Shown here: in pieces, positions 1 to 64,000 of the stretch
How the letters are laid out: each line of letters begins with the position of its first letter
Position numbering within the stretch: the stretch's first letter is position 1
Source of the DNA: Candidatus Krumholzibacteriota bacterium
Lineage (GTDB): Bacteria; Krumholzibacteriota; Krumholzibacteriia; Krumholzibacteriales; WJIX01
Assembly: GCA_034520215.1 (NCBI GenBank)
Contig: JAXHNR010000002.1
Location: 656,642 to 720,641, forward strand
Length of the DNA: 64,000 nucleotides
Reading direction: 5' to 3'
Translations under genes and position numbers: made by a program
Notes under the pieces: generated by a model
The model's database searches: none
Seen by the model: the letters and a program-made list of their open reading frames with translations, nothing else
What the model was told of the DNA's origin: nothing

Positions 1-1895
<1,895 letters not shown>

Positions 1896-1896
1896 T

Positions 1897-3504
1897 CTAC
1901 TCCAGGACGGAGAATCTTGCTCTTTTATGAATCGTCTCTCTCGTCTGCCTGTCCATTACGCTGACTGTGAGTTCAAACGTTCCGTTCCAGAGATTATCCG
2001 TGGCGATCTCGAGTCTCTGTATCTGTTTTGACCCTTTCCCTTTTCTCTCGAATTTGGAGGAGATGGCAGTAGGCACTTCTTCCAGTATAGGACCTTTCCG
2101 TCTTTTGCCGAGCGGAGTTATTTTATAATCCACTGAATAGAATGCCAGATCATCACTGTTTGTCTCCAGGCCGTAAATTTCGAAATAAAATGTAAGCGGG
2201 TAAGGGATTCTGTACGCGTGCAGCGGGTGTGGAATGATCTGCAAGCCGCCCCTTGTGAATTTTGTCTGATTATTCGCTTTTCTGATAACGGAGGCCAGCT
2301 GGATATCACTCATAGCCAGACGGTTGTCCATCGGGTCTATTTGAGCAGTTGTGTTGTAGACGCCCCTGTGGTCTGATGAAGTGTCTTTTGCCTCCAGGCC
2401 GATTCGATAATAGCCCGGGTTTAGACTCATAACGATTTGTCCGGGAAGATGCCCGGGCCCCGAGAATTTACTGAGTCCGGGTTGAGCTACCCTTATTGTG
2501 TCATGCCCGGAGCTGACCTTTTTCATATTTATATCTCTGACAAGAGCGCTGAGCAGGACTTCACCCCTCAATTCCCCCTCCTTCTTTATGAAGCGTATCT
2601 CACTGGAAGGAATTTCAAAGTTTATTTTAGTTTCTACGGAATTTGCTCCGTCTTTAAATTTTGTTATATCGAAATAGACGGGAAGCTTTTCCTGATTTAC
2701 TTCGAAAGAGTAGATTGTAGGGTTGTCCTGAAGATATTTATAAAAATTACGTTTTGATTTGATCATTTTGCGATTTTCAATCGCCGCGATAAGATCCCTT
2801 GCTTTCTTAGCCCTGATATCCTGATCGGCTATATAGTCAATATCGTCCGGATTAAATTCAATTACATTAATTACATCTTCCGGTCTTGTGAACATCAATT
2901 CCTCAATACTCCTGAGGTTGTAAAATTGTTTCATCCTTCGCAGTCTGTCCAGGGTTTGTCTGGAGCTTTCTCCGTAATGCTCGATGGCGTAAATGAACAC
3001 GCCGTTGAGGTTGAAATTCTGAAAGGGAATCAACATATCCAGTTTCTTGTAATACCATATTTCGCCGGGAGGGGTCATTCTATAGAATCCCACCTCCCCG
3101 GGTACTTTTGTTCTGCTCGAGGGCATTCCGAACCGTATTAATGTTTCCCCTCTCTTATCCCAGCCCGGCGGTTTCTCCATTCCGAAAAGCTTTCCGGCCA
3201 GTTTGACTCTGGCTTCATGTTCTATTTTACGTTCGTTTTTTTCAGTTGTGGGAGTAGGATCTTTGTATATCCAGAATTTCTTCCTCCACTTTGTTCTGCC
3301 CGCGACACTTTCCATAGAGAGGAATTCTTTCTTCTGGTATTTATTAAATAAATACTGGAGGCCGTAGTAGATTTTTTTCTCGAACGGCGCGAGGCGTTCT
3401 ATCAATTTGTTTTCTCCGTCGAAATCTTCGGCGGCCGCGGTATTAGAGGTGAGAATAGAGAGTAAAATCACGGCCGCGGCTATTATGAAATTTTTCTGCT
3501 TCAT
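1897..3504 (-). CDS. GWxTD-domain secreted protein
   Basis: This is a protein of about 535 residues with an N-terminal signal peptide (basic MKQKN, hydrophobic stretch, then an alanine-rich cleavage region). I chose the ATG at 3504 because GGTAAGGAT precedes it at good spacing; an upstream in-frame start at 3609 would bury the signal peptide. Around residues 110-150 it has GWDKRGETLIRFG and GEIWYY, which match the outline of the GWxTD domain (normally GW-x-T-D-RG...RYG, then EIWxY), although the T-D pair is replaced. The C-terminal half looks like beta-rich Ig-like domains. GWxTD proteins are typical of FCB-group bacteria and of unknown function; a surface or envelope role is inference. A structured repeat lies upstream. 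Confidence 0.75.
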   Translation of the reverse strand: MKQKNFIIAAAVILLSILTSNTAAAEDFDGENKLIERLAPFEKKIYYGLQYLFNKYQKKEFLSMESVAGRTKWRKKFWIYKDPTPTTEKNERKIEHEARVKLAGKLFGMEKPPGWDKRGETLIRFGMPSSRTKVPGEVGFYRMTPPGEIWYYKKLDMLIPFQNFNLNGVFIYAIEHYGESSRQTLDRLRRMKQFYNLRSIEELMFTRPEDVINVIEFNPDDIDYIADQDIRAKKARDLIAAIENRKMIKSKRNFYKYLQDNPTIYSFEVNQEKLPVYFDITKFKDGANSVETKINFEIPSSEIRFIKKEGELRGEVLLSALVRDINMKKVSSGHDTIRVAQPGLSKFSGPGHLPGQIVMSLNPGYYRIGLEAKDTSSDHRGVYNTTAQIDPMDNRLAMSDIQLASVIRKANNQTKFTRGGLQIIPHPLHAYRIPYPLTFYFEIYGLETNSDDLAFYSVDYKITPLGKRRKGPILEEVPTAISSKFERKGKGSKQIQRLEIATDNLWNGTFELTVSVMDRQTRETIHKRARFSVLE

Positions 3505-3959
3505 TTTATCCTTACCATCCCGTAGTAACTGATTGGTTATAAAATATAGAATTTGAGAGAATTTTGCAAAGATATATAGCCGGATTGCCGCTGATTTCAA
3601 CATAATCATATTAAAGGGAAAAATATTTGCAGGAGTTTCCTCTGAAAATCCGGCAAGTATTTTACTAACATTGCGAGATACAATAAGTTATTAGGGTTGG
3701 TAAGTGGAATAGGGTTTTCATTGCTGATGAGTGCGGCTGAATGATATTTTCAAAACCCTCCGGAGGGCGAGCGGGCAAGGATTTCTGACCCGAAGGGGCA
3801 GAAAGAGCGAGCCCGAGGTGCAGAGCCAGCGATTTCCTCGCCGGGGAAATCGACAACGATTTTGAAAATATCAATCAGCCGCATACTGTTACAAATCATC
3901 GACTACCTTATAGGTTATAAAAATTGGGGAAACTCCAGGCCTTACATTTCCTGCGACGG
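3505..3959. other. Intergenic region upstream of the GWxTD gene, holding repeat copy A
   Basis: The region separates the start of the GWxTD gene (transcribed leftward) from the end of lptG. The first 190 bases are AT-rich and should hold the GWxTD promoter, but no convincing -35/-10 pair stands out. The remainder is repeat copy A, described separately. Open frames inside it are by-products of the palindromic repeat. Confidence 0.6.
3696..3937 (+). repeat. Structured intergenic repeat, copy A
   Basis: Member of a repeat family with other copies at 14076-14286, 34618-34861 and 22334-22442. A left arm at 3733-3755 is the reverse complement of a right arm at 3860-3882, with one mismatch over 23 positions. 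Between them lie three hairpins: CCCTCC-GGAGGG (3756-3767), a TTTCTG-A-CCC / GGG-CAGAAA stem with a GAAG loop, and GATTTCC...GGAAATC. A conserved tail of about 55 bases, ending GGGGAAACTCCA, follows. About 35 bases before the left arm are shared only with copy C. No coding function is apparent. It could be a non-autonomous mobile element (MITE-like) or a structured RNA. Confidence 0.85.
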
Positions 3960-5039
3960 CTATTTATTTGCTTTATAGAGCAAGAATATTCCAAGCACGA
4001 GAAATATAATGTTTCCGGCCCACGCGCCTATTAAAGGATGTATTACACCGCTCTTACCTAATGCCTGACCCAGCCTGAGTATTCCGTAGTAGGAGAAGCT
4101 GATGAGCAGAGTCAATCCAAAACCTGTAGCCATAGAAGGTTTTCTTTTACTGGCTGAAAGGGCAATGCCGATTATAGTAAATAGCAGACTTGTAAAGGGG
4201 AAACTGAATTTAAAATAAAGATCTACTCTGTATTTATTGAATGATCCTCCCTGGCGTTTGATTTTGTCGATATATTTTCTAAGCTGAACGAAATTCATTT
4301 CTTCGGGTTCCATTTCTTCCTTTTTCAGGTCGTTCGGTTTTACATCGAGCTTGGGCATCGGCAGGCGGCTAAATTGCTTTGTCGTTTCCTCATTACCTGA
4401 GAACGATCTTAAAACCCCGTCTATGAATATCCATTCTGATCCGTTCCAGAATCCTTTCTTGGCGTCTATCCTGGTTTTCAAATGCGGACCGTCATATTCC
4501 TGAACAATCAAATTTGTGAGGGCTTTCATTTTAGTGTCGTATTTTTCAGCGTAGTATGTCATTCCGTTTTTACCCTGATAATGAATATTGTTTTTGAATC
4601 TTGAAGAGCTTCTGTTTTTACTTTTTTGTATGTCAACGCGCATTATCTCTTCGGCTCTGTGGTTTGACCGGGGCACGACAATTTCATTAAAAGCTATTGA
4701 AGAAACAGATATCAAGAATGCCGATATTAGTAGCGGCATTGCTAATCTTATAAGCGGAATACCTGAGGAAATAAGAGCTGTCAGTTCATTGTCCCGCGAT
4801 ATTTTTCCAAGTGAAAAGACCGTACCGAGAAGAACCGCCACGGGCAGAACGAGCAGGATTATCCACGGCGCTTCAAAAAAGTAATAAGAGACTATTTGTA
4901 TAATACTGGCATTGTGATCGATGAATTCGTCAATTTTCTCATTGAAATCAACAGTTATGTAGATAATCGTAAAGGCCAGTAGACCCAGAAAGATATTTTT
5001 CCAGAATGATGACAGAATATATTTGTCATGAATTTTCAT
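3960..5039 (-). CDS. lptG: LPS export permease of the LptF/LptG (YjgP/YjgQ) family, second gene
   Basis: A 359-residue inner-membrane protein with the YjgP/YjgQ layout: hydrophobic segments near residues 15-35, 55-78 and 98-120, a periplasmic jellyroll-like middle domain, and three more membrane segments after about residue 270. LptF and LptG form the permease of the LptB2FG ABC transporter, which extracts lipopolysaccharide from the inner membrane and passes it to LptC/LptA. It follows the other family member by 46 bases on the minus strand, the usual lptF-lptG order. The name lptG rests on that order as much as on sequence, since the two subunits are paralogous. No lptB, lptC or lptA lies in the window. 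Confidence 0.88.
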   Translation of the reverse strand: MKIHDKYILSSFWKNIFLGLLAFTIIYITVDFNEKIDEFIDHNASIIQIVSYYFFEAPWIILLVLPVAVLLGTVFSLGKISRDNELTALISSGIPLIRLAMPLLISAFLISVSSIAFNEIVVPRSNHRAEEIMRVDIQKSKNRSSSRFKNNIHYQGKNGMTYYAEKYDTKMKALTNLIVQEYDGPHLKTRIDAKKGFWNGSEWIFIDGVLRSFSGNEETTKQFSRLPMPKLDVKPNDLKKEEMEPEEMNFVQLRKYIDKIKRQGGSFNKYRVDLYFKFSFPFTSLLFTIIGIALSASKRKPSMATGFGLTLLISFSYYGILRLGQALGKSGVIHPLIGAWAGNIIFLVLGIFLLYKANK

Positions 5040-5085
5040 TGTTATTATTCCAGTTTATGGATATTGGACACAGCGTAAATCAAAA

Positions 5086-6504
5086 TTATAATATAGCTTT
5101 TTCCCTCTTTTTACGCCACTGTTTCAGAAGATTGATCTTTGCCCAGTTGATGGTTTTTGCTTCATTTACAACCATATGAATAAGCCCTATTGACATCGCG
5201 GTGAAAATAATATTCGGAAGCCACATTGCCAGCCAGGGGGCAAGGTGCTGCCTGTCGGCGAGTTTTTCCCCCCCAATCAAGAAAATGTAGTATATTACAA
5301 AGAACAGTAAACTGAATCCAATAGCCATTGTTATACCCTTTTTCCCCGATAAAAGGGCCAGGGGAGCGCCGATGAGAATGAAAATCGTGCAGCTGAAGGC
5401 AATAGAGTATTTCTTGTGTATTTCAACTTTATAACGCGCAATCTGGCTCCGTTTTGCTTCCATAATCTTGATTTCATTCTTTATTTTCTTTAGAATCTTC
5501 TGGATTGATCCAATCGTCTCGGAGCGGTTTTCTGTATCAGACCCGGAGTATATTTCAGTGCCTCTAACCCTTTTTGAAATATCAGTTGAGGCTGAGTCTG
5601 ATCCTTGCGTAAAGATACTGTTAAATGTATTCTGGATAGGTGTCAGCGCTGTTTTGTTCATTCTTGTCAGACTTCTGTTGATCTCTGTGTTTATTTCTCT
5701 TATCCTCGCTTTCATCATAGCTATATTCATTTCTCTGTCGCCGCGGTAATTTCGTTTCGTTCTGTTGAGATCTCTATCTGAATCCTGAATGCTGAGAGTA
5801 TAATGTTCGAAATGAGTCTTACGGTATGTAGATACATCATCCGGATTGGGCATTTTGTGTATTTCTCCGTTTTCGAGCTCGAACTGGAGTAGATTCTTTC
5901 TCTTGATATATTTCATCTTCCCCTTTTCAGCGACAGTTATAATGGGGATTCCTTCCTTGTTCAACTGGAATATCTGCACCCCCTTTATCAATCCGGTTTT
6001 ATCGTTCTTTTCCTGGATGAGAAGTGTGTAATCTTCAATTGATTCACAAAAAATATTTTCTTTAATATTCATAGTTGGTTTCATTTTTCCAATATCGATC
6101 ATCAAACCGAGTAATTTGTGGTTACTTTCAGGGAGTATATAATTATTGAAATATACAAGTCCTCCGGTAAGTATCAGCGAAGCTATAAGTACGGGCAAAA
6201 TTATTCTATATAGAGAAATACCGCTGGATTTCATCGCGGTTATTTCATTATCTGAGGCTAGCTGTCCGAATGCCATCAAGGTAGCCGGCATGACCGACAT
6301 TGGTATAATTAATGCGAACATATGTCCTAAACTGAGTATGAAGAACTCCATCGCTACCAGGAAATTAATCCCTTTGCCGATGAACAGATCGAGATAACGG
6401 TAGAGGAAGTCCATTATGAAGATAAAGGTGATTATAGAAAATCCGAAGAGGTATGGAACGATATGGTTTTTAAGCACGTATTTGTCTATTGTATTCATTT
6501 TCAT
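5086..6504 (-). CDS. lptF: LPS export permease of the LptF/LptG (YjgP/YjgQ) family, first gene
   Basis: A 472-residue paralogue of its neighbour. It starts MNTIDKYVLKNHIVPYLFG, a typical YjgP amphipathic entry helix, has three N-terminal membrane segments (to about residue 122), a periplasmic domain, and three C-terminal membrane segments from about residue 375 that include the usual glycine- and alanine-rich packing. Between roughly residues 250 and 345 there is a polar insertion rich in K, R, E, S and T that its partner lacks and that is long for the family; it probably lengthens the periplasmic coil. Two in-frame ATG codons (6504 and 6498) are possible starts and neither has a strong ribosome site. 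It is divergently oriented to the sprA-like gene. Confidence 0.87.
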   Translation of the reverse strand: MKMNTIDKYVLKNHIVPYLFGFSIITFIFIMDFLYRYLDLFIGKGINFLVAMEFFILSLGHMFALIIPMSVMPATLMAFGQLASDNEITAMKSSGISLYRIILPVLIASLILTGGLVYFNNYILPESNHKLLGLMIDIGKMKPTMNIKENIFCESIEDYTLLIQEKNDKTGLIKGVQIFQLNKEGIPIITVAEKGKMKYIKRKNLLQFELENGEIHKMPNPDDVSTYRKTHFEHYTLSIQDSDRDLNRTKRNYRGDREMNIAMMKARIREINTEINRSLTRMNKTALTPIQNTFNSIFTQGSDSASTDISKRVRGTEIYSGSDTENRSETIGSIQKILKKIKNEIKIMEAKRSQIARYKVEIHKKYSIAFSCTIFILIGAPLALLSGKKGITMAIGFSLLFFVIYYIFLIGGEKLADRQHLAPWLAMWLPNIIFTAMSIGLIHMVVNEAKTINWAKINLLKQWRKKREKAIL

Positions 6505-6840
6505 ACAGTTACACGGTTTAGTAAAAAGCTGTTAATTTTTGTTTGTGAAAATTGATAAAGGGGTTTGAACGGTATAGACGACCCCCTTTTCAATGATAAA
6601 ATAAGACCGCCTCTGGGTGTCCATTTTCCACATTGCCGTGACTTGGTCAGTCGGCGAGGGTGAAAATAGTGTGTATATTTTTGTGGACAGCACAGGGGTA
6701 ATCTGTATTCATTTATGGACACTGTATCGCCTGCCTTTGATTGTGGGTATGTCCATGGTAATTAGTATAGTAAATGTAATTTAACATAATTAGTTCCCGG
6801 GATGTAGCTTTTTCTGAACGATTTCGTCTGAGAGTATAAA
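6505..6840. other. Divergent intergenic region between lptF and the sprA-like gene
   Basis: These 336 bases must hold the promoters of two outward-facing transcription units, lptF-lptG leftward and the sprA-like gene rightward. The sequence is of mixed composition with short A/T runs near 6760-6800, including TATAGT, which could be a -10 element for the rightward unit, but I cannot pair it with a clear -35. I see no gene, repeat or strong hairpin. Confidence 0.5.
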
Positions 6841-9800
6841 TTGATTGTTATCGATAAATTCAAAATTCATTATCGAACAAAAAACAGATTTGTCCCCGCC
6901 TGGATTCTCACCGTTTCTTTTATCCTGCTTTTTATCTGTCCCTATGAGCTTACGGCACAATCGCTGGAAGTGGATTTGCTCGAAATGCGTGAAAAGACCG
7001 AAGTTTATTTACACGAAATTGAGAAGGGAGAATTGCCCCTTGATTACATGAAACTCGGACTCAGCAGGAGAAGATCATTTATTAAAGAAGCCGAAGAACC
7101 CACAAAACTGATCAGAGAATATGATGAAGGGACCGGGCTGTTCTTTGAGTTCAGCGTTCCTAATGACTATTCCTTTATCAGCAGAGAGAGGAGAAAAAGG
7201 GGATTTATTTATTATTCTCAGAGAGATATGAAAATTCCGGGGATCGATATTAATATCTATTCACTGAAGGAAAGAGCTGAATATTTGGGAGATAGGGCTT
7301 TCCGTGAGGTTTGGAAAGAGAATATTCTATACAATCTCGGTATAGACAGAGAAGAAAGTCATAAAAGCGGAATGCTGGATATTGATATACCAATCGATCT
7401 TCCTAAACAGATAGAGTGGTTTATTGGCGAAGGTGAAGAGACGAATCTCTCTATTTCAGGAAGGGAAGAGATTACAATTGGAGGTGATTCGAGATGGTGC
7501 AGCAACTGTCCTCGAACCGAAGGTATGCCGGAACCGCAGAAATTCCCCGACCTTGATATGCAGCAGAAATTGTCAGTCAATCTTCATGGAACTATCGGAG
7601 AGAAGATAAGAGTCGCGATAAACCATTCGAGTCAGGGGGATGGAATGCAGTCTGTCAATCAGGTAAGAGTGCATTATCAGGGTTTTGAGGATGATATTAT
7701 AAAGTTGATTGAAATGGGAGACACCGACATGACTCTGCGGGGAGCCCAGATGATTCGTTATTCAGGATCCGCTAAGGGCTTGTTCGGAGTGAAGGTTAAG
7801 GGTCAGGTCGGGCCGGTGGATCTGACGCTGATCGCGAGTAAGGAAAAGGGAGAAACTGCCTCCGGCACATTTTCGTCAGGCGGAGGTCAGAGCAGTGAAA
7901 ACGTGATCGCGGATTATGGTTTTATAAAACGTCAGTTTTTCTATCTGGAAAATCCCGGCTCTGATTTTTCAAATACCGGCAGAGTTTATCCCAAAATAGA
8001 CGCTGAAGACAGTCTGGAAGTCTTTATCGAACTAAACCCGGCCGTTGAATGGACCGGGGACGAACCGAGATGTTACCTCGAAGCTTATCCCGATTCGGGC
8101 AATGACGGAATCGATACAACAGTTACGGCCTGGGGTTCCTGGTACAGGGTGCTCACTGAAGGCGAGGATTATCAACTGATTCAGGATTATTACAATGAAG
8201 ATGAAGGGATAAAATATATGGGGATATATCTAAACCGTCCCCTTCCGAACGATAAGGCTCTTGCTGTCAGATATATTAATAACGAGGGCGATACAATAGG
8301 CGATTACGGAGCCGGCTTTGAAAATTACGGAGGAGACAGGCCCCCGGATGATCATTTAACTTTTAAAGCGGAGTTAATTTGCCCGCAAAAAGCTGATTTC
8401 AGTCCCGCACAATCGGACTTTCCTTCTACCTGGAACATGATGATGAGAAACATATACTCGCTTAATATGAGCAACATCAGTAAAGGAAGTCTGAAAGTAA
8501 CAATTGAAAGTGTGGAAAAAATACAGGGGAGCAGGGATATTCATGAAGAAACCCAGATCAGCTATCTCCGGATCTTCGGATTAGATCAGTACGATGTAAC
8601 GGGACAGAAAAATCCCGACGGCAGAGTGGATGACCGCCAGGGTGTTATAGATTACAGAAATGGTTTCTTAATGTTTCCCTGGGATGAACCATTCAAAACA
8701 CCTGAAGCTGTTTTAAGGAGCTATTTATCAGATTCAGTGGCGGCTGTAGTTGACACATCTCTCACCCGGAATACATCTATATACGATGATCTGATAACCC
8801 CCAATGAACCCCCGCCGCATTACTATGATATCGTAATAGAAGGTTCAAGCGGACAGAAAACGATTCGGCTTAATGCCTTTAATATAATTGAAGGCAGTGA
8901 AGTTGTTCGGATTGGAGGCGTGAAATTCTCGAAGGGGACCGATTATGAAATTGATTATATGTCGGGTATAGTAACTCTCAAGGGAGAGGCTCTCAACACA
9001 CTTCAGAGTGATCCGGGCGCTAAGATCAATATTGACTATCAGAAAGAACCCCTGGTGGGGGGAGGGAAGAGCTCTTTGATCGGGATAGGAGCGAATTACG
9101 ATATTTCCCCCGACGCGCGTCTGAACGCGGCATTTCTTTACAATTCAAGCGGCGCGAGCCGGTATAAACCGAATCTGGGTGAAGAGCCGAGCAGAAACAT
9201 GGCGGCTGATATTAACGGAAGTTTTGTCTTCAGACCTTCCTGGATGACTTCCCTGGTTAATTTATTGCCGAGAGTCGATACAGATAAGGAAAGTCAATTG
9301 AACGTTGGCGGCGAGGTGGCGCTCAGCATCCCTAACCCCAACACTAAAGGAAATGCCTATATTGATAATATGGAAGGGATAGAGGATAGTAACAGGCTTA
9401 CTTTAGTACGTAACGTATGGAAACCGGCTTCTCCTCCCCTTCATCCGGAAAACCCGAATGACACTCTTGCTCCCGTCCCTCAGGATGTCGAATTTTATTG
9501 GTATAATCCCGCGACAACCGATGAGCAGGAACATCTTGTAACAAGTAAAAAGGATCTGAATCCCCAGATCGATGACAGGGAAAATACAAGAGTAACATCA
9601 CTCTTCCTAAAGACAATTAACACGGATGGATCACCGGAAAATCAATGGAGCGGCATAATGTCAGGGTTTATGGGGGGGCTGGATCTTTCCAACGCTCAGT
9701 ATCTGGAAATTTGGGTAAATGATTTCACTGAAGATGAGGCTTTAAGAGGCGGAACTGTTCATATTGATTTCGGTGAGATAGATGAAGACTATTATTTACC

Positions 9801-12800
9801 GTATGAAAACCTGTTAAATGATGAAAACCCCTATAACTGGACAGCGATGGAAAATGATTTTGGTTTCACGGGAGACAACCAGAACCGTATTTACCCGACC
9901 GCGTTTGACGAGTCACACTATAATGAGGAAAAAGGAGTTTACGAGTGGATAAATTCGCGCGTGAAAAATTCCTTTCATGACAGTGAAGATATGAACGGCA
10001 ACAACAGACTTGACACTAAGAATAATTATTATTCACTAAAGTTTAATCTGGCCGATTCGGCTATGATCGATGTCAAAAGGGATTTTAATGGGATAGAAGG
10101 AAGTAAATCCTGGAGAATGTACCGTATCGATCTGTCAAAAGCGGAGCTGTTTGGAATGAAGCCGCGGCTGGATGCCATTGAACAAATGAGAATATGGGTT
10201 GAAAATGTAGATTCAGTACAAACGGGAGGAGATCAGCATACACTGGAACTTGCCGGTCTGAAGTTTGTGGGGAACAAATGGCGTTATGACAATATTCGTG
10301 ATCTGAAGGGGAGTATACTGCCGGTTGGTTCCGCCCCGGGGATGAGGGTGAAGGCGGGAACGATGAATAATAAAGACAACCCTTCACTTTACCAGTCGCC
10401 GTATGACGTAGAAGAGGAAGATGGGATTGATATCAGAGAACAATCTCTTACTTTTGAAGTTGAGAATTTTGCCGACAGCACATCATTTCAGTTTTCAAAA
10501 AGATTCTACGGAGACGGGAAAAACTTCGGGCAGTATAAGGGCATTGAATTCTATTATCATCTGGACAGCAAGATAGTAAGTGACCCAGCTGACAGTGTGG
10601 AGTTCTTTCTCCAGATCGCCTATGACAGTCTCAATTATTACGAAATAGGGGTTCCCATTGATTACCTCACGCCAGTCGGTTGGAATCACGTTTTCGTTAA
10701 CTTGAGTGACCTGACGAATTTGAAGATCGGCGCGTCCGGCAATTTTGTGGAAGGACTGATTGAGGACAGCCGTTCAACAGGAAAGAAATACTGGGGCAGA
10801 CTGAAGGGAAAACCTTCTTTATTCAAAGTCCGTCGTTTTTATGTGGGGCTCAGAAATAGAACAGACGAAGTAATTACGGAAACAAGGTTTATGCTGAACG
10901 ATATAACTTTAACTGATGTGCGGAAAGATATTGATTTTGCCGCCAGAACCACTTTTTCTGCCAATCTGGGGGGCGGCATTTTCTCCTTGAATGGTAATTG
11001 GGAGAGGAGCGGGCCTGAATTCCGCTCCCTGCAGCAGAAGAGGGGAAGTGGAGTCAGCAGAACATCTCTGTCTTTATCAGGAAACAGTAAGCTGGAGCAT
11101 TTTATTCCCACGGGAGGATTTAATATTCCGGTGTCCTTACGTTATAACAGCAGGGTCTCAAAGCCTAAATATATGACTCAGAGCGATGTGGAAATTACCG
11201 ATGATTCTGTACGTGACAGCCTTGTGAGTGCTTCGAAAAGTTATGGGTTTAATTTGAAACTCAGCAGGAACGGGTCTTCGAATTTCATTATGAAACATTT
11301 CTTCGATAATTTGAATTTGGGTTATAATTATTCTAAAAAATCGAGCTACACACCAATCTCAAGTGATACATCCTGGTCTATGAGCGGGACGATGAATTAT
11401 AGTCTTCAGTTCGGGAAAGATAGAACGGTCGACTTATTCGGGTTAAAATGGCGTTACTGGCTTACTAACATATCAATAAATTCAAGGGCAAGCAGAGTCA
11501 CGCGTAATTCCTATTCAGAGTCGGGCAGAAGACCCTCTACTTACGATTGTGATTGGTCTAATGATCTTTCAATGTCCTATGATCCCTTCGAGTCAGTAAA
11601 AATAGGTTACCAGAGGAGTGAAAGCCGTGATATGGGCGTGGATCATGATTTTCACGGCGTCCCTATCGGGATGCTGAGAAATTTCAATCAGAGTATGTCG
11701 ATTGATTTCAGACCTAGAAACAAAATCCCCATTCTCTCCGAGTTCAGTCCCTCGTTTCAGTACAAGACCGGTTATTCGGAAAACCTCAGCGGTGTAAGAA
11801 GAGCCGGGGACCCTCCCGGAACGAGGAATGTCACCTCTAATAGATCGATAAATATCAATCTGGATTTTGATGTCGGCAGTTACGCAAATGATTTCAAAGG
11901 ATATATTGAGCATTTCGGCGAGAAGGAAGAAAAGAAGAAGATTGTCGAATCTGAAGAGAAGGATGAAGAAAAAAGTAAAGTGGATTTTATTATTTTGATA
12001 GAGGAGAAATATCTAAGAAGAAATTTGACTGAGGAGGAAAGGAGATTTTTATTTGAGTTCGACACTTTCCCCGTAGAAACTGATTCAGAAACAGACTATC
12101 TGAAACTTCTTCCAATAACCAGGCGGAATTCCAGCGGGGGGGTGGAGAGGAAAGATGAATCCGTGTCCGAACCGGGCAAGAGTGAAGAAGAGGAAGGTGA
12201 AAATAAGGATAAACTAATCATAGTAAAGAAATTTCTCGGTCTGATTGGAAGAGTAAGTCCCGTTAACGCCAGGCTCGATCTAACAAAAAGAACTTCCTAC
12301 CAGCATCTTTATGAGCGCGCGGCGGTTGGTTATCAATTGGGAATAACCGATTACAGCGGAGCTTTGGGAAGTGACGGGGAGGAAGAAAAAGTTCCGGTAT
12401 CATTGACAAACAGGCTTTCTCTGAATATGGACACAAAGGTTGAAGTAACTTCTGATGTAAATCTTGATATAGGGTACCGTCTAACCGGCGATTTCAAAGA
12501 AACAAACGGCCGGGAGAGAGAGACCACGGATCTACTGTGGCCGAAGATCGGCGTCAGCTGGACAGGCCTCGAAAAATGGGGGATTATAGAGAAATTTATA
12601 GAATCCAGCATGCTTAACGTAAATTTTACACGCAGGTTTTCAGTTAGTGAAACCTATGAAAAGACATCTTATAAGGTTTCTCCAAACTGGACTCTCATGT
12701 GGAAAAACAGTCTTTATTCAACGATATCGATGAGTTATTCCCAGGAAAACAGGAATGTGAAAAATCAGGAGATGTGGGATAGAACATGGGCAGCCAGCAT

Positions 12801-13101
12801 TAACCTTAAATATGATTTCAGCGGCAAGGAGGGATTCGGCTTTCCACTTCCGTTTATCGGAGGCAAGAAGATAAAATTCAAAAGTAAATTGACTTCGAAT
12901 CTCAACATATCATATTCTGAGAAGGAAAGTTATAACAATCCCAAAATGTCCACGTTGAAGGTGGCGCCTATGTTTACCTATGGATTCAGCCAGGCTGTAA
13001 CTGGGAATTTATCGATGAATTATTCCCGTTCATCGGGCGGAATTTACGGTTATATTCATCAGCAGGTTGGTGTTCATGCGACAGCTAACATTGAATTCTA
13101 A
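6841..13101 (+). CDS. sprA: SprA-like giant outer-membrane protein (type IX secretion translocon family)
   Basis: SprA (Sov) is the very large beta-barrel translocon of the type IX secretion system. This 2086-residue protein starts at a TTG preceded by GAGAG, has a signal peptide ending near TAQS, and carries SprA-like segments: the early CSNCPRTEG, the MGDTDMTLRGAQMIRYSG / GLFGVKVKG region near residues 295-325, and GNAYIDNMEGIEDSNR near residues 838-853, equivalent to the conserved YIDDFEG of SprA. Alternating beta strands continue to an aromatic last strand ending in F. A highly charged stretch at about residues 1697-1800 is unusual for a barrel. The window holds likely clients at 58-63 kb. 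Family assignment is good; function as a working translocon is inference. Confidence 0.87.
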   Translation: MIVIDKFKIHYRTKNRFVPAWILTVSFILLFICPYELTAQSLEVDLLEMREKTEVYLHEIEKGELPLDYMKLGLSRRRSFIKEAEEPTKLIREYDEGTGLFFEFSVPNDYSFISRERRKRGFIYYSQRDMKIPGIDINIYSLKERAEYLGDRAFREVWKENILYNLGIDREESHKSGMLDIDIPIDLPKQIEWFIGEGEETNLSISGREEITIGGDSRWCSNCPRTEGMPEPQKFPDLDMQQKLSVNLHGTIGEKIRVAINHSSQGDGMQSVNQVRVHYQGFEDDIIKLIEMGDTDMTLRGAQMIRYSGSAKGLFGVKVKGQVGPVDLTLIASKEKGETASGTFSSGGGQSSENVIADYGFIKRQFFYLENPGSDFSNTGRVYPKIDAEDSLEVFIELNPAVEWTGDEPRCYLEAYPDSGNDGIDTTVTAWGSWYRVLTEGEDYQLIQDYYNEDEGIKYMGIYLNRPLPNDKALAVRYINNEGDTIGDYGAGFENYGGDRPPDDHLTFKAELICPQKADFSPAQSDFPSTWNMMMRNIYSLNMSNISKGSLKVTIESVEKIQGSRDIHEETQISYLRIFGLDQYDVTGQKNPDGRVDDRQGVIDYRNGFLMFPWDEPFKTPEAVLRSYLSDSVAAVVDTSLTRNTSIYDDLITPNEPPPHYYDIVIEGSSGQKTIRLNAFNIIEGSEVVRIGGVKFSKGTDYEIDYMSGIVTLKGEALNTLQSDPGAKINIDYQKEPLVGGGKSSLIGIGANYDISPDARLNAAFLYNSSGASRYKPNLGEEPSRNMAADINGSFVFRPSWMTSLVNLLPRVDTDKESQLNVGGEVALSIPNPNTKGNAYIDNMEGIEDSNRLTLVRNVWKPASPPLHPENPNDTLAPVPQDVEFYWYNPATTDEQEHLVTSKKDLNPQIDDRENTRVTSLFLKTINTDGSPENQWSGIMSGFMGGLDLSNAQYLEIWVNDFTEDEALRGGTVHIDFGEIDEDYYLPYENLLNDENPYNWTAMENDFGFTGDNQNRIYPTAFDESHYNEEKGVYEWINSRVKNSFHDSEDMNGNNRLDTKNNYYSLKFNLADSAMIDVKRDFNGIEGSKSWRMYRIDLSKAELFGMKPRLDAIEQMRIWVENVDSVQTGGDQHTLELAGLKFVGNKWRYDNIRDLKGSILPVGSAPGMRVKAGTMNNKDNPSLYQSPYDVEEEDGIDIREQSLTFEVENFADSTSFQFSKRFYGDGKNFGQYKGIEFYYHLDSKIVSDPADSVEFFLQIAYDSLNYYEIGVPIDYLTPVGWNHVFVNLSDLTNLKIGASGNFVEGLIEDSRSTGKKYWGRLKGKPSLFKVRRFYVGLRNRTDEVITETRFMLNDITLTDVRKDIDFAARTTFSANLGGGIFSLNGNWERSGPEFRSLQQKRGSGVSRTSLSLSGNSKLEHFIPTGGFNIPVSLRYNSRVSKPKYMTQSDVEITDDSVRDSLVSASKSYGFNLKLSRNGSSNFIMKHFFDNLNLGYNYSKKSSYTPISSDTSWSMSGTMNYSLQFGKDRTVDLFGLKWRYWLTNISINSRASRVTRNSYSESGRRPSTYDCDWSNDLSMSYDPFESVKIGYQRSESRDMGVDHDFHGVPIGMLRNFNQSMSIDFRPRNKIPILSEFSPSFQYKTGYSENLSGVRRAGDPPGTRNVTSNRSININLDFDVGSYANDFKGYIEHFGEKEEKKKIVESEEKDEEKSKVDFIILIEEKYLRRNLTEEERRFLFEFDTFPVETDSETDYLKLLPITRRNSSGGVERKDESVSEPGKSEEEEGENKDKLIIVKKFLGLIGRVSPVNARLDLTKRTSYQHLYERAAVGYQLGITDYSGALGSDGEEEKVPVSLTNRLSLNMDTKVEVTSDVNLDIGYRLTGDFKETNGRERETTDLLWPKIGVSWTGLEKWGIIEKFIESSMLNVNFTRRFSVSETYEKTSYKVSPNWTLMWKNSLYSTISMSYSQENRNVKNQEMWDRTWAASINLKYDFSGKEGFGFPLPFIGGKKIKFKSKLTSNLNISYSEKESYNNPKMSTLKVAPMFTYGFSQAVTGNLSMNYSRSSGGIYGYIHQQVGVHATANIEF

Positions 13102-14002
13102 ATTTTATATTTTCCTGCCGGTATTGCTTTTTGTATCTATCGCTGTCTTTGGGTATGGATGTTCCTCATCAGAGTTACCGGAATTCAACAAAGACAAGGC
13201 ATTTGAATTCCTTTTGGATCAATGTGAAATTGGCCCGCGGGCGCCGGGGACGAAGGAGCATAAGATACTGCAGAGGTATCTTGTCTCTAAGTTGGAGAAA
13301 TTCGGCGGCAATGTTTCAGTGCAGCCCTTTGACGGAGTCTTAACTTCAGGCGATACATTGAAGCTGGTAAATATAATAGGCAATTTCAATACCGGCAGCA
13401 GAAAAAGAATCTTGCTGGGGGCGCATTATGATACCAGGCCCTTCGCGGACCGTGATCCCGACCCCTCAAATCGCGACAAACCGATTATCGGAGCTAATGA
13501 CGGAGCCAGCGGCGTTGCCGTGCTGCTTGAAATAGCGAGGCAGCTTGGAAAGTCAAATCCTCCAATCGGAGTAGATATCGTTTTTTTTGACGGAGAGGAT
13601 TACGGAAGGGAAGGTGTTTCTGAAGACTATATACTTGGATCTTCTTATTTTGCTTCTCATATGAAGGGATATCGTCCTTATTCTGTAATAATAGTTGATA
13701 TGATTGGCGAGAAAGATGTTGAAATCAGAAAAGAGGGTTTTTCAAGAGACTTTTCAGCGCGGCTTCTCGAAGAAATATATTCAATTGCCCGTAGATTGGA
13801 TATTTCACAGTTCAGGGATGAAAATGGGGTTTCAATTCTTGATGATCACCTGCCTTTTATAAAAAAGGGAATACCGGCGGTTGATCTTATAGATTTTGAT
13901 TATCCATATTGGCATACCCTAGAGGATACCCCCGATAAATGCTCAAAGGAGAGCCTGGGTGCCGTCGGCACTGTTCTTCTGGAATATATCTGGCAGCAGT
14001 GA
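13076..14002 (+). CDS. M28-family metallohydrolase, glutaminyl-peptide cyclotransferase-like, probable lipoprotein
   Basis: About 308 residues. The start at ATG 13076 overlaps the end of the sprA-like gene by 26 bases; a TTG at 13067 is an alternative. A hydrophobic leader ends in GYGC-SSS, suggesting a lipoprotein, though the lipobox is not canonical. The M28 zinc motifs are in order: GAHYDTRP near residue 116, GANDGASGV near 140, FFDGEDYG near 172 and WHTLEDTPD near 279. The ANDGASG and HTLEDTPDK forms are typical of glutaminyl cyclases, which turn N-terminal glutamine into pyroglutamate. The overlap implies translational coupling to the sprA-like gene. Secreted proteins of T9SS bacteria often begin with pyroglutamate after signal cleavage, so a role in processing clients is an attractive inference. 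Confidence 0.82.
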   Translation: MRQLTLNSKFYIFLPVLLFVSIAVFGYGCSSSELPEFNKDKAFEFLLDQCEIGPRAPGTKEHKILQRYLVSKLEKFGGNVSVQPFDGVLTSGDTLKLVNIIGNFNTGSRKRILLGAHYDTRPFADRDPDPSNRDKPIIGANDGASGVAVLLEIARQLGKSNPPIGVDIVFFDGEDYGREGVSEDYILGSSYFASHMKGYRPYSVIIVDMIGEKDVEIRKEGFSRDFSARLLEEIYSIARRLDISQFRDENGVSILDDHLPFIKKGIPAVDLIDFDYPYWHTLEDTPDKCSKESLGAVGTVLLEYIWQQ

Positions 14003-14075
14003 ATCCACTAAATTTTGGATTGAGAATTAGTTACAGGGAAAAACAACTGGAATAAGTCCATCAACGTTATTTAAG

Positions 14076-14286
14076 GCGGCTGATTGATATTTTTCAAAAC
14101 CCTCGCCGAGTGGCGAGCGGGCAAGGATTTCTGACCCGAAGGGGCAGAAAGAGCGAGCCCGAGGCGCAGAGCGTACAATTTCCTCGGCCGGCGAGAAATT
14201 GACCACGATTTTGAAAATATCAATCAGGCGCATACTATTACAAATCATCAACTAGCTTATAGGTTATAAAAATTGGTGAAACTCCA
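14076..14286 (+). repeat. Structured intergenic repeat, copy B
   Basis: Same family as 3696-3937. The left arm at 14076-14099 pairs with the right arm at 14209-14231. The first inner hairpin is CTCGCC-GAGT-GGCGAG (14102-14117), the second is the invariant TTTCTG-A-CCC / GGG-CAGAAA stem, and the third is CAATTTC...GAAATTG with an inner TCG/CGA. The third stem differs in sequence from copy A but remains fully paired. The tail ends in AATTGG-TGAAACT-CCAATT, itself an inverted repeat. It lacks the 35-base left extension shared by copies A and C. Confidence 0.85.
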
Positions 14287-14343
14287 ATTAAAATTATCCT
14301 TGATTTTTGACTGTAATTAAGGTAGTTATTAATAGTAGGTAGA

Positions 14344-14370
14344 TAGGGCGGAAGCGCCCTATTTTGCTTT
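14344..14370 (+). terminator. Terminator-like hairpin in the rimP operon leader
   Basis: A perfect 7-bp stem TAGGGCG-GAAG-CGCCCTA is followed directly by TTTTGCTTT, the shape of an intrinsic terminator. It lies 27 bases before the rimP ATG. It could end transcription that reads through from upstream, or act as an attenuator of the operon; NusA, encoded second in this operon, modulates hairpin-dependent termination in other bacteria. The structure is seen; the regulatory role is inferred. Confidence 0.6.
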
Positions 14371-14396
14371 ATTTGAGGGTATTGGTAAATATTAAT

Positions 14397-14900
14397 ATGA
14401 CAGTTGAAAAGAATATAGATGAAATCCTTACGGAAGAGCTCGGTAATCTGGGATATGAATTGATAAAAGCAAATTCTTTCCAGAGGGGTAAACGCCGGAT
14501 ATTACGTATTTTTATAGCTCATCCGGACAGGAGTATTACTATAGATGACTGCGTTGGTGTTTCAAAATCACTCTCTCTTGTCCTTGATGAGCTGGACGGC
14601 ATATCAGGTCCTTATAATCTTGAGGTATCTTCTCCCGGGGTTAAAAGGCCCCTTGTGAAACCTGAACATTTCGAACAGTTCAGAGGGAAAAAAGCCAGAG
14701 TTCAGTTTATTAATGAAAAGGGGAATAAGCAGTCGCTTACGGGGGAGATATCCGGAACAGATGGAAGCTCGGTTGTCTTAAGATTAAAAGAAGATACTGT
14801 CAGGATTGAATTAAAAAGGATAACCCGGGCTAATCTTGATACTGAGCCCGTTGGTATCGGTAAGGGTAAAAAAGGAAAGAAGAAAAAGAGACGGAAGTGA
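14397..14900 (+). CDS. rimP: Ribosome maturation factor RimP
   Basis: RimP assists late assembly of the 30S subunit and usually heads the nusA-infB operon, as here. The protein is about 167 residues from the ATG at 14397; an upstream in-frame start at 14364 would run into leader sequence and is less likely, although no strong ribosome site favours either. Family marks are DDCVGVSKSLSLVLDE in the N-terminal alpha/beta domain, then NLEVSSPGVKRPL (the conserved EVSSPGxxRPL), a C-terminal SH3-like barrel, and a lysine-rich tail. It is followed by nusA after 72 bases. Confidence 0.95.
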   Translation: MTVEKNIDEILTEELGNLGYELIKANSFQRGKRRILRIFIAHPDRSITIDDCVGVSKSLSLVLDELDGISGPYNLEVSSPGVKRPLVKPEHFEQFRGKKARVQFINEKGNKQSLTGEISGTDGSSVVLRLKEDTVRIELKRITRANLDTEPVGIGKGKKGKKKKRRK

Positions 14901-14972
14901 AAAAATTTTGACAGATTCCATTAGCTGGAATACAATGAAACCAGGAATGATGAATTTAAGAAAAGAGGTATT

Positions 14973-16550
14973 ATGAAATCGGAATTCTTCAACGCCTTTT
15001 CGCAGATGGTACGCGTAAAGAGGATTGACAAAAATGCTCTTATTGAAACTGTCAAAGCCAGTCTTGTTTCCGCGGCAAAACGGAAGTTTGGACCTGACGC
15101 GGACGTGAGAGTTCATATCGACGAAGCCAAGGGCGCTCTTGAAATTAATCGTATATACAAAGTTGTAGAGGAAGTTGAATCAACTGATACAGAGATAACG
15201 CTGGATGAAGCTTTGCAGCTGGATGAAAACGCTGAAATTGGCGGAGAGGTTTCCGAAGAGATGTCTCTCGAGCAATTTGGAAGGAATGCCATACAAACCG
15301 CTAAACAGGTTCTTATGCAGCGTGTCCGGGAATCAGAGAGAGAAAGGATCTACGAGGATTATAAAGACAGAGTGGGTAATATTGTTTCAGGTACGGTCAG
15401 GCAGGTAGACAGAGGCAACATCCTTGTTAACCTCGGAAGAGCTGAAGCGTATCTTCCTTACGGAGAACAGATAAGGAAAGAAAGGTATAATCAGGGTGAT
15501 ACGATCAGAGCCTGTATCGTTGACGTTGATAAAGATATCAAAGGCCCCCTTATTACGATCTCGAGAACCAGCAGTCAATTCCTCAGAAAGTTATTCGAAC
15601 AGGAAGTTCCTGAAATTTTTGACGGAGATGTTGAAATAAAGAGTATCGCGAGAGAACCGGGAGGGAGATCAAAGATCGCCGTTCGTTCTCGGAGTGATAA
15701 AGTAGACGCGGTAGGGTCATGTGTTGGAATGAAGGGATCGAGGGTTCAGGCTGTCGTAAATGAATTACACGGCGAAAAGATAGATATAGTGAACTGGAGT
15801 GATATCTCTTCCGAATTCGTCTCTCGCGCGCTCGCGCCGGCTAAAGTCAGCGGTTTGCGGTTCAATGAAGCGGGAAAAACCGTTGTGGTTATTGTTGAGG
15901 AAGATCAGCTGTCGCTTGCTATAGGCAGGCAGGGTCAGAATGTAAGGCTGGCTTCGAAACTTACAGGATGGGAAATAGATTTGGCCACGGTTAAGGACAC
16001 CGAAAGAAGAAGCAAGTTTGAACAGAAACTCTTGATGGATATATCGGAAATGTACGGAGTCACTAAAACGCTGTCCAGGAAACTCAAGGATTTTGGGGTA
16101 TTAACTGTACAGAAGCTTCACAAGACACCGGTAGAGGAACTCAAAGAGATAAAAGGAATAGGAGAAAAGACTGCCGATAACCTCAAGGCGAGAGCCGAGG
16201 AGACTATGGAAGAGCTGGATAAAGCGCTTGAGGAACTTATCGAGAAGGAAAAAGAAAAAGATGAGGGCATGGAGGAGAAGCTGTTTGGTGAAAAGGTGTT
16301 CGAATCCTCTGAAGATAAGGAAAGTGAAGTAATGCCTACCGAGGATGAGTTGTTCGGCAAATCCCGAGAGAAAGAGAAGGATGAAGTTGAACAGGAAGAG
16401 GAGAATGCCGATACTCCCGGGACAGATGAAGGTGAAATCACTGAAGAAAACGATAATGAAACAGATCAGGCAGATAGTGAATCTGAAGGAGATTCTGAAA
16501 GCCCACTTTTTGAAGAGGCGGAAGATGATACCGAAAAAAAACTAGAGTAA
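14973..16550 (+). CDS. nusA: Transcription termination/antitermination factor NusA
   Basis: NusA binds RNA polymerase and nascent RNA and controls pausing, termination and antitermination. The 525-residue protein has the N-terminal polymerase-binding domain (1-125), an S1 domain (about 130-200, GNIVSGTVRQVDRGNILVNL), KH domains (SCVGMKGSRVQAV near 255 and SLAIGRQGQNVRLASKLTGW near 320), and a helix-hairpin-helix segment EIKGIGEKTADNL near 390-405. The last 100 residues are an acidic, low-complexity tail rich in E and D that takes the place of the long acidic repeat region of proteobacterial NusA. AGAGGTATT precedes the ATG. Second gene of the operon. Confidence 0.96.
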   Translation: MKSEFFNAFSQMVRVKRIDKNALIETVKASLVSAAKRKFGPDADVRVHIDEAKGALEINRIYKVVEEVESTDTEITLDEALQLDENAEIGGEVSEEMSLEQFGRNAIQTAKQVLMQRVRESERERIYEDYKDRVGNIVSGTVRQVDRGNILVNLGRAEAYLPYGEQIRKERYNQGDTIRACIVDVDKDIKGPLITISRTSSQFLRKLFEQEVPEIFDGDVEIKSIAREPGGRSKIAVRSRSDKVDAVGSCVGMKGSRVQAVVNELHGEKIDIVNWSDISSEFVSRALAPAKVSGLRFNEAGKTVVVIVEEDQLSLAIGRQGQNVRLASKLTGWEIDLATVKDTERRSKFEQKLLMDISEMYGVTKTLSRKLKDFGVLTVQKLHKTPVEELKEIKGIGEKTADNLKARAEETMEELDKALEELIEKEKEKDEGMEEKLFGEKVFESSEDKESEVMPTEDELFGKSREKEKDEVEQEEENADTPGTDEGEITEENDNETDQADSESEGDSESPLFEEAEDDTEKKLE

Positions 16551-16573
16551 TATCTGGAGGGAGTTGAGGTCTA

Positions 16574-18742
16574 TTGACGAAGATTCGAGTTTATGAGATT
16601 GCAAAAAAGTATGGTATATCCAGTCAGGCTTTGATCAAAATTCTTGTCAAAGAGGGTATCGTTGTAAAGAGCCACATGAGCACGGTGGAGAAGCGCGCCG
16701 AATCTATGATAAAGAAGCATTTGAAGCAGATTAAGGACGACACTAAAGAGAATGTTAAAAACAAGAATAAATCTAAGATTAAGGAGACTCAGGAAAAAAG
16801 TAAGAATAAGAAGCAGATCAAAAAACCCGGCAAGAAAAGGAAACCTCAGAAGTCAAAAAAAGGCAAGAAGGAAGCGGATCAGAAAGCCGTTAAAGAGAGT
16901 GTCAGAAAAACTCTGGCTAAAATGGAAGTCACCAGAAAATCCAAGAGAAGCAAAAGAAAGAAAAAATCAGAAGAGGTTGTGGAAGAGGATAATGTCATTA
17001 AACTCCCGGAGTATTCCACACTTTCAGAAGTAGCGCGTCAGCTTGATGTAGACCCCACGGAAATTATTAAGAAATGTATGGGGCTGGGGGTGATGGTTAC
17101 TATCAATCAGCGTCTTGACTCCGATACAATGTCATTGATCGCCGATGAGTACGATTACGAAATAAAATTCGAAGAAGTAGAACCCCGTGAGTTGATTAAG
17201 AAAGAGGTCAAACAGATAGATCCTGAACGCATGGTATCGAGAGCTCCTGTTGTAACTATCATGGGACATGTAGATCACGGAAAAACCTCCCTGCTGGACA
17301 ATATCTGCCAGAGAAATGTAATCGCCGGAGAGAAGGGCGGAATAACTCAGCATATCGGCGCTTATGAAGTCGAAGTAAATAATAAAAAGATATCCTTCAT
17401 AGACACACCTGGGCACGAAGCATTTACGGCTATGAGAGCGAGGGGAGCTCAAGTAACTGATATAGTAATTCTTGTGGTAGCTGCCGACGACGGCGTGATG
17501 TCTCAAACAGTCGAAGCGCTAAACCACGCGAGAGCTGCCGATGTGCCTATCGTTATAGCTATAAATAAGATAGATCTTCCAAATGCCTCCGTGGAAAAGG
17601 TTAAGCGTGAGCTGCTAGAACATGAGATCGTCTCCGAAGAATACGGGGGGGATGTAATGGTGGCTGAAGTATCGGCTGTATCGGGTGAAGGGGTTGAGCA
17701 TCTCCTTGAAATGGTCCTTTTTCAGGCGGAGATGATGGAAATAAAAGCCGATCCATTAGCTATGGTTCATGGGACCGTTATTGAAGCGAGAAAAGAGGAA
17801 GGGCGCGGTATTATATGCACGGTTCTGGTTCAGCAGGGTACGCTCAGAGTATCGGATAATTTCCTCGTGGGGGATTACGCGGGAAGAGTTAAGGCTATGC
17901 TGGATGAACGGGGCAATAAAATAGAAGAGGCTCCCCCCTCTACTCCCGTTATTGTTATGGGAAGCAACGGTATTCCTCAAGCCGGAGATTTCCTTATTCA
18001 GGTGGAAGAGGAGAGAACAGCAAGGGATATCGCGAGCAAGAGACAGCAGTTAAGAAGGGAAAGGGAAAGAAGAATTGAAAGCAAAATAACTCTCGAAGAC
18101 CTCTATGATCAGATAAAAGCAGGAGAAGTAAAAGAACTGCCCCTTATAATTAAAGCTGATACTGACGGTTCCGTGGGAGCGCTCGCGGATAGTTTGGAAG
18201 GTCTTGACACAAAAGAGGTTAAGATTAAAATTATTCATAGTGGTGTGGGGATGATAAATGAAGGCGATATTCTGCTTGCTTCAGCTTCCAACGCTGTAGT
18301 TATTGGTTTCCATGTCGGTATAACCCCCCCAGCCACACAAATTGTAAAAACGGAAAATGTTGATGTCCGTTTTTATGAAGTTATATATAAAACAATCGAG
18401 GATATTAAAGCCGCTATGTCAGGTCTTCTGGAACCTGAAATCATCGAAAAAGATATTGGGGCGGCTGAAGTCCGACAGGTTTTTGGTGTGTCAAAAGTGG
18501 GGGTGGTTGCCGGGTCATTCGTAAAATCCGGCAAGGTGGTCAGAGATTCATTTGTTAGAGTCGAAAGGGAGGGAGAGGTTATTTTTGAAGGTGTGGTTTC
18601 TTCCCTGAAGAGATTCAAGGATGATGTCAAGGAAGTAAACAGCGGATTCGAGTGCGGTATAGGAATACAGGACTATAATGACGTAGAAGAAGGGGATATC
18701 CTGCGTATTTTTATTAAGGAGGAAAGAAGCAGGTCTATTTGA
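16574..18742 (+). CDS. infB: Translation initiation factor IF-2
   Basis: IF-2 is the GTPase that brings initiator fMet-tRNA to the 30S subunit and promotes subunit joining. It starts at a TTG with GTTGAGGTCTA upstream. Its 722 residues comprise a first IF2_N helix domain (1-45), a very lysine-rich linker (50-140), a second IF2_N domain (145-200), the G domain from about residue 225 (GHVDHGKTS, DTPGHEAF, NKIDL), and domains II-IV to the end, which bind the 50S subunit and initiator tRNA. The linker is short compared with many FCB homologues. Position after nusA is the standard arrangement. Confidence 0.96.
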   Translation: MTKIRVYEIAKKYGISSQALIKILVKEGIVVKSHMSTVEKRAESMIKKHLKQIKDDTKENVKNKNKSKIKETQEKSKNKKQIKKPGKKRKPQKSKKGKKEADQKAVKESVRKTLAKMEVTRKSKRSKRKKKSEEVVEEDNVIKLPEYSTLSEVARQLDVDPTEIIKKCMGLGVMVTINQRLDSDTMSLIADEYDYEIKFEEVEPRELIKKEVKQIDPERMVSRAPVVTIMGHVDHGKTSLLDNICQRNVIAGEKGGITQHIGAYEVEVNNKKISFIDTPGHEAFTAMRARGAQVTDIVILVVAADDGVMSQTVEALNHARAADVPIVIAINKIDLPNASVEKVKRELLEHEIVSEEYGGDVMVAEVSAVSGEGVEHLLEMVLFQAEMMEIKADPLAMVHGTVIEARKEEGRGIICTVLVQQGTLRVSDNFLVGDYAGRVKAMLDERGNKIEEAPPSTPVIVMGSNGIPQAGDFLIQVEEERTARDIASKRQQLRRERERRIESKITLEDLYDQIKAGEVKELPLIIKADTDGSVGALADSLEGLDTKEVKIKIIHSGVGMINEGDILLASASNAVVIGFHVGITPPATQIVKTENVDVRFYEVIYKTIEDIKAAMSGLLEPEIIEKDIGAAEVRQVFGVSKVGVVAGSFVKSGKVVRDSFVRVEREGEVIFEGVVSSLKRFKDDVKEVNSGFECGIGIQDYNDVEEGDILRIFIKEERSRSI

Positions 18743-18763
18743 GGGTGCTGAAAAACCATTCAT

Positions 18764-19045
18764 ATGATGATTGCCAGCTTAGTATTAGAACTTTATTTAC
18801 CCGGCTGTTCTTCTCTGAAAGAAAAAAGGATTATTCTTAACAGCGTCAAGGATAGACTGCGAAACAGGTTCAACGCCGCCTTTTGCGAAACGGGTTTTCA
18901 GGATAAATGGCAGCGCAGCGAGTTCTGCGTCGTGACAGTCGCTAACACTTCAAAGAGGCTGGATAAGATTCTTCAATCTGTCATATCCTTTCTTGACAGT
19001 GATCCAAGAGTCGTTTGCGCTAACATAGAAAGAACTTATTTATAG
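18764..19045 (+). CDS. DUF503 (YlxP-like) protein
   Basis: A 93-residue protein of the DUF503 family, known as YlxP in Firmicutes, where it commonly sits between infB and rbfA as here. It has the typical beginning LVLELYLPGCSSLKEKR (family form: hSLKEKR) and a short alpha/beta fold. It probably takes part in ribosome or tRNA-related processes, inferred only from its constant operon position. Two consecutive ATG codons could start it; the ribosome site is weak, so coupling to infB translation 21 bases upstream is likely. Confidence 0.85.
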   Translation: MMIASLVLELYLPGCSSLKEKRIILNSVKDRLRNRFNAAFCETGFQDKWQRSEFCVVTVANTSKRLDKILQSVISFLDSDPRVVCANIERTYL

Positions 19046-19058
19046 AGGGAAAAACGAT

Positions 19059-19436
19059 ATGAGTAATAAGTATAAAGCCAGAAAAAAGGAGGCGATTCGT
19101 GAGTTTGTCGCGGAATTGATTATGAAAAAAGTCAAGGATCCGCGTGTCGCCAATGTTACGGTACAAAAGATCGACGCAGCAGATGACTTTTCGGTTGCTA
19201 AAATCTATTACAATATTATAGGAAGAAAAGATGATATCGAGACAGTTCAGGAAGGACTGAGAAGCTGCAAGGGTTTTATAAGAAGTAAGATAAGAAAACA
19301 CATCCGTATGAAAGTGATCCCCGAGTTGATATTTAAATATGACGAATCACTCGACAAGGCAATGAGGATAGAGAAAATAATCAATAAAATTCATGATGAG
19401 CAGGAGGATCGGGATCTGGAGGATGAGGTTGATTAG
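19059..19436 (+). CDS. rbfA: Ribosome-binding factor A
   Basis: RbfA binds the 30S subunit and helps mature the 5' end of 16S rRNA, notably in cold. The 125-residue protein shows the KH-like fold signature: basic start, then VAELIMKKVKDPRVANVTVQ (family: DPR) and IYYNIIG, GFIRSKIRKHIRMKVIPEL and FKYDESLD, which closely match the conserved RbfA core. GAGGG lies upstream of the ATG. Its end overlaps the start of the following DHH gene. Confidence 0.94.
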   Translation: MSNKYKARKKEAIREFVAELIMKKVKDPRVANVTVQKIDAADDFSVAKIYYNIIGRKDDIETVQEGLRSCKGFIRSKIRKHIRMKVIPELIFKYDESLDKAMRIEKIINKIHDEQEDRDLEDEVD

Positions 19437-20418
19437 CTATAAGGATATGCAGTTATTTGAGAATATCAGAACACTGATCAACCAGCATAAGACATTTATT
19501 CTGATTGCTCATATTGATCCGGATGGTGATTGTGTCGGTTCAATGCTTTCATTTGCCGCGTTGCTTGAAAACATGGGTAAAGAGGTCGGGTGTTATATCC
19601 CGGGCGGAGTATCGGGAAAGTATAAGAAATTTCCGCGCTTGGAATCGATCCTGTCCGAAGAGGATGTTAAAGGGTTTCAGTTTGAAGCCGCTTTTGTTTT
19701 CGATACGCCTACTCTCGGAAGAGCGGGCGATATCATCACTCCCGAAGGCGACGCCGTTATAGTAAATATCGACCATCATCCCACGAACAGGAGATTCGGT
19801 TCAATCAATTATATCAAAGATAAAACCGCTTCTACAACGATTCTGGTTTATCACTTTCTTTCCTTTACCGGCAGTGAATCTATAACACCGGAGATTGCCG
19901 ATTATCTCTATCTGGGGATTGTAATGGATACGGGTTGTTTCAGATTTCAGAATACTGACGCTGAAGCGCTTTCCGTCGCTTCAGAACTTATTAAGTACGG
20001 GGCGAGGGCGAGTGAGATAACAAGGGAATTCTTTTATATGAAGAAATTCAGATCAGTAAAGCTCTTATCGTGTGTTCTCGCCAATTTGCAATTGTTCGAG
20101 GATGGAAAGATAGCCGTTATGACGCTTACTAATTCCATGCTGGACGAGTTTAATGCCGAGGCGGAGGATACCGAGGGGTTTATCGATTATGCTTCTTCAA
20201 TCGAAGGGGTTGAACTTGCCGCTTTTCTTAGAGAAATAAACCCAGAGAGAGTAAGGGCGAGCCTTCGTTCTTTAGATGACCTTGATGTTGCTTCCCTGGC
20301 TGAAAGATATGGCGGGGGGGGACATAAGAACGCCGCCGGATTGACTTTAGAGTATGACCTCGAGAGAAGCAGAGAGCTGATAATTAATGGGTTTCGCCAA
20401 ATATTGATTAAACTTTAA
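19423..20418 (+). CDS. nrnA: DHH-family phosphoesterase (NrnA-like oligoribonuclease / pAp phosphatase)
   Basis: About 331 residues. NrnA degrades short RNA oligonucleotides and dephosphorylates pAp (3'-phosphoadenosine 5'-phosphate). Motifs are AHIDPDGDCVGS near residue 30, the metal-binding FDTP segment, NIDHHPTN near 118 (the DHH motif), and the DHHA1 substrate motif GGGGHKNAAG near 300. I place the start at 19423, overlapping rbfA by 14 bases; in-frame ATGs at 19393 and 19447 are possible. Its place between rbfA and truB is the usual one in many bacteria. Confidence 0.9.
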   Translation: MRLISYKDMQLFENIRTLINQHKTFILIAHIDPDGDCVGSMLSFAALLENMGKEVGCYIPGGVSGKYKKFPRLESILSEEDVKGFQFEAAFVFDTPTLGRAGDIITPEGDAVIVNIDHHPTNRRFGSINYIKDKTASTTILVYHFLSFTGSESITPEIADYLYLGIVMDTGCFRFQNTDAEALSVASELIKYGARASEITREFFYMKKFRSVKLLSCVLANLQLFEDGKIAVMTLTNSMLDEFNAEAEDTEGFIDYASSIEGVELAAFLREINPERVRASLRSLDDLDVASLAERYGGGGHKNAAGLTLEYDLERSRELIINGFRQILIKL

Positions 20419-20451
20419 TTCTTCGGGCGGAAAACCCTGCAAGAGGATCTA

Positions 20452-21360
20452 ATGAAACTGAAAGATAAATTAAATAATAAAGTTATACCTGTAAATAAAA
20501 GTACCGGGATTACGACTTTTGACTGCGTAAGGAAATTCAAGAGTTTTACAAAGATTAAAAAAGCGGGCCACGCGGGAAGCTTAGACCCCGTGGCGGAGGG
20601 ATTGGTTCTGATTCTGAGCGGTGAAGCGACAAAATTGTCCGACTATCTGATGGATCTGCCGAAGAAGTACACTGCCGATATCAGGTTGGGCCAGTCAACC
20701 GATACTCAGGATACAATGGGAGAGGTGGTTTCAACCGGGGAGTGGAAGGATATCGGGAAAGAGGATATTATTTCAGTTCTGCCCGATTTTCTGGGAAAAC
20801 GCCCGCAGGTTCCTCCCATGTATTCCGCGCTCAAATATAAAGGGACTCCGCTCTATAAACTTGCAAGGAAGGGAAAAGAAGTAGAGAGGAAGCCTCGTGA
20901 AGTTACAACATATGACATAAATCTTGTTTCATGTAATCTTCCCGAGTTCAGGATTAAGGTAAAATGTTCAAGGGGACTGTATATTAGAACTCTGGCCGAG
21001 GAGATAGGAGAAAGACTGGGAGTTCCTTCTCACCTGTCAGGTCTGAGAAGAGACGCGATAGGCAATTTTAACGTTGAAGAGGCGGTCTCGCCGGACGCTT
21101 TTAACATGCTCTCTGAGATTGACAGTCCGGGATACTCGCCGGCTGAAGCGCTGGCACATCTGCCGGCTCTTGAGATGACAAAGCGTCAGTCCGCTCTGCT
21201 TCTAAATGGCGTCGCCCCGCCCTTTCCGGTCGATATGGACTTATCCCGGGGTGATATTATCCGTCTTATCCGTTTCGATAATACACTGGGCGGGATAGGA
21301 GAAGTTACCCGCGCGAGAATCATTAAGATCAGGCGTGTTCTTAAGACAGCTTCCAGTTAA
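20452..21360 (+). CDS. truB: tRNA pseudouridine-55 synthase
   Basis: TruB makes the universal pseudouridine 55 in the T loop of tRNAs. The 302-residue protein carries the catalytic segment GHAGSLDPVAEGLV with the nucleophilic aspartate near residue 45, the KYTADIRLGQSTDTQD strand, RGLYIRTLAEEIGE, and a C-terminal PUA-like domain. AGAGGATCTA precedes the ATG. It is part of the rimP-ribF run and lies 33 bases after nrnA. Confidence 0.95.
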   Translation: MKLKDKLNNKVIPVNKSTGITTFDCVRKFKSFTKIKKAGHAGSLDPVAEGLVLILSGEATKLSDYLMDLPKKYTADIRLGQSTDTQDTMGEVVSTGEWKDIGKEDIISVLPDFLGKRPQVPPMYSALKYKGTPLYKLARKGKEVERKPREVTTYDINLVSCNLPEFRIKVKCSRGLYIRTLAEEIGERLGVPSHLSGLRRDAIGNFNVEEAVSPDAFNMLSEIDSPGYSPAEALAHLPALEMTKRQSALLLNGVAPPFPVDMDLSRGDIIRLIRFDNTLGGIGEVTRARIIKIRRVLKTASS

Positions 21361-21386
21361 TGATATTATGAATTTCGGGGATACTG

Positions 21387-22346
21387 ATGAAGATTATTTC
21401 TAAGACGGAAGATATTAAAAAGGGAATTGAGGGCGAATCCGCGGTGACGATAGGGGTCTTTGACGGAGTCCACGCCGGCCATCAGCAGGTCATAAACACG
21501 CTTGTTGATATAAAGGAGAGAGAGACTCTCGATCAGAATATTGTTTTTACCTTCGACAGACATCCGTTGAGTTTTATTAAGCCCCGTACGGCTCCGCAGC
21601 TTCTTACTACTATGGAAGAGAAGATTTCACTCCTTGAGCCCCTCGGCATCGATTATCTTGTTATTGAGAAGGTCTCCGGTGAACTGCTCAAAATGGATTA
21701 TGTTTCTTTTATCGAGAAGAGGTTGATAGAAAGATGGGGAATGACGCATCTCGTCGTCGGGTATGATTTTCGTCTAGGAAAGGACAGAGAAGGATCGCTG
21801 GAGCGTATAAAGCGCGAAGGCAAGCGGGATTCATTTGGATTAACCGTTGTTCCTCCTGAGAATATCGAGGGTAATATTGTATCCAGCACTATAATCAGAG
21901 CGGATGTTTCTGCCGGAAGAACTGAAGATGTGGTGAAATATCTGACACGTGAATACTTTTTTGACGCGCTTGTTGTCAGGGGAAAAAATATAGGGCGCGA
22001 GCTTGATTTCCCGACAGCGAATCTTGTCGTGGATAATCCTGATAAATTGATCCCGGCGGAGGGTGTTTATGCTGTCTCCGTGGAAATAGGCGGAACGCGC
22101 CGCGCGGGCATGATGAATATAGGCACGTCTCCCACTGTTAAATCAGATAATAAGAAGAGAATAGAGGTTCATTTATTTGATTTCTCAGAAGATATCTACG
22201 GTGAAACGCTCAGGGTTCACTGCGGCAACTTCATAAGAAAAGAGAGGTTGTTTGGCAGTTACGGCGAGCTGAGAAAGCAATTGATAAAGGACCGTGAATT
22301 GATCAGAGGTATCTTCAAAGAGAATGAGCGGGGGGTTTCCCCGTGA
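21387..22346 (+). CDS. ribF: Bifunctional riboflavin kinase / FMN adenylyltransferase
   Basis: RibF converts riboflavin to FMN and then FAD. The 319-residue protein has an N-terminal nucleotidyltransferase domain (IGVFDGVHAGHQQV near residue 22, FDRHP near 55) and a C-terminal riboflavin kinase domain (GRELDFPTANL near 200, GVYAVSVEI, MNIGTSPTV). Its final few residues and stop codon fall inside the truncated repeat copy D, so the present C-terminus seems to have been set by that element; the catalytic domains are complete. GGGGAT lies upstream of the start. Confidence 0.95.
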   Translation: MKIISKTEDIKKGIEGESAVTIGVFDGVHAGHQQVINTLVDIKERETLDQNIVFTFDRHPLSFIKPRTAPQLLTTMEEKISLLEPLGIDYLVIEKVSGELLKMDYVSFIEKRLIERWGMTHLVVGYDFRLGKDREGSLERIKREGKRDSFGLTVVPPENIEGNIVSSTIIRADVSAGRTEDVVKYLTREYFFDALVVRGKNIGRELDFPTANLVVDNPDKLIPAEGVYAVSVEIGGTRRAGMMNIGTSPTVKSDNKKRIEVHLFDFSEDIYGETLRVHCGNFIRKERLFGSYGELRKQLIKDRELIRGIFKENERGVSP

Positions 22347-22442
22347 GGAAATCGACAACGATTTTGAAAATATCACTCAGCCGCACACTATACAAATCAA
22401 TCGATTACCTGACAGGGTATAAAAATTGGGGAAACTCCAATT
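22334..22442 (+). repeat. Structured intergenic repeat, truncated copy D
   Basis: Only the right half of the repeat family is present: the third hairpin, here GGTTTCC-CCGTGA-GGAAATC, the right arm starting TTTTGAAAATATC, and the whole tail ending in AATTGG-GGAAACT-CCAATT. The left arm and the first two hairpins are missing, replaced by ribF coding sequence. The ribF stop codon lies in the hairpin loop. Despite the truncation the hairpin keeps its pairing through a G-U pair. Confidence 0.8.
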
Positions 22443-22656
22443 AGGATTTAAATGATTGACAAACCAATTTAATATTATATCATTATAACTTACAGCATTG
22501 TGCTGTAGTTTAAATTTTTTCAGGAGACGGTAATAGGATTGAAGAATAGACCTGCCGTTGAGTTTAATATTAATTAGATACTAATGGCGGATTGGGAAAA
22601 CCCCTTTCTGCTGCCATCGTGTTTGTTCAGCATTGTGATTAAAGGAGGTTTTTACG
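22347..22656. other. Intergenic region before rpsO
   Basis: It holds the rest of repeat copy D, then a good promoter candidate (22456-22483), then about 170 bases of leader before the rpsO start. In other bacteria S15 represses its own translation by binding structures in this leader. I see no obvious pseudoknot by eye, but the leader is long enough to hold one. Confidence 0.5.
22456..22483 (+). promoter_or_regulatory. Probable sigma-70-type promoter for rpsO-pnp
   Basis: A perfect TTGACA at 22456-22461 is followed after 16 bases by TATCAT at 22478-22483, one base from the TATAAT consensus, in an AT-rich stretch. It would give rpsO-pnp a transcript independent of the rimP-ribF run, with a leader of about 165 bases. 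Confidence 0.55.
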
Positions 22657-22926
22657 ATGGCTTTAGACGGAAATGCTAAGAAAGAGATAATTGACAAATT
22701 TAAGCTCCATGATTCGGATTCCGGATCACCGGAAGTGCAGGTTGCTATCCTCACAAAGAGGATTAACGACTTGACGGAACACTTCAAAAAGCATAGGAAG
22801 GATTTCGGTTCCAGACGCGGTCTATTGAAGATGGTAGGTAGAAGAAGGAAACTGCTGGATTATTTGAAAAAGAACAGAATTGAAAAATACAGGGCGCTCA
22901 TCAAGGAATTGAATCTCAGGAAATAA
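22657..22926 (+). CDS. rpsO: 30S ribosomal protein S15
   Basis: S15 is a primary-binding small-subunit protein that contacts 16S rRNA helices 20-22. The 89-residue, all-helical protein matches the family length and shows [20 protein letters not shown], then [20 protein letters not shown] and [11 protein letters not shown], essentially the consensus. AAAGGAGG lies a few bases before the ATG. The rpsO-pnp order is conserved across bacteria. Confidence 0.97.
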
Positions 22927-23024
22927 TCATCAGTTATATTGCCAACCAGGTCTTTTCGTGGCCGTTGGAGTGTGCGTGAGCGTGTCTTGTATTAATTATT
23001 TGTTTGTGGAAGGAAAGAAATAAG

Positions 23025-25097
23025 ATGATAAGAAAGAATATTACAATTGAAGACAGAGAATTATTTTTCGAAACCGGAAGAATCGCGAAACAGGCGGACG
23101 GTTCTGTCCTTCTGGGAGAAAGCGACACAACCGTGCTTGTAACCGCGGTTGCCTCAAAAGGCAAGGAAACAGATAAAGATTTTTTCCCTCTTTTCGTCGA
23201 ATACAGAGAAAAATTCTACGCGGCGGGGAAGATTCCCGGAGGATTCTTCAAGCGTGAAGGGAAGCCCGGAGATCATGAAACGGTCAGCTGCAGACTTATT
23301 GACAGACCGATACGGCCTCTTTTCCCCGACAATTTTAATTATGAAGTGCAGGTTGCCTGCAGCGTGTTGAGCGCGGACCAGAAACACCAGGCCGACGTTC
23401 TGGGTATAATAGGGGCTTCTCTTGCTCTTAATATGTCTGAGATTCCGTTTGAGACCATACTGAGCGGAGTTCGAGTTGGTATTGGTGATGACGGTTATAT
23501 AATAAATCCCACCTTTGAAGAAGTTGAAAATGGGAATATGGATATAATAGTCGCCGGATCAGATGACGCGATTCTGATGGTTGAGGGGGGAACAAACGAG
23601 ATTTCAGAGGATAAGATACTGGAGATTCTCGATTTTGCTCACAGCTGGATCAGAAAACTAAACGCGTTTCAACGGGAGTTTCTTGAAGATTGTGATATTC
23701 CAGAGAAGAGAAAGGTCCTCGAACCTGAGCGTGACGCCGAACTCGTTGAGAAATTAAGAGATGAATATACTGAGGAGATTCGTGAGAGAAGCAATATCAG
23801 CGGTAAGCTGAACAGGGAGCGTTCGCTCTCCCGTTTGTGTTTGGAGGCTGTAGAGAAATATTCAGAAGAATATCCCGAGGCAGAGAAAGAAATAACTGAA
23901 ATACTTCACGAAATTGAGCGGGAGATTGTCAGAGATTTAATTCTCAATGAAAGAGTAAGGACCGATGGAAGAAAATTGGATGATATAAGAGATATTACTT
24001 GTGAAGTGGGTGTGATGCCTCAGACTCACGGAAGCGCTCTGTTTACCAGGGGAGAAACACAGAGCCTGGTTGCCGTAACGCTTGGAACTTCTCAGGATCA
24101 GCAGCGAGTCGACGCTATGAGAGGGGAATCATGGAAGAGGTTCCTTCTCCACTATAATTTCCCGCCGTACAGCGTGGGTGAAGTGGGGTTTTTCCGCGGT
24201 CCCGGCCGGCGCGAGATAGGTCACGGTTTGCTGGCTGAACGTTCATTGACTCCGGTGATTCCGTCTGAGGAAGATTTTCCATATACGATCAGAGTGGTAT
24301 CCGACATTATGGAATCCAACGGCTCCAGTTCGATGGCAACTGTATGCGGAGGCACACTTGCCCTTATGGATGCGGGGGTTCCGATGAAGAAACCCCTCGC
24401 GGGAGTTGCCATGGGGCTTGTTATGGAAGGGGATAATTATGCTATCCTGACCGACATTCTCGGGCTTGAAGATCACCTCGGGGATATGGATTTCAAAGTA
24501 GTCGGATCTAAAGACGGGATAACGGCATTTCAAATGGACACGAAGATATCGGGCGTGTCGCGCGAAGTTATGGCTGAAGCCCTTGAACAAGCGCGCAAAG
24601 CAAGAGTCAGTATTCTTGATAAGATGCTGGAAGTAATCCCGGAACCGCGGGCTGATATCTCGCCCAAAGCTCCTAAGATAGTCCAGATACAGATCCCCGT
24701 TGATAAAATCAGAGAAATTATCGGCCCGGGAGGTAAAGTTATCAGACATATCCAGGAAGAATCAGGAGCGAAGGTTGATATTGATGACGATGGAACGGTT
24801 CAGATCGCGGCGGTAGATAAGGAATCAGGCGATAAAGCCCTTGAAATGGTTGAGAGAATAATCGAGGAACCGGAACTCAACAAGGTTTACAAAGGAGTCG
24901 TAAAGAGTGTCGTGAAATTCGGCGCCTTTGTGGAGGTTCTTCCCGGCAAAGACGGACTGCTTCATATTTCTGAAATCGCTAACGAACGTATAGGAAAGGT
25001 GGAGGACGTGCTGAATGTCGGAGATGAATTGGATGTTAAAATTATCGGTATCGACGATCAGGGGAAAATCAGGTTAAGCCGAAAAGTGCTTCTCTAG
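23025..25097 (+). CDS. pnp: Polyribonucleotide nucleotidyltransferase (PNPase)
   Basis: PNPase degrades RNA from the 3' end using phosphate and is a core degradosome enzyme. I start it at ATG 23025, preceded by GGAAGGAAAG, rather than at an upstream TTG (23004), giving 690 residues. Two RNase PH domains flank an all-helical linker (first about 1-215, second about 310-545, with QTHGSALFTRGETQS), followed by a KH domain (IREIIGPGGKVIRHIQEE, near 560) and an S1 domain (GVVKSVVKFGAFVEVLPG, near 625). The protein stops soon after S1 without the long C-terminal tail of some homologues. Confidence 0.96.
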   Translation: MIRKNITIEDRELFFETGRIAKQADGSVLLGESDTTVLVTAVASKGKETDKDFFPLFVEYREKFYAAGKIPGGFFKREGKPGDHETVSCRLIDRPIRPLFPDNFNYEVQVACSVLSADQKHQADVLGIIGASLALNMSEIPFETILSGVRVGIGDDGYIINPTFEEVENGNMDIIVAGSDDAILMVEGGTNEISEDKILEILDFAHSWIRKLNAFQREFLEDCDIPEKRKVLEPERDAELVEKLRDEYTEEIRERSNISGKLNRERSLSRLCLEAVEKYSEEYPEAEKEITEILHEIEREIVRDLILNERVRTDGRKLDDIRDITCEVGVMPQTHGSALFTRGETQSLVAVTLGTSQDQQRVDAMRGESWKRFLLHYNFPPYSVGEVGFFRGPGRREIGHGLLAERSLTPVIPSEEDFPYTIRVVSDIMESNGSSSMATVCGGTLALMDAGVPMKKPLAGVAMGLVMEGDNYAILTDILGLEDHLGDMDFKVVGSKDGITAFQMDTKISGVSREVMAEALEQARKARVSILDKMLEVIPEPRADISPKAPKIVQIQIPVDKIREIIGPGGKVIRHIQEESGAKVDIDDDGTVQIAAVDKESGDKALEMVERIIEEPELNKVYKGVVKSVVKFGAFVEVLPGKDGLLHISEIANERIGKVEDVLNVGDELDVKIIGIDDQGKIRLSRKVLL

Positions 25098-25269
25098 TAT
25101 TTCAGGGCATGCAGCGCATTTTCTTGTAATCAACTTAAGGCAGGGAAATTCCCGGGGTTTTGTTACTTTTTTAATATCTTAATCTTAAAGGGGTAATATT
25201 TCCCCGTTTCTGTTTCCGGAAGCATAGATCTCAATACGCGAATTTACCGCTGTTTAAATAGTCTTACTT

Positions 25270-25773
25270 GTGGTTCTAACGGGATTTTCTGAAAGGATAA
25301 GGTTGGAGGAAAAGCAGGTCATATCCGACTTACTCGCCGAGGTAGGTGTTTGCTATCTTCCTCATCACGGCGGACTCCCTGCCCCGTCCCGCGCGACCGA
25401 AGGGGCGGCCGGCTATGATATCTGCGCCGCCTGCGCTGAAGATCTTTCAATAAGTCCGGGAGATGTTAGAATAGTTCCCTCCGGATTCAAGCTTTCAGTC
25501 CCGCGCGGATATGAGGCTCAGGTGAGGCCCAGAAGCGGGCTGGCTCTAAATAACAGAATAGGTGTTCTTAACAGCCCCGGAACAATCGACAGTGATTACA
25601 GGGGAGAGGTGGGGGTTATTCTGTATAATTTCGGTTCTGAAGAGTTTGTTGTGAAGAGGGGAGACAGAATAGCACAGTTTGTCATTTGTAAACTGCCCAA
25701 TGTCTCTCTTGTCGAACTGGACAGGCTCGATGCCACTAAGCGGGGTGAAGGCGGATTCGGCCATACCGGTTAG
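25270..25773 (+). CDS. dut: Deoxyuridine 5'-triphosphate nucleotidohydrolase (dUTPase)
   Basis: Trimeric dUTPase removes dUTP and makes dUMP for thymidylate synthesis. All five motifs are visible: GAAGYDI near residue 46, RPRSGLA near 86, the catalytic NSPGTIDSDYRGE near 100, RGDRIAQ near 134 and the C-terminal RGEGGFGHTG. The start is uncertain: GTG 25270 gives 167 residues and an N-terminal extension of roughly 25 residues beyond the usual enzyme, while TTG 25303 would trim 11 of these. It lies 172 bases after pnp and 9 bases before a deacetylase gene, so it may be co-transcribed with either. Confidence 0.93.
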   Translation: MVLTGFSERIRLEEKQVISDLLAEVGVCYLPHHGGLPAPSRATEGAAGYDICAACAEDLSISPGDVRIVPSGFKLSVPRGYEAQVRPRSGLALNNRIGVLNSPGTIDSDYRGEVGVILYNFGSEEFVVKRGDRIAQFVICKLPNVSLVELDRLDATKRGEGGFGHTG

Positions 25774-25782
25774 GAGAAAGGT

Positions 25783-26643
25783 TTGTCCCTTTTTCTTTTG
25801 ATACTTTCCGTTTTATCATTTTTAGTTATTCTCTCATATTTGCTCTGGAAAACCAGATGGGGACTGCCTCCCGATGATTTCCCGCGTGTTCTCGCCTATC
25901 ATAAGGTTACAGACTTTGAACTTGGCGGGACATGGATATCCCCCGCCAGGTTTGCGTCCCAGATTGACAGATTGTTGGATCTGGGGTTTAGTTTTTTAGG
26001 TGAAGATGATTTCTTGGCGGTCCTTGAGGGTAGACGGACGGGAAATAGAAAAGAAATACTTTTAACCTTTGATGACGGCTACAGGGAATTCTTGTTCAAC
26101 GCGGCGCCGATTCTTAAGAAACGGAATATAAGCGCTCTAATCTTTATTATTACCTCATATACGGGCAAGTACAACGATTGGGAGTTAAATCTTCCATGGC
26201 GCAGGTTCAAGCATTTAAGCTGGGATGAAATAAAGGAACTTTCTGATATGGGGTTCAGTTTTGGATCTCACGCAATGTCACACAGAGACTTAACCGGTTT
26301 AAGCAAAGAAGAGCTCAGGGATGAATTGACGTTTTCTAAGCGAATACTGGATAAAAACACCGGAGAAGAGATTAAATGCCTTTCATATCCTTTCGGCAAG
26401 GTGAATTCCGGAGTGAGTGAGGCGGCGCGCCGCGCGGGATACAGGGCGGCGTTTTCGATCTGTCCGCCGTCTTTAAATTCAAGAATTGACCCCTTCGCCC
26501 TTCGCCGTGAAGGTGTTTATGTGATAGATAATATTTTCAGTCTAAAAAACAAATTGTCATACGGAAAACTCTTCTGGGTGGAAGATTTAAAGGGTAGATT
26601 TATAAATGGCGTCTCCGCCCTTACACCGCTTATAAAGAGGTAG
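25783..26643 (+). CDS. Membrane-anchored polysaccharide deacetylase (NodB domain)
   Basis: The NodB family removes N- or O-acetyl groups from cell-wall or surface polysaccharides using a metal. The protein of 286 residues starts at TTG with AGGAGAAAGG just upstream, begins with a single hydrophobic helix (residues 2-20) likely to anchor it, and has LLTFDDGYREF near residue 92 (catalytic and metal aspartates), GSHAMSHRDL near 162 (the H-x3-H metal pair) and SYPFGKVNSGV near 203. The substrate cannot be told. It is translationally close to dut, which looks like chance operon membership. Confidence 0.85.
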   Translation: MSLFLLILSVLSFLVILSYLLWKTRWGLPPDDFPRVLAYHKVTDFELGGTWISPARFASQIDRLLDLGFSFLGEDDFLAVLEGRRTGNRKEILLTFDDGYREFLFNAAPILKKRNISALIFIITSYTGKYNDWELNLPWRRFKHLSWDEIKELSDMGFSFGSHAMSHRDLTGLSKEELRDELTFSKRILDKNTGEEIKCLSYPFGKVNSGVSEAARRAGYRAAFSICPPSLNSRIDPFALRREGVYVIDNIFSLKNKLSYGKLFWVEDLKGRFINGVSALTPLIKR

Positions 26644-26737
26644 AGGAAGTATTTTTCATAAACCTGTGCTTAAGGAAATCATACACGGAGTCTTCCGTTT
26701 GGGACCTGGAGCAATATCATTGCGAAAACGGATGAAT

Positions 26738-27880
26738 TCAGTTTTTTCTCAGAGTATAGGACCGGCCGGTTTTATACGGTTTGTATTTGAACCCAGCATT
26801 TTTTACCCGGGCTGATATTTCCTCTGAAATATAACCCTTTATTGACAGAATCTCCAGAGTTAAGGGATAAGATTTCTTTTCCGCGGTGTATTCGTCGAGG
26901 GCTGACCGGACTTTCTTCTCAAGCTGCCGTGTTCTGATCTCTTCAATATTCCCCGCCAGGTAATTTCCGGCGGCTGCTTTGGAACCATTGTTATGTTCTG
27001 TTTTAACGTTCCGGAATGACCATCCGGGCGGAAGGACGCGGGGTACGGCAAATTCTCCAATAAAAAAGCAGATGATAAGAGTCAATATCGTTATGGAAGT
27101 TGGTAAAAACCGCTTTCCGGAACTTTTCTCCTCTTTTTCTTCCGGCGGCAGCTCCTCTGTCTCAGGGGTTGTTACTTTACCGATCTCAATCATACCCTTT
27201 TCGAGGAGTTCTTTTAAGGCTTCATAGGTGTTGAAACGGGGCATCCTGCCCCTTGAAATAAGGTTGGAGAGTTTCATTTCTTCATGGAGCATTCCGTAGA
27301 TCAACTTTTCGTTTTTCGTAAGTTCTGAAAATTCATGTTCCGGTCTGGATATATTCTTGAAGGTCATTTCCATTGAGGGAAATCTCTTCTCGAATTCAGC
27401 AAATTCGTCTATCCTCCTCATACTTTCCATAAGAATAGCATCAACCCTGATGCTGATAAAACTTTTTACTCCCTGGAGGAGTCTGTTACCCGAGATAAAT
27501 TTGTAGTGACTTTTCGGCCAGCTTATAACTTCCTGGATAGTTTCGTATATCTGATCCGTGAAGATTTTTTTCAGTTCATCCTCTGAATAGTACTTTTCGG
27601 ACAGCAGTATATCTGTCAGGTCGAGTTTTGTTTCAGCCTGGATCCGTTTAAGGCTCTTTATTTCACTTTCACTAAGGAACCCGTACCTTATGAGGTATTC
27701 TTCGAGTGGATCTCTTGTCTGGTCTCTGCGGTCGCGAGTGGATATAATCTCTCCTTCACGAAAGAATATCGCGACCTTTTCTTTACATTTTACAAGGAGC
27801 ATCCCGGATTTCTGCTGTACTGAGATCAGCTGAAGTATCTCGCTTAATCCAAAATCTTTTACATCTCCTTCGAATGCCAT
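26738..27880 (-). CDS. DUF4388 (PATAN-like) protein with a membrane segment and pilin-like C-terminus
   Basis: The protein has 380 residues. The N-terminal 130 residues match the DUF4388 pattern: MAFEGDVKDFGLSEILQLI, QQKSGMLLV, FFREGEI, then a helical segment. Such domains occur in bacterial signalling proteins of the PATAN type. A hydrophobic segment lies near residues 262-280, and the last 60 residues (ALDEYTAEKKSYPLTLEIL...) resemble the periplasmic part of type II secretion/type IV pseudopilins of the GspG kind. The combination suggests cytoplasmic sensing linked to a periplasmic module; this is inference. The gene begins 12 bases after the TPR gene upstream, so the two form an operon. 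Confidence 0.65.
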   Translation of the reverse strand: MAFEGDVKDFGLSEILQLISVQQKSGMLLVKCKEKVAIFFREGEIISTRDRRDQTRDPLEEYLIRYGFLSESEIKSLKRIQAETKLDLTDILLSEKYYSEDELKKIFTDQIYETIQEVISWPKSHYKFISGNRLLQGVKSFISIRVDAILMESMRRIDEFAEFEKRFPSMEMTFKNISRPEHEFSELTKNEKLIYGMLHEEMKLSNLISRGRMPRFNTYEALKELLEKGMIEIGKVTTPETEELPPEEKEEKSSGKRFLPTSITILTLIICFFIGEFAVPRVLPPGWSFRNVKTEHNNGSKAAAGNYLAGNIEEIRTRQLEKKVRSALDEYTAEKKSYPLTLEILSIKGYISEEISARVKNAGFKYKPYKTGRSYTLRKN

Positions 27881-27892
27881 ATTAAGCCCTTT

Positions 27893-29860
27893 CTAAAGAG
27901 CATCCATAAATGAACTGAAGAACTCTTCCTTCTCCTTTGAGTCTTTTATTCCAACTTCGTCCGAGTTGTTATTCTCGCCGTAATTCCTTTTGTCTTCTTC
28001 TTCGTTATGTTCGCCGAGAGTCTGCGGCGGAAGAATATTGTAATTACGGGTTATTCCGGGTTTCTTTGCCCTTGTTGAGATAATGGCCGTAATAGTCAGT
28101 ATTATTAGAGATATTATCGTTTTCCAGAGCACGGGGGAGGTGAACTCATATCGCGGATCTTTAAAGTAAAAACCGTTCCAGATTAGAGAAAGAAGCGCGA
28201 TCGAGCTGACGAAAATCATAAGTACACCTGTGAAAGTCTTTTTAGTGTATATGTGTGTTCCGCCGGGAAATATAAGCATCCTCTTCCACCTGGCTGATGA
28301 TATTCTTTTGATTGTCTTCTGACGTTTGCGGCGAAGAAGCGCTTCAGTGACTTTTACACTTGAAAGTCCATTTATCATGCTGGCGCAGTCGGGGCATAAA
28401 TTGATTCCCAGTTCAGTTCCCGCGCATTTCGGACAGACCGGTTTATCACAATTATCGCAATTAAATACCTCCCATTCTTCGGGAAGGGCTTTTTTTATAA
28501 AGATCGCGGCCAAAACGCTCATCGGAAACAGCAGCCAGAGGATGCTAAACGGCAGTAGAATCCAGTTTCTAAAGATTTCGTCTATAAGGAGCAGTTTTCG
28601 GTTTTTAGCTTCGCGGGCGGCTATACGGCGCAAATGTGATTTTTTAAAGCCGCACCCGAGAATCTCGTTATCAGCAAAATCTGAAGCTGGGTTTTCTCTT
28701 TTGTATCTTTCGATACCAAATTCACTGGCTTTTGTAAGCGCCGAACTCGAAAGACTGAAACGCATATTTTTGATACAGGTCTGACCGATATTGTACTGTG
28801 CTACAGAATTAGTTGAGTCTATGGAGACGGCGTTACGGTATCCGTTCAAAGCTTTATCGTAGTCACCCTCTTTGAAATAGATATTACCGAGATTGATGAA
28901 AGCCTCAACGAAATCGTTTTCTTCCTCGATAGACTGTCTGAGATATCGTTTTGCAATCTGTAAATTTCCCCTTCTGTACATCAGAGTTCCCAGAGCGAAA
29001 TTTCTTTCGGCGCTAAATTCCGGCGAATCAATTTCCTCAATCAAACTGATTGTTTCTCTATCCGCTCCCTTTTCGTTAATCAAAGATAGTCGTCTTGTTA
29101 CGCTGTATTCATCGATCCCCGGAACAAAATTATTAATTTTTTCCGAGAAAAAAGAAGAAATGGATATTAAGACGATGAGTGATATCAATATCCCCTTTTC
29201 CTTATTTGAACTGAAGCTCCATACTGCGATAATAAGAAGAAAGGCGTAGGCGGCAAGCCCGGGACGAGTAAGCAGCAGCCCCGCTATTATAACAGGGCCT
29301 ATGTATTTTGCCGGGGGGAAAGTAAATCTGCCCGCGTAGATTTCAGTGATTTTGTGGTTTATCTTTGAACTGTATTTTACCAGCAGGAGTATGAGATAAA
29401 TCAGCAGAGTTATACCGACAGCCGCTGTAAGGGTGATAATAAGATTTATCAGAACCAGATTCCTCTTGTAGAAAGACGAACTTTGTTTCTTCAGTCCACT
29501 TAAAAGATAGATAATAAAATTGAAGTCTGCCTGCTTCAGGGAGATGCGGGCAAGAGCGTATGAAGGGGCGGCGTAGTCACTTGAGAGATCCTGCGCTAGA
29601 AGCAGTTTTTCTTTTGCCTCTTTCCGGTTTCCCTCTTTCAGGGTTCTCATCGCTTCGCTGTATAAAAGTCTGGAGCTTAAGTTCAGCGCGGGCGCCCCCA
29701 CGCGCAGCTCCTCGTTTGTATAACTTTTGATTCCGGAATCTTTTATGTCGTCAAGTGAATTGCCCAGAGCTGAAGTGCATAATGCAATACAGAGCAGGGC
29801 GCACAGTGAAATAATCGCCGGGGATTTAGTTATATTCCTCTGCCAGAACCTCTTTTTCAA
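27893..29860 (-). CDS. TPR-repeat membrane protein with zinc ribbon
   Basis: A protein of 655 residues with a signal peptide or membrane helix at the N-terminus (to about residue 32), a helical TPR-like stretch (45-115), membrane segments around 130-165 and 185-250, canonical TPR units near 285-380 (FVEAFINLGNIYFKEGDYDKAL), another membrane pair near 440, a zinc ribbon at about 465-495 (CDNCDKPVCPKC and INLCPDCA), two more membrane helices (545-615) and a charged tail. The arrangement suggests a membrane scaffold. The specific function is not recognisable. It precedes the DUF4388 gene on the minus strand; its start is divergent from asnS. Confidence 0.65.
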   Translation of the reverse strand: MKKRFWQRNITKSPAIISLCALLCIALCTSALGNSLDDIKDSGIKSYTNEELRVGAPALNLSSRLLYSEAMRTLKEGNRKEAKEKLLLAQDLSSDYAAPSYALARISLKQADFNFIIYLLSGLKKQSSSFYKRNLVLINLIITLTAAVGITLLIYLILLLVKYSSKINHKITEIYAGRFTFPPAKYIGPVIIAGLLLTRPGLAAYAFLLIIAVWSFSSNKEKGILISLIVLISISSFFSEKINNFVPGIDEYSVTRRLSLINEKGADRETISLIEEIDSPEFSAERNFALGTLMYRRGNLQIAKRYLRQSIEEENDFVEAFINLGNIYFKEGDYDKALNGYRNAVSIDSTNSVAQYNIGQTCIKNMRFSLSSSALTKASEFGIERYKRENPASDFADNEILGCGFKKSHLRRIAAREAKNRKLLLIDEIFRNWILLPFSILWLLFPMSVLAAIFIKKALPEEWEVFNCDNCDKPVCPKCAGTELGINLCPDCASMINGLSSVKVTEALLRRKRQKTIKRISSARWKRMLIFPGGTHIYTKKTFTGVLMIFVSSIALLSLIWNGFYFKDPRYEFTSPVLWKTIISLIILTITAIISTRAKKPGITRNYNILPPQTLGEHNEEEDKRNYGENNNSDEVGIKDSKEKEEFFSSFMDAL

Positions 29861-30092
29861 TTATTTATCTGCCTCTCTGATGTAAACAGCGGTTATTTAA
29901 CACTTTCCCCGATATTTTCGGCAATAATCATGCCGTTAGAGGTTTAATAGGGGGTTAAAAGGCATTTATTGCCATTTCACTGTTTACATCTTCATATTGA
30001 AGTGGTAAATAGAATAATGTGGCGCGGTATTAGATGCCGCCTTAATAGTGTCGGAAAGAAATCAATTTTGTTTTTTAAGGAGGAGAGAGAAA

Positions 30093-31388
30093 ATGCAGCC
30101 AGCCGAAATTTCCGGTATAAGTGGTTTTGTGGGGAAGAGTGTACAGTTGTCAGGCTGGGTGTATAATATACGTTCCAGCGGAAAGATAATTTTTATTCAG
30201 ATGAGAGACGGCACAGGTATTATACAGTGTGTCATAGAGAAATCATCGGTAGGAGATGAAATTTTTGAAGCGGGCTCATCCCTCACACAGGAATCATCTC
30301 TCGAGATTACCGGATCAGTTAAAGAGGACAAGCGCGCCCCGGGCGGTTATGAACTCGACGTCACTGATTTGAAGGTGATTCATATCGCGGATGGTTATCC
30401 GATCACCCCTAAATCGCATGGGATGTCCTTTCTTATGGACAACAGACACCTCTGGCTGCGCAGCTCCAGACAGAACGCTATCTTGAAGATAAGAGCCGGA
30501 GTTATACGTTACATAAGGGAATTCTACGACAACAGGGGGTTTATATGTTGTGATACTCCCATCTTTACGCCGAACGCCTGTGAAGGCACGACAACACTTT
30601 TCGGGACGGATTATTTCGGGGATAGAGCGTATCTTACTCAGAGCGGTCAGCTCTACAATGAAGCCACCGCTGCGGCTTTCAGAAAAGTATATTGCTTCGG
30701 TCCTACTTTCAGAGCTGAAAAATCGAAGACACGGCGGCATCTTACCGAATTCTGGATGGTGGAGCCGGAGGTTGCTTTCGCCCGTCTCGATGATATAATG
30801 AAGCTCGCGGAGGACTTTGTTGTCGAGGTTGTAGGAAGAACTGTTGATACATACAGGGACCTGCTGGAGGATGTTCTCGAGAGGGATACAGGTATGCTGG
30901 AAAGCGTCAAGCCTCCTTTCCCCAGGATATCTTATACAGACGCTGCTGCTAAATTAAAGGAGAAGGGTGTCGATTTTGAATTCGGAGGAGACTTCGGCGG
31001 GAATGATGAAACCGTACTGAGCGAGGAATTTGACAGACCATTCTTCGTGCATAGATTCCCCGCCGCCATCAAGGCTTTCTACATGGAACCGGATCCGGAT
31101 GACAATAAGTTAAGTCTGTCGGTGGACCTTCTGGCTCCCGAAGGGTACGGGGAAATCATAGGCGGCGGCGAGAGGGCTTCCGATCTGGAATATCTCGAGA
31201 AGAAGATAGAAGAAGAGCAGCTGCCTCGAAAAGCGTTTGAATGGTATCTGGATCTGAGAAGGTACGGGGCTTTTCCGCATTCCGGCTTCGGGCTGGGTCT
31301 GGAGCGTCTCCTCGCTTATATCTGCGGGATAAAGCACGTAAGAGAAACGATTGCCTTCCCGAGACTGATAAACAGGCTGAGTCCTTAA
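30093..31388 (+). CDS. asnS: Asparaginyl-tRNA synthetase
   Basis: Class II synthetase charging tRNA-Asn. I chose ATG 30093, preceded by a strong AAGGAGGAGAG, giving 431 residues. An N-terminal OB fold ([16 protein letters not shown]...QMRDGTG) binds the anticodon, and the catalytic core shows motif 2 ([19 protein letters not shown]) and motif 3 ([15 protein letters not shown]). The motif-2 region and [12 protein letters not shown] favour AsnRS over AspRS. Its presence means the organism need not rely on the transamidation route for Asn-tRNA. It stands alone, divergent from the TPR gene, and is followed by a probable terminator. Confidence 0.95.
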
Positions 31389-31412
31389 GCGGTAAATATT
31401 TCTTAGAAAGAC

Positions 31413-31446
31413 GGGCGATAGAAGAGGGATGCCCCTTTTGTTTTTA
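31413..31446 (+). terminator. Probable terminator of asnS
   Basis: GGGC is separated by a purine-rich loop from GCCC and followed by CTTTTGTTTTT, starting 25 bases after the asnS stop. The stem is short, so the call rests mainly on the T-run and the position between convergent genes. Confidence 0.45.
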
Positions 31447-31462
31447 TAAAAATGTACATCAA

Positions 31463-32281
31463 TTATTCCAGGGATTCGATCAGCGCCTCAACATCCCGGT
31501 AATTGATGTCCCGCGCGTAAACCTTTTTGAATTGTGATAATGCCTTTTCCTCTTCCTTCAGATCATTATAGATCAGGCCGAGATTGTAATGCAGTTCTTT
31601 CAGATCATAGCTATCTATCGGCTGGTTTAGAGGAGCCCTGTTAAATGTGTCGAGCGCTGAATCCACTTTACCCAACTGATAAAATGATGACCCTAAAAGG
31701 TTAAGTACTTTAGCATTTTTCTCATAACTTTCAGGGATTAACTGCAGCACTTCTATGGCCTTCTCAAATAGTTCAGTGTCGTAATAACAGCTTCCGAGCA
31801 GAAAGAGAGCAAAATGATCATCGGGATATTCTGATAAGTACTTCTGAAGCATTTCGATGGCATCATCATACTCTTCAACCAGGCGGTAAGTATATCCGAG
31901 ACTTCTAATTGTAGAATAGTCGCTGCAGTCAAGACGATGGGCTTCTTTGAAAAATTCGAGCGCTCCGTGGAAATCGTTTTCCTCAAATTTATTATGAGCT
32001 TTCCGGCTGGCTCTTTTCGCTTTCTGCTTATCTGAAAAGTAGAAGAGAAGCTGGCCGGCTATTGTAAGAGCAATCAGGGATATTCCAAATAGAGGGACTG
32101 CTGCCGCGAAAAGCAGCTCAACCAGGTAGATAAAAGGCAAGACAATTTTGAACAAGCATCCGCAAGCTTTTTTACACTCGGCGGTAGTAGGAGGGCGTGA
32201 GGATGTATTGGAATTCGATGAAAAGGCTTTGCGAGTTGTTCGGAGTATCGTGTTTGCTATAATGTAGTTTTTTATCTTCAA
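31463..32281 (-). CDS. TPR-repeat protein with N-terminal membrane segments
   Basis: A protein of 272 residues. Residues 45-90 hold a pair of hydrophobic helices. From about residue 105 to the end there are about five tetratricopeptide units, for example FHGALEFFKEAHRLDCSDYSTIRSLGYTY-type and FEKAIEVLQLIPESYEKNAKVLNLLGSSFY-type repeats with the usual small and aromatic spacing. Such proteins act as membrane-bound scaffolds; no specific partner is evident. The cytoplasmic or periplasmic side of the TPR domain cannot be assigned. It converges on asnS and its upstream side is a long gene-free stretch. Confidence 0.65.
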   Translation of the reverse strand: MKIKNYIIANTILRTTRKAFSSNSNTSSRPPTTAECKKACGCLFKIVLPFIYLVELLFAAAVPLFGISLIALTIAGQLLFYFSDKQKAKRASRKAHNKFEENDFHGALEFFKEAHRLDCSDYSTIRSLGYTYRLVEEYDDAIEMLQKYLSEYPDDHFALFLLGSCYYDTELFEKAIEVLQLIPESYEKNAKVLNLLGSSFYQLGKVDSALDTFNRAPLNQPIDSYDLKELHYNLGLIYNDLKEEEKALSQFKKVYARDINYRDVEALIESLE

Positions 32282-32804
32282 CTTTTTTCCCTGCTGCTTT
32301 GCTTTACGAATTCAATTTTGAAATGCAACAGTTGTAATATTTAATGCCGCGCCACCAGACTGCCCGATAGTATAATATAACAAAAATTGCTGAATAAAGA
32401 GTCAACCAGTAGAACATAAATAACTTAACATTTTTGATCTGCGGATTACAATTCTAATTCTACCCGATCAAAGTTCTTATGGGTTTTGATGAAGTTTTTA
32501 CATCCGTTTTTTTTAACGTAAAGTATGGTTGGCAAATTCCTTCAATCTATTTTTTTTAATTATCTTAGGATTAAGAACAAAGCGGAGGAACACTATAGTT
32601 CAGACAGATTAGAGTGGTACTCCAGCCAATTTTCCCTCAATATAAATAAATATTTAAAAAAAATTTAACACTTTTGTATTCCGGCGAAAGTTGCCACTCA
32701 TTCCGGTTTTAACCCGCCCCCTGCTATTCATAAAATAAATCTAAAATACACTGGATATTTATCTTTCAACAATTTTTAACGGCATAAGCGTTTGTTAAAG
32801 GGCT
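32282..32804. other. AT-rich stretch without recognisable genes
   Basis: These 523 bases between two minus-strand genes contain long A/T runs (for example near 32500-32510 and 32645-32665) and no open frame that looks coding. The promoter of the TPR gene should lie at its left end. The composition and emptiness, together with the neighbouring accessory genes, suggest a region of insertion and decay. Confidence 0.5.
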
Positions 32805-33503
32805 TTAGTCGCTCCATGCGCGTAGTTCGCTCAATGCTGTCGAATCTATCAAATAACGTGAATTATTCGATAAGGCCAGACGTTGAATTTTATTTAACAA
32901 TTTCTTAGTTGGAATGGAGTCAATCTTATTTTTTGCTGTCGATGAATATTCAGAAACATAGTCCCACATGTGCAGCGCCGCGTTATGAATAAGTTTTGGA
33001 TTTGGCGGTGTTTTTAATAATGTTGTTAATTCCAGGGAGATATCATCGATGTTTTTCAGATCATGCTTTGATGCTAACCATTTTCCGATCCTTTTATACG
33101 TTTCGATATCTCTCGCCATTACTGAATATTTATGTTGCGCCCATAATTGTTGTGCGTTTTCAGGTAAGGGTATTCTCCCGGGTTCAAGCAGTTCATATTT
33201 TTTAGACAGAATAGATAACTGAGAAGCCGGGGAATCAATGAACACGGCTGGCCATTGATTTTTTTTTGATCTTAAATTCACGGGCGACCTATCAACGTAG
33301 CCTCTAAGATTCATCTCAGCGACGATCAATTTATGGCGTTGCTTGAGCGCCCATCCATAGCCAATCCAGCGAAGAGTTTCGGGGTGCTTTGAGTATCCCT
33401 TCTTATTATTACGAACAATCGATACTACTGCATGTAATTCCCGATGTTCACCTAACAGGCTTTGCCGATTCAAATAACCTGGATTAATGTCCCAAATTCT
33501 CAT
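32805..33503 (-). CDS. Pyrimidine-dimer DNA glycosylase (T4 endonuclease V-like) family protein with C-terminal extension
   Basis: The first half of this 232-residue protein fits the Pyr_excise family: MRIWDINPGYLNRQSLLGEH, then GEHRELHAVVSIV, GYSKHPETLRWIG and the following basic helix. Family members recognise UV-induced pyrimidine dimers, cut the glycosyl bond and nick the abasic site. The catalytic amine of T4 endonuclease V is its N-terminal Thr after Met removal; here residue 2 is Arg, as in many bacterial family members, so chemistry cannot be assumed. The last 120 residues are helical and unrecognised. It stands alone between AT-rich gene-free stretches, consistent with horizontal gain. 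Confidence 0.75.
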   Translation of the reverse strand: MRIWDINPGYLNRQSLLGEHRELHAVVSIVRNNKKGYSKHPETLRWIGYGWALKQRHKLIVAEMNLRGYVDRSPVNLRSKKNQWPAVFIDSPASQLSILSKKYELLEPGRIPLPENAQQLWAQHKYSVMARDIETYKRIGKWLASKHDLKNIDDISLELTTLLKTPPNPKLIHNAALHMWDYVSEYSSTAKNKIDSIPTKKLLNKIQRLALSNNSRYLIDSTALSELRAWSD

Positions 33504-33663
33504 GTGATATCCAAAGCCCTATAAAGAGCATCGCTTCACCGGCAGGTGTGTCCGGCGCAAATTGATGTTATACAATCTTTCTCACATTTAGCTTACCTCG
33601 GATCTTGTACGTCGATTAAAAGAGGTAAATAGTCTGAATATTCAGATCATACTCTGGTTCTGT

Positions 33664-34376
33664 TTATCCACCCGGCGGCGACACACCGTCGCATAGGCAG
33701 TCGCCGTTCTCGTCCTTCTCGTTGCTGGGGGGTGGGTAGTCGCAACAGCCATTGTCGTCGAAGTCCACGAAAGTAATTACATTGTACGGCGTAAGCCCGT
33801 CGTTGTCCTCCACGGGGTCGTTCATCAATCCTCCCTCGGGCCAGCTGTCGATCAGGTAGCAGGAGGAAATTGTGTTGCCCGACAGGTGCAGGGGGCCCTC
33901 TATGACAGTGATGTTGCCAGACAGTACGTCGTTGTTGTCGGCGTCGACGCGGCCCTTGGCGATCACCATGCATTGACTGGCCTCGGTGCCGTTCAGCGTG
34001 TTGCCGGTCAATGTCACCGTGCCGTTCATCTCGCCTACGCCCTCGGCGCCGATAGTAGTAGAGGCAAACATGTTCTTGCTTACCCCCCAGGTTGTATTGC
34101 CTTCTACCGGAGAGGCCACTTCGAATTGTGGGTTCGAATTGTGGTTCATTACTTCCATACGTCCGTTCATGCCGAAAGCAGTGCTGATATAGAGGTTGTC
34201 GCCGGCAGTGTGTTGTCGTTTATGTCCAGGTTGTTGTTGGCGTTGACGACCAGACCTCCCGCTTTGACCACGGTGAAGCCCTGTAACGCGAAGGTGCCGG
34301 CGGCGGAAATCATCAGCGGATTGCTGCCCGGCCCGGCCAGTGTAAATTTGATTCTATGATTTTTGTGCATGTTCAT
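33664..34376 (-). pseudogene. Frameshifted secreted beta-helix-like protein gene
   Basis: Two minus-strand frames join into one protein. The first (from 34376) ends ...NNNLDINDNTLPA and then runs out of frame; the second, read from about 34200, continues GDNLYISTAFGMNGRMEV and on through repeating beta-strand text (LTGNTLNG, LSGNTISS, VDADNNDVLSGN) to FDDNGCCDYPPP and a DENGDCLCDG end. Adding one base within CTGCCGGCGAC near 34198-34206 restores a single frame of about 237 codons. The repeating N-x-L/I turns suggest a right-handed beta-helix. There is no clear signal peptide, so the 5' end may also be lost. It could instead be a sequencing error. The base composition is clearly richer in G+C than the flanks. 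Confidence 0.6.
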
Positions 34377-35066
34377 GATTTGTCTCCTTCCGCGGTTTCC
34401 CTACAGGATATCGGAAATTCAATATTGTTGAGGATATATAGCATTATCACCGCGCCCTAAAATATTGTTTGACCTTACCCCTATCGCAGTTTCTTTCAAA
34501 TTACATTTGGAGAATTATACTATAATAACAAATTTTATATTATTCTCTGATTTTTGTATATGTCTATTTTTTTTTTGGACATCCCCCAATTTTCAGGCAG
34601 AGAATCAGCTAACTGATGTTAGTAAGTGGAATAGGGCTTTCATTGCTGATGAGTGCGGCTGATTGATATTTTCAAAACCCTCGCCGAGTGGCGAGCGGGC
34701 AAGGATTTCTGACCCGAAGGGGCAGAAAGAGCGAGACCGAGGCGCAGAGCGTGCAATTCCCTCGCCGGGGAAATCGACAACGATTTTGAAAATATTAATC
34801 AGCCGCATACTGTTACAAATCATCGACTACCTTATAGGTTATAAAAATTGGGGAAACTCCACATTGTAAACTTCATTGACTTAATATTTTCTATATCCTA
34901 AAATTTGTTATTCCAATAAGTTCGTTATGGTACGCGGGGGCTTTGGCTGCAATTCGGGGATCTGATGTGAAACTGGAAGTTAAGCTTTAGAATTCAAGCT
35001 CCCCCGGTTTTCTGTCCTCGCGCACTTTAAAATGAAGGTCAATTTATATTGCAAAAGGAGCAGGTC
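34377..35066. other. Intergenic region holding repeat copy C
   Basis: The left part (34377-34617) is AT-rich with T-runs and holds no recognisable gene. The middle is repeat copy C (34618-34861). The right part, about 200 bases, must carry the promoter of the following beta-barrel gene; no clear pair of promoter boxes stands out. Confidence 0.5.
34618..34861 (+). repeat. Structured intergenic repeat, copy C
   Basis: Full-length copy. The left arm at 34655-34677 pairs with the right arm at 34784-34806 over 23 positions, with a single G-U pair. Inner hairpins are CTCGCC-GAGT-GGCGAG (34680-34695), the invariant TTTCTG-A-CCC / GGG-CAGAAA stem at 34706-34728, and an ATTCCC...GGGGAAAT hairpin. The 35-base left extension (GTAAGTGGAATAGGG...) is shared with copy A, and the tail ends GGGGAAACTCCA. 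It is the cleanest copy of the family. Confidence 0.85.
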
Positions 35067-35816
35067 ATGAAAAAAGCAGGCAGCTTTTTCATCTTATTGT
35101 TAAGCGTTATTGTTTTGCATACACCTGATCTTCTCTCCCAGGTTGACCTGGAGATTGAAACAGGCGCAGTATTCAGCGGGTACAACGATGTGAGGATTCC
35201 CGGGGACGGGGGAACGCTTTTTTCCCTTTCCGAGGAGCTTAAAACCGGCGCGGAAGGTTTCTTTAGAATTAGAGTATTCTATAATTTCAATGAACGTCAT
35301 CACCTCGGAGTTCTTTATGCCCCGCTTTCAATTCAGTCAAGCGGCGGGTTGGATCGTGACCTCGTATTCGAAGGGAAGACTTTCCCGGCTCATACCCCCC
35401 TGGAAGCAAAATATACATTTAATTCTTACAGATTGACCTACCGTTATGACTTTATGAGAAATGATAAAATCGAAATGGGTATTGGATTTACAGGAAAGAT
35501 ACGAGACGCGGAAATTGCCGTAAAAGGGGACGGCCTCGAATCAGAAAAAAGCAATGTCGGGTTCGTCCCGATAATTCATTACCGGCTTTTATGGAAATTT
35601 GCTGAGAAGTTCGCGTTTCTCTTGGATGGAGACGCCCTTGTAGCTCCTCAGGGCCGCGCAGAGGATATTCTTGCCGCCTTGACCTTTAAAGCGACCGATA
35701 AGATCGATATGTACGCGGGTTACAGAATTCTGGAGGGCGGAGCGGATAATGATGAAGTATATAATTTTACGTTGATAAACTACGCCTCCGTTGGCGCGGT
35801 ATTTCATTTTGAATAA
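35067..35816 (+). CDS. Outer-membrane beta-barrel protein, function unknown
   Basis: A protein of 249 residues starting at ATG 35067 after AAAAGGAGCAGGTC. A signal peptide (basic start, leucine-rich core, cleavage before QVDLEIETG) is followed by alternating hydrophobic/polar strands with aromatic girdles (HHLGVLYAPL, YRLTYRYDF, KIEMGIGFTGKIRDAEI) and a final strand ASVGAVFHFE. It resembles small OmpA/OmpW-like barrels of 8 strands, but no specific family is recognised. A transport or structural role in the outer membrane is inferred only. It lies 58 bases before the CGGC gene. Confidence 0.65.
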   Translation: MKKAGSFFILLLSVIVLHTPDLLSQVDLEIETGAVFSGYNDVRIPGDGGTLFSLSEELKTGAEGFFRIRVFYNFNERHHLGVLYAPLSIQSSGGLDRDLVFEGKTFPAHTPLEAKYTFNSYRLTYRYDFMRNDKIEMGIGFTGKIRDAEIAVKGDGLESEKSNVGFVPIIHYRLLWKFAEKFAFLLDGDALVAPQGRAEDILAALTFKATDKIDMYAGYRILEGGADNDEVYNFTLINYASVGAVFHFE

Positions 35817-35874
35817 AGAAGTTCTATCTTAAAAATATGGAAATTGATATATAAATAAAAAGGAGGCGGGTTAG

Positions 35875-36312
35875 ATGAAGAAAATCGGAATAATTATCTG
35901 TGACCGTTATCATAACTGCGCGGGAGGGAAATGTCTTCGATCCCTGCGGAACCGTGAGGGGGCATTCGCCCTGTATAAGAATGAGGAAGTTGAATTAGCC
36001 GGCTATACCACCTGCGGAGGTTGTCCCGGAGGAAATATAGAGTACGCTCCGGCGGAGATGAAAAAGAACGGGGCAGATGTAATTCATCTTGCAACCGGAT
36101 TGGTGGTTGGATATCCGCCCTGCCCGCGGCTGAACTTTTTTACTGAATTTATTCCCGCCCATTTTGATCTGGACGTGGTTGTCGGCACTCATCCGATTCC
36201 TCAGAGCTATTACATTACCCACGGTAAGCTGGGTACCTGGAAATCTGATAGATGGCAGGAACTTATCAAGCATGTCCTGACGGATGAGCAGATGCGTAAG
36301 GCGTATGTCTAG
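35875..36312 (+). CDS. CGGC-domain protein
   Basis: A small 145-residue cytoplasmic protein with the CGGC-domain pattern: an N-terminal strand followed by CDRYHNCAGGKC, then TTCGGCPGGN near residue 47, and a later ATGLVVGYPPCPRL with another cysteine. The cysteine-rich pattern suggests metal or Fe-S binding. The function is unknown in the family, which is widespread in anaerobes. The ribosome site AAAAAGGAGGCGGG precedes the ATG. Confidence 0.82.
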   Translation: MKKIGIIICDRYHNCAGGKCLRSLRNREGAFALYKNEEVELAGYTTCGGCPGGNIEYAPAEMKKNGADVIHLATGLVVGYPPCPRLNFFTEFIPAHFDLDVVVGTHPIPQSYYITHGKLGTWKSDRWQELIKHVLTDEQMRKAYV

Positions 36313-36520
36313 GAATAACGCACCCGGAGTTTTTTAAGTTAAGGATTTCATCCTGTCGTCTCTACAGCCTTTTTGCCGGTTTATCCCACTCCGGAAGAAT
36401 ATGTTTCGCTTGTGTCGAAACTGACAACATCGCAAATGTATAAAGAATTATCTTTAATAAATGCTCCCCCGGCCGGGGGTTGAAATCTCCTTTATTGAAT
36501 TCTCAGCAGGAGGAAACAGA

Positions 36521-37288
36521 ATGCTTAAACAGATTGCCGTATTAATAACCTTGCTTTTCATCCTGCCCGCGACCGCTGCCTTGGGTTCGGGCCCGGATGA
36601 TATATTGAACAGATATGTGAAGGATTTCCGCAGGGATGTGGCTTCGGAGGGGCTGGAACTGAGTTTCGGGGTTAAAATAAAAGGGCTTGGCATCTGGACG
36701 GTACAGCTGGGAGGCGAAGGGGAAGCATTCCTGAAGAAGGGGGAGCCGCCGGAGCCGTCCTTCCTATACCTGACCGATATGGAAACCCTGCGGAAAATGG
36801 ACCGGGAAGAATTGGGTGTAATTACGGCGATGGGGAGGGCGTCCGCATCCGATCCCGCGCCAATGGATTTCGAGATGATGCCTGGATACTCTCCCCCCGG
36901 CGACTTTATGGATTTTTTCACCCCTTTCACCTTCCACTTCTGGACCAGAGGATTCCCTGAGATGATTAAGTTCGGAGATAAAAAAAACACCCGGGTAGTA
37001 CACGGGGCCAATGTAACGGCTTTTTACTATCAGAAGGGGTTCCGCTCCGCATGGTACCAGATCGAGAAGGGCCAGCATATCAATCAGCGCCCGGAGGATC
37101 AGACAAATCCCTTCCCCACCCTGCTGGTCTTTACATCCGGCGAGGCGGAAGCAAGGATCGGAGACAGATACATGAAAATAAAGGAAGGGACCAGCGTTAT
37201 GATCCCCGCCGGAGTAGCTCACGAGTTCTGGAACAACCGGGATGAAGATGCCGAATTTATTATACTTATGTTCGGGGAAGGGGCATGA
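36521..37288 (+). CDS. Secreted protein with C-terminal cupin domain
   Basis: A 255-residue protein starting at ATG 36521 with GGAGGAAACAG upstream; an earlier in-frame ATG (36461) would bury the signal peptide and is rejected. After the signal peptide, residues 25-125 (ILNRYVKDF...GIWTVQLGGEGEAFLKKG) resemble an SCP2-like lipid-binding fold, weakly. The C-terminal 75 residues form a cupin: LVFTSGEAEARIGDRYMK, then GTSVMIPAGVAHEFWN, with the metal histidine kept in AHEFW. The first cupin motif lacks the usual H-x-H pair, so enzymatic activity is doubtful; ligand sensing or binding is possible. Confidence 0.6.
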   Translation: MLKQIAVLITLLFILPATAALGSGPDDILNRYVKDFRRDVASEGLELSFGVKIKGLGIWTVQLGGEGEAFLKKGEPPEPSFLYLTDMETLRKMDREELGVITAMGRASASDPAPMDFEMMPGYSPPGDFMDFFTPFTFHFWTRGFPEMIKFGDKKNTRVVHGANVTAFYYQKGFRSAWYQIEKGQHINQRPEDQTNPFPTLLVFTSGEAEARIGDRYMKIKEGTSVMIPAGVAHEFWNNRDEDAEFIILMFGEGA

Positions 37289-37487
37289 GACCATTCCGGC
37301 TGATTACAAGAAATTCGATTTTTTCTGTCAACGAGGGAAGTGCGGACCGGAAGGTTTGCAGCTCCATTTATGCTGTTCTTCGCCGTGTTCCGGGCCGTTA
37401 AAGCAGAATTTGCTGTGGTGGGGGGGAGGCAGAATCAGATTATAACTCATCCAACTCTCCCCGAGAGGTGACACAATTTACAATGAT

Positions 37488-38285
37488 CTAGCCCGCTTCA
37501 GCCGGCTGCAGCAGCCCGGATGAGATAGAAAAACCGCCTATCAGTGAAATCAGAGAATCTCTCCGCCTGATAAAGGGAAAATTAACCAGAACGGCAGGCG
37601 AAGAGGGATGCAGCGATATATTCTCCAGCATTCTTCCGCACCTGAGTATAGATTTCGGAAGTGAGGCCAGAAACACAAAATCCGCGAGGGCCATTGCCTC
37701 CGAGCTTTCCACCGAACACAGCACGGGATTTCTCAGTCCTGCCGAGCTTTCCATCCGGAAGGAGGGCTGCTTGGAGGTAAGCAGTCTCCCCGCTTTCAGG
37801 TAAGCAAATGGGTTCGTTGAAATAAACGCCGGTATATAAACCCTGTAAGGGCGGCTGCCCGCCATCTTATCTATAAAATGCTCAATTTCTCTTATTCCGG
37901 CCATCCTCCGGTCCATCCGTATTCCGGCCGGCTTTTCAATTTTCTCCATCCCGTCGGGCGGTTCGGAGAATGACGAAAGCAGAGTTGCTTCTCCTTTGTC
38001 CTCGAGCCTGACTCCGTAAAGAGCCTTCTTTATCTGCATATATTCTCCCGCGGCTGCACGCAGATCCTCAGCCAGCTTTTTATTGTCTATGTAAACTATC
38101 CAGAAAGGCAGCATAAGATCAGCATCGCCCTCTTCCACCGCCCTGTATACAGCCAACTCCCTGAGGCCATCTTCCGTTATCATCCAGTGCCGCAGGCAGG
38201 ACTGGCACAACCTGGTTATATAATCATCTGAGCCGGAAAGTTCCCTTCCGCAGTGCGGACAGGCCAGTCTTTTTATTTCAAGCAT
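37488..38285 (-). CDS. Zinc-ribbon protein of the SPFH operon (last gene)
   Basis: A protein of about 265 residues starting at ATG 38285 after GGAAGGGGATAGGA, two bases past the stop of the preceding gene. CPHCGRELSGSD...CQSC near residues 10-35 is a four-cysteine zinc ribbon. The remainder has alternating hydrophobic segments without a strong membrane helix, and includes a stretch (YRVYIPAFISTNPFAYL) repeated in style in the preceding gene's product. Family not recognised. Position at the end of a four-gene minus-strand operon with an SPFH protein suggests a membrane-linked assembly factor. Confidence 0.6.
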   Translation of the reverse strand: MLEIKRLACPHCGRELSGSDDYITRLCQSCLRHWMITEDGLRELAVYRAVEEGDADLMLPFWIVYIDNKKLAEDLRAAAGEYMQIKKALYGVRLEDKGEATLLSSFSEPPDGMEKIEKPAGIRMDRRMAGIREIEHFIDKMAGSRPYRVYIPAFISTNPFAYLKAGRLLTSKQPSFRMESSAGLRNPVLCSVESSEAMALADFVFLASLPKSILRCGRMLENISLHPSSPAVLVNFPFIRRRDSLISLIGGFSISSGLLQPAEAG

Positions 38286-38287
38286 TC

Positions 38288-39361
38288 CTATCCCCTTCCG
38301 AACCATTTGTGGAGTTTATACTTCATCCATTTCAGCGGATCTATCATTCTGCTGTTTCTAATCATATCGGATATGTACAGCAGACAGATGACAGCAAAGA
38401 TAAGGGGAAAACAGGTTCCGGCGAGGAAAGCCGCGGCAGCAGGTATGAAAAAGTAGTACGCCGGATTTATCCTCCTTGTTTCCTGAACGTCCGACCTGAT
38501 GATATGGCCATCGTTCCCGTCAATGGTCACTTCGCAGATAATCCCCCTGTACTTATAAAACAGCAGGTAGACAGGGTAGTAGTATACGGAGAGTCTCTTA
38601 TCAAAGAGGTGGAACCGGCTGGCGTCTATCCTGGACCCCGCCGGCCTGGACAGACTCGCGGTATACCTGAATCCGTTCGCTTCCGCTTTTCTGCGCGGAA
38701 CGGTGACCAGAGCAATATTCATCGATCTCTTCAGGCTGTGATCGAACACCTTCCAGTCACCGAATCTGGACCGGAAGGATATTCCCTGGAGCCCAAGATG
38801 GCGCATAACACATGCCGGTGCACTCCAGTTAATATTCCTTGAAATGAATTTTGAGAAGGGCTTTCTTTCCTGTTGGATGACCTTTCGGCTCATCTTTCCG
38901 CCGGGGGTGTCCGTGTACTTTTCAACTGTTCTTGTTTTGAACTCCTCTCCGCAGATCCATCCGATAAATCTTCCCTTCATCCTCCAGAAGGGAACGTGGA
39001 TGAGCTTCAAATCAACCACTGATGTGTGCCTTGCTCCGATTCGCCCGCCGGTTCGCTGATTCAGAAGATTCAGTGCCCTGAGCCTTGCCTTCCCGGCGGT
39101 AATTCCCGGTTCGATATAGAAGCTCCGGACACCGCGCGGATTCAGTATATACAGATCAGATCCGCAGTACTCACACAGAATGCTCCTGATCCCCTCTGGT
39201 ATACTGAGCGAGCCTCCGCATGAGGGGCAGTTGATCCCAATATTCTCCCTTGAGCCATCCCCGGTGTGCCGGACGTTCAGCTCTATCTCCGGTTCGGCAG
39301 GGGTATCCGCCGCTAGATTGGCCACGGCGGCGGGATCGGTTGTGATTCTGCCGCTTCTCAT
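38288..39361 (-). CDS. Zinc-ribbon membrane protein of the SPFH operon
   Basis: A protein of 357 residues. An N-terminal zinc ribbon (INCPSCGGSLSI... ILCEYCGSDL near residues 43-70) leads into a soluble domain of about 220 residues of unrecognised fold with VPFWRMKGRFIGWICGEEF and several tryptophans, and the C-terminal part has a pair of hydrophobic helices (about 293-330) followed by a basic tail. The start codon overlaps the stop of the preceding gene by four bases (ATGA). The ribbon plus membrane layout recalls the YdjG-type TFIIB-like zinc-ribbon proteins encoded beside SPFH genes in Bacillus, but this is a resemblance in outline, not a proven homology. Confidence 0.6.
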   Translation of the reverse strand: MRSGRITTDPAAVANLAADTPAEPEIELNVRHTGDGSRENIGINCPSCGGSLSIPEGIRSILCEYCGSDLYILNPRGVRSFYIEPGITAGKARLRALNLLNQRTGGRIGARHTSVVDLKLIHVPFWRMKGRFIGWICGEEFKTRTVEKYTDTPGGKMSRKVIQQERKPFSKFISRNINWSAPACVMRHLGLQGISFRSRFGDWKVFDHSLKRSMNIALVTVPRRKAEANGFRYTASLSRPAGSRIDASRFHLFDKRLSVYYYPVYLLFYKYRGIICEVTIDGNDGHIIRSDVQETRRINPAYYFFIPAAAAFLAGTCFPLIFAVICLLYISDMIRNSRMIDPLKWMKYKLHKWFGRG

Positions 39362-40053
39362 AGAAAAGCCACCTTATCTCTGATTCTGTACACGGAATAA
39401 CCAACAGAGGCGGCTGCAGCCATCAGACCCAGCCTGGCCATCCAGGAACCGGCCAGCTTCCCCGCCAGCAGATATATTAAAAACAGTCCTGCTGCCGGCA
39501 GTAGTGAAGCAATATCCATGGATTGATTTCTCCTGGCCGGAACCTTTTCCATCTGCACATGCCAGTTCTCTCCTGTAATCACAGCGTCTAATCTCTGTTT
39601 CCCCATCCTGAATGATATCAGGTACAGGGGTAAATGAATCATCCTGGAAGCCCGGTCATCCCTGTTGGTTGCCTGAACCAGGTTCTCGCCCGAAGTAAGC
39701 TTCTCGTCGAAAAAGCAGTAGTCCCCGGCCGGAATATCAGCCAGCGGGCCAACCCTGCGAGAAGCCCCGTCGGTGGGAATACAGCTGGTTCCTCCCGACT
39801 CATCCTCAATCACCGAAAAGGGGACGTAACTGAATTCAGTTTCGATATCATCCGGAGCGGGGCAGCCCCGTTTCAGAAGAAAAGAGCGAAGCATATCCTC
39901 AGCTGTCCCGTCGTCCCGGCGGTGCGGCAGTATAAGGTGCTCATATTCTTTATCCTCCACCGCCAGCGCTGAGCCGCAATAGATACACTTGAGCATCTTC
40001 TGACCCGGAAGCAGTTCATTTTTTCCTCCGCAGAGTTCACACTTAACCTGCAT
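39358..40053 (-). CDS. Short zinc-ribbon membrane protein of the SPFH operon
   Basis: A 231-residue protein with a zinc ribbon at the very start (CELCGGKNELLPGQK... CIYCGSAL), a soluble part (about 40-180) in which DIPAGDYCFFDEKL and MIHLPLYLISFRMG stand out, and two hydrophobic helices near residues 187-220 with a short basic end. It shares the plan of the 357-residue protein encoded next (ribbon, soluble domain, membrane pair) and may be a shorter paralogue. It starts two bases after the SPFH gene and overlaps the next gene by four, so all are co-translated. Function unknown. Confidence 0.6.
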   Translation of the reverse strand: MQVKCELCGGKNELLPGQKMLKCIYCGSALAVEDKEYEHLILPHRRDDGTAEDMLRSFLLKRGCPAPDDIETEFSYVPFSVIEDESGGTSCIPTDGASRRVGPLADIPAGDYCFFDEKLTSGENLVQATNRDDRASRMIHLPLYLISFRMGKQRLDAVITGENWHVQMEKVPARRNQSMDIASLLPAAGLFLIYLLAGKLAGSWMARLGLMAAAASVGYSVYRIRDKVAFL

Positions 40054-40055
40054 GG

Positions 40056-41192
40056 TCAGTCTTTCAGTTTCTCGCCGCAGCTGGTACAGAATTTTGTTCC
40101 CGGCGGCAGCTTTGCTCCGCAGTGCTGGCAGATCAGGGTTTCCGACAGTTCCTTTCCACAGTTGGAGCAGAATTTAGCCTCCGCCGGCAGCTCTGTCTTA
40201 CACTCCGGACACCGGTTGAGCGTAACCAGCTGAGCGCCGCAGTTATTACAGAAACGGGAATCTGGAGAGACTTCGTTATGGCACCTGGGGCAATTGAGTT
40301 TTTTTCCCGATCCCGCGGATGGTTCATTCATGGTACGCGCAAGCATTCCGGGCAGCATCATACCCAGTCCGGCTCCTACACCCACTCCCATTCCCCCCGC
40401 GGCTCCTCCGGCTGCTCCTCCGGCTTCCGCTCCACCGCCGGATGCGGCATCTCCCATAGCCTTTGCCGCCTTGAACTTGAAGAAATTGTCCAGATTACCC
40501 ACAGCCTGGAGGCCAGACCGTTCATCTATCATCCTCTGAACTTCCGGCGGAGGGGTAATGGAGTTGATAAAGAAATCAGCCAGTTCCATTCCATACTTCG
40601 AAAAATCGCTTTCCAGTCTTCCGGTTATCTCCTCGGCCAGTTCATCGTAATTACGGGGCAGATCGAATATGGTATCCAGCCGTTCCCCGAACATATCGTT
40701 CATCCTCGAGACAATAACATCCCGGAGGTAATTATCTATCATTTCGCTGGTGAATTCGCCCTGTGTGCCCACTACATGGTTAATAAACAGGACCGGCTCC
40801 TTAATCCGGAAAGTGTACAGCCCGAAAGCCCTGAGCCTGACCAGTCCGAGCTGGCTGTCCTTGAAGGCCACCGGATCCCTGGTACCCCACTTCTGGTTAA
40901 GGAATGTTTTCATATTGACGAAGTAAACCTCAGCCCTGAACGGACTCTTGAATCCCCAGGGAAGCGCCAGCACCTTGGTCAGTATCGGCAGGTTCTTTGT
41001 TGTAAGGGTGTGCCTTCCGGCACCGAAGATATCCAGCCCCTTCCCGTCCTTGAAGAAAACCGCACTCTGGTTATCCCTTACTATAAGCTGGGCCCCCATC
41101 TTGATCTCGGCTGAACCTTCCGGGGGCAGCCGATGAACTATCTCTTCGCCTGTTTCATCGAACCACTCAAGAACTTCCATAAACTGTGACAT
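40056..41192 (-). CDS. SPFH-domain protein with C-terminal zinc ribbons (YdjI-like)
   Basis: A protein of 378 residues starting at ATG 41192 after GGAGCAGAA; a longer frame from 41294 adds residues outside the family. Residues 1-250 form an SPFH (flotillin/stomatin-like) domain of the kind once annotated as virion core protein-like: [54 protein letters not shown] glycine- and alanine-rich linker (about 275-305) leads to three C4 zinc ribbons ([57 protein letters not shown]). In Bacillus subtilis a similar protein, YdjI, lies in the ydjFGHI operon and acts in membrane organisation. First gene of the operon. Confidence 0.83.
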
Positions 41193-41421
41193 TTCTGCTC
41201 CATTCGTGAATACATTATGATCTTTAAAATAGAGATTCTGCTCCAACACTGGTATATTAGCAAATGAGATGCCAGAATGCCCCATTATGATCACGGATTA
41301 TCGTTCCGCCCTGTTCCATACCCGGACAGATAAGGATCTATCCCGGGCCTGGTGAAAAGCACGGGGAATTCAGGATTTTGATAGAATTAATTGATTAATC
41401 TATAAGAAAATTCTTGAAATC

Positions 41422-41447
41422 TATTTAGGTATTCATTATCCTAAATA
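41422..41447 (+). promoter_or_regulatory. Inverted repeat, probable Rrf2-family operator
   Basis: TATTTAGG and CCTAAATA form a perfect 8-bp inverted repeat with a 10-base A/T spacer, 26 bases in all, ending 24 bases before the start of the Rrf2 regulator gene. The size and spacing match operators of Rrf2 proteins such as IscR and NsrR. It probably overlaps the promoter and lets the regulator control itself and the ferredoxin gene. Confidence 0.6.
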
Positions 41448-41470
41448 CGTTAATAGACAAGGAGAGTAAT

Positions 41471-41875
41471 ATGAGTCTGATCAGAGTATCAGAGGGCGCA
41501 TCTCTGGCCCTTCATGCAATGGCCCTGATAGCCGCAGATCAGTCTGAAAGGCTTAAGGTAAAAGATCTTTCAGAAAAGCTCGGCGCTTCCAGAGCTCATA
41601 TGGCCAAGGTATTCCAGAAGCTGGCAGCCTCCGGGCTGGTCAGATCCATCCGGGGTCCGGCCGGGGGATTTGAACTCAACAGACCTCCGGAAGAGATCAG
41701 TTTTCTGGCTATTCTGGAAGTTATAGACGGAAAGATTGAATTAGGCGGGTGCCCTTTTGACAGGAAGGTGTGCAGATTCGAAAGCTGTATCTTCAGAGAT
41801 GAAGTAACGAGAATTTCCAGAGATATCTATGAAATGTACAAAAGTATAAAGCTTTCTGATTTTATCAAAGATTAA
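41471..41875 (+). CDS. Rrf2-family transcriptional regulator
   Basis: A 134-residue protein with the winged-helix Rrf2 layout: an N-terminal helix (SEGASLALHAMALIA), the recognition region LSEKLGASRAHMAKVFQKLAASGLV, and the wing SIRGPAGGFELNRPPEEISFLAILE. Three cysteines in GGCPFDRKVCRFESC could bind an Fe-S cluster, as in IscR, NsrR and RsrR, so it may sense oxygen, iron, nitric oxide or redox state. AAGGAGAG precedes the ATG. An inverted repeat sits in its promoter region, and the ferredoxin gene follows after 41 bases, its likely target. Confidence 0.9.
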   Translation: MSLIRVSEGASLALHAMALIAADQSERLKVKDLSEKLGASRAHMAKVFQKLAASGLVRSIRGPAGGFELNRPPEEISFLAILEVIDGKIELGGCPFDRKVCRFESCIFRDEVTRISRDIYEMYKSIKLSDFIKD

Positions 41876-41916
41876 AGATCAACCCGGTAAATGATTCACA
41901 GGGAGAACTTAAAAAA

Positions 41917-42738
41917 ATGAAGAGAAAAATAATAAAAATTGACGAGAAACTCTGTAACGGCTGCGGTGAATGCATCCCTGCCTGCCCCGAAGGGGCCCTT
42001 CAGATAATAGACGGAAAGGCCAGGCTGGTGAGCGACCTCTTCTGCGACGGGCTGGGTGCCTGTATGGGTGACTGTCCGCAGGGAGCGATAAGTATAGAGG
42101 AGCGTGAATCGGAACCCTACGACGAAGCGCGGGTGATGGAAAATATAATCGATAAGGGGGATAATACTATAAAAGCCCACCTGGAGCATCTCCGCGATCA
42201 CGGCCAGATGGAGTATCTCCGTGAAGCGCTGGCGATACTGTATGAAAAAGAGATCCCTGTACCGGAGATGGAACTTTCTGGCTGCCGGTGCGGATGCCCC
42301 GGTTCAGAATCGAAAACCATAGAACCCGGCAGGGAGAAGGACAGCACCGGGGATACTGCCGGCAGGATAGAAAGCCAGCTGAGGCAGTGGCCGGTGCAGT
42401 TACACCTGGTAAACCCGAACGCGCCGTACCTGGAGAATGCCGATCTTCTTATCTCCGCCGACTGCGTACCGTTCGCCTTTGCCGATTTTCATCGCCGGTT
42501 CGTCAAAGACAGAGTGGTGATCACTCTCTGCCCGAAACTGGACTCCGGTATAGATGAATACATCGATAAACTGGCTGAAATATTCAGCAGCAGGAATATT
42601 AACAGCATAATCATAACAAGGATGGAAGTGCCCTGCTGCGGCGGAATTGAAGTGATAGTGGAAAAAGCTCTGGATAAAGCCGGGGTTAGACATACGGTAC
42701 AGGTAAATGTCATATCAGTCGGGGGTGACATTGTATAA
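41917..42738 (+). CDS. 4Fe-4S ferredoxin-type protein linked to the Rrf2 regulator
   Basis: A protein of 273 residues. Near residue 13, CNGCGECIPACP is a full [4Fe-4S] motif. The second motif near 49, FCDGLGACMGDCP, lacks the second cysteine of the usual C-x2-C-x2-C pattern; this form recurs in the family of ferredoxins found beside Rrf2 regulators in anaerobes. A cysteine cluster SGCRCGCPG follows near 122, and a C-terminal domain (about 160-265) contains VPCCGG. The protein probably handles electrons or serves as a cluster carrier under redox stress. Co-transcription with the Rrf2 gene is likely. Confidence 0.8.
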   Translation: MKRKIIKIDEKLCNGCGECIPACPEGALQIIDGKARLVSDLFCDGLGACMGDCPQGAISIEERESEPYDEARVMENIIDKGDNTIKAHLEHLRDHGQMEYLREALAILYEKEIPVPEMELSGCRCGCPGSESKTIEPGREKDSTGDTAGRIESQLRQWPVQLHLVNPNAPYLENADLLISADCVPFAFADFHRRFVKDRVVITLCPKLDSGIDEYIDKLAEIFSSRNINSIIITRMEVPCCGGIEVIVEKALDKAGVRHTVQVNVISVGGDIV

Positions 42739-42947
42739 GCCGGGAAGCGCGGGCAGAAAGGGTGCTCCGTGCCGTATTCGAATCAAAGAAAAATCAGATT
42801 TCATACGAAAAAAATATGCAGCCGGAGCGGCCGGCGGCAGCTTGCTGATTTTTAAGGATATCACTATCGATGAGGTTCAAGCCGGACCGGTTTACCCTGA
42901 AAGAGATCAAAGAGAACCTGGAGCGAGCCTGTTATCCGGGGGATTGA
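42739..42947 (+). other. Decayed or short coding stretch between the ferredoxin and DUF4197 genes
   Basis: One frame reads SREARAERVLRAVFESKKNQ and continues to a stop before 42860, with protein-like composition. A second short frame from ATG 42870 to 42947 reads MRFKPDRFTLKEIKENLERA and ends after five more residues; AAGGATA lies 10 bases before it. Neither is recognised. They may be remains of one gene cut by frameshift and deletion, or small peptides. The second overlaps the end of the convergent DUF4197 gene. Confidence 0.3.
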
Positions 42948-43684
42948 GCTTCGTCCTGTCCGAAAACGCGCCTTAGAAGCTCGGTGGTGCGGGCGACGGG
43001 GTCTTCCCTGATTTTAAGTTCTTCTCTTCCCAGAACGGTGAACAGCCCGTCCAGAGCCCGGCTGGTAACGTACTCGTCCAGCTCCACCAACTCGGGTTTT
43101 CCTTCGATATCTATGATGTTGTAAGCGTCCGCGAACCTGTTGTAAACCCGGGATAGCCCGATACTCTCGATCTTGCTCTCGACTATGGGATGAAACCTCT
43201 TTCTAAGGACCGGCCCTGTTTTCCGGCGGAAGTATTCGGTGGCGGCGTTATCCCCGCCCCTCAGAATCCCGAAGGCATCCTGAACGGTCATCTCCGTTAT
43301 GGCGTTCCACAGGACCTGTTTCGCCTCGGCGGCGGCCAGCTCGGCCGCCCTGTTCATGCCGGATTCCAGCTCGTCCACCAGGTTTCCCATCCCGAAATCC
43401 CTCATAATACCGGCAGGTTTGAGCAGCTGCTCCGGGATGGCTATGTGTATCAGCCTGTTCTCCAGGAACCCGCCCCTCCGTGAAGTGGATTCAACGGTTC
43501 TGTCCGATCCCACCCGGAGGGCTTCCTTTATCCCCGCTGCCACGGTTCGCTCGTCGAGCGCCCCGTTCGGGCCGCCTCCTATTTCCAGAACCTTTCCAAG
43601 CTCCCCGTCCAGGACGGAGCAACCGGACAGAGTCAGGGAAAAAACAGTCACAGCTGCCAGAAGCCGGAATTTCGATAGCGCCAT
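42932..43684 (-). CDS. DUF4197 lipoprotein
   Basis: A 250-residue protein starting at ATG 43684 with GAGGG upstream. The leader ends in TLSGC, a good lipobox with the cysteine at about residue 22. The rest matches DUF4197: AAGIKEALRVGSDRTVE, IAIPEQLLKPAGIMRDFG, MNRAAELAAAEAKQVLWNAI, a mid-length helix rich in alanine, and YVTSRALDGLFTVLGREELKIREDP near the end. The family is common in Gram-negative bacteria and of unknown function; the predicted location is the periplasmic side of a membrane. It follows the AsmA-like gene by 13 bases, so the two form an operon. Confidence 0.82.
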   Translation of the reverse strand: MALSKFRLLAAVTVFSLTLSGCSVLDGELGKVLEIGGGPNGALDERTVAAGIKEALRVGSDRTVESTSRRGGFLENRLIHIAIPEQLLKPAGIMRDFGMGNLVDELESGMNRAAELAAAEAKQVLWNAITEMTVQDAFGILRGGDNAATEYFRRKTGPVLRKRFHPIVESKIESIGLSRVYNRFADAYNIIDIEGKPELVELDEYVTSRALDGLFTVLGREELKIREDPVARTTELLRRVFGQDEAQSPG

Positions 43685-43697
43685 GTTGCCCTCTTTT

Positions 43698-44426
43698 CTA
43701 ATCAATCATATTTTTGATTAATTCCTTCGCTTTTTCGGCTCCCTCATCGCCCAGCTTGTTCTCGATGATTGATTTCAGTTCGGAGCCTGCCACCCTCGAG
43801 GCTGCCTTTCCGGCCACAGATTTCAGTATAATTGACGCGATCTCTCCGGGGGTCGCACCTTTTTCGCCTCCGATATCAGTCATCCTGATTTCGGGGAGGG
43901 TAACGGTCCTTTCCCCGGCCCCCAGCGCCGTCGCGTCCATCTCTATTTTGCCTTCCTCGAAGATGAACTTCCTTATGATCAGACGCTTCTGTTTCTTTTC
44001 CGTTTCCGCTTCGCCGGTTTTGTCCGCGGTGTACTCTTCCACATTCTTCCGGAGCTGGTTCAGGTTGGAACTTCCGCTCCCGGTAAACTCCGCGTAGACC
44101 ACCGGAGCCATCACCCTTATTTCCTCGATAATTATGGGGCTGCTCCGAAGGCTCTCCACGTTTATGTCCAGGGTGATATCATCCATTTCAAAGGCGCTGG
44201 CAGCATCAAACCCATCAGGGTTAGCCACCGTGAGCCCCTTAATCGAGCCCTTGCTGTCGGATATGGAGATATCAACTTCTGATACGGTTACGGAGGTTTG
44301 AGTCGCCTCGCTTCCGTATTTCTCGATCATTCCGGCGACCAGGGAATTCAGGTTCGAGTACAGAAACCAGATCCCGGCCGCAATTACAATTACAATTACC
44401 GCTAGTACTATAAAAACTTTCTTCAT
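43698..44426 (-). CDS. AsmA-like single-pass membrane protein
   Basis: A 242-residue protein with an N-terminal membrane helix (residues 4-24) and a periplasmic domain starting VTVSEVDISISDSKGSIKGLTVANP, with LDINVESLRSSPIIIEEIRV, the pattern of the AsmA N-terminal strand region. The last 60 residues are helical and charged. AsmA-like proteins are bridge-like lipid-handling or envelope proteins; this one is far shorter than AsmA or TamB, so it has only the start of that fold. Operon with the DUF4197 lipoprotein, consistent with envelope maintenance (inference). Confidence 0.65.
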   Translation of the reverse strand: MKKVFIVLAVIVIVIAAGIWFLYSNLNSLVAGMIEKYGSEATQTSVTVSEVDISISDSKGSIKGLTVANPDGFDAASAFEMDDITLDINVESLRSSPIIIEEIRVMAPVVYAEFTGSGSSNLNQLRKNVEEYTADKTGEAETEKKQKRLIIRKFIFEEGKIEMDATALGAGERTVTLPEIRMTDIGGEKGATPGEIASIILKSVAGKAASRVAGSELKSIIENKLGDEGAEKAKELIKNMID

Positions 44427-44542
44427 GGCGCCTCCTCTGCGTTTATACCGCCATCAATTTTCTGTAGCCCTTTCATTATAGCGGCGTACTACTTTTTTGT
44501 ACAGGTTCTTTACTGAAGTGGGATATTATTACGATGGCTATC

Positions 44543-44578
44543 CCCCTGATGTAACCTTCACACCAACATAATCAGGGG
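44543..44578. other. 8-bp inverted repeat downstream of the MltB-like gene
   Basis: CCCCTGAT and ATCAGGGG are separated by 20 bases, inside the 212-base gap between the MltB-like gene and the AsmA-like gene, both on the minus strand. There is no T-run next to it, so it may be a weak terminator of the MltB-like gene or a regulatory site for the AsmA-like gene. Confidence 0.35.
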
Positions 44579-44638
44579 CGGGAATGCGCGGGAGTTTGAG
44601 AGGGCGGGGTAATTATAATATTGTTTTTCTTAAGTTCT

Positions 44639-45535
44639 TTATATCTTAACTCCGGCCTCTTTCAGCATCTCGGAGTGTTTTTTTATACCTCTAACGTATG
44701 TGCTGTCCGGATTGTACCGTTTGAAAGAATATTCTCTTCCCCGTTCCCTGTATTTATGTTCTGCCAGAAAATTTGCTACTGAAAAAATAGCATCCGGCAT
44801 GCTGAAGAGATCTATCCGGCTGTCACCGTCTCCGTCCAGGGCGAACCGCATAGAAGCGGGCATGAACTGGCAGTATCCGATTGCACCCGCCCTGGATCCC
44901 CTTACTTCAGCAGGATCAAAGTTCATCTCCGCTCCGTGATTGAGAAGGGCGGCAAGGTTGTAAAGAGCGCTCTTTTCAAGCCTGCGGCCTCTTTTCATGG
45001 CTTCTGCCCGGGTCATCGCGCCTTTTTCCCCGAATGCGCCCTCTTTTTCAAATCCCTCGATATATTCTTCCCACAAAAAGTACTGGCCAATGAAGATCTG
45101 AATGATTTTCTGGCTTCCTGTTATGCTCCCCAGGCTGCTCTCCGAGTTGAGGATCGCGATTATGTCAGCGGGCTGGACCTTGAATCTATGGTAAACCTCT
45201 TTGAATATCCCTCTGTGCTCTTCGAAGAACCGGGCCCCCTTGTCGATAAATTCCCTGTCAATATCTTTCAGAAATGCATTTTCGTGCTGAGTCTTCTGTT
45301 TCCTGATAGAAAGCGGATTCAATAGAAACCTGAGATTCCTGTCCGTTTTTTCCTCCATCCGCGCCACATCAGGAGAGCTGAAGAGCTTTCTGAGCTCAGC
45401 TCCCGAATAGTTCTTCCTGACCAGCCTGTAGAGCCGGTTGAACTTCTCCGGCTGCTCGGAGGCGACATTTGCCATTCCGGAAACGCCCCGGGGCAGCATA
45501 AAGAGCAATGTCAGAATAAGAAAACGTTTCATCAT
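44639..45535 (-). CDS. MltB-like lytic murein transglycosylase
   Basis: A protein of about 298 residues with a signal peptide. It cleaves the glycan strands of peptidoglycan without water, forming anhydro-muramyl ends. The catalytic glutamate lies in ILNSESSLGS (family: GVESxxG), and GSRAGAIGYCQFMPASMR, DGDGDSRIDLFS and AIFSVANFL match the MltB (GH103) consensus closely. The final motif region is short. It starts at one of two adjacent ATG codons with only a weak ribosome site. Not a lipoprotein by its leader, unlike E. coli MltB, so it may be soluble in the periplasm. Confidence 0.85.
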   Translation of the reverse strand: MMKRFLILTLLFMLPRGVSGMANVASEQPEKFNRLYRLVRKNYSGAELRKLFSSPDVARMEEKTDRNLRFLLNPLSIRKQKTQHENAFLKDIDREFIDKGARFFEEHRGIFKEVYHRFKVQPADIIAILNSESSLGSITGSQKIIQIFIGQYFLWEEYIEGFEKEGAFGEKGAMTRAEAMKRGRRLEKSALYNLAALLNHGAEMNFDPAEVRGSRAGAIGYCQFMPASMRFALDGDGDSRIDLFSMPDAIFSVANFLAEHKYRERGREYSFKRYNPDSTYVRGIKKHSEMLKEAGVKI

Positions 45536-45925
45536 ATTCACCAGCAGCATTAAATAATCGTGCCAGAGCCGTGATATTATATATTAGCAGAATAACCGCA
45601 GTGATTTAAAGATTTTTCGTCAATACATGATTTTACCTTTATCGCAGGGGGATTGCATAACCTTCAAATAGGAATTGCCGATTGCAGTATCCGGCATTAA
45701 CAGAACCTTTTCAGCTCGCCACTGGGGGGTTCGTTTGCCACAAGCAGCAGCTTTGAGGTGATATTGACCCTGAAGAGGGGCACCAACCATAAGATTTCCC
45801 TGAACACCGACGGCGGGTTCAGAGTCTGCCGCGGCGGATCGGGAAACTGATGGCCATGGTGAATGACTGCTTGTTTCAATGCGGCCGTAAATGATAATAT
45901 CGCTTAAAAACAGGGAGATTATTAA
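45536..45925. other. Intergenic region with a protein remnant related to one at 52 kb
   Basis: Between the divergent MltB-like and tautomerase genes. A frame of 49 codons (45701-45850) opens after a stop and ends KISLNTDGGFRVCRGGSGN; it has no start codon. Its ending GGFRVCRGGSGN matches GGFRICRRGSGN in the gene-free region at about 52.03 kb. Promoters for both flanking genes should also be here. Confidence 0.45.
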
Positions 45926-46135
45926 ATGCCGGTAATTCACGCGCATGTTTGGAAAGGTTTCGGAAAAGAAAAGGCAGAAAAGGTGATTAAGGGTATAATC
46001 AGAGTATTCGCGGATCTTGAAGTTCCCGAAGAGGCCGTTGATGTGCTGGTGCATGAAGTGCCTATGACGAACTGGGGGATTGGCGGAGTACCTGCCTCGA
46101 AAAAGTTCAGTGACAGATATGAATCGGATGACTGA
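45926..46135 (+). CDS. 4-oxalocrotonate tautomerase-like protein
   Basis: A 69-residue protein of the tautomerase superfamily, which uses an N-terminal proline, freed by removal of Met, as the general base. Pro follows Met here (MPVIHAHVWKGFG), and NWGIGGVPASK near the end is the conserved 4-OT hallmark. The substrate is unknown; family members act on small keto-enol acids or serve as promiscuous enzymes. It lies 46 bases before tamB on the same strand, an unexpected operon partner for an outer-membrane assembly pair. Confidence 0.85.
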   Translation: MPVIHAHVWKGFGKEKAEKVIKGIIRVFADLEVPEEAVDVLVHEVPMTNWGIGGVPASKKFSDRYESDD

Positions 46136-46181
46136 TTTATGGGTAAAAAGATGACACCATTTACTGACTATCTTATCCCGG

Positions 46182-49100
46182 ATGATGAAAATGCCTGTTA
46201 ATACATGGATTGTGAAGTTGCGATCAGCTGTGAAATATTTATTTATCGCGGGTGGCGGTCTGATCCTGCTGATAGCGGTTCTGCTGATATTCGCCACTCT
46301 TCCTCCCGGAGAGGATATCCTGAGAAGGGTGATACAGGGCCGGGTTTCAGCTATTACCCACCAGGAAACGCTGATTGGGGATCTGGAAACAGATATTATT
46401 TCCAGGTTAATCATCAGGGATATAAATATCCCGGCACCGGATTCGATAGGCGGAGGAGTTAAAATAGGGGCGGTAGAACTTAACTACCGGCTGAAGCCGC
46501 TGCTGAACCGGAAAGTAATAATCGATTCAATAAAAATAAGGTCGCCCCGGTTGAATATCGTCAGGGATTCTACCGGAGGATATAACCTTCCTCTTCTGAA
46601 TTCCCTGCTTGCGCCACCAGAGGATAGTTTGAGGGAAACAGCCGTGCAGGGAGGAAGATGGAATATAGAGGCGGGGGCAGTCAGGATAACCGGCGCGGAT
46701 ATAAGTTACATCGACAGGTTGGTCCCGGTGAATTTCCGGCTTGGCCAAATCTTATTTCTGGCCGGTAGCCCGGGTTCGGGACATACAGGCAGGAGCGCGA
46801 GGATAAAAATCGGTACAGGAATGATGAAGTACCAGACCCTGCCTGAAATCCCCTTTTCCTTCTTTTATAGCGGTGAAATCAGCGAAGGCCTGATTGTTTC
46901 CGATTCCACCCGGCTTGCTGTGGGTGGGTTTATCTTGTCGGTAACCGGATCGGTGGAGACAGACGGGGAATACCTGTCGGATCTGCAGCTCGGGCTGCAG
47001 GGTGAGCCGCTGCCGGTGATTAGCCAAATAATGGAAAGTTTGGAGTTGCCCGTGGATAAGATCGGGGGCCGCCTATCGGCTGCCGCGAATCTGAAGGGCC
47101 CTCTGTCCTTTCCCCGGGGCGATGCCAGGGTAGTGTTGCCGGAAATTCATTACCGCGGGTTGGTGTTTAAAGACTGTCTTCTGAAAGTCCGGGGAGGCCC
47201 CGATACCCTGGCAGTAGATACCCTGAGGGCCGCCGCGGCAGAGGGTGTCATCCTTGCAGACGGTTTCCTCTCTTACTCGGATGGATTGAAAGGGAGAGCG
47301 GATCTGGCATTCAGTTCGGTTAGAACAGAGAATATCTGGGCCATATTCCGTGAACCCCCTTCTCCTTTAAGAAGTGGATTGGAAGGACATGTCAGTCTGG
47401 ACTTGAATGGACCCCGCTGGCAGGAATGGGATGTTACGGCAGAGGTCCAGTCCCGTGGGACCCGCTATATGTCACGGCCTTTTGAGGATACAGAGCTGTC
47501 TCTGCGTCTCAGGGACAGACGTTTAAACCTTGATTTCAGCCAGGAATACTGCCGGGTGACTGGAAACGTCATCCTTGGCGATTCCACCCTGGAAGGCTCA
47601 GTGGACGCCGGTATCGACCGGCTGGAACTTCTGGCGGAATTATTAGATGCCGGGCAGCTGAGCGGGATGATGACGGCGAAGATGGATATAGAGGGAACAT
47701 ACGGCAGTCCGGACTTGAAAGCCGAAATAAAGGCGGAAAGTCTGCAGGTCCGGGGAGTCTTTCTGGATGCTCTTTACTGCATGGGCCGGATGGAAGGAAC
47801 AGAGATTTTCCTGGATTCACTTTCCTGCGGGAGAGACTCGCTGCTGGTGAGGGCGGCAGGGTACTTCGACCGGATATCCGCTTCCGGAAGATTGTCCGCC
47901 TGCCTCTACGATTCCGGAAGGGGCAGAGTTGCGGATTCGGCAGATTGGCCTGAACCGACCGATATAGGTAAATCAGCCGGATGTCTTGACTTGGATTTCA
48001 GCTTCCCGCAAACAGGATCATTCTACCTCAAAGGATCCGGCAGAGGGATGGATATAGACGCCCTGGCGTCGGCTGTCAGTGATACTATAACGGCCGGAGG
48101 AGTAGCGGAGTTTGAAGTGACTGCCCGCGGTCCAGTCGATTCTTTGAGGGCGGGCCTTCGCCTGGAGGTGGAAAGACCGAGCTGCCGCGGTGTCCGAATG
48201 GATTCTCTTCGCCTTGACAGTTCGTTTGAGAATGGAATACTGAGAGTGGAAAAAGTATACCTGAAACGCGCCGCGCAATCATTACGGGGCCAGTTATATA
48301 TGGAATTGGCTGAAGATGATTCCGGCGGCTGGACCGTGACTCCCGGGAGCCCAACCAGCGGCCGTATTGACGTTGAACAATTTAATCTTGAGCAGTTTGG
48401 CAGTCTTTTTCCGGAAGGATGGTCTATAAAGGGTCTGGCCTGGATCGATCTGGATTGGGACGGAATCATATTCGACCCGAAGCCGGAGGGTTCATTGCGG
48501 GTAGAATCAGCTGCCTGGGGAAGAGCTGGAGAGGAAGCGCAGTCAGTAAGCGGGATTAATATCTCCGGAACCCTAGCCGATTCAGTATTTATACTGGATA
48601 CAGCAGAGGCGAATGTTAACGGCACGCCGGTTTCATTGAATGGTTCCGCCACTCTGATCCCGGAAAACCGGTTGAAGATAGATCTGCGTGGAGGGATGGA
48701 AGCCGCTCAGGTATTTACGGCAAGGGGTATCCTTTCCCGGGAGGAACAGGACCTGAATATAGAGATGGACAGCCTGAATGTCCGTATCTTTGAACCGTTC
48801 GTTCCGGGTGTTAAGCTGACGAAAGGTCAATTATTCGCATCGGTTCATCTGAGCAGTACTCCGGAAAAGAATGATATTACAGGAAATATTCGGGGGAGAG
48901 GTCTTGAGATCCAGCCGCAGGCTCTGGATCGTCCCGTAACAAAAGGCCGGTTTCTGGCGGAGTTCGACGGGGGCACTATCCGGATGGAAGCCCTTTCCGC
49001 CCGGCTGGGCGGGGGTGTGATCACAGGCAGCGGGTATGCCAATCTGGACACCACCGGCATTTCAGATATATCGATGTTACTTCATGGCCGCCGCGTGGGG

Positions 49101-50033
49101 TTTGTCATTAACCATGACCTGGAAGTTAACATCGATTCCCTTGATGTGTTCTGGGAACGGGATGGGGCATACTATAAGCTGGGCGGTAATATCGACCCGG
49201 GGAAAATACGCTACACCCGCAATTTTCATCCGGCATCGATCATGCCCTGGACCAGGAAGACAAAGGAGGTAGAAACAGAATTGCCTCCGCTGCTGGCCAG
49301 AACCAGGATGGAAATAAAGATCGCCGGAGCCGATGAGATATGGATCGATAATAACCTGGCTCATCTCAGATCGGCGGCTGATTTAAGCATATCAGGATTT
49401 CTTGCCGATCCCGGCATCAGTGGGCGCCTGGTGCTGGAAGAAGGTTATATACTCTATCTGGACCGGAAATTCGAGGTCGGGGAAGGGGTGGCTTTTTTCT
49501 CTGATCCCGCGGAGATCAATCCTGATATTATCTTTCGAGCCGTCACGAATGTTACCACATACCGGCAGACAGAGAGTGCCGAATACAGGATTTCCCTGGA
49601 AATTACCGGGAAGGCCCAGGATCCGATTATCAAACTCACCGCAGATCCGCCTCTGCAGCGCTCCGACATTGTATCGCTGCTTACTCTGGGAGCTACCAGG
49701 GCCCAACTGACCGGGGATACGGGCAATGTGCTGAAAGACCGCGGAAAGGTCCTGGCCAGCCGGCAGATAACGGGTTACGCGGGCCGTAAGCTGGAGAAGA
49801 CCCTCGGGCTCGACAGAGTAACGGTCACCGGCAAGATCTTAAAGCCTGAACTGATAATGGCAAAGAAGGTGTCCGAAGGAGTAACTGTTACATACCAGAC
49901 TACCGTGGGGCATCTGAATGAACAACGGATAAATCTCAACTGGGAATTGAGCAGGCGCTGGATGGTCGAGGGCTCTACCAGCAGAAGCGGCGATTCCTCA
50001 GCGAGTCTGACCTATTCATTGAGGTTCCGATGA
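46182..50033 (+). CDS. tamB: Translocation and assembly module protein TamB
   Basis: TamB is a long bridge-like periplasmic protein anchored in the inner membrane that, with its BamA-like partner TamA, helps insert outer-membrane proteins and move phospholipids. This 1283-residue protein has an N-terminal membrane helix (about residues 18-40), then LIGDLETDIISRLIIRDINIPAPDS typical of the AsmA/TamB start, a long run of amphipathic beta strands with regular glycine and aspartate turns, and the C-terminal TamB (DUF490) domain (from about 950; GRLVLEEGYILYLDRKFEV, DIIFRAVTNV, PPLQRSDIVSLLTLG). Its stop overlaps the start of the next gene (ATGA). Confidence 0.9.
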   Translation: MMKMPVNTWIVKLRSAVKYLFIAGGGLILLIAVLLIFATLPPGEDILRRVIQGRVSAITHQETLIGDLETDIISRLIIRDINIPAPDSIGGGVKIGAVELNYRLKPLLNRKVIIDSIKIRSPRLNIVRDSTGGYNLPLLNSLLAPPEDSLRETAVQGGRWNIEAGAVRITGADISYIDRLVPVNFRLGQILFLAGSPGSGHTGRSARIKIGTGMMKYQTLPEIPFSFFYSGEISEGLIVSDSTRLAVGGFILSVTGSVETDGEYLSDLQLGLQGEPLPVISQIMESLELPVDKIGGRLSAAANLKGPLSFPRGDARVVLPEIHYRGLVFKDCLLKVRGGPDTLAVDTLRAAAAEGVILADGFLSYSDGLKGRADLAFSSVRTENIWAIFREPPSPLRSGLEGHVSLDLNGPRWQEWDVTAEVQSRGTRYMSRPFEDTELSLRLRDRRLNLDFSQEYCRVTGNVILGDSTLEGSVDAGIDRLELLAELLDAGQLSGMMTAKMDIEGTYGSPDLKAEIKAESLQVRGVFLDALYCMGRMEGTEIFLDSLSCGRDSLLVRAAGYFDRISASGRLSACLYDSGRGRVADSADWPEPTDIGKSAGCLDLDFSFPQTGSFYLKGSGRGMDIDALASAVSDTITAGGVAEFEVTARGPVDSLRAGLRLEVERPSCRGVRMDSLRLDSSFENGILRVEKVYLKRAAQSLRGQLYMELAEDDSGGWTVTPGSPTSGRIDVEQFNLEQFGSLFPEGWSIKGLAWIDLDWDGIIFDPKPEGSLRVESAAWGRAGEEAQSVSGINISGTLADSVFILDTAEANVNGTPVSLNGSATLIPENRLKIDLRGGMEAAQVFTARGILSREEQDLNIEMDSLNVRIFEPFVPGVKLTKGQLFASVHLSSTPEKNDITGNIRGRGLEIQPQALDRPVTKGRFLAEFDGGTIRMEALSARLGGGVITGSGYANLDTTGISDISMLLHGRRVGFVINHDLEVNIDSLDVFWERDGAYYKLGGNIDPGKIRYTRNFHPASIMPWTRKTKEVETELPPLLARTRMEIKIAGADEIWIDNNLAHLRSAADLSISGFLADPGISGRLVLEEGYILYLDRKFEVGEGVAFFSDPAEINPDIIFRAVTNVTTYRQTESAEYRISLEITGKAQDPIIKLTADPPLQRSDIVSLLTLGATRAQLTGDTGNVLKDRGKVLASRQITGYAGRKLEKTLGLDRVTVTGKILKPELIMAKKVSEGVTVTYQTTVGHLNEQRINLNWELSRRWMVEGSTSRSGDSSASLTYSLRFR

Positions 50034-51826
50034 GAAGAATTGTGATTATTAAGATAGCAATTCTGGTTATTGCCGCGCCGTACGTTTTTGCAGAGGGGCG
50101 GGCAGAGGAAAAACAGCCTGAATGGACTGTGAAAAGTGTAAATATTGAGGGAAACCGGGTATTCAAAGATGACGAGCTGCTTAAACTTATGGTTACCCGT
50201 CCATCCGGCTGGTTCCGGTCCAGAAAGTTCCACCATTCAGTTTTTCAGGATGACCTGTCCGGACTTGGTGAGTTCTACAGGCAGAACGGATATTTCAACG
50301 CTGAGATAACCGATACCACAGTGTCAAGAGATAGGGATGAAAACCATGTCAGAATATTCATCTCGATAGATGAAGGGCCGGTTACCTCGGTGGAGGGTAT
50401 AAGCATTTTAGGTAACCGTGCATTCCCGGATTCAACCCTGACGGCTCTGTTAAAACTTGAGACCGGAACTCCCTACATGAGAAAAAAGCTTCAGGACGGC
50501 ATGATTGCGATAGCCACCTTGTACGCGGATAACGGATATCTGGATGCGTCGGTCACACCGGAAACCAGAATTAACGAAGGGGAACACCGGGTGATAATAG
50601 ATCTGATAATAGACGAGGGAAAGCAGATGTCCATTTCTGATATCGAGATCAGGGGACTGGATAAGACAAGAGATTTTGTGGTGCGCCGGGAGCTGAACTT
50701 CAAAAAGGGAGAAATTATATCTCGCAGAAAGCTTATGAAATCCCAGAAACAGCTTTATCTCACCGGCCTGTTTAATAGTGTCAGCATCACCCCGGCAAAG
50801 CGCCCCGGGGATTCCGAAGGACAGAGAGCCCTTGTGGTTGAATTAAGGGAAAAGGACTCCAGCAGATTCAGCGTTTCGGCAGGGTACGGTTCGATAGAGA
50901 AGGTTATGGGAAGGGTTGAGATCTCTTTTGACAATCTCTTCGGCACCGCCCGGAAGGCAGGTGTGAGGATGAAGGCGAATTTCATCGAGCGGAGGGTGGA
51001 AGGCTCTTTTTCTGAACCGAGGACCATGGGCAGCCGTTTTACCACCGATCTGAATCTCTTTTACAGCTATCAGGATCAACCCGGCTTCGACGTCAGCCGT
51101 CACGGCGGCCTTCTCACATTCGGCCGCAACATTAGTAGTAGCGGTTATTTAACTCTGCGTTACCGTCACGAGGATCAGCGTCTCCGTAATGTGGAGATCC
51201 TGGAGTTGCCTGAGAATACCAAACCAAGGCTGCGCAGTATAACCCTGGGTCTTACCAACGATACCCGGGACGATCTTTTCAACTCCACAAGGGGCTGGTT
51301 CCTGGATTTTTCATACGAACTGTCTGGAACCTTTCTCGGCGGCACCGAAGCATTCAACCGCACAGTATTGAATCTCCGCTGTTTCAGATCTGTGGGATTG
51401 GGTAATGTCCTTGCGGCGTCATTAGAAGCCGGATGGATTGATATTTACGGGGCTTCCGGCGGAGTTCCGATAAATGAGCTGTTTTATACCGGCGGGCCCA
51501 ATTCAATCCGGGGTTTCGAATACAGGAAGGTGGGCCCCCTGGATGCCGGGGGTAATCCCGTTGGCGGACAGTTCGAACTGGTATTGAACGGAGAGATCAG
51601 GAAAGCGGTATGGCGCTGGGTCGGAGTCGCGGTTTTTCTCGACGCCGGAAATGTATGGAGGAGGATACGACACTGCCGGTTCGACAGTATTCGTTACTCC
51701 GCCGGCCCCGGAATCCGAATTAACACCCCGATCGGCATCGTCCGTTTTGATGCCGGCTTCAATCCCGATCCCAGGGAAGGTGAGGAGAAGGTCCGGTATT
51801 ACATCGTTATGGGAAACGCCTTCTAG
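50030..51826 (+). CDS. tamA: BamA/TamA-family outer-membrane protein (Omp85)
   Basis: The TamA type of Omp85 protein, which works with TamB. The 598-residue protein has a signal peptide, three POTRA domains (from WTVKSVNIEGNRVFKDDEL near residue 28; VTSVEGISILGNRAFPDSTL near 120; SDIEIRGLDKTRDFVVRREL near 205), and a surface-antigen barrel from about 290 with the conserved loop GGPNSIRGFEYRKVG near 488 and a final strand ending in F. Three POTRAs, rather than the five of BamA, and the overlap with tamB support TamA. Confidence 0.9.
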   Translation: MRRIVIIKIAILVIAAPYVFAEGRAEEKQPEWTVKSVNIEGNRVFKDDELLKLMVTRPSGWFRSRKFHHSVFQDDLSGLGEFYRQNGYFNAEITDTTVSRDRDENHVRIFISIDEGPVTSVEGISILGNRAFPDSTLTALLKLETGTPYMRKKLQDGMIAIATLYADNGYLDASVTPETRINEGEHRVIIDLIIDEGKQMSISDIEIRGLDKTRDFVVRRELNFKKGEIISRRKLMKSQKQLYLTGLFNSVSITPAKRPGDSEGQRALVVELREKDSSRFSVSAGYGSIEKVMGRVEISFDNLFGTARKAGVRMKANFIERRVEGSFSEPRTMGSRFTTDLNLFYSYQDQPGFDVSRHGGLLTFGRNISSSGYLTLRYRHEDQRLRNVEILELPENTKPRLRSITLGLTNDTRDDLFNSTRGWFLDFSYELSGTFLGGTEAFNRTVLNLRCFRSVGLGNVLAASLEAGWIDIYGASGGVPINELFYTGGPNSIRGFEYRKVGPLDAGGNPVGGQFELVLNGEIRKAVWRWVGVAVFLDAGNVWRRIRHCRFDSIRYSAGPGIRINTPIGIVRFDAGFNPDPREGEEKVRYYIVMGNAF

Positions 51827-52415
51827 GATTTTTCAGGAGCCTGGCCGGATTACCTGTACCGGGATAGTTAGAGGAAACGTGGCCTTCGCTGCTGCCCTGA
51901 TCTTCATCTATTCACCGTAAAGACTGCGAAGAGGGTGATACGCCTGTTCGAAGATGGAAGGGAATACACCAATGGCTATGTTGCTTTCTGCTTTCTATAT
52001 TCCCCTTATTCCATAAGCACTGCCGGCGGATTCAGGATCTGCCGGAGAGGATCCGGCAACATGAAAGACAGACTTTGCAATATCGACGGCGATTGTGATA
52101 CTATCCCTTATTGACTTCTCCTTTTTGAAACGATAAAATGACACCAGTTTTAATTATATCAATGTCATACGGATTTACTGAGGAGTCCATTACATCAATT
52201 GCAGCCGTCGCAGGCTTCCCTGTCACGGAGGACTTGCGCCAGTGAAGCCCGCGGCTGAATAGAAGGTTGTTATGCAGGCAAATTCAATAAATATCGCATA
52301 CATTAATTGAAAGAGGTATCGGAATGGAAATCGTTGGTACTGCATTTCAGATAGGATATCCCTTACGTATGCTTTATGTGACAACTCTGCATATATTATA
52401 ATAGGAACTTTTAGT
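51827..52415. other. Gene-free region with a protein remnant related to one at 45.8 kb
   Basis: An open frame without a start codon (51872-52114, 80 codons) reads ...YVAFCFLYSPYSISTAGGFRICRRGSGN and ends CDTIPY. The GGFRICRRGSGN part matches a remnant at about 45.82 kb, in the same direction. The right 250 bases must hold the promoter of the SLC13 permease gene. No terminator is clear. Confidence 0.45.
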
Positions 52416-54209
52416 ATGGATCCAGCCATCATCACTGTTCTGACTATCCTCATTGGCACTGTGGTTGCGCTCATTTTCGAGACCGTCCGCATAGATGTCG
52501 TTGCGCTTATCTGCATGCTGGCGTTGGGATGGACCGGCGTGCTGACGCCGCAAGAAACGCTCTCCGGTTTTTCAAGCAATGCCGTGATCGCTATGATAGC
52601 CGTCATGATTTTGGGGCAAGGCATTGCTAAAACCGGCATCATGGATCGGTTTTCACGCGCAGTCCTGGAAAAAGTGGGGACTAAAAAGTCGAGCGTGATT
52701 GGAGTAATGTCCTTATCGGCGGGGATGCTCTCGGGGCTTATGCAGAACATCGGCGCGGCGGCGCTTTTTTTGCCGGGTATTCTCACTACCTCACGCCGGG
52801 AAAAAATCCCGGCATCGGCTTTGATCATGCCGATAGGATTTGCGACCATAGTAGGCGGCACATTAAGCATGGTAGGCTCAGGCCCGCTGATTCTGATCAA
52901 TGACCTGCTTCGCGGCGCTGACTTGGCGCCTTATGGATTATTCAGCGTAACCCCGGTGGGTATTGTGTTGCTTCTTTCTGTAATTGGCTTCTTTTTCTTA
53001 TTTGGCAAATTCGTTCTACCTCATTCAAAATCTTCGGACGAATCAATTTCGGAGCAGGATAAACTCATTGAAGAACTACATCTGCCGCATCATATCTGGC
53101 ACTATACCATTCCCCCAGACAGCGCATTGGCAGGCAAAACGACCGAACAATCGGGTGTATGGGAAAAATTTAATCTAAATATTCTCGGTATCTCGCAAGG
53201 CAGAGAGGCGGAATATGCGCCCTGGCGAGAAGCAAAGTTCGAGGCTGGGCAGGAGATGGCGCTTTTGGGCAACGAAGAAAATGTTAAAAAATTCGCCTCC
53301 GCCTACAACCTGATACATCAAGAACAGGCTGATCGATTTTCCAGTCTCAACGATCCAGCGCGCGCCGGTTTTGCGGAAATCATTATCCCGCCCCGTTCGG
53401 AAATGATGGGTCAGACCATTCGCCAATTTTCACTTCGCAAACGGTATGCCGTGGAGCCGGTGATGATGTTCAGCAAGGGAGAAGAAATACGGGGTGATTT
53501 TTCAGACCGTCAGATACTTCCCGGCGACACAATTATTGTCTATGGTGTGTGGGAGAATGTAAGCGATCTGAAAACGAACTCTGATTTTGTGGTGGTGACG
53601 CCGTTCACGGTCGGAAAGAAACAAAAGCCCTCAAAATTCTGGCTGGCTGCGCTCTGTTTCCTGTGCGCCATTGGATTAGCAATGACCGGCGCTCCCATCT
53701 CGCTGGCATTTTTCACCGGCGCTATCGCTATGGTACTGACCCGGGCGCTCACAATCCAGGAAGCCTATCAAGCCATCGAATGGAAGGTTGTTTTTCTTCT
53801 TGCCGGGCTTATTCCGCTAGGGGTCGCCATGCAGAAGACCGGAACCGCTGCTTTTCTGGCAGGGAAAGTGATGTCGCTGGTTCAGGGGAGCCATCCGGCG
53901 CTTATCCTTTTGGCCGTTGCGGTTTTATCCACCCTGTTTTCGTTGTTTATGTCCAATGTAGGTGCGATTGTGGTGTTGGCCCCGCTGGTCATGAGCATGG
54001 CGCAAATTGGCGGACTCGATCCCCGTCCCCTGGCTTTGATGGCAGCGGTATGTGCGGCAAATTCCTTTATTTTGCCCACCCACCAGGTCAATGCGTTCCT
54101 GATGTCCTCCGGCGGATATCGTAATGCAGACTATTTTAAAGCCGGCGGCGGAATGACCTTGCTATTTCTTGCGGTTGTTGTGCCCATCTTTTTCTTTTTC
54201 TATCTATAA
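52416..54209 (+). CDS. SLC13-family anion permease with TrkA-C domains
   Basis: A 597-residue membrane protein with about ten membrane segments. Two hydrophobic halves (residues 5-210 and 400-597) flank a soluble middle of two TrkA-C (RCK_C) domains, for example HYTIPPDSALAGKTTEQSG and IIPPRSEMMGQTIRQFSL. Signature stretches FSSNAVIAMIAVMILG, MQNIGAAALFLPG and LSLFMSNVGAIVVLAPL are typical of the SLC13 (divalent anion:sodium symporter) family. The TrkA-C plan is common in sulfate permeases (SLC13/SAC1 type), and the sulfur genes downstream favour sulfate or a related anion. First gene of the cluster, 24 bases before the MBL-rhodanese gene. Confidence 0.85.
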   Translation: MDPAIITVLTILIGTVVALIFETVRIDVVALICMLALGWTGVLTPQETLSGFSSNAVIAMIAVMILGQGIAKTGIMDRFSRAVLEKVGTKKSSVIGVMSLSAGMLSGLMQNIGAAALFLPGILTTSRREKIPASALIMPIGFATIVGGTLSMVGSGPLILINDLLRGADLAPYGLFSVTPVGIVLLLSVIGFFFLFGKFVLPHSKSSDESISEQDKLIEELHLPHHIWHYTIPPDSALAGKTTEQSGVWEKFNLNILGISQGREAEYAPWREAKFEAGQEMALLGNEENVKKFASAYNLIHQEQADRFSSLNDPARAGFAEIIIPPRSEMMGQTIRQFSLRKRYAVEPVMMFSKGEEIRGDFSDRQILPGDTIIVYGVWENVSDLKTNSDFVVVTPFTVGKKQKPSKFWLAALCFLCAIGLAMTGAPISLAFFTGAIAMVLTRALTIQEAYQAIEWKVVFLLAGLIPLGVAMQKTGTAAFLAGKVMSLVQGSHPALILLAVAVLSTLFSLFMSNVGAIVVLAPLVMSMAQIGGLDPRPLALMAAVCAANSFILPTHQVNAFLMSSGGYRNADYFKAGGGMTLLFLAVVVPIFFFFYL

Positions 54210-54233
54210 ACTCAGAAAATAAAGGAGAAATTA

Positions 54234-55685
54234 ATGCTGCTCAAACATTTTTTTGTCGGTAAAATTGCTCACAGCTCTTACCTTCTCGCGGGAAAGAATT
54301 ATTGCGCCGTCATCGATCCTCAGCGGGATGTCGATGTCTACATCACCGAAGCCCGTAAGATGGGCGTGGAAATCACCCATATTCTTCAAACCCATCTTCA
54401 TGCTGATTTCATTTCGGGGCATATGGATCTGGCGAAAAAAACCGGTGCAAAAATTTACGTTGCGAAATCGGCACAGTGTACCTTCGACCACGTGGCCCTG
54501 TCGGAAGGCGATTCCATAGAATTGGAGGATATGCTTCTCCAGGTATTGGAAACCCCCGGCCATACCCCTGAACATCTCAGCTATGTCGTGATCGACAAAT
54601 CCCGGTCAGATAGCCCGGTTGGTGTGTTTGTGGGCGATACGCTTTTTGTTGGGGATGTAGGAAGGCCGGATCTTTTTCCCGACATGGCGGAGGAACTGGC
54701 GAAAAAACTTTACCACAGCCTGCATGACAAATTGTTGAAGCTGCCTGATTATGTCGAAGTCTATCCGGCGCACGGCGCGGGTTCCTTGTGCGGTCGTGCT
54801 ATGGGCGCCAAATGGCGCACCACCATCGGCTATGAACGCAACTTTAACCCTGCTCTTCAAATCAAAGATGAATCCGTGTTTATCGAATCGCTAACGCAAG
54901 ATATGCCCCCTGCCCCAGATCATTTTAGCCGCTGCAGCGACATCAACCGCCAAGGACCGGCTCTGGTTACCGATCTCCCCACTATGGAGGAATTGGACCC
55001 AGGCCAATTCAAGGAACGCATGAGCGCCGCCAATATTGTGCTGCTGGATGCCCGCGGTTATCACGCCTTTGCCAGCCAGCACATCCCTGGCGTCTGGCAT
55101 CTTGATCTCAACGGCAACTTTCCGACTTTTGCCGGCTGGGTTTTGCCGACGGACAAGGATATCTTATTGATAGCAGATGATTTTAAAAAGGCGCTGGAAG
55201 CTAATACCTGGGCGCGCCGGGTTGGTGTGGATAATATTGTGGGTTGTCTGGATGGCGGCATGGTCGCCTGGGCCGTGGCGGGATTTAAGACCAGTCATAT
55301 CGAGCTGGCTTCAGCCGAGGACTTGCACGACATGATCACCGGTACCACCAGTTTTGTACTGCTGGACGTACGAGCACCGCTTGAATATGCGGATACCCAT
55401 ATCAAAGGCGCCATCAATATCCCGGTGGCCGAGTTGCGCACCCGCCACCATGAACTGAACAAGGACAAAACAACCGTCCTTATTTGCAGCTCGGGGAATC
55501 GTTCCACACTCGGCGCCAGCATTCTCAAACAGCATGGATTCAACAATGTTTATAATGTAGCCGGAGGATTGTCTGGCTATAGCGCTGCCGAGTATATCCG
55601 GGAGTGCCGGGTTTGTGTCAATCCGCATGGCTCGAGATTTTTCACGAACTTTAGCGAACCTAAAAAACACAGGGATACAGAATAA
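54234..55685 (+). CDS. CstB-like persulfide dioxygenase-rhodanese fusion
   Basis: A protein of 483 residues. The metallo-beta-lactamase N-domain (1-240) has THLHADFISG near residue 45, ETPGHTPEH near 105 and VGDTLFVGDVGRPDL, the set of persulfide dioxygenases (ETHE1 type) that oxidise persulfide to sulfite. A first rhodanese-like domain (about 250-345) has no cysteine at the active loop, so it is inactive; the second (about 360-455) has ICSSGNRS with the catalytic cysteine near 417. This N-MBL, pseudo-rhodanese, active rhodanese order is that of CstB of Staphylococcus, which makes thiosulfate from persulfides. AAAGGAGAAATTA lies upstream of the start. Confidence 0.87.
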   Translation: MLLKHFFVGKIAHSSYLLAGKNYCAVIDPQRDVDVYITEARKMGVEITHILQTHLHADFISGHMDLAKKTGAKIYVAKSAQCTFDHVALSEGDSIELEDMLLQVLETPGHTPEHLSYVVIDKSRSDSPVGVFVGDTLFVGDVGRPDLFPDMAEELAKKLYHSLHDKLLKLPDYVEVYPAHGAGSLCGRAMGAKWRTTIGYERNFNPALQIKDESVFIESLTQDMPPAPDHFSRCSDINRQGPALVTDLPTMEELDPGQFKERMSAANIVLLDARGYHAFASQHIPGVWHLDLNGNFPTFAGWVLPTDKDILLIADDFKKALEANTWARRVGVDNIVGCLDGGMVAWAVAGFKTSHIELASAEDLHDMITGTTSFVLLDVRAPLEYADTHIKGAINIPVAELRTRHHELNKDKTTVLICSSGNRSTLGASILKQHGFNNVYNVAGGLSGYSAAEYIRECRVCVNPHGSRFFTNFSEPKKHRDTE

Positions 55686-55703
55686 AGAATGGAGGGCAAT
55701 CTG

Positions 55704-56222
55704 ATGGAATTCTTAACAGAAGTGCGCTGGTCGCCTTATGCAGTCGGGATTGGCATCGGCATCCTGAGCTGGTTCAGCTTTCTCATCTCCAGAAAACCGC
55801 TCGCATGTTCAACAAGCTTTGCCAGGACCAGCGGCATGATTGAAAGACTGTTTTCGGGGAAAAAGGTTGATCTGAAGCCTTACTACCAGAAGATAGGGCT
55901 TGACGTGGACTGGCAATGGATGCTGGTGGCGGGCATTATCATCGGCTCGCTGATTTCGGCGCTGCTGTCCGGTGATTTTAGCTGGCAGTGGGTTCCTTCG
56001 CTCTGGGCAGACGCATTTGGCGGCAACCCGGTACTGCGCTTCATCGTGGCGCTGGTTGGCGGCGGTTGCATCGGTTTTGGCGCACGATGGGCGGGCGGAT
56101 GCACCAGCGGGCATGGTATCAGCGGAACCCTCCAGCTTGCCGTTTCAAGCTGGATTTCGGCTATATGTTTTTTCATTGGCGGCATTCTGTCGGCTCACAT
56201 TATCTTCGCCTTAATCGGTTAG
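55704..56222 (+). CDS. YeeE/YedE-family membrane protein, first half
   Basis: A protein of 172 residues with about five membrane segments, starting at ATG 55704 after GGAGGGCAATCTG. RWAGGCTSGHGISG near residue 130 is the cysteine-containing signature of the YeeE/YedE (TsuA) family, which carries thiosulfate or related sulfur species across the inner membrane. It is only half the length of the full transporter; the other half is the next gene. AGGAGG of the next gene's ribosome site follows the stop at once, so both halves should be made in similar amounts. Confidence 0.85.
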   Translation: MEFLTEVRWSPYAVGIGIGILSWFSFLISRKPLACSTSFARTSGMIERLFSGKKVDLKPYYQKIGLDVDWQWMLVAGIIIGSLISALLSGDFSWQWVPSLWADAFGGNPVLRFIVALVGGGCIGFGARWAGGCTSGHGISGTLQLAVSSWISAICFFIGGILSAHIIFALIG

Positions 56223-56234
56223 CAGGAGGTAAAC

Positions 56235-56822
56235 ATGCAAACAAGTAAATTTATGGATAAGCGTAAACAGACATCCGTATCAAAGAAAGACATATCGCCC
56301 CTGCTCTGGGGATTGGCGTTCGGTATTGCGTTCGGCTTTTTGCTTCAGAAAGGCGGCGCGACAAAATATGACGTGATTGTCGGGCAGCTGCTGCTTACCG
56401 ATTTCACCGTCATAAAAATCATGCTTTCCGCTGTTTTGATCGGAATGATTGGTATCCATGCGATGAAGACCCTGGGCTGGGTGAAACTTTATCCCAAATC
56501 AGGCTCTGCGGGCAAGAACATTATAGGCGGATTGATTTTTGGGGTAGGCTTTGCGGTATTGGGCTATTGTCCCGGTACCATTGCGGGCGCTATCGGTAAC
56601 GGCGCGCTGGACGCCCTGGTCGGAGGACTGGCGGGAATTTTAATCGGTTCCGGCCTTTTTGCCGCACTTTATCCGCGGCTTAGTCAGAGCATTATGATGA
56701 AAGGCGATTTTGGCGACCTGACCTTCCCGCGCTTGTTCAAAGTCAATGATTGGGTGATCGTCATTCCCGCCGCAGCACTCATTATTATCGTGCTGTATTG
56801 GCTCGAACGGGCCGGTTTGTAA
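56235..56822 (+). CDS. YeeE/YedE-family membrane protein, second half
   Basis: A protein of 195 residues with about five membrane segments and GLIFGVGFAVLGYCPGTIAG near residues 96-115, the second conserved cysteine motif of the YeeE/YedE family. Paired halves are common in two-gene versions of this transporter, encoded beside rhodaneses and persulfide dioxygenases. Together with the first half it would form a pseudo-symmetric channel for thiosulfate or another sulfane sulfur species. A 45-residue charged start precedes the first helix. Confidence 0.85.
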   Translation: MQTSKFMDKRKQTSVSKKDISPLLWGLAFGIAFGFLLQKGGATKYDVIVGQLLLTDFTVIKIMLSAVLIGMIGIHAMKTLGWVKLYPKSGSAGKNIIGGLIFGVGFAVLGYCPGTIAGAIGNGALDALVGGLAGILIGSGLFAALYPRLSQSIMMKGDFGDLTFPRLFKVNDWVIVIPAAALIIIVLYWLERAGL

Positions 56823-56940
56823 CATCTATGAGGGAAAAACCAATACTCCCGGTGTACTGCATAACACCTGGTTAGATATATTTAAAAAAATGGATAAGAG
56901 AACGAGAGAAAAACGGAACCCTCAGGATTTAAATATGATT

Positions 56941-56997
56941 ATAGGGCGGTGAGAAAGACGAGTAGCTATCCGGTTTCCTCGTATCTCACCGCCCTAT
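56941..56997. terminator. Long inverted repeat between convergent transcription units
   Basis: ATAGGGCGGTGAGA (56941-56954) and TCTCACCGCCCTAT (56984-56997) are perfect inverted copies, with an inner ACGAG/CTCGT pair extending the stem. It lies between the end of the YeeE/YedE gene and the end of the minus-strand secreted-protein gene, the place for a bidirectional terminator. No long T-run follows on either strand, so the mechanism is uncertain. Confidence 0.55.
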
Positions 56998-57024
56998 CTG
57001 TCCGATTTACAGCGATTCGAGCGT

Positions 57025-57744
57025 TTATCTGTAGAGCTGTTTTACAGCTCCCCATGTGGATTCTTCTGCAGCGACCGCTCCGCAGGTAATAGAAGCGTCG
57101 ATGCAGCAGGCGTCGAAAAGCTCGCCGTCGGTTGCTCCGCATAGAAAATCGGGATAGTCAGCGGGTTTTGGTTCTCCGCTGGTGCTTTCCCAGACCATCA
57201 GCGCGTTTGAGATAACAAAGTCGAGCGCGCAGTCGTAGCAATCCATCTCGTCGAAGTTTCCAGTGAAGTAAACGTTGGATGTTTTTCCGACGGGCTGTCC
57301 TCCTTCGTAGCTGACTCTGGTGCTTACGTTGTAATAGTTCAGATAACCCGTATAGTCCATCGAGCCGTCGCCCCACGGACCGGTGGAGGCCAGCCAGAAG
57401 TAGCCGCCCGTGTAATTCGTCGAGTAGTCGATCCAGCCGTTTCCGTTTTCGTCAAAGTATCTCGCGGTTTCCACAGCGCCGTTTTCGTCTATCTCCATTC
57501 CCCAGACGTGCCACTGGGTCATGAGTGTTGAGCCGTCCCAGGATTGAGCGTCCTGAGTGTTTCCCGGGTATCCGGGGCCCATTCCGGCGCAGTTTGCCTC
57601 TGAGACGCGTCCTCCCAGAAGATCTCCTCCATTGGTGGTATAATTTCCGTCAGGATTATTCGCGCCTTCGCAGTCCTGGGCCAAAACGGGCCAGGCGAAT
57701 AACAGTGTCAAAGCAATAATGAACGTCATTTTCAAAAATTTCAT
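57025..57744 (-). CDS. Secreted protein with C-terminal W-G-x-x-K-x-x-Y tail
   Basis: A protein of 239 residues with a signal peptide ending PVLAQ and a strong GGAGGGG ribosome site. The mature part is rich in G, D, N, Y and W with DENGNGWIDYSTN-like turns that resemble calcium-binding loops, and has paired cysteines (MDCYDCALDF; FDACCIDASITCG). It matches no family I can name. The last residues, EESTWGAVKQLYR, resemble the end of the next protein, which ends in ENTSWGRLKSSYIK. The conserved W-G-x-x-K-x-x-Y at the extreme C-terminus suggests a sorting or anchoring signal. First in position but last transcribed of the minus-strand secreted set. Confidence 0.6.
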   Translation of the reverse strand: MKFLKMTFIIALTLLFAWPVLAQDCEGANNPDGNYTTNGGDLLGGRVSEANCAGMGPGYPGNTQDAQSWDGSTLMTQWHVWGMEIDENGAVETARYFDENGNGWIDYSTNYTGGYFWLASTGPWGDGSMDYTGYLNYYNVSTRVSYEGGQPVGKTSNVYFTGNFDEMDCYDCALDFVISNALMVWESTSGEPKPADYPDFLCGATDGELFDACCIDASITCGAVAAEESTWGAVKQLYR

Positions 57745-57816
57745 TTTACCCCTCCGATTTTTTTGAATCCAGTTCCTTTACGTAATTTACGTTAACAATT
57801 TAAATTATCTCTTTTA

Positions 57817-57827
57817 ATCACCTCCTT
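57817..57827 (-). promoter_or_regulatory. Orphan perfect Shine-Dalgarno sequence
   Basis: On the minus strand AAGGAGGTGAT matches the full anti-Shine-Dalgarno end of 16S rRNA, yet no start codon with an open frame follows within normal spacing; the next gene begins 83 bases further on. It could be left from a lost short gene, or regulate the secreted-protein gene as a ribosome standby site. Confidence 0.35.
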
Positions 57828-57871
57828 GCCTGGTTCTTCAAAAGTACTCCGTCAAAGAATAAACCCTCATC

Positions 57872-58420
57872 CTATTTTATATAACTAGACTTCAATCTTC
57901 CCCAAGAGGTATTTTCAGCCCCTATCTCTGTGATAATCGAGACCTCCCCCCCTTTGGCATCGTGCCCTATACCATCATTATTGCCGTCCCTCAGGTCGGA
58001 ATAAGTAATTCCTATGTTTGTAGTACCTGACTTTAAGGCTTTAAAACTGATGGATAATAAATCCCCTGGCGTCTCAATCTCGGCACCCAGTATCGCTCCA
58101 CTTACCGACATTATATCACAGGACGGCTCAATTTGCCAATAAAAAAAGGTTTCTTCTCCTGAACCTGAAGGAAGCTCACCCTCGGAGCAGCCGGTAATCT
58201 CAAGATATTCCGGATCGAATAAAAGTCTAACGTCATAGCCCATAAAATCTAATGTATCCGGACCGGCGTGGACTTTTATTTCGAATTCGCAGTTTATGTC
58301 CACCTGTGTGGTGTCCGGCTGTATCGAGAGTGTCAATCCAGCCCTGACCGCGAGGGGGGTTCCGAGGAAGATTGCTAATATAACCGATGCTAATAATAAT
58401 TGCTTTATGTCGAACTTCAT
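57872..58420 (-). CDS. Secreted cohesin-like-domain protein with W-G tail
   Basis: A protein of 182 residues starting at ATG 58420 with GGAG six bases upstream. The signal peptide is followed by a single cohesin-like domain: LSIQPDTTQVDINCEFEIKV, MGYDVRLLFDPEYLEITGC, GDLLSISFKAL and TNIGITYSDLRDGNNDGI, with two cysteines. Cohesin folds bind dockerins in cellulosomes, and similar domains occur in FCB secreted proteins without cellulosomes. The end ENTSWGRLKSSYIK shares a W-G-x-x-K-x-x-Y pattern with the neighbouring secreted protein. It lies 17 bases after the next gene's stop, so it is co-transcribed. Confidence 0.68.
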   Translation of the reverse strand: MKFDIKQLLLASVILAIFLGTPLAVRAGLTLSIQPDTTQVDINCEFEIKVHAGPDTLDFMGYDVRLLFDPEYLEITGCSEGELPSGSGEETFFYWQIEPSCDIMSVSGAILGAEIETPGDLLSISFKALKSGTTNIGITYSDLRDGNNDGIGHDAKGGEVSIITEIGAENTSWGRLKSSYIK

Positions 58421-58437
58421 CGAAACTCCAATCATTG

Positions 58438-59307
58438 TTATCTAACCAAAATCAGCTTTTGAGTAAAAAGAGCGCCGTCGGCCTTCAAGGCAGCGATATA
58501 AAGGCCTGCTGATACGATTTTTCCACTGTTATCTTTTCCTTTCCAGACGAATTCATTTTTTCCTCTGTTAAGCCTTCCCCTGTAAAGGTCCCTGATGATT
58601 CTTCCAGAAGGCGAATAGATCCTAAGCTCTCCGGATGACGCTAAAGGGTTTTCCCCGTCCGAATTTTGGAAGGTAATCCTGGTAAGAGGATTAAAAGGAT
58701 TGGGCCTGCATGTGAAGCTGCCGGTCGGGAAGATTATTTTATCTACTCCGGTGACTTCTCCAATATAGATATCGACGGGAATTCCGGGAACCGTGCCGAC
58801 AGGGTCCCGGTCAATATCATGTAGCGTGGCGGAATCGACTTCCGCCCATGACCAACCATCCGACTTTCCCTCGAAGACCAATTCGAACAGCTCTCCCGGC
58901 GCCAGAATGTAGCTCCGGTATCCCAGCACGCAGTTGCTGACCATCACTCTGCCCGGGTAGAGAACCTCCCAATCGAAGAAAGTTGAAAAAGAGGTTTCAC
59001 TGTATAACGCTCCCTCCCCCGCAGAGACGATTTCCAGCATAGTACTGTCGTAAGTAATCTCGCAATACGCGCAGCTGAGAGAATCAGTTCCCTGATCCAC
59101 CATCACGCTGAGAGTGCATCTTTCACCCTGTAGTATACGGGAAGAATCGGGCAGGAGGTAGACGGTCGAACTGGAAGATTCCGCTGGGCCGCTGACAATG
59201 CTGCCACATTCCGCGTCCGGGAAACTGTATGCTGTAACCAAAAACAACGTTCCAAACACCAGCGAGAGGCCGAATAACCGGAATCTGATTTTAATACTCG
59301 AGTTCAT
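58438..59307 (-). CDS. Secreted cohesin-like protein with T9SS-type C-terminal domain
   Basis: A 289-residue protein with a signal peptide, a cohesin-like domain (about 45-180; LLPDSSRILQGERCTLSVMV, CAYCEITYDSTMLEIVSAG, LFELVFEGKSDGWSWAEV) and a FlgD-Ig/T9SS type A C-terminal domain: RPNPFNPLTRITF near 212, then ELRIYSPSGRIIRDL, FVWKGKDNSGKIVSAGLYIA and LTQKLILVR-like ending. Such C-terminal domains direct export through the type IX system and are cut off and replaced by an anchor. The client status fits the SprA-like gene at 6.8 kb. A GGAAGAAGAAC ribosome site precedes the start. Confidence 0.8.
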   Translation of the reverse strand: MNSSIKIRFRLFGLSLVFGTLFLVTAYSFPDAECGSIVSGPAESSSSTVYLLPDSSRILQGERCTLSVMVDQGTDSLSCAYCEITYDSTMLEIVSAGEGALYSETSFSTFFDWEVLYPGRVMVSNCVLGYRSYILAPGELFELVFEGKSDGWSWAEVDSATLHDIDRDPVGTVPGIPVDIYIGEVTGVDKIIFPTGSFTCRPNPFNPLTRITFQNSDGENPLASSGELRIYSPSGRIIRDLYRGRLNRGKNEFVWKGKDNSGKIVSAGLYIAALKADGALFTQKLILVR

Positions 59308-59377
59308 GTTCTTCTTCCCTGGTTTAAACAGAGCGGGGACAACGACGAGCGCCCCCGCTCCTGACTTCCCCTCCGTA

Positions 59378-62300
59378 TTAACGAAGAAGAATCATCTTTC
59401 TGGTGGCCGAGAAGCCGCTGCTGTCGATTCTGTAGAAGTACACTCCGCTTGGTACGGATTCATTTCTGTTATTGAGTCCGTTCCATTCTATGGTGTGCCT
59501 TCCAGCGGTTCTGATTTCATCCACCAGAGTTTTGATAAGCCGTCCGTTCACGTCAAAGATCCTCAGGTTGACCCTTCCGGCCCTTACGATATCAAAGGTT
59601 ACTGAAGTAACCGGGTTGAACGGATTGGGATAATTCTGCATCAGGGCGTTAGAGGTGGGCATGAACGGAGCCTCGAATTCTCCTTCAAGTTCCACATGTG
59701 TGCCCCTGTTCTCCAGGTCTCTTAGATCCGCGCTCAGCATCTTCAGTGAAGCCGAACCGCCCGATACCACGACCCTGGCTACTTCGCCCGACTGGCTGAT
59801 GGGAAGGTTTATTCCCAATGCCGCCGCGTCTATTTCGACAGAGCCGTTGTCTGTTCTCATGGTTCCAAAGAAAAGATCATTGCCGCCTTCAAAGATCTCA
59901 CCTCTCTGGACGCTCAGAATCCTGCCTCCGTCTCCAGAGCTTAAATGGATGCTGAAGCCCTTGAGAGTCTCGGCGTCATTGTCGATTCTAAGCGACAGTA
60001 CCGTTCCATTCTGGTCAGAGTCTTGCTTCTCAAGGCTGAAGGCAACCTTACTCTCCAGAGGTTCGGGAATGGTCCCGGCCAGGAGCCTGGTGCTACCCAG
60101 GGCGTCCACCTTGCCGTAGATCATGGCGAAGATCATCAGATCCTCGAAATCAACCACATCATCCGGAAGAGGGATTCCGTAACTGGAATTGTCATAGGTG
60201 GGACCGAAGTCACACTCATTGTTCCAGCCGGGATCTCCATCCGATTCCCCGAAAGCCGGTGAGAAATCGACCAGGTCGGTATAATTAACATAGCCGTCAT
60301 AGGGCGAGGCTACATCGCCGAGCCAGTAGCTGGTAGCCCTGTCGGAGCCGTCGGCGTCATAGGCTGAATAGTTACCGGCCAGGTCATAGCTTAAACCGGT
60401 ATAGTAGTAAATGTCTCTTCCCGCCGTTACGGAGTTGTCATACGCTTCAGCGGAAGTTTGAGCGATTAAAACACCTTCTGTCTCATCGGCAGGGTAGTTG
60501 GGCGCGGTGATGTACTCGGGATAATCTCCCCACGCAGCCCTTCTGAGCTCAACGCCGACGAAGGTAGCGTCGCCGGTAGGATTGGTCCAGGACAAGTGGA
60601 CCTTGTTGTTACCCGGCGCGGCCGCGAATGCGGTTGGCGGTTCGGGAGGAGTAGTGTCCTTGTTGAACTGCCAGCTGTAGGTGTCCGGAGTACTCTCGCC
60701 GTTCCAGTTGCCGGCGTCGTCAGCCACCCTGAAGTATACGGTGTGGCTTCCCTCGCTCAGCCCGGAGAATCCGGGGAGGGTCCATCCGTCATCATTCCAT
60801 TCGGTAGCGTCAATGCCGCTGAATATGGTGGTCCAGCTGCCGCCATCTATCTGATACTCGGCAACGTCGAGGTTTACGTCGTCATCGAAGCCGAAGTTGC
60901 TGAAAACCGGAGCGGAGTTGTACCAGCCGCCTTCCGCTTCAGCTATCGTTTCCATGGTGGGAACGGTGCAGTCTACCTGTACGGAAGCCCCTTCTGTTGA
61001 AGCGGACATGTCGTTGTTGTCCAGGTCTCTCACTTTCACACCTGTAATGGTTATAGCGCTGGTTCCTTCCGCCACCGGAGTAAGTTCAACACTGAAAAGG
61101 TCACCGCTGCCGGTTGCTCCGGTATCTCCGCCCAGAATAGCGCAGTTGGCAGTGTAAGCTCCGCCGCCTTCATCAGTGGCGTAGAAACTGCCGTCGCCGA
61201 AAGAATCCAGAAAGGAGCCCTCCACTATATCAGTGCCGTCGTCCTGTACCGTCACTACCGCCGGATCTATGGTGAATGTCACCTCATAGCCGCGTACCTC
61301 TTTGGGCACGTCAGTCCCGTCATAGAGGAATGTGAAGGTCAGCGGATCGGAACAGGTGGTTACCGCATAGACGGGGGATACGCTGATTCCCGGCTCGATA
61401 AACGGATCGAACAGAATGCGGTCGCTTACCTCGTCTCCAAGCCCGTCCGAATTGAGTGTGGGGTGATAAGGCCCGCTGGAATGCCCCCACCAGTTGTTGG
61501 TGGCGTCCACTGTGATATAGTCGACATTGGAGAACATTCCCATGGTGTTGCCGCTGATATTATTATAATGGGCGTCACCGCTGGCGAAAAGTCCCGTCCC
61601 GCAGCCGCTCTGGCAGGACCAGAACTCTATTCCGGTACCGAATCCGGTTACCGTGTTGCTGTCCGCCACCGCTGTGATATTGTCCGCGTCGTAGCCGGCT
61701 TCCAGGGATACGCCGTAAGTATCGGTGTTATCCGTTCCGCTGAACACTATAACATTGGAGTTTACGGTGGAATTGACATCCGCCGCGGCAGCGCTGTAGA
61801 TCTCTCTCGAGCTGCCCAGAGCGCCGTCTTCCCCGCTGAATGGTGACGGCACCAGATGCGGAGGATCCGCGGTCACCACTCCGTAGGCGTATACTCCGAT
61901 CTTCTCGATGGTCAGGTCGTTCTCGCGGACAGGGCCTCTGCCGAAGTAGTGGTAGATTGCCATGTGGGCGCCGGTGATGGTGTTACCGGTTACCTCAGCA
62001 TCGCCTAAATAATTAAGAATGCTAGTCGCGCACCATTTGGTGGCCGCCGCTGTATTATCATAAGCTATTCCGGATATCTCGTTTCCGGATATGGTACCGG
62101 TTATCATTTCACCGTAAAGCTGAATCCCGTTCTGTGCCGTGACATCGGTCGCTCCCGCTCCGGTGATAACGTTTCCGGCAACCTCCACGGTCAGTTCCGT
62201 GGTGGAGGAAGCGTTAAGGGCCACGGCGTTCTTCTGGAATCCTGTAAAGGTGCTGCTGTACAGGCCGAATTCACGGGCTACCGAATCTTCATTGTACAGA

Positions 62301-63706
62301 TACATGGCCACGCCGTGCTGGGCTCCGCTGAAGGGCGTGTCCTTTACGTCCTTGAATTCTACTTCGTTGACGTATCCACCGGCATTGTGATAGCCCACAC
62401 CGATAAAGTTGTTATTGCTATTTCCCCTGCCGGCTCCGTCGACTACCAGGCCGTCTATGATCACCTCATCCGCGTCGTGGGCATAGACGATAGGGTAATT
62501 ATCGCCGCTGGTGGTAAAAAACTGGGTAAGTGTTTCTGGGGAAACAATAACGGTATTGGAATAATTTCCATACATTCGAAGCGATTTGTCGATCTCCACC
62601 TGTTCTTCATAGGTGCCCGCACCGCTGTATATGGCGATCCACACCAGCGACTTATAGGAACTTACCGGCACCGCGTCCACGGCTTCCTGAATGGTGTCAT
62701 ACCATTCGGCCCAGTGGGCCGTGGGGTTTCCCTTGACTATGAAGTCAAGCCGGACATCGTCGCCGTCGATATCGAAAAAGGTGTTTCCCGACAGCGACAC
62801 AGTCGAGTTTCCCACCATGATTCCGTATCCACAGTTATGGATGTCGTTATTGGTGACCGACGGGGTTCCTCCGTTCCACAGGTCCATTCCCGATGAGGCC
62901 CAGTTGGTCTGGTTGGCCCCCGAAAGGCAGTCATAGATATGGTTTCCCGTGATTGTGGGATTTCCGTAGTAACAGGATATTCCATAGTTGATCCGGTCGG
63001 GGTCGGCGCCTCCCAGGCCGGTTACGGTGTTTCCGGATATGACGCCGGTATCGTTGTTGAGGATGTTCTCATCCCTGGTATAGATACCGATCCGGCCGAA
63101 TCCGTAAATATCGTTATTGGTTACGTAGATCTGGCTGTCCTCTCTCCGCACCGCCAGGCCGGCGGCACCCGGATAAGCGATATTCTTGATCTCATTGTCA
63201 TGGATATCTCCGTCCGTACCGCTGTCGGCGTAGACGCCGTACTGTATATCCTTCCCGGTACCGTCGACGGTGAATCCGGAGAAATCGACCGTGGCGGAGC
63301 CGGTTATGTGCACGATGTGAGTAGTAACAGCTGTCGTCCCGGTTATTATGGAAAGTCCTGAGCCCGCTCCCTGAATGGTCAGGTCCTTGCCGTTGACGGT
63401 GATCGCTTCCGGGTACGTTCCTGAGGCAACCACTATCACGTCGCCCGACAGGGCGACGTCTACGGCCGCCTGTATGGTGGCGTAATCGCCCGGCACATTA
63501 AGTGTCGCCGCGACGATGCCGGTTGGAGCCCGTTGAATCGACTTATCGGAAGGACTCTGGCTAGTGAGCATTTGACTTTCCGATAAGAATGGCTCTGCTG
63601 GTTTCGGTTTCTCCGCGTTATCTTCACCGCTGGCCGCGAGGCAGGGTGAGAGTGGCAAGGCGATGAGAAAAAAGAGAAGTGCAAACATTGTTCGTCGATA
63701 ATTCAT
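59378..63706 (-). CDS. Giant secreted beta-helix protein with cohesin-like, dockerin-like and T9SS C-terminal domains
   Basis: A 1442-residue secreted protein. After the signal peptide come right-handed beta-helix repeats (about 60-760; DFSGFTVDGTGKDIQYGVYA, NTVTGLGG-type turns), a cohesin-like domain (about 775-905), an Ig/FN3-like pair (to about 1130), a dockerin-like double motif (GDVASPYDGYVNYTDLVDF near 1132 and DDVVDFEDLMIFAMIYG near 1175), a second cohesin-like part (about 1200-1340), and a T9SS type A C-terminal domain (NYPNPFNPVTSVTF near 1355; VYFYRIDSSGFSATRKMILLR end). It probably binds or degrades a polysaccharide at the surface; no catalytic triad of a lyase is obvious. AGGAGGGGAC precedes the ATG. 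Confidence 0.85.
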   Translation of the reverse strand: MNYRRTMFALLFFLIALPLSPCLAASGEDNAEKPKPAEPFLSESQMLTSQSPSDKSIQRAPTGIVAATLNVPGDYATIQAAVDVALSGDVIVVASGTYPEAITVNGKDLTIQGAGSGLSIITGTTAVTTHIVHITGSATVDFSGFTVDGTGKDIQYGVYADSGTDGDIHDNEIKNIAYPGAAGLAVRREDSQIYVTNNDIYGFGRIGIYTRDENILNNDTGVISGNTVTGLGGADPDRINYGISCYYGNPTITGNHIYDCLSGANQTNWASSGMDLWNGGTPSVTNNDIHNCGYGIMVGNSTVSLSGNTFFDIDGDDVRLDFIVKGNPTAHWAEWYDTIQEAVDAVPVSSYKSLVWIAIYSGAGTYEEQVEIDKSLRMYGNYSNTVIVSPETLTQFFTTSGDNYPIVYAHDADEVIIDGLVVDGAGRGNSNNNFIGVGYHNAGGYVNEVEFKDVKDTPFSGAQHGVAMYLYNEDSVAREFGLYSSTFTGFQKNAVALNASSTTELTVEVAGNVITGAGATDVTAQNGIQLYGEMITGTISGNEISGIAYDNTAAATKWCATSILNYLGDAEVTGNTITGAHMAIYHYFGRGPVRENDLTIEKIGVYAYGVVTADPPHLVPSPFSGEDGALGSSREIYSAAAADVNSTVNSNVIVFSGTDNTDTYGVSLEAGYDADNITAVADSNTVTGFGTGIEFWSCQSGCGTGLFASGDAHYNNISGNTMGMFSNVDYITVDATNNWWGHSSGPYHPTLNSDGLGDEVSDRILFDPFIEPGISVSPVYAVTTCSDPLTFTFLYDGTDVPKEVRGYEVTFTIDPAVVTVQDDGTDIVEGSFLDSFGDGSFYATDEGGGAYTANCAILGGDTGATGSGDLFSVELTPVAEGTSAITITGVKVRDLDNNDMSASTEGASVQVDCTVPTMETIAEAEGGWYNSAPVFSNFGFDDDVNLDVAEYQIDGGSWTTIFSGIDATEWNDDGWTLPGFSGLSEGSHTVYFRVADDAGNWNGESTPDTYSWQFNKDTTPPEPPTAFAAAPGNNKVHLSWTNPTGDATFVGVELRRAAWGDYPEYITAPNYPADETEGVLIAQTSAEAYDNSVTAGRDIYYYTGLSYDLAGNYSAYDADGSDRATSYWLGDVASPYDGYVNYTDLVDFSPAFGESDGDPGWNNECDFGPTYDNSSYGIPLPDDVVDFEDLMIFAMIYGKVDALGSTRLLAGTIPEPLESKVAFSLEKQDSDQNGTVLSLRIDNDAETLKGFSIHLSSGDGGRILSVQRGEIFEGGNDLFFGTMRTDNGSVEIDAAALGINLPISQSGEVARVVVSGGSASLKMLSADLRDLENRGTHVELEGEFEAPFMPTSNALMQNYPNPFNPVTSVTFDIVRAGRVNLRIFDVNGRLIKTLVDEIRTAGRHTIEWNGLNNRNESVPSGVYFYRIDSSGFSATRKMILLR

Positions 63707-64000
63707 AGTCCCCTCCTAAATGATATTGGATATTGGTCTTTTTTGATTTCATAGTTGCGAGTATTCTACAAATATTTTTCGATCTGAAGGAATCATGGTG
63801 GTTTCAGAATCATGGCACACTCCTTCCACAAGGGAAGCATATAATGACACCCAACTCTGAATTTATTATGGAAATCGAAAAATCCGCTGAAGATTTTATG
63901 GAAAAAAAAGAAAAAATCCTCTTACCCCCTTATAACAGACGAACCGGCGAGTGGCTCTTACGATTCTTCTTTTTATTAGCCTAGATTCTATTGAATGCCC
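63707..64000. other. Window end: upstream region of the giant secreted-protein gene
   Basis: AT-rich. The first half should carry the minus-strand promoter of the giant secreted-protein gene. A short plus-strand frame from ATG 63844 to 63984 (46 codons, MTPNSEFIMEIEKSAEDF...) has AAGGGA nine bases before it; it is possible as a small protein but unsupported by any recognised family. Confidence 0.35.

Follow-up and report, generated by a model that had tools for sequence, protein, structure and literature searches.

In the LPXTG/sortase, PEP-CTERM/exosortase, GlyGly-CTERM/rhombosortase and MYXO-CTERM/myxosortase systems, a short motif is found only at the C-terminus of many unrelated exported proteins, where it is accompanied by a transmembrane helix and a basic cluster. 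The beta-signal of the BAM machinery is a short C-terminal peptide with aromatic residues that is read at the outer membrane. The sortase-type signals obey a many-to-one logic (PMC3237569), and by the single-target logic of Haft and Varghese (PMC3237569) a signal with a single client should expose its dedicated partner. The C-terminal domains (CTDs) of the type IX secretion system (T9SS), including type A (TIGR04183/PF18962), type B (CHU_C, PF13585) and FlgD_ig (PF13860), measure about 75-80 residues and adopt an Ig-like beta-sandwich. In P. gingivalis the very C-terminus of the CTD was found essential for export (PMC4804311, PMC11285876), and its last 22 residues, which carry the export signal, can suffice for the export of GFP (PMC4804311).

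The C-terminal tail described here is of the sorting-signal kind but is without the features that define the tested classes, namely a transmembrane helix, a CTD fold or a lipobox, and it was filed as a member of none. Like the sortase-type tags, it is a short motif that ends many unrelated exported proteins, but it has neither a hydrophobic segment nor a known enzyme. It is short, C-terminal and aromatic as the beta-signal is, whereas the proteins that bear it are soluble and of many folds, its last residue is R or K and not F or W, and in two models it lies outside the confident fold and contributes no strand to the body. With T9SS CTDs it shares the C-terminal position, the occurrence on signal-peptide proteins of the same genomes, homologous bodies and a basic final residue; it differs in its length of about 9-20 residues, in lacking the beta-sandwich and any HMM match, and in its near-invariant W and K. 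Pfam and NCBIfam hold no model for the tail, and the open-access journal papers searched contain neither a description of it nor a report of Krumholzibacteria with a T9SS. From sequence comparisons, the tail resembles an undescribed miniature address label that would move proteins to the cell surface.

The window, a stretch of 64,000 nucleotides from a Candidatus Krumholzibacteriota genome (contig JAXHNR010000002.1 of assembly GCA_034520215.1), contains two adjacent open reading frames on the minus strand whose products end in EESTWGAVKQLYR and ENTSWGRLKSSYIK, as the initial annotation had reported. Protein 1 (57025-57744) is a secreted protein of 239 aa with an all-beta body of no known family, a signal peptide MKFLKMTFIIALTLLFAWPVLA encoded at 57679-57744, recognized from the sequence and by an in-house heuristic scorer, and the tail at 57028-57066. 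Protein 2 (57872-58435), of 187 aa, or 182 aa if the ATG at 58420 is the start, carries a cohesin domain (PF00963, E=1.7e-6, residues 36-147) and the tail at 57875-57916. BLASTP between the two bodies returned only short chance alignments with E of at least 0.37; this bears out the earlier claim that the bodies are unrelated and rules out paralogy of the pair. The N-terminal signal peptides claimed for both proteins were confirmed by the scorer, and the two T9SS-CTD neighbours claimed beside them were confirmed by FlgD_ig and T9SS matches. Both neighbours lie upstream of the pair on the minus strand. The nearer (58438-59307) is a cohesin protein with a body homologous to that of protein 2, no WG tail and a type A/FlgD-Ig CTD at 58441-58704, which matches FlgD_ig at E=2.4e-7 and TIGR04183 at E=5.7e-4, just under the cut-off; the other (59378-63706) is a secreted protein of 1442 aa with a type A CTD above the cut-offs of PF18962 and TIGR04183. 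Neither tagged protein of the window matches TIGR04183, PF18962, PF13585 or PF13860. SprA, the T9SS outer-membrane translocon, is encoded on the plus strand at 6841-13101, with TIGR04189 above its cut-off at contig positions 664847-668275. The two CTDs, at 58441-58704 and 59381-59632, end in aromatic-[ST]-x-x-[RK]-K-M-I-L-L-R, loosely like W-G-x-I-K-S-L-Y-R, a likeness that may be due to chance.

The body of protein 1 has no match in Pfam or NCBIfam, and homologues were found in 44 of 78 genomes of the phylum. Its AF2 model shows a confident all-beta fold (body pLDDT >90) without a counterpart among PDB folds at E<0.001 (best E = 0.03), and the tail was predicted as a short, low-confidence helix at residues 231-238. 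Among 38 homologue rows the tail W is conserved in 97%, K in 100%, G in 84% and Y in 82%, against a linker mean of 44%. Since most homologues were retrieved by whole-protein search, the rows are largely unselected for the tail, although a few came from tag searches and the protein itself is present three times.

Enrichment of the terminal motif among signal-peptide proteins, a check proposed by the initial annotation, was found in the genome of origin (2.6 Mb, two contigs), which was searched with a DNA pattern for W-G-x2-K-x2-Y that requires no stop codon. Eleven of the 15 matches lay no more than 12 residues from a protein end, the remaining four being two short non-genic frames and two internal sites, judged by eye to lie in ribosomal protein S6 and a tyrosine recombinase. 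By the heuristic scorer, used in place of SignalP, all eleven terminally tagged proteins have signal peptides, versus 42 of 195 background genes taken from twelve arbitrary 20-kb stretches of the same genome (Fisher p = 1.4e-7). None of the sampled genes of this genome placed the tail on a non-secreted protein. The motif was neither at random frequency on the ends of secreted proteins nor shared by a pair of full-length paralogues, the two outcomes that the initial annotation had named as refuting it.

A consensus of P-[VT]-P-[TV]-E-x-[TS]-[ST]-W-G-x-I-K-S-[LIM]-Y-R-COOH was derived from 189 distinct tails, with a core of nine residues, W-G-x-I-K-S-L-Y-R, and often a cysteine 9-11 residues ahead of the W; synonymous codons are free to vary within it. 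A signal peptide was detected in 152 of 159 complete tagged open reading frames and a lipobox-like sequence in only 8, too few for a class of lipoproteins. None of the 159 has a C-terminal transmembrane or hydrophobic segment, and none has the T9SS CTD pattern, so that tail and CTD never occur on one protein; T9SS families are likewise absent from those listed for 101 tagged proteins. The bodies fall into about 69 clusters among 154 and include right-handed beta helix, lamin-tail domain (LTD), ExeM-type nuclease, choice-of-anchor E and V, TQXA/thioester domain (TED), cohesin, LamG, glucose/sorbosone dehydrogenase and phosphoesterase, as assigned by Pfam and NCBIfam. Several such domains occur elsewhere with sortase, PEP-CTERM, GlyGly or T9SS signals. 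In the AlphaFold model of a tagged OB protein from Cloacimonadota, the body is confident and the tail is coil with pLDDT < 50; a linear motif would look like this in a model, and the weak modelling fits one without proving it. Clusters of tandem WG-tailed small proteins were observed in the genome of origin (L255:11977-18358) and in L119, L158 and L151, with membership partly confirmed for the last two. Those of L255 and L119 include a cysteine-rich protein, dockerin-like by eye, and a Pfam-confirmed C25 peptidase of about 1370 aa with FlgD_ig at its end.

The reach of the tail was counted with a pattern that requires a stop shortly after the tyrosine, the reversed pattern serving as the control. 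Krumholzibacteriota gave 594 matches against 4 reversed (77 of 80 genomes), and Eisenbacteria 387 against 0 (42 of 47 genomes). These controls rule out a chance origin, and with 69 body clusters and a window pair that is not homologous, the idea that chance or full-length paralogy accounts for the shared tail has practically nothing left to recommend it. Many genomes hold 5-36 tagged proteins, and the counts are underestimates because variants of the form W[GSTA]x[ILV]Kxx[YFH] occur. In Cloacimonadota the tail was found in 54 of 99 genomes, typically on about one orthologous protein per genome, and in Zixibacteria it was at chance level (27 matches, 27 reversed). A stricter GTDB-wide scan yielded at least 117 stretches, almost all from Eisenbacteria, Krumholzibacteriota, Latescibacterota, Cloacimonadota or unnamed bacteria, with a few from Gemmatimonadota and no Bacteroidota label among the matches listed. 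Found phylum-wide, on secreted proteins with some 69 unrelated bodies, and exchanged with the T9SS CTD as described below, the tail strongly supports the initial view that it looks like a sorting signal.

The exchange was most extensively observed on a tandem-OB secreted protein of Cloacimonadota, about 215 residues long, which continues from the same boundary either into a WG tail of about 20 residues or into about 100 residues of linker and T9SS type A CTD. Across distinct bodies, 36 WG-tailed and 11 CTD-tailed rows are syntenic and share the same conserved neighbour gene. This gene, for a small membrane protein, adjoins 29 of the 30 WG-tailed loci retrieved and is present in 11 of 20 CTD-tailed stretches, which identifies the CTD-tailed copies as occupants of that locus elsewhere. 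The tree of the OB protein calls for about three switches between C-terminal types; it has long branches, and some placements are unsure. Within the window, the WG-tailed cohesin at 57872-58435 and the CTD-tailed cohesin at 58438-59307 are homologous (28% over 127 residues), and both endings were seen at related cohesin loci of other genomes. At the same loci the median open reading frame length is 238 for WG-tailed and 334 for CTD proteins, the CTD sample being small and partly chosen. Since tail and CTD exchange on matching proteins, the tail behaves as a modular C-terminal signal able to replace the T9SS CTD. The strongest sign that both do the same kind of job is that, at a given locus, one and the same protein ends either in the tail or in a signal known to direct export across the outer membrane. 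Judged from sequence comparisons, the WG tail and the T9SS CTD are very probably interchangeable as C-terminal sorting signals. A fold search with the tandem-OB protein gave weak tandem-OB/HIN-like matches. Its conserved two-gene locus (L092:3779-4899 and equivalents) pairs it with a membrane protein of about 125 aa with an acidic C-terminus, whichever C-terminal signal is present.

This exchange also bears on two readings that involve no transport. The tail could be a docking or retention peptide, binding a periplasmic or surface partner to assemble an envelope complex; the tail is short and amphipathic and follows a flexible linker, and some tagged genes cluster with those for cohesin- and dockerin-like proteins. 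This is improbable, since on syntenic orthologues the tail exchanges with a transport signal and since the tagged bodies are too diverse for one complex. Less probable still, to the point of being hard to credit, is that the tail marks proteins for degradation or quality control by a periplasmic protease, or is a maturation site that is just cut off: the peptide is exposed and unfolded as such a tag would be, but it is strongly conserved on varied structural and enzymatic secreted proteins, it is exchanged for the T9SS CTD, and none of the protease families examined follows its distribution.

The best overall explanation, to which we lean slightly, is that proteins exported by Sec are sorted by the tail as a modular signal, with the T9SS as its likeliest receptor. 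The tail is terminal, restricted to signal-peptide proteins, modular, swapped with the CTD and co-occurrent with SprA; the receptor, translocation and any cleavage or anchoring are inferred. The proposed signal would consist of a flexible linker of about 8 residues followed by [ST]-W-[G/small]-x-[ILV]-K-x-x-[Y/aromatic]-[RK], and would do, mainly for small single-domain proteins, the job that falls to the T9SS CTD of about 80 residues on other proteins of these genomes. A Sec signal peptide would bring the protein into the periplasm, where the body would fold and leave the tail exposed. A periplasm-facing receptor at the outer membrane may then bind the tail, folded into a short helix or a strand, with W, I/L and Y on one face together with K and the terminal R/K, after which the protein would be handed across the outer membrane. 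The likeliest receptor would be the T9SS itself (SprA with a PorV-type shuttle), for which the tail would be a minimal cargo signal.

SprA was found in 66 of 67 tag-bearing genomes and in all 41 of good quality, which makes reading by the T9SS the preferred mechanism. A short T9SS signal is plausible given that a 22-residue CTD end can export GFP, and the single client of Cloacimonadota, which has no tail-specific neighbour, points to pre-existing machinery. Against this reading, the tail resembles the last CTD strand only loosely in sequence, and it was modelled weakly as helix in one protein and as coil in the other, unlike the beta strand formed by the C-terminal motif of T9SS cargo. A perfect tail, possibly by chance, was found in one archaeal genome that has no SprA. 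Among Zixibacteria, the single genome tested has SprA, and the PorU and PorV families are present too, yet WG tails are absent at the phylum level, so possession of a T9SS is not enough to predict that the tail is used. The copy numbers of PorV and PorU do not follow the tag. Weighing these points, the chance that the T9SS reads the tail is put at about even or slightly better.

Several candidates for a reader or a link were tried and rejected. The PorU and PorV families were present in the 31 genomes tested, with no difference in copy number between tag-rich and tag-less genomes, so that an expansion of PorV or PorU does not track the tag. The membrane-protein neighbour of about 125 aa in Cloacimonadota, considered as a dedicated reader, also flanks CTD-tailed orthologues (11 loci) besides WG-tailed ones (36). 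The C25 peptidase neighbour is real at a few loci and not general. Co-variation of the terminal residue between tail and T9SS terminus, with K in both in Cloacimonadota and mostly R elsewhere, is confounded by K/R usage and rests on few CTDs.

The initial annotation had regarded the tail as separate from type IX sorting. As a signal it does differ from the T9SS CTD, but its separation from type IX sorting was not supported: SprA is in 41 of 41 good-quality genomes, tail and CTD replace each other at the same locus, and the T9SS may read the tail. It is possible, though rather unlikely, that an undescribed sorting system exists, in which a lineage-specific receptor or transpeptidase anchors or exports tailed proteins independently of the T9SS. 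The tag is heavy in Krumholzibacteriota and Eisenbacteria and absent from T9SS-bearing Zixibacteria, tail and CTD are never together in 159 proteins, and a peptidase of family C25 (that of PorU and the gingipains), itself ending in a T9SS CTD, adjoins the tandem tagged genes of L255 and L119, which would suit such a system. However, no tag-tracking gene was found among those examined, the C25 gene stands beside few tagged loci and Pfam on 99 neighbours gave nothing general, while the conserved neighbour in Cloacimonadota flanks CTD-tailed orthologues too. It is similarly doubtful that Krumholzibacteriota and Eisenbacteria run a pathway parallel to the T9SS in which a nine-residue tag, through its own receptor or transpeptidase, sends small secreted proteins, up to dozens in number, to the surface. 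As for anchoring by a dedicated protease or ligase, also suggested at the outset, no such enzyme turned up among the families and neighbours examined: PorU and PorV copy numbers do not follow the tag, the presence of PorU in every genome tested makes it uninformative, and most neighbouring genes are unrelated to one another.

The tail offers a simple sequence rule by which proteins that are exported or reach the surface could be predicted in several phyla that are scarcely or not at all represented in culture, and whose secreted proteins are mostly unannotated. If the T9SS reads it, the tail would be a T9SS signal found in nature at a fraction of the size of the known CTD; it would make directly testable which part of the CTD the translocon recognizes, and would be of use for protein display. 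If another reader does, a second outer-membrane sorting system remains to be found.

Minor observations concern single records. Two paralogues of a tagged family (L119:1555-2762) end in WGAIKSMMD and WGAIKSMME, natural tail variants in which the tyrosine is absent. On a Woesearchaeota contig (L133:3208-3963), from the archaeal genome without SprA, a LamG-type protein with a signal-like N-terminus ends in TSWGKIKSLYR; it is a single match in a phylum where the tail is at chance level, and may reflect chance, contamination or transfer. A record labelled Fibrobacter sp. IMS_BF shares its contig coordinates with a genome from the class to which the window belongs and is probably mislabelled.
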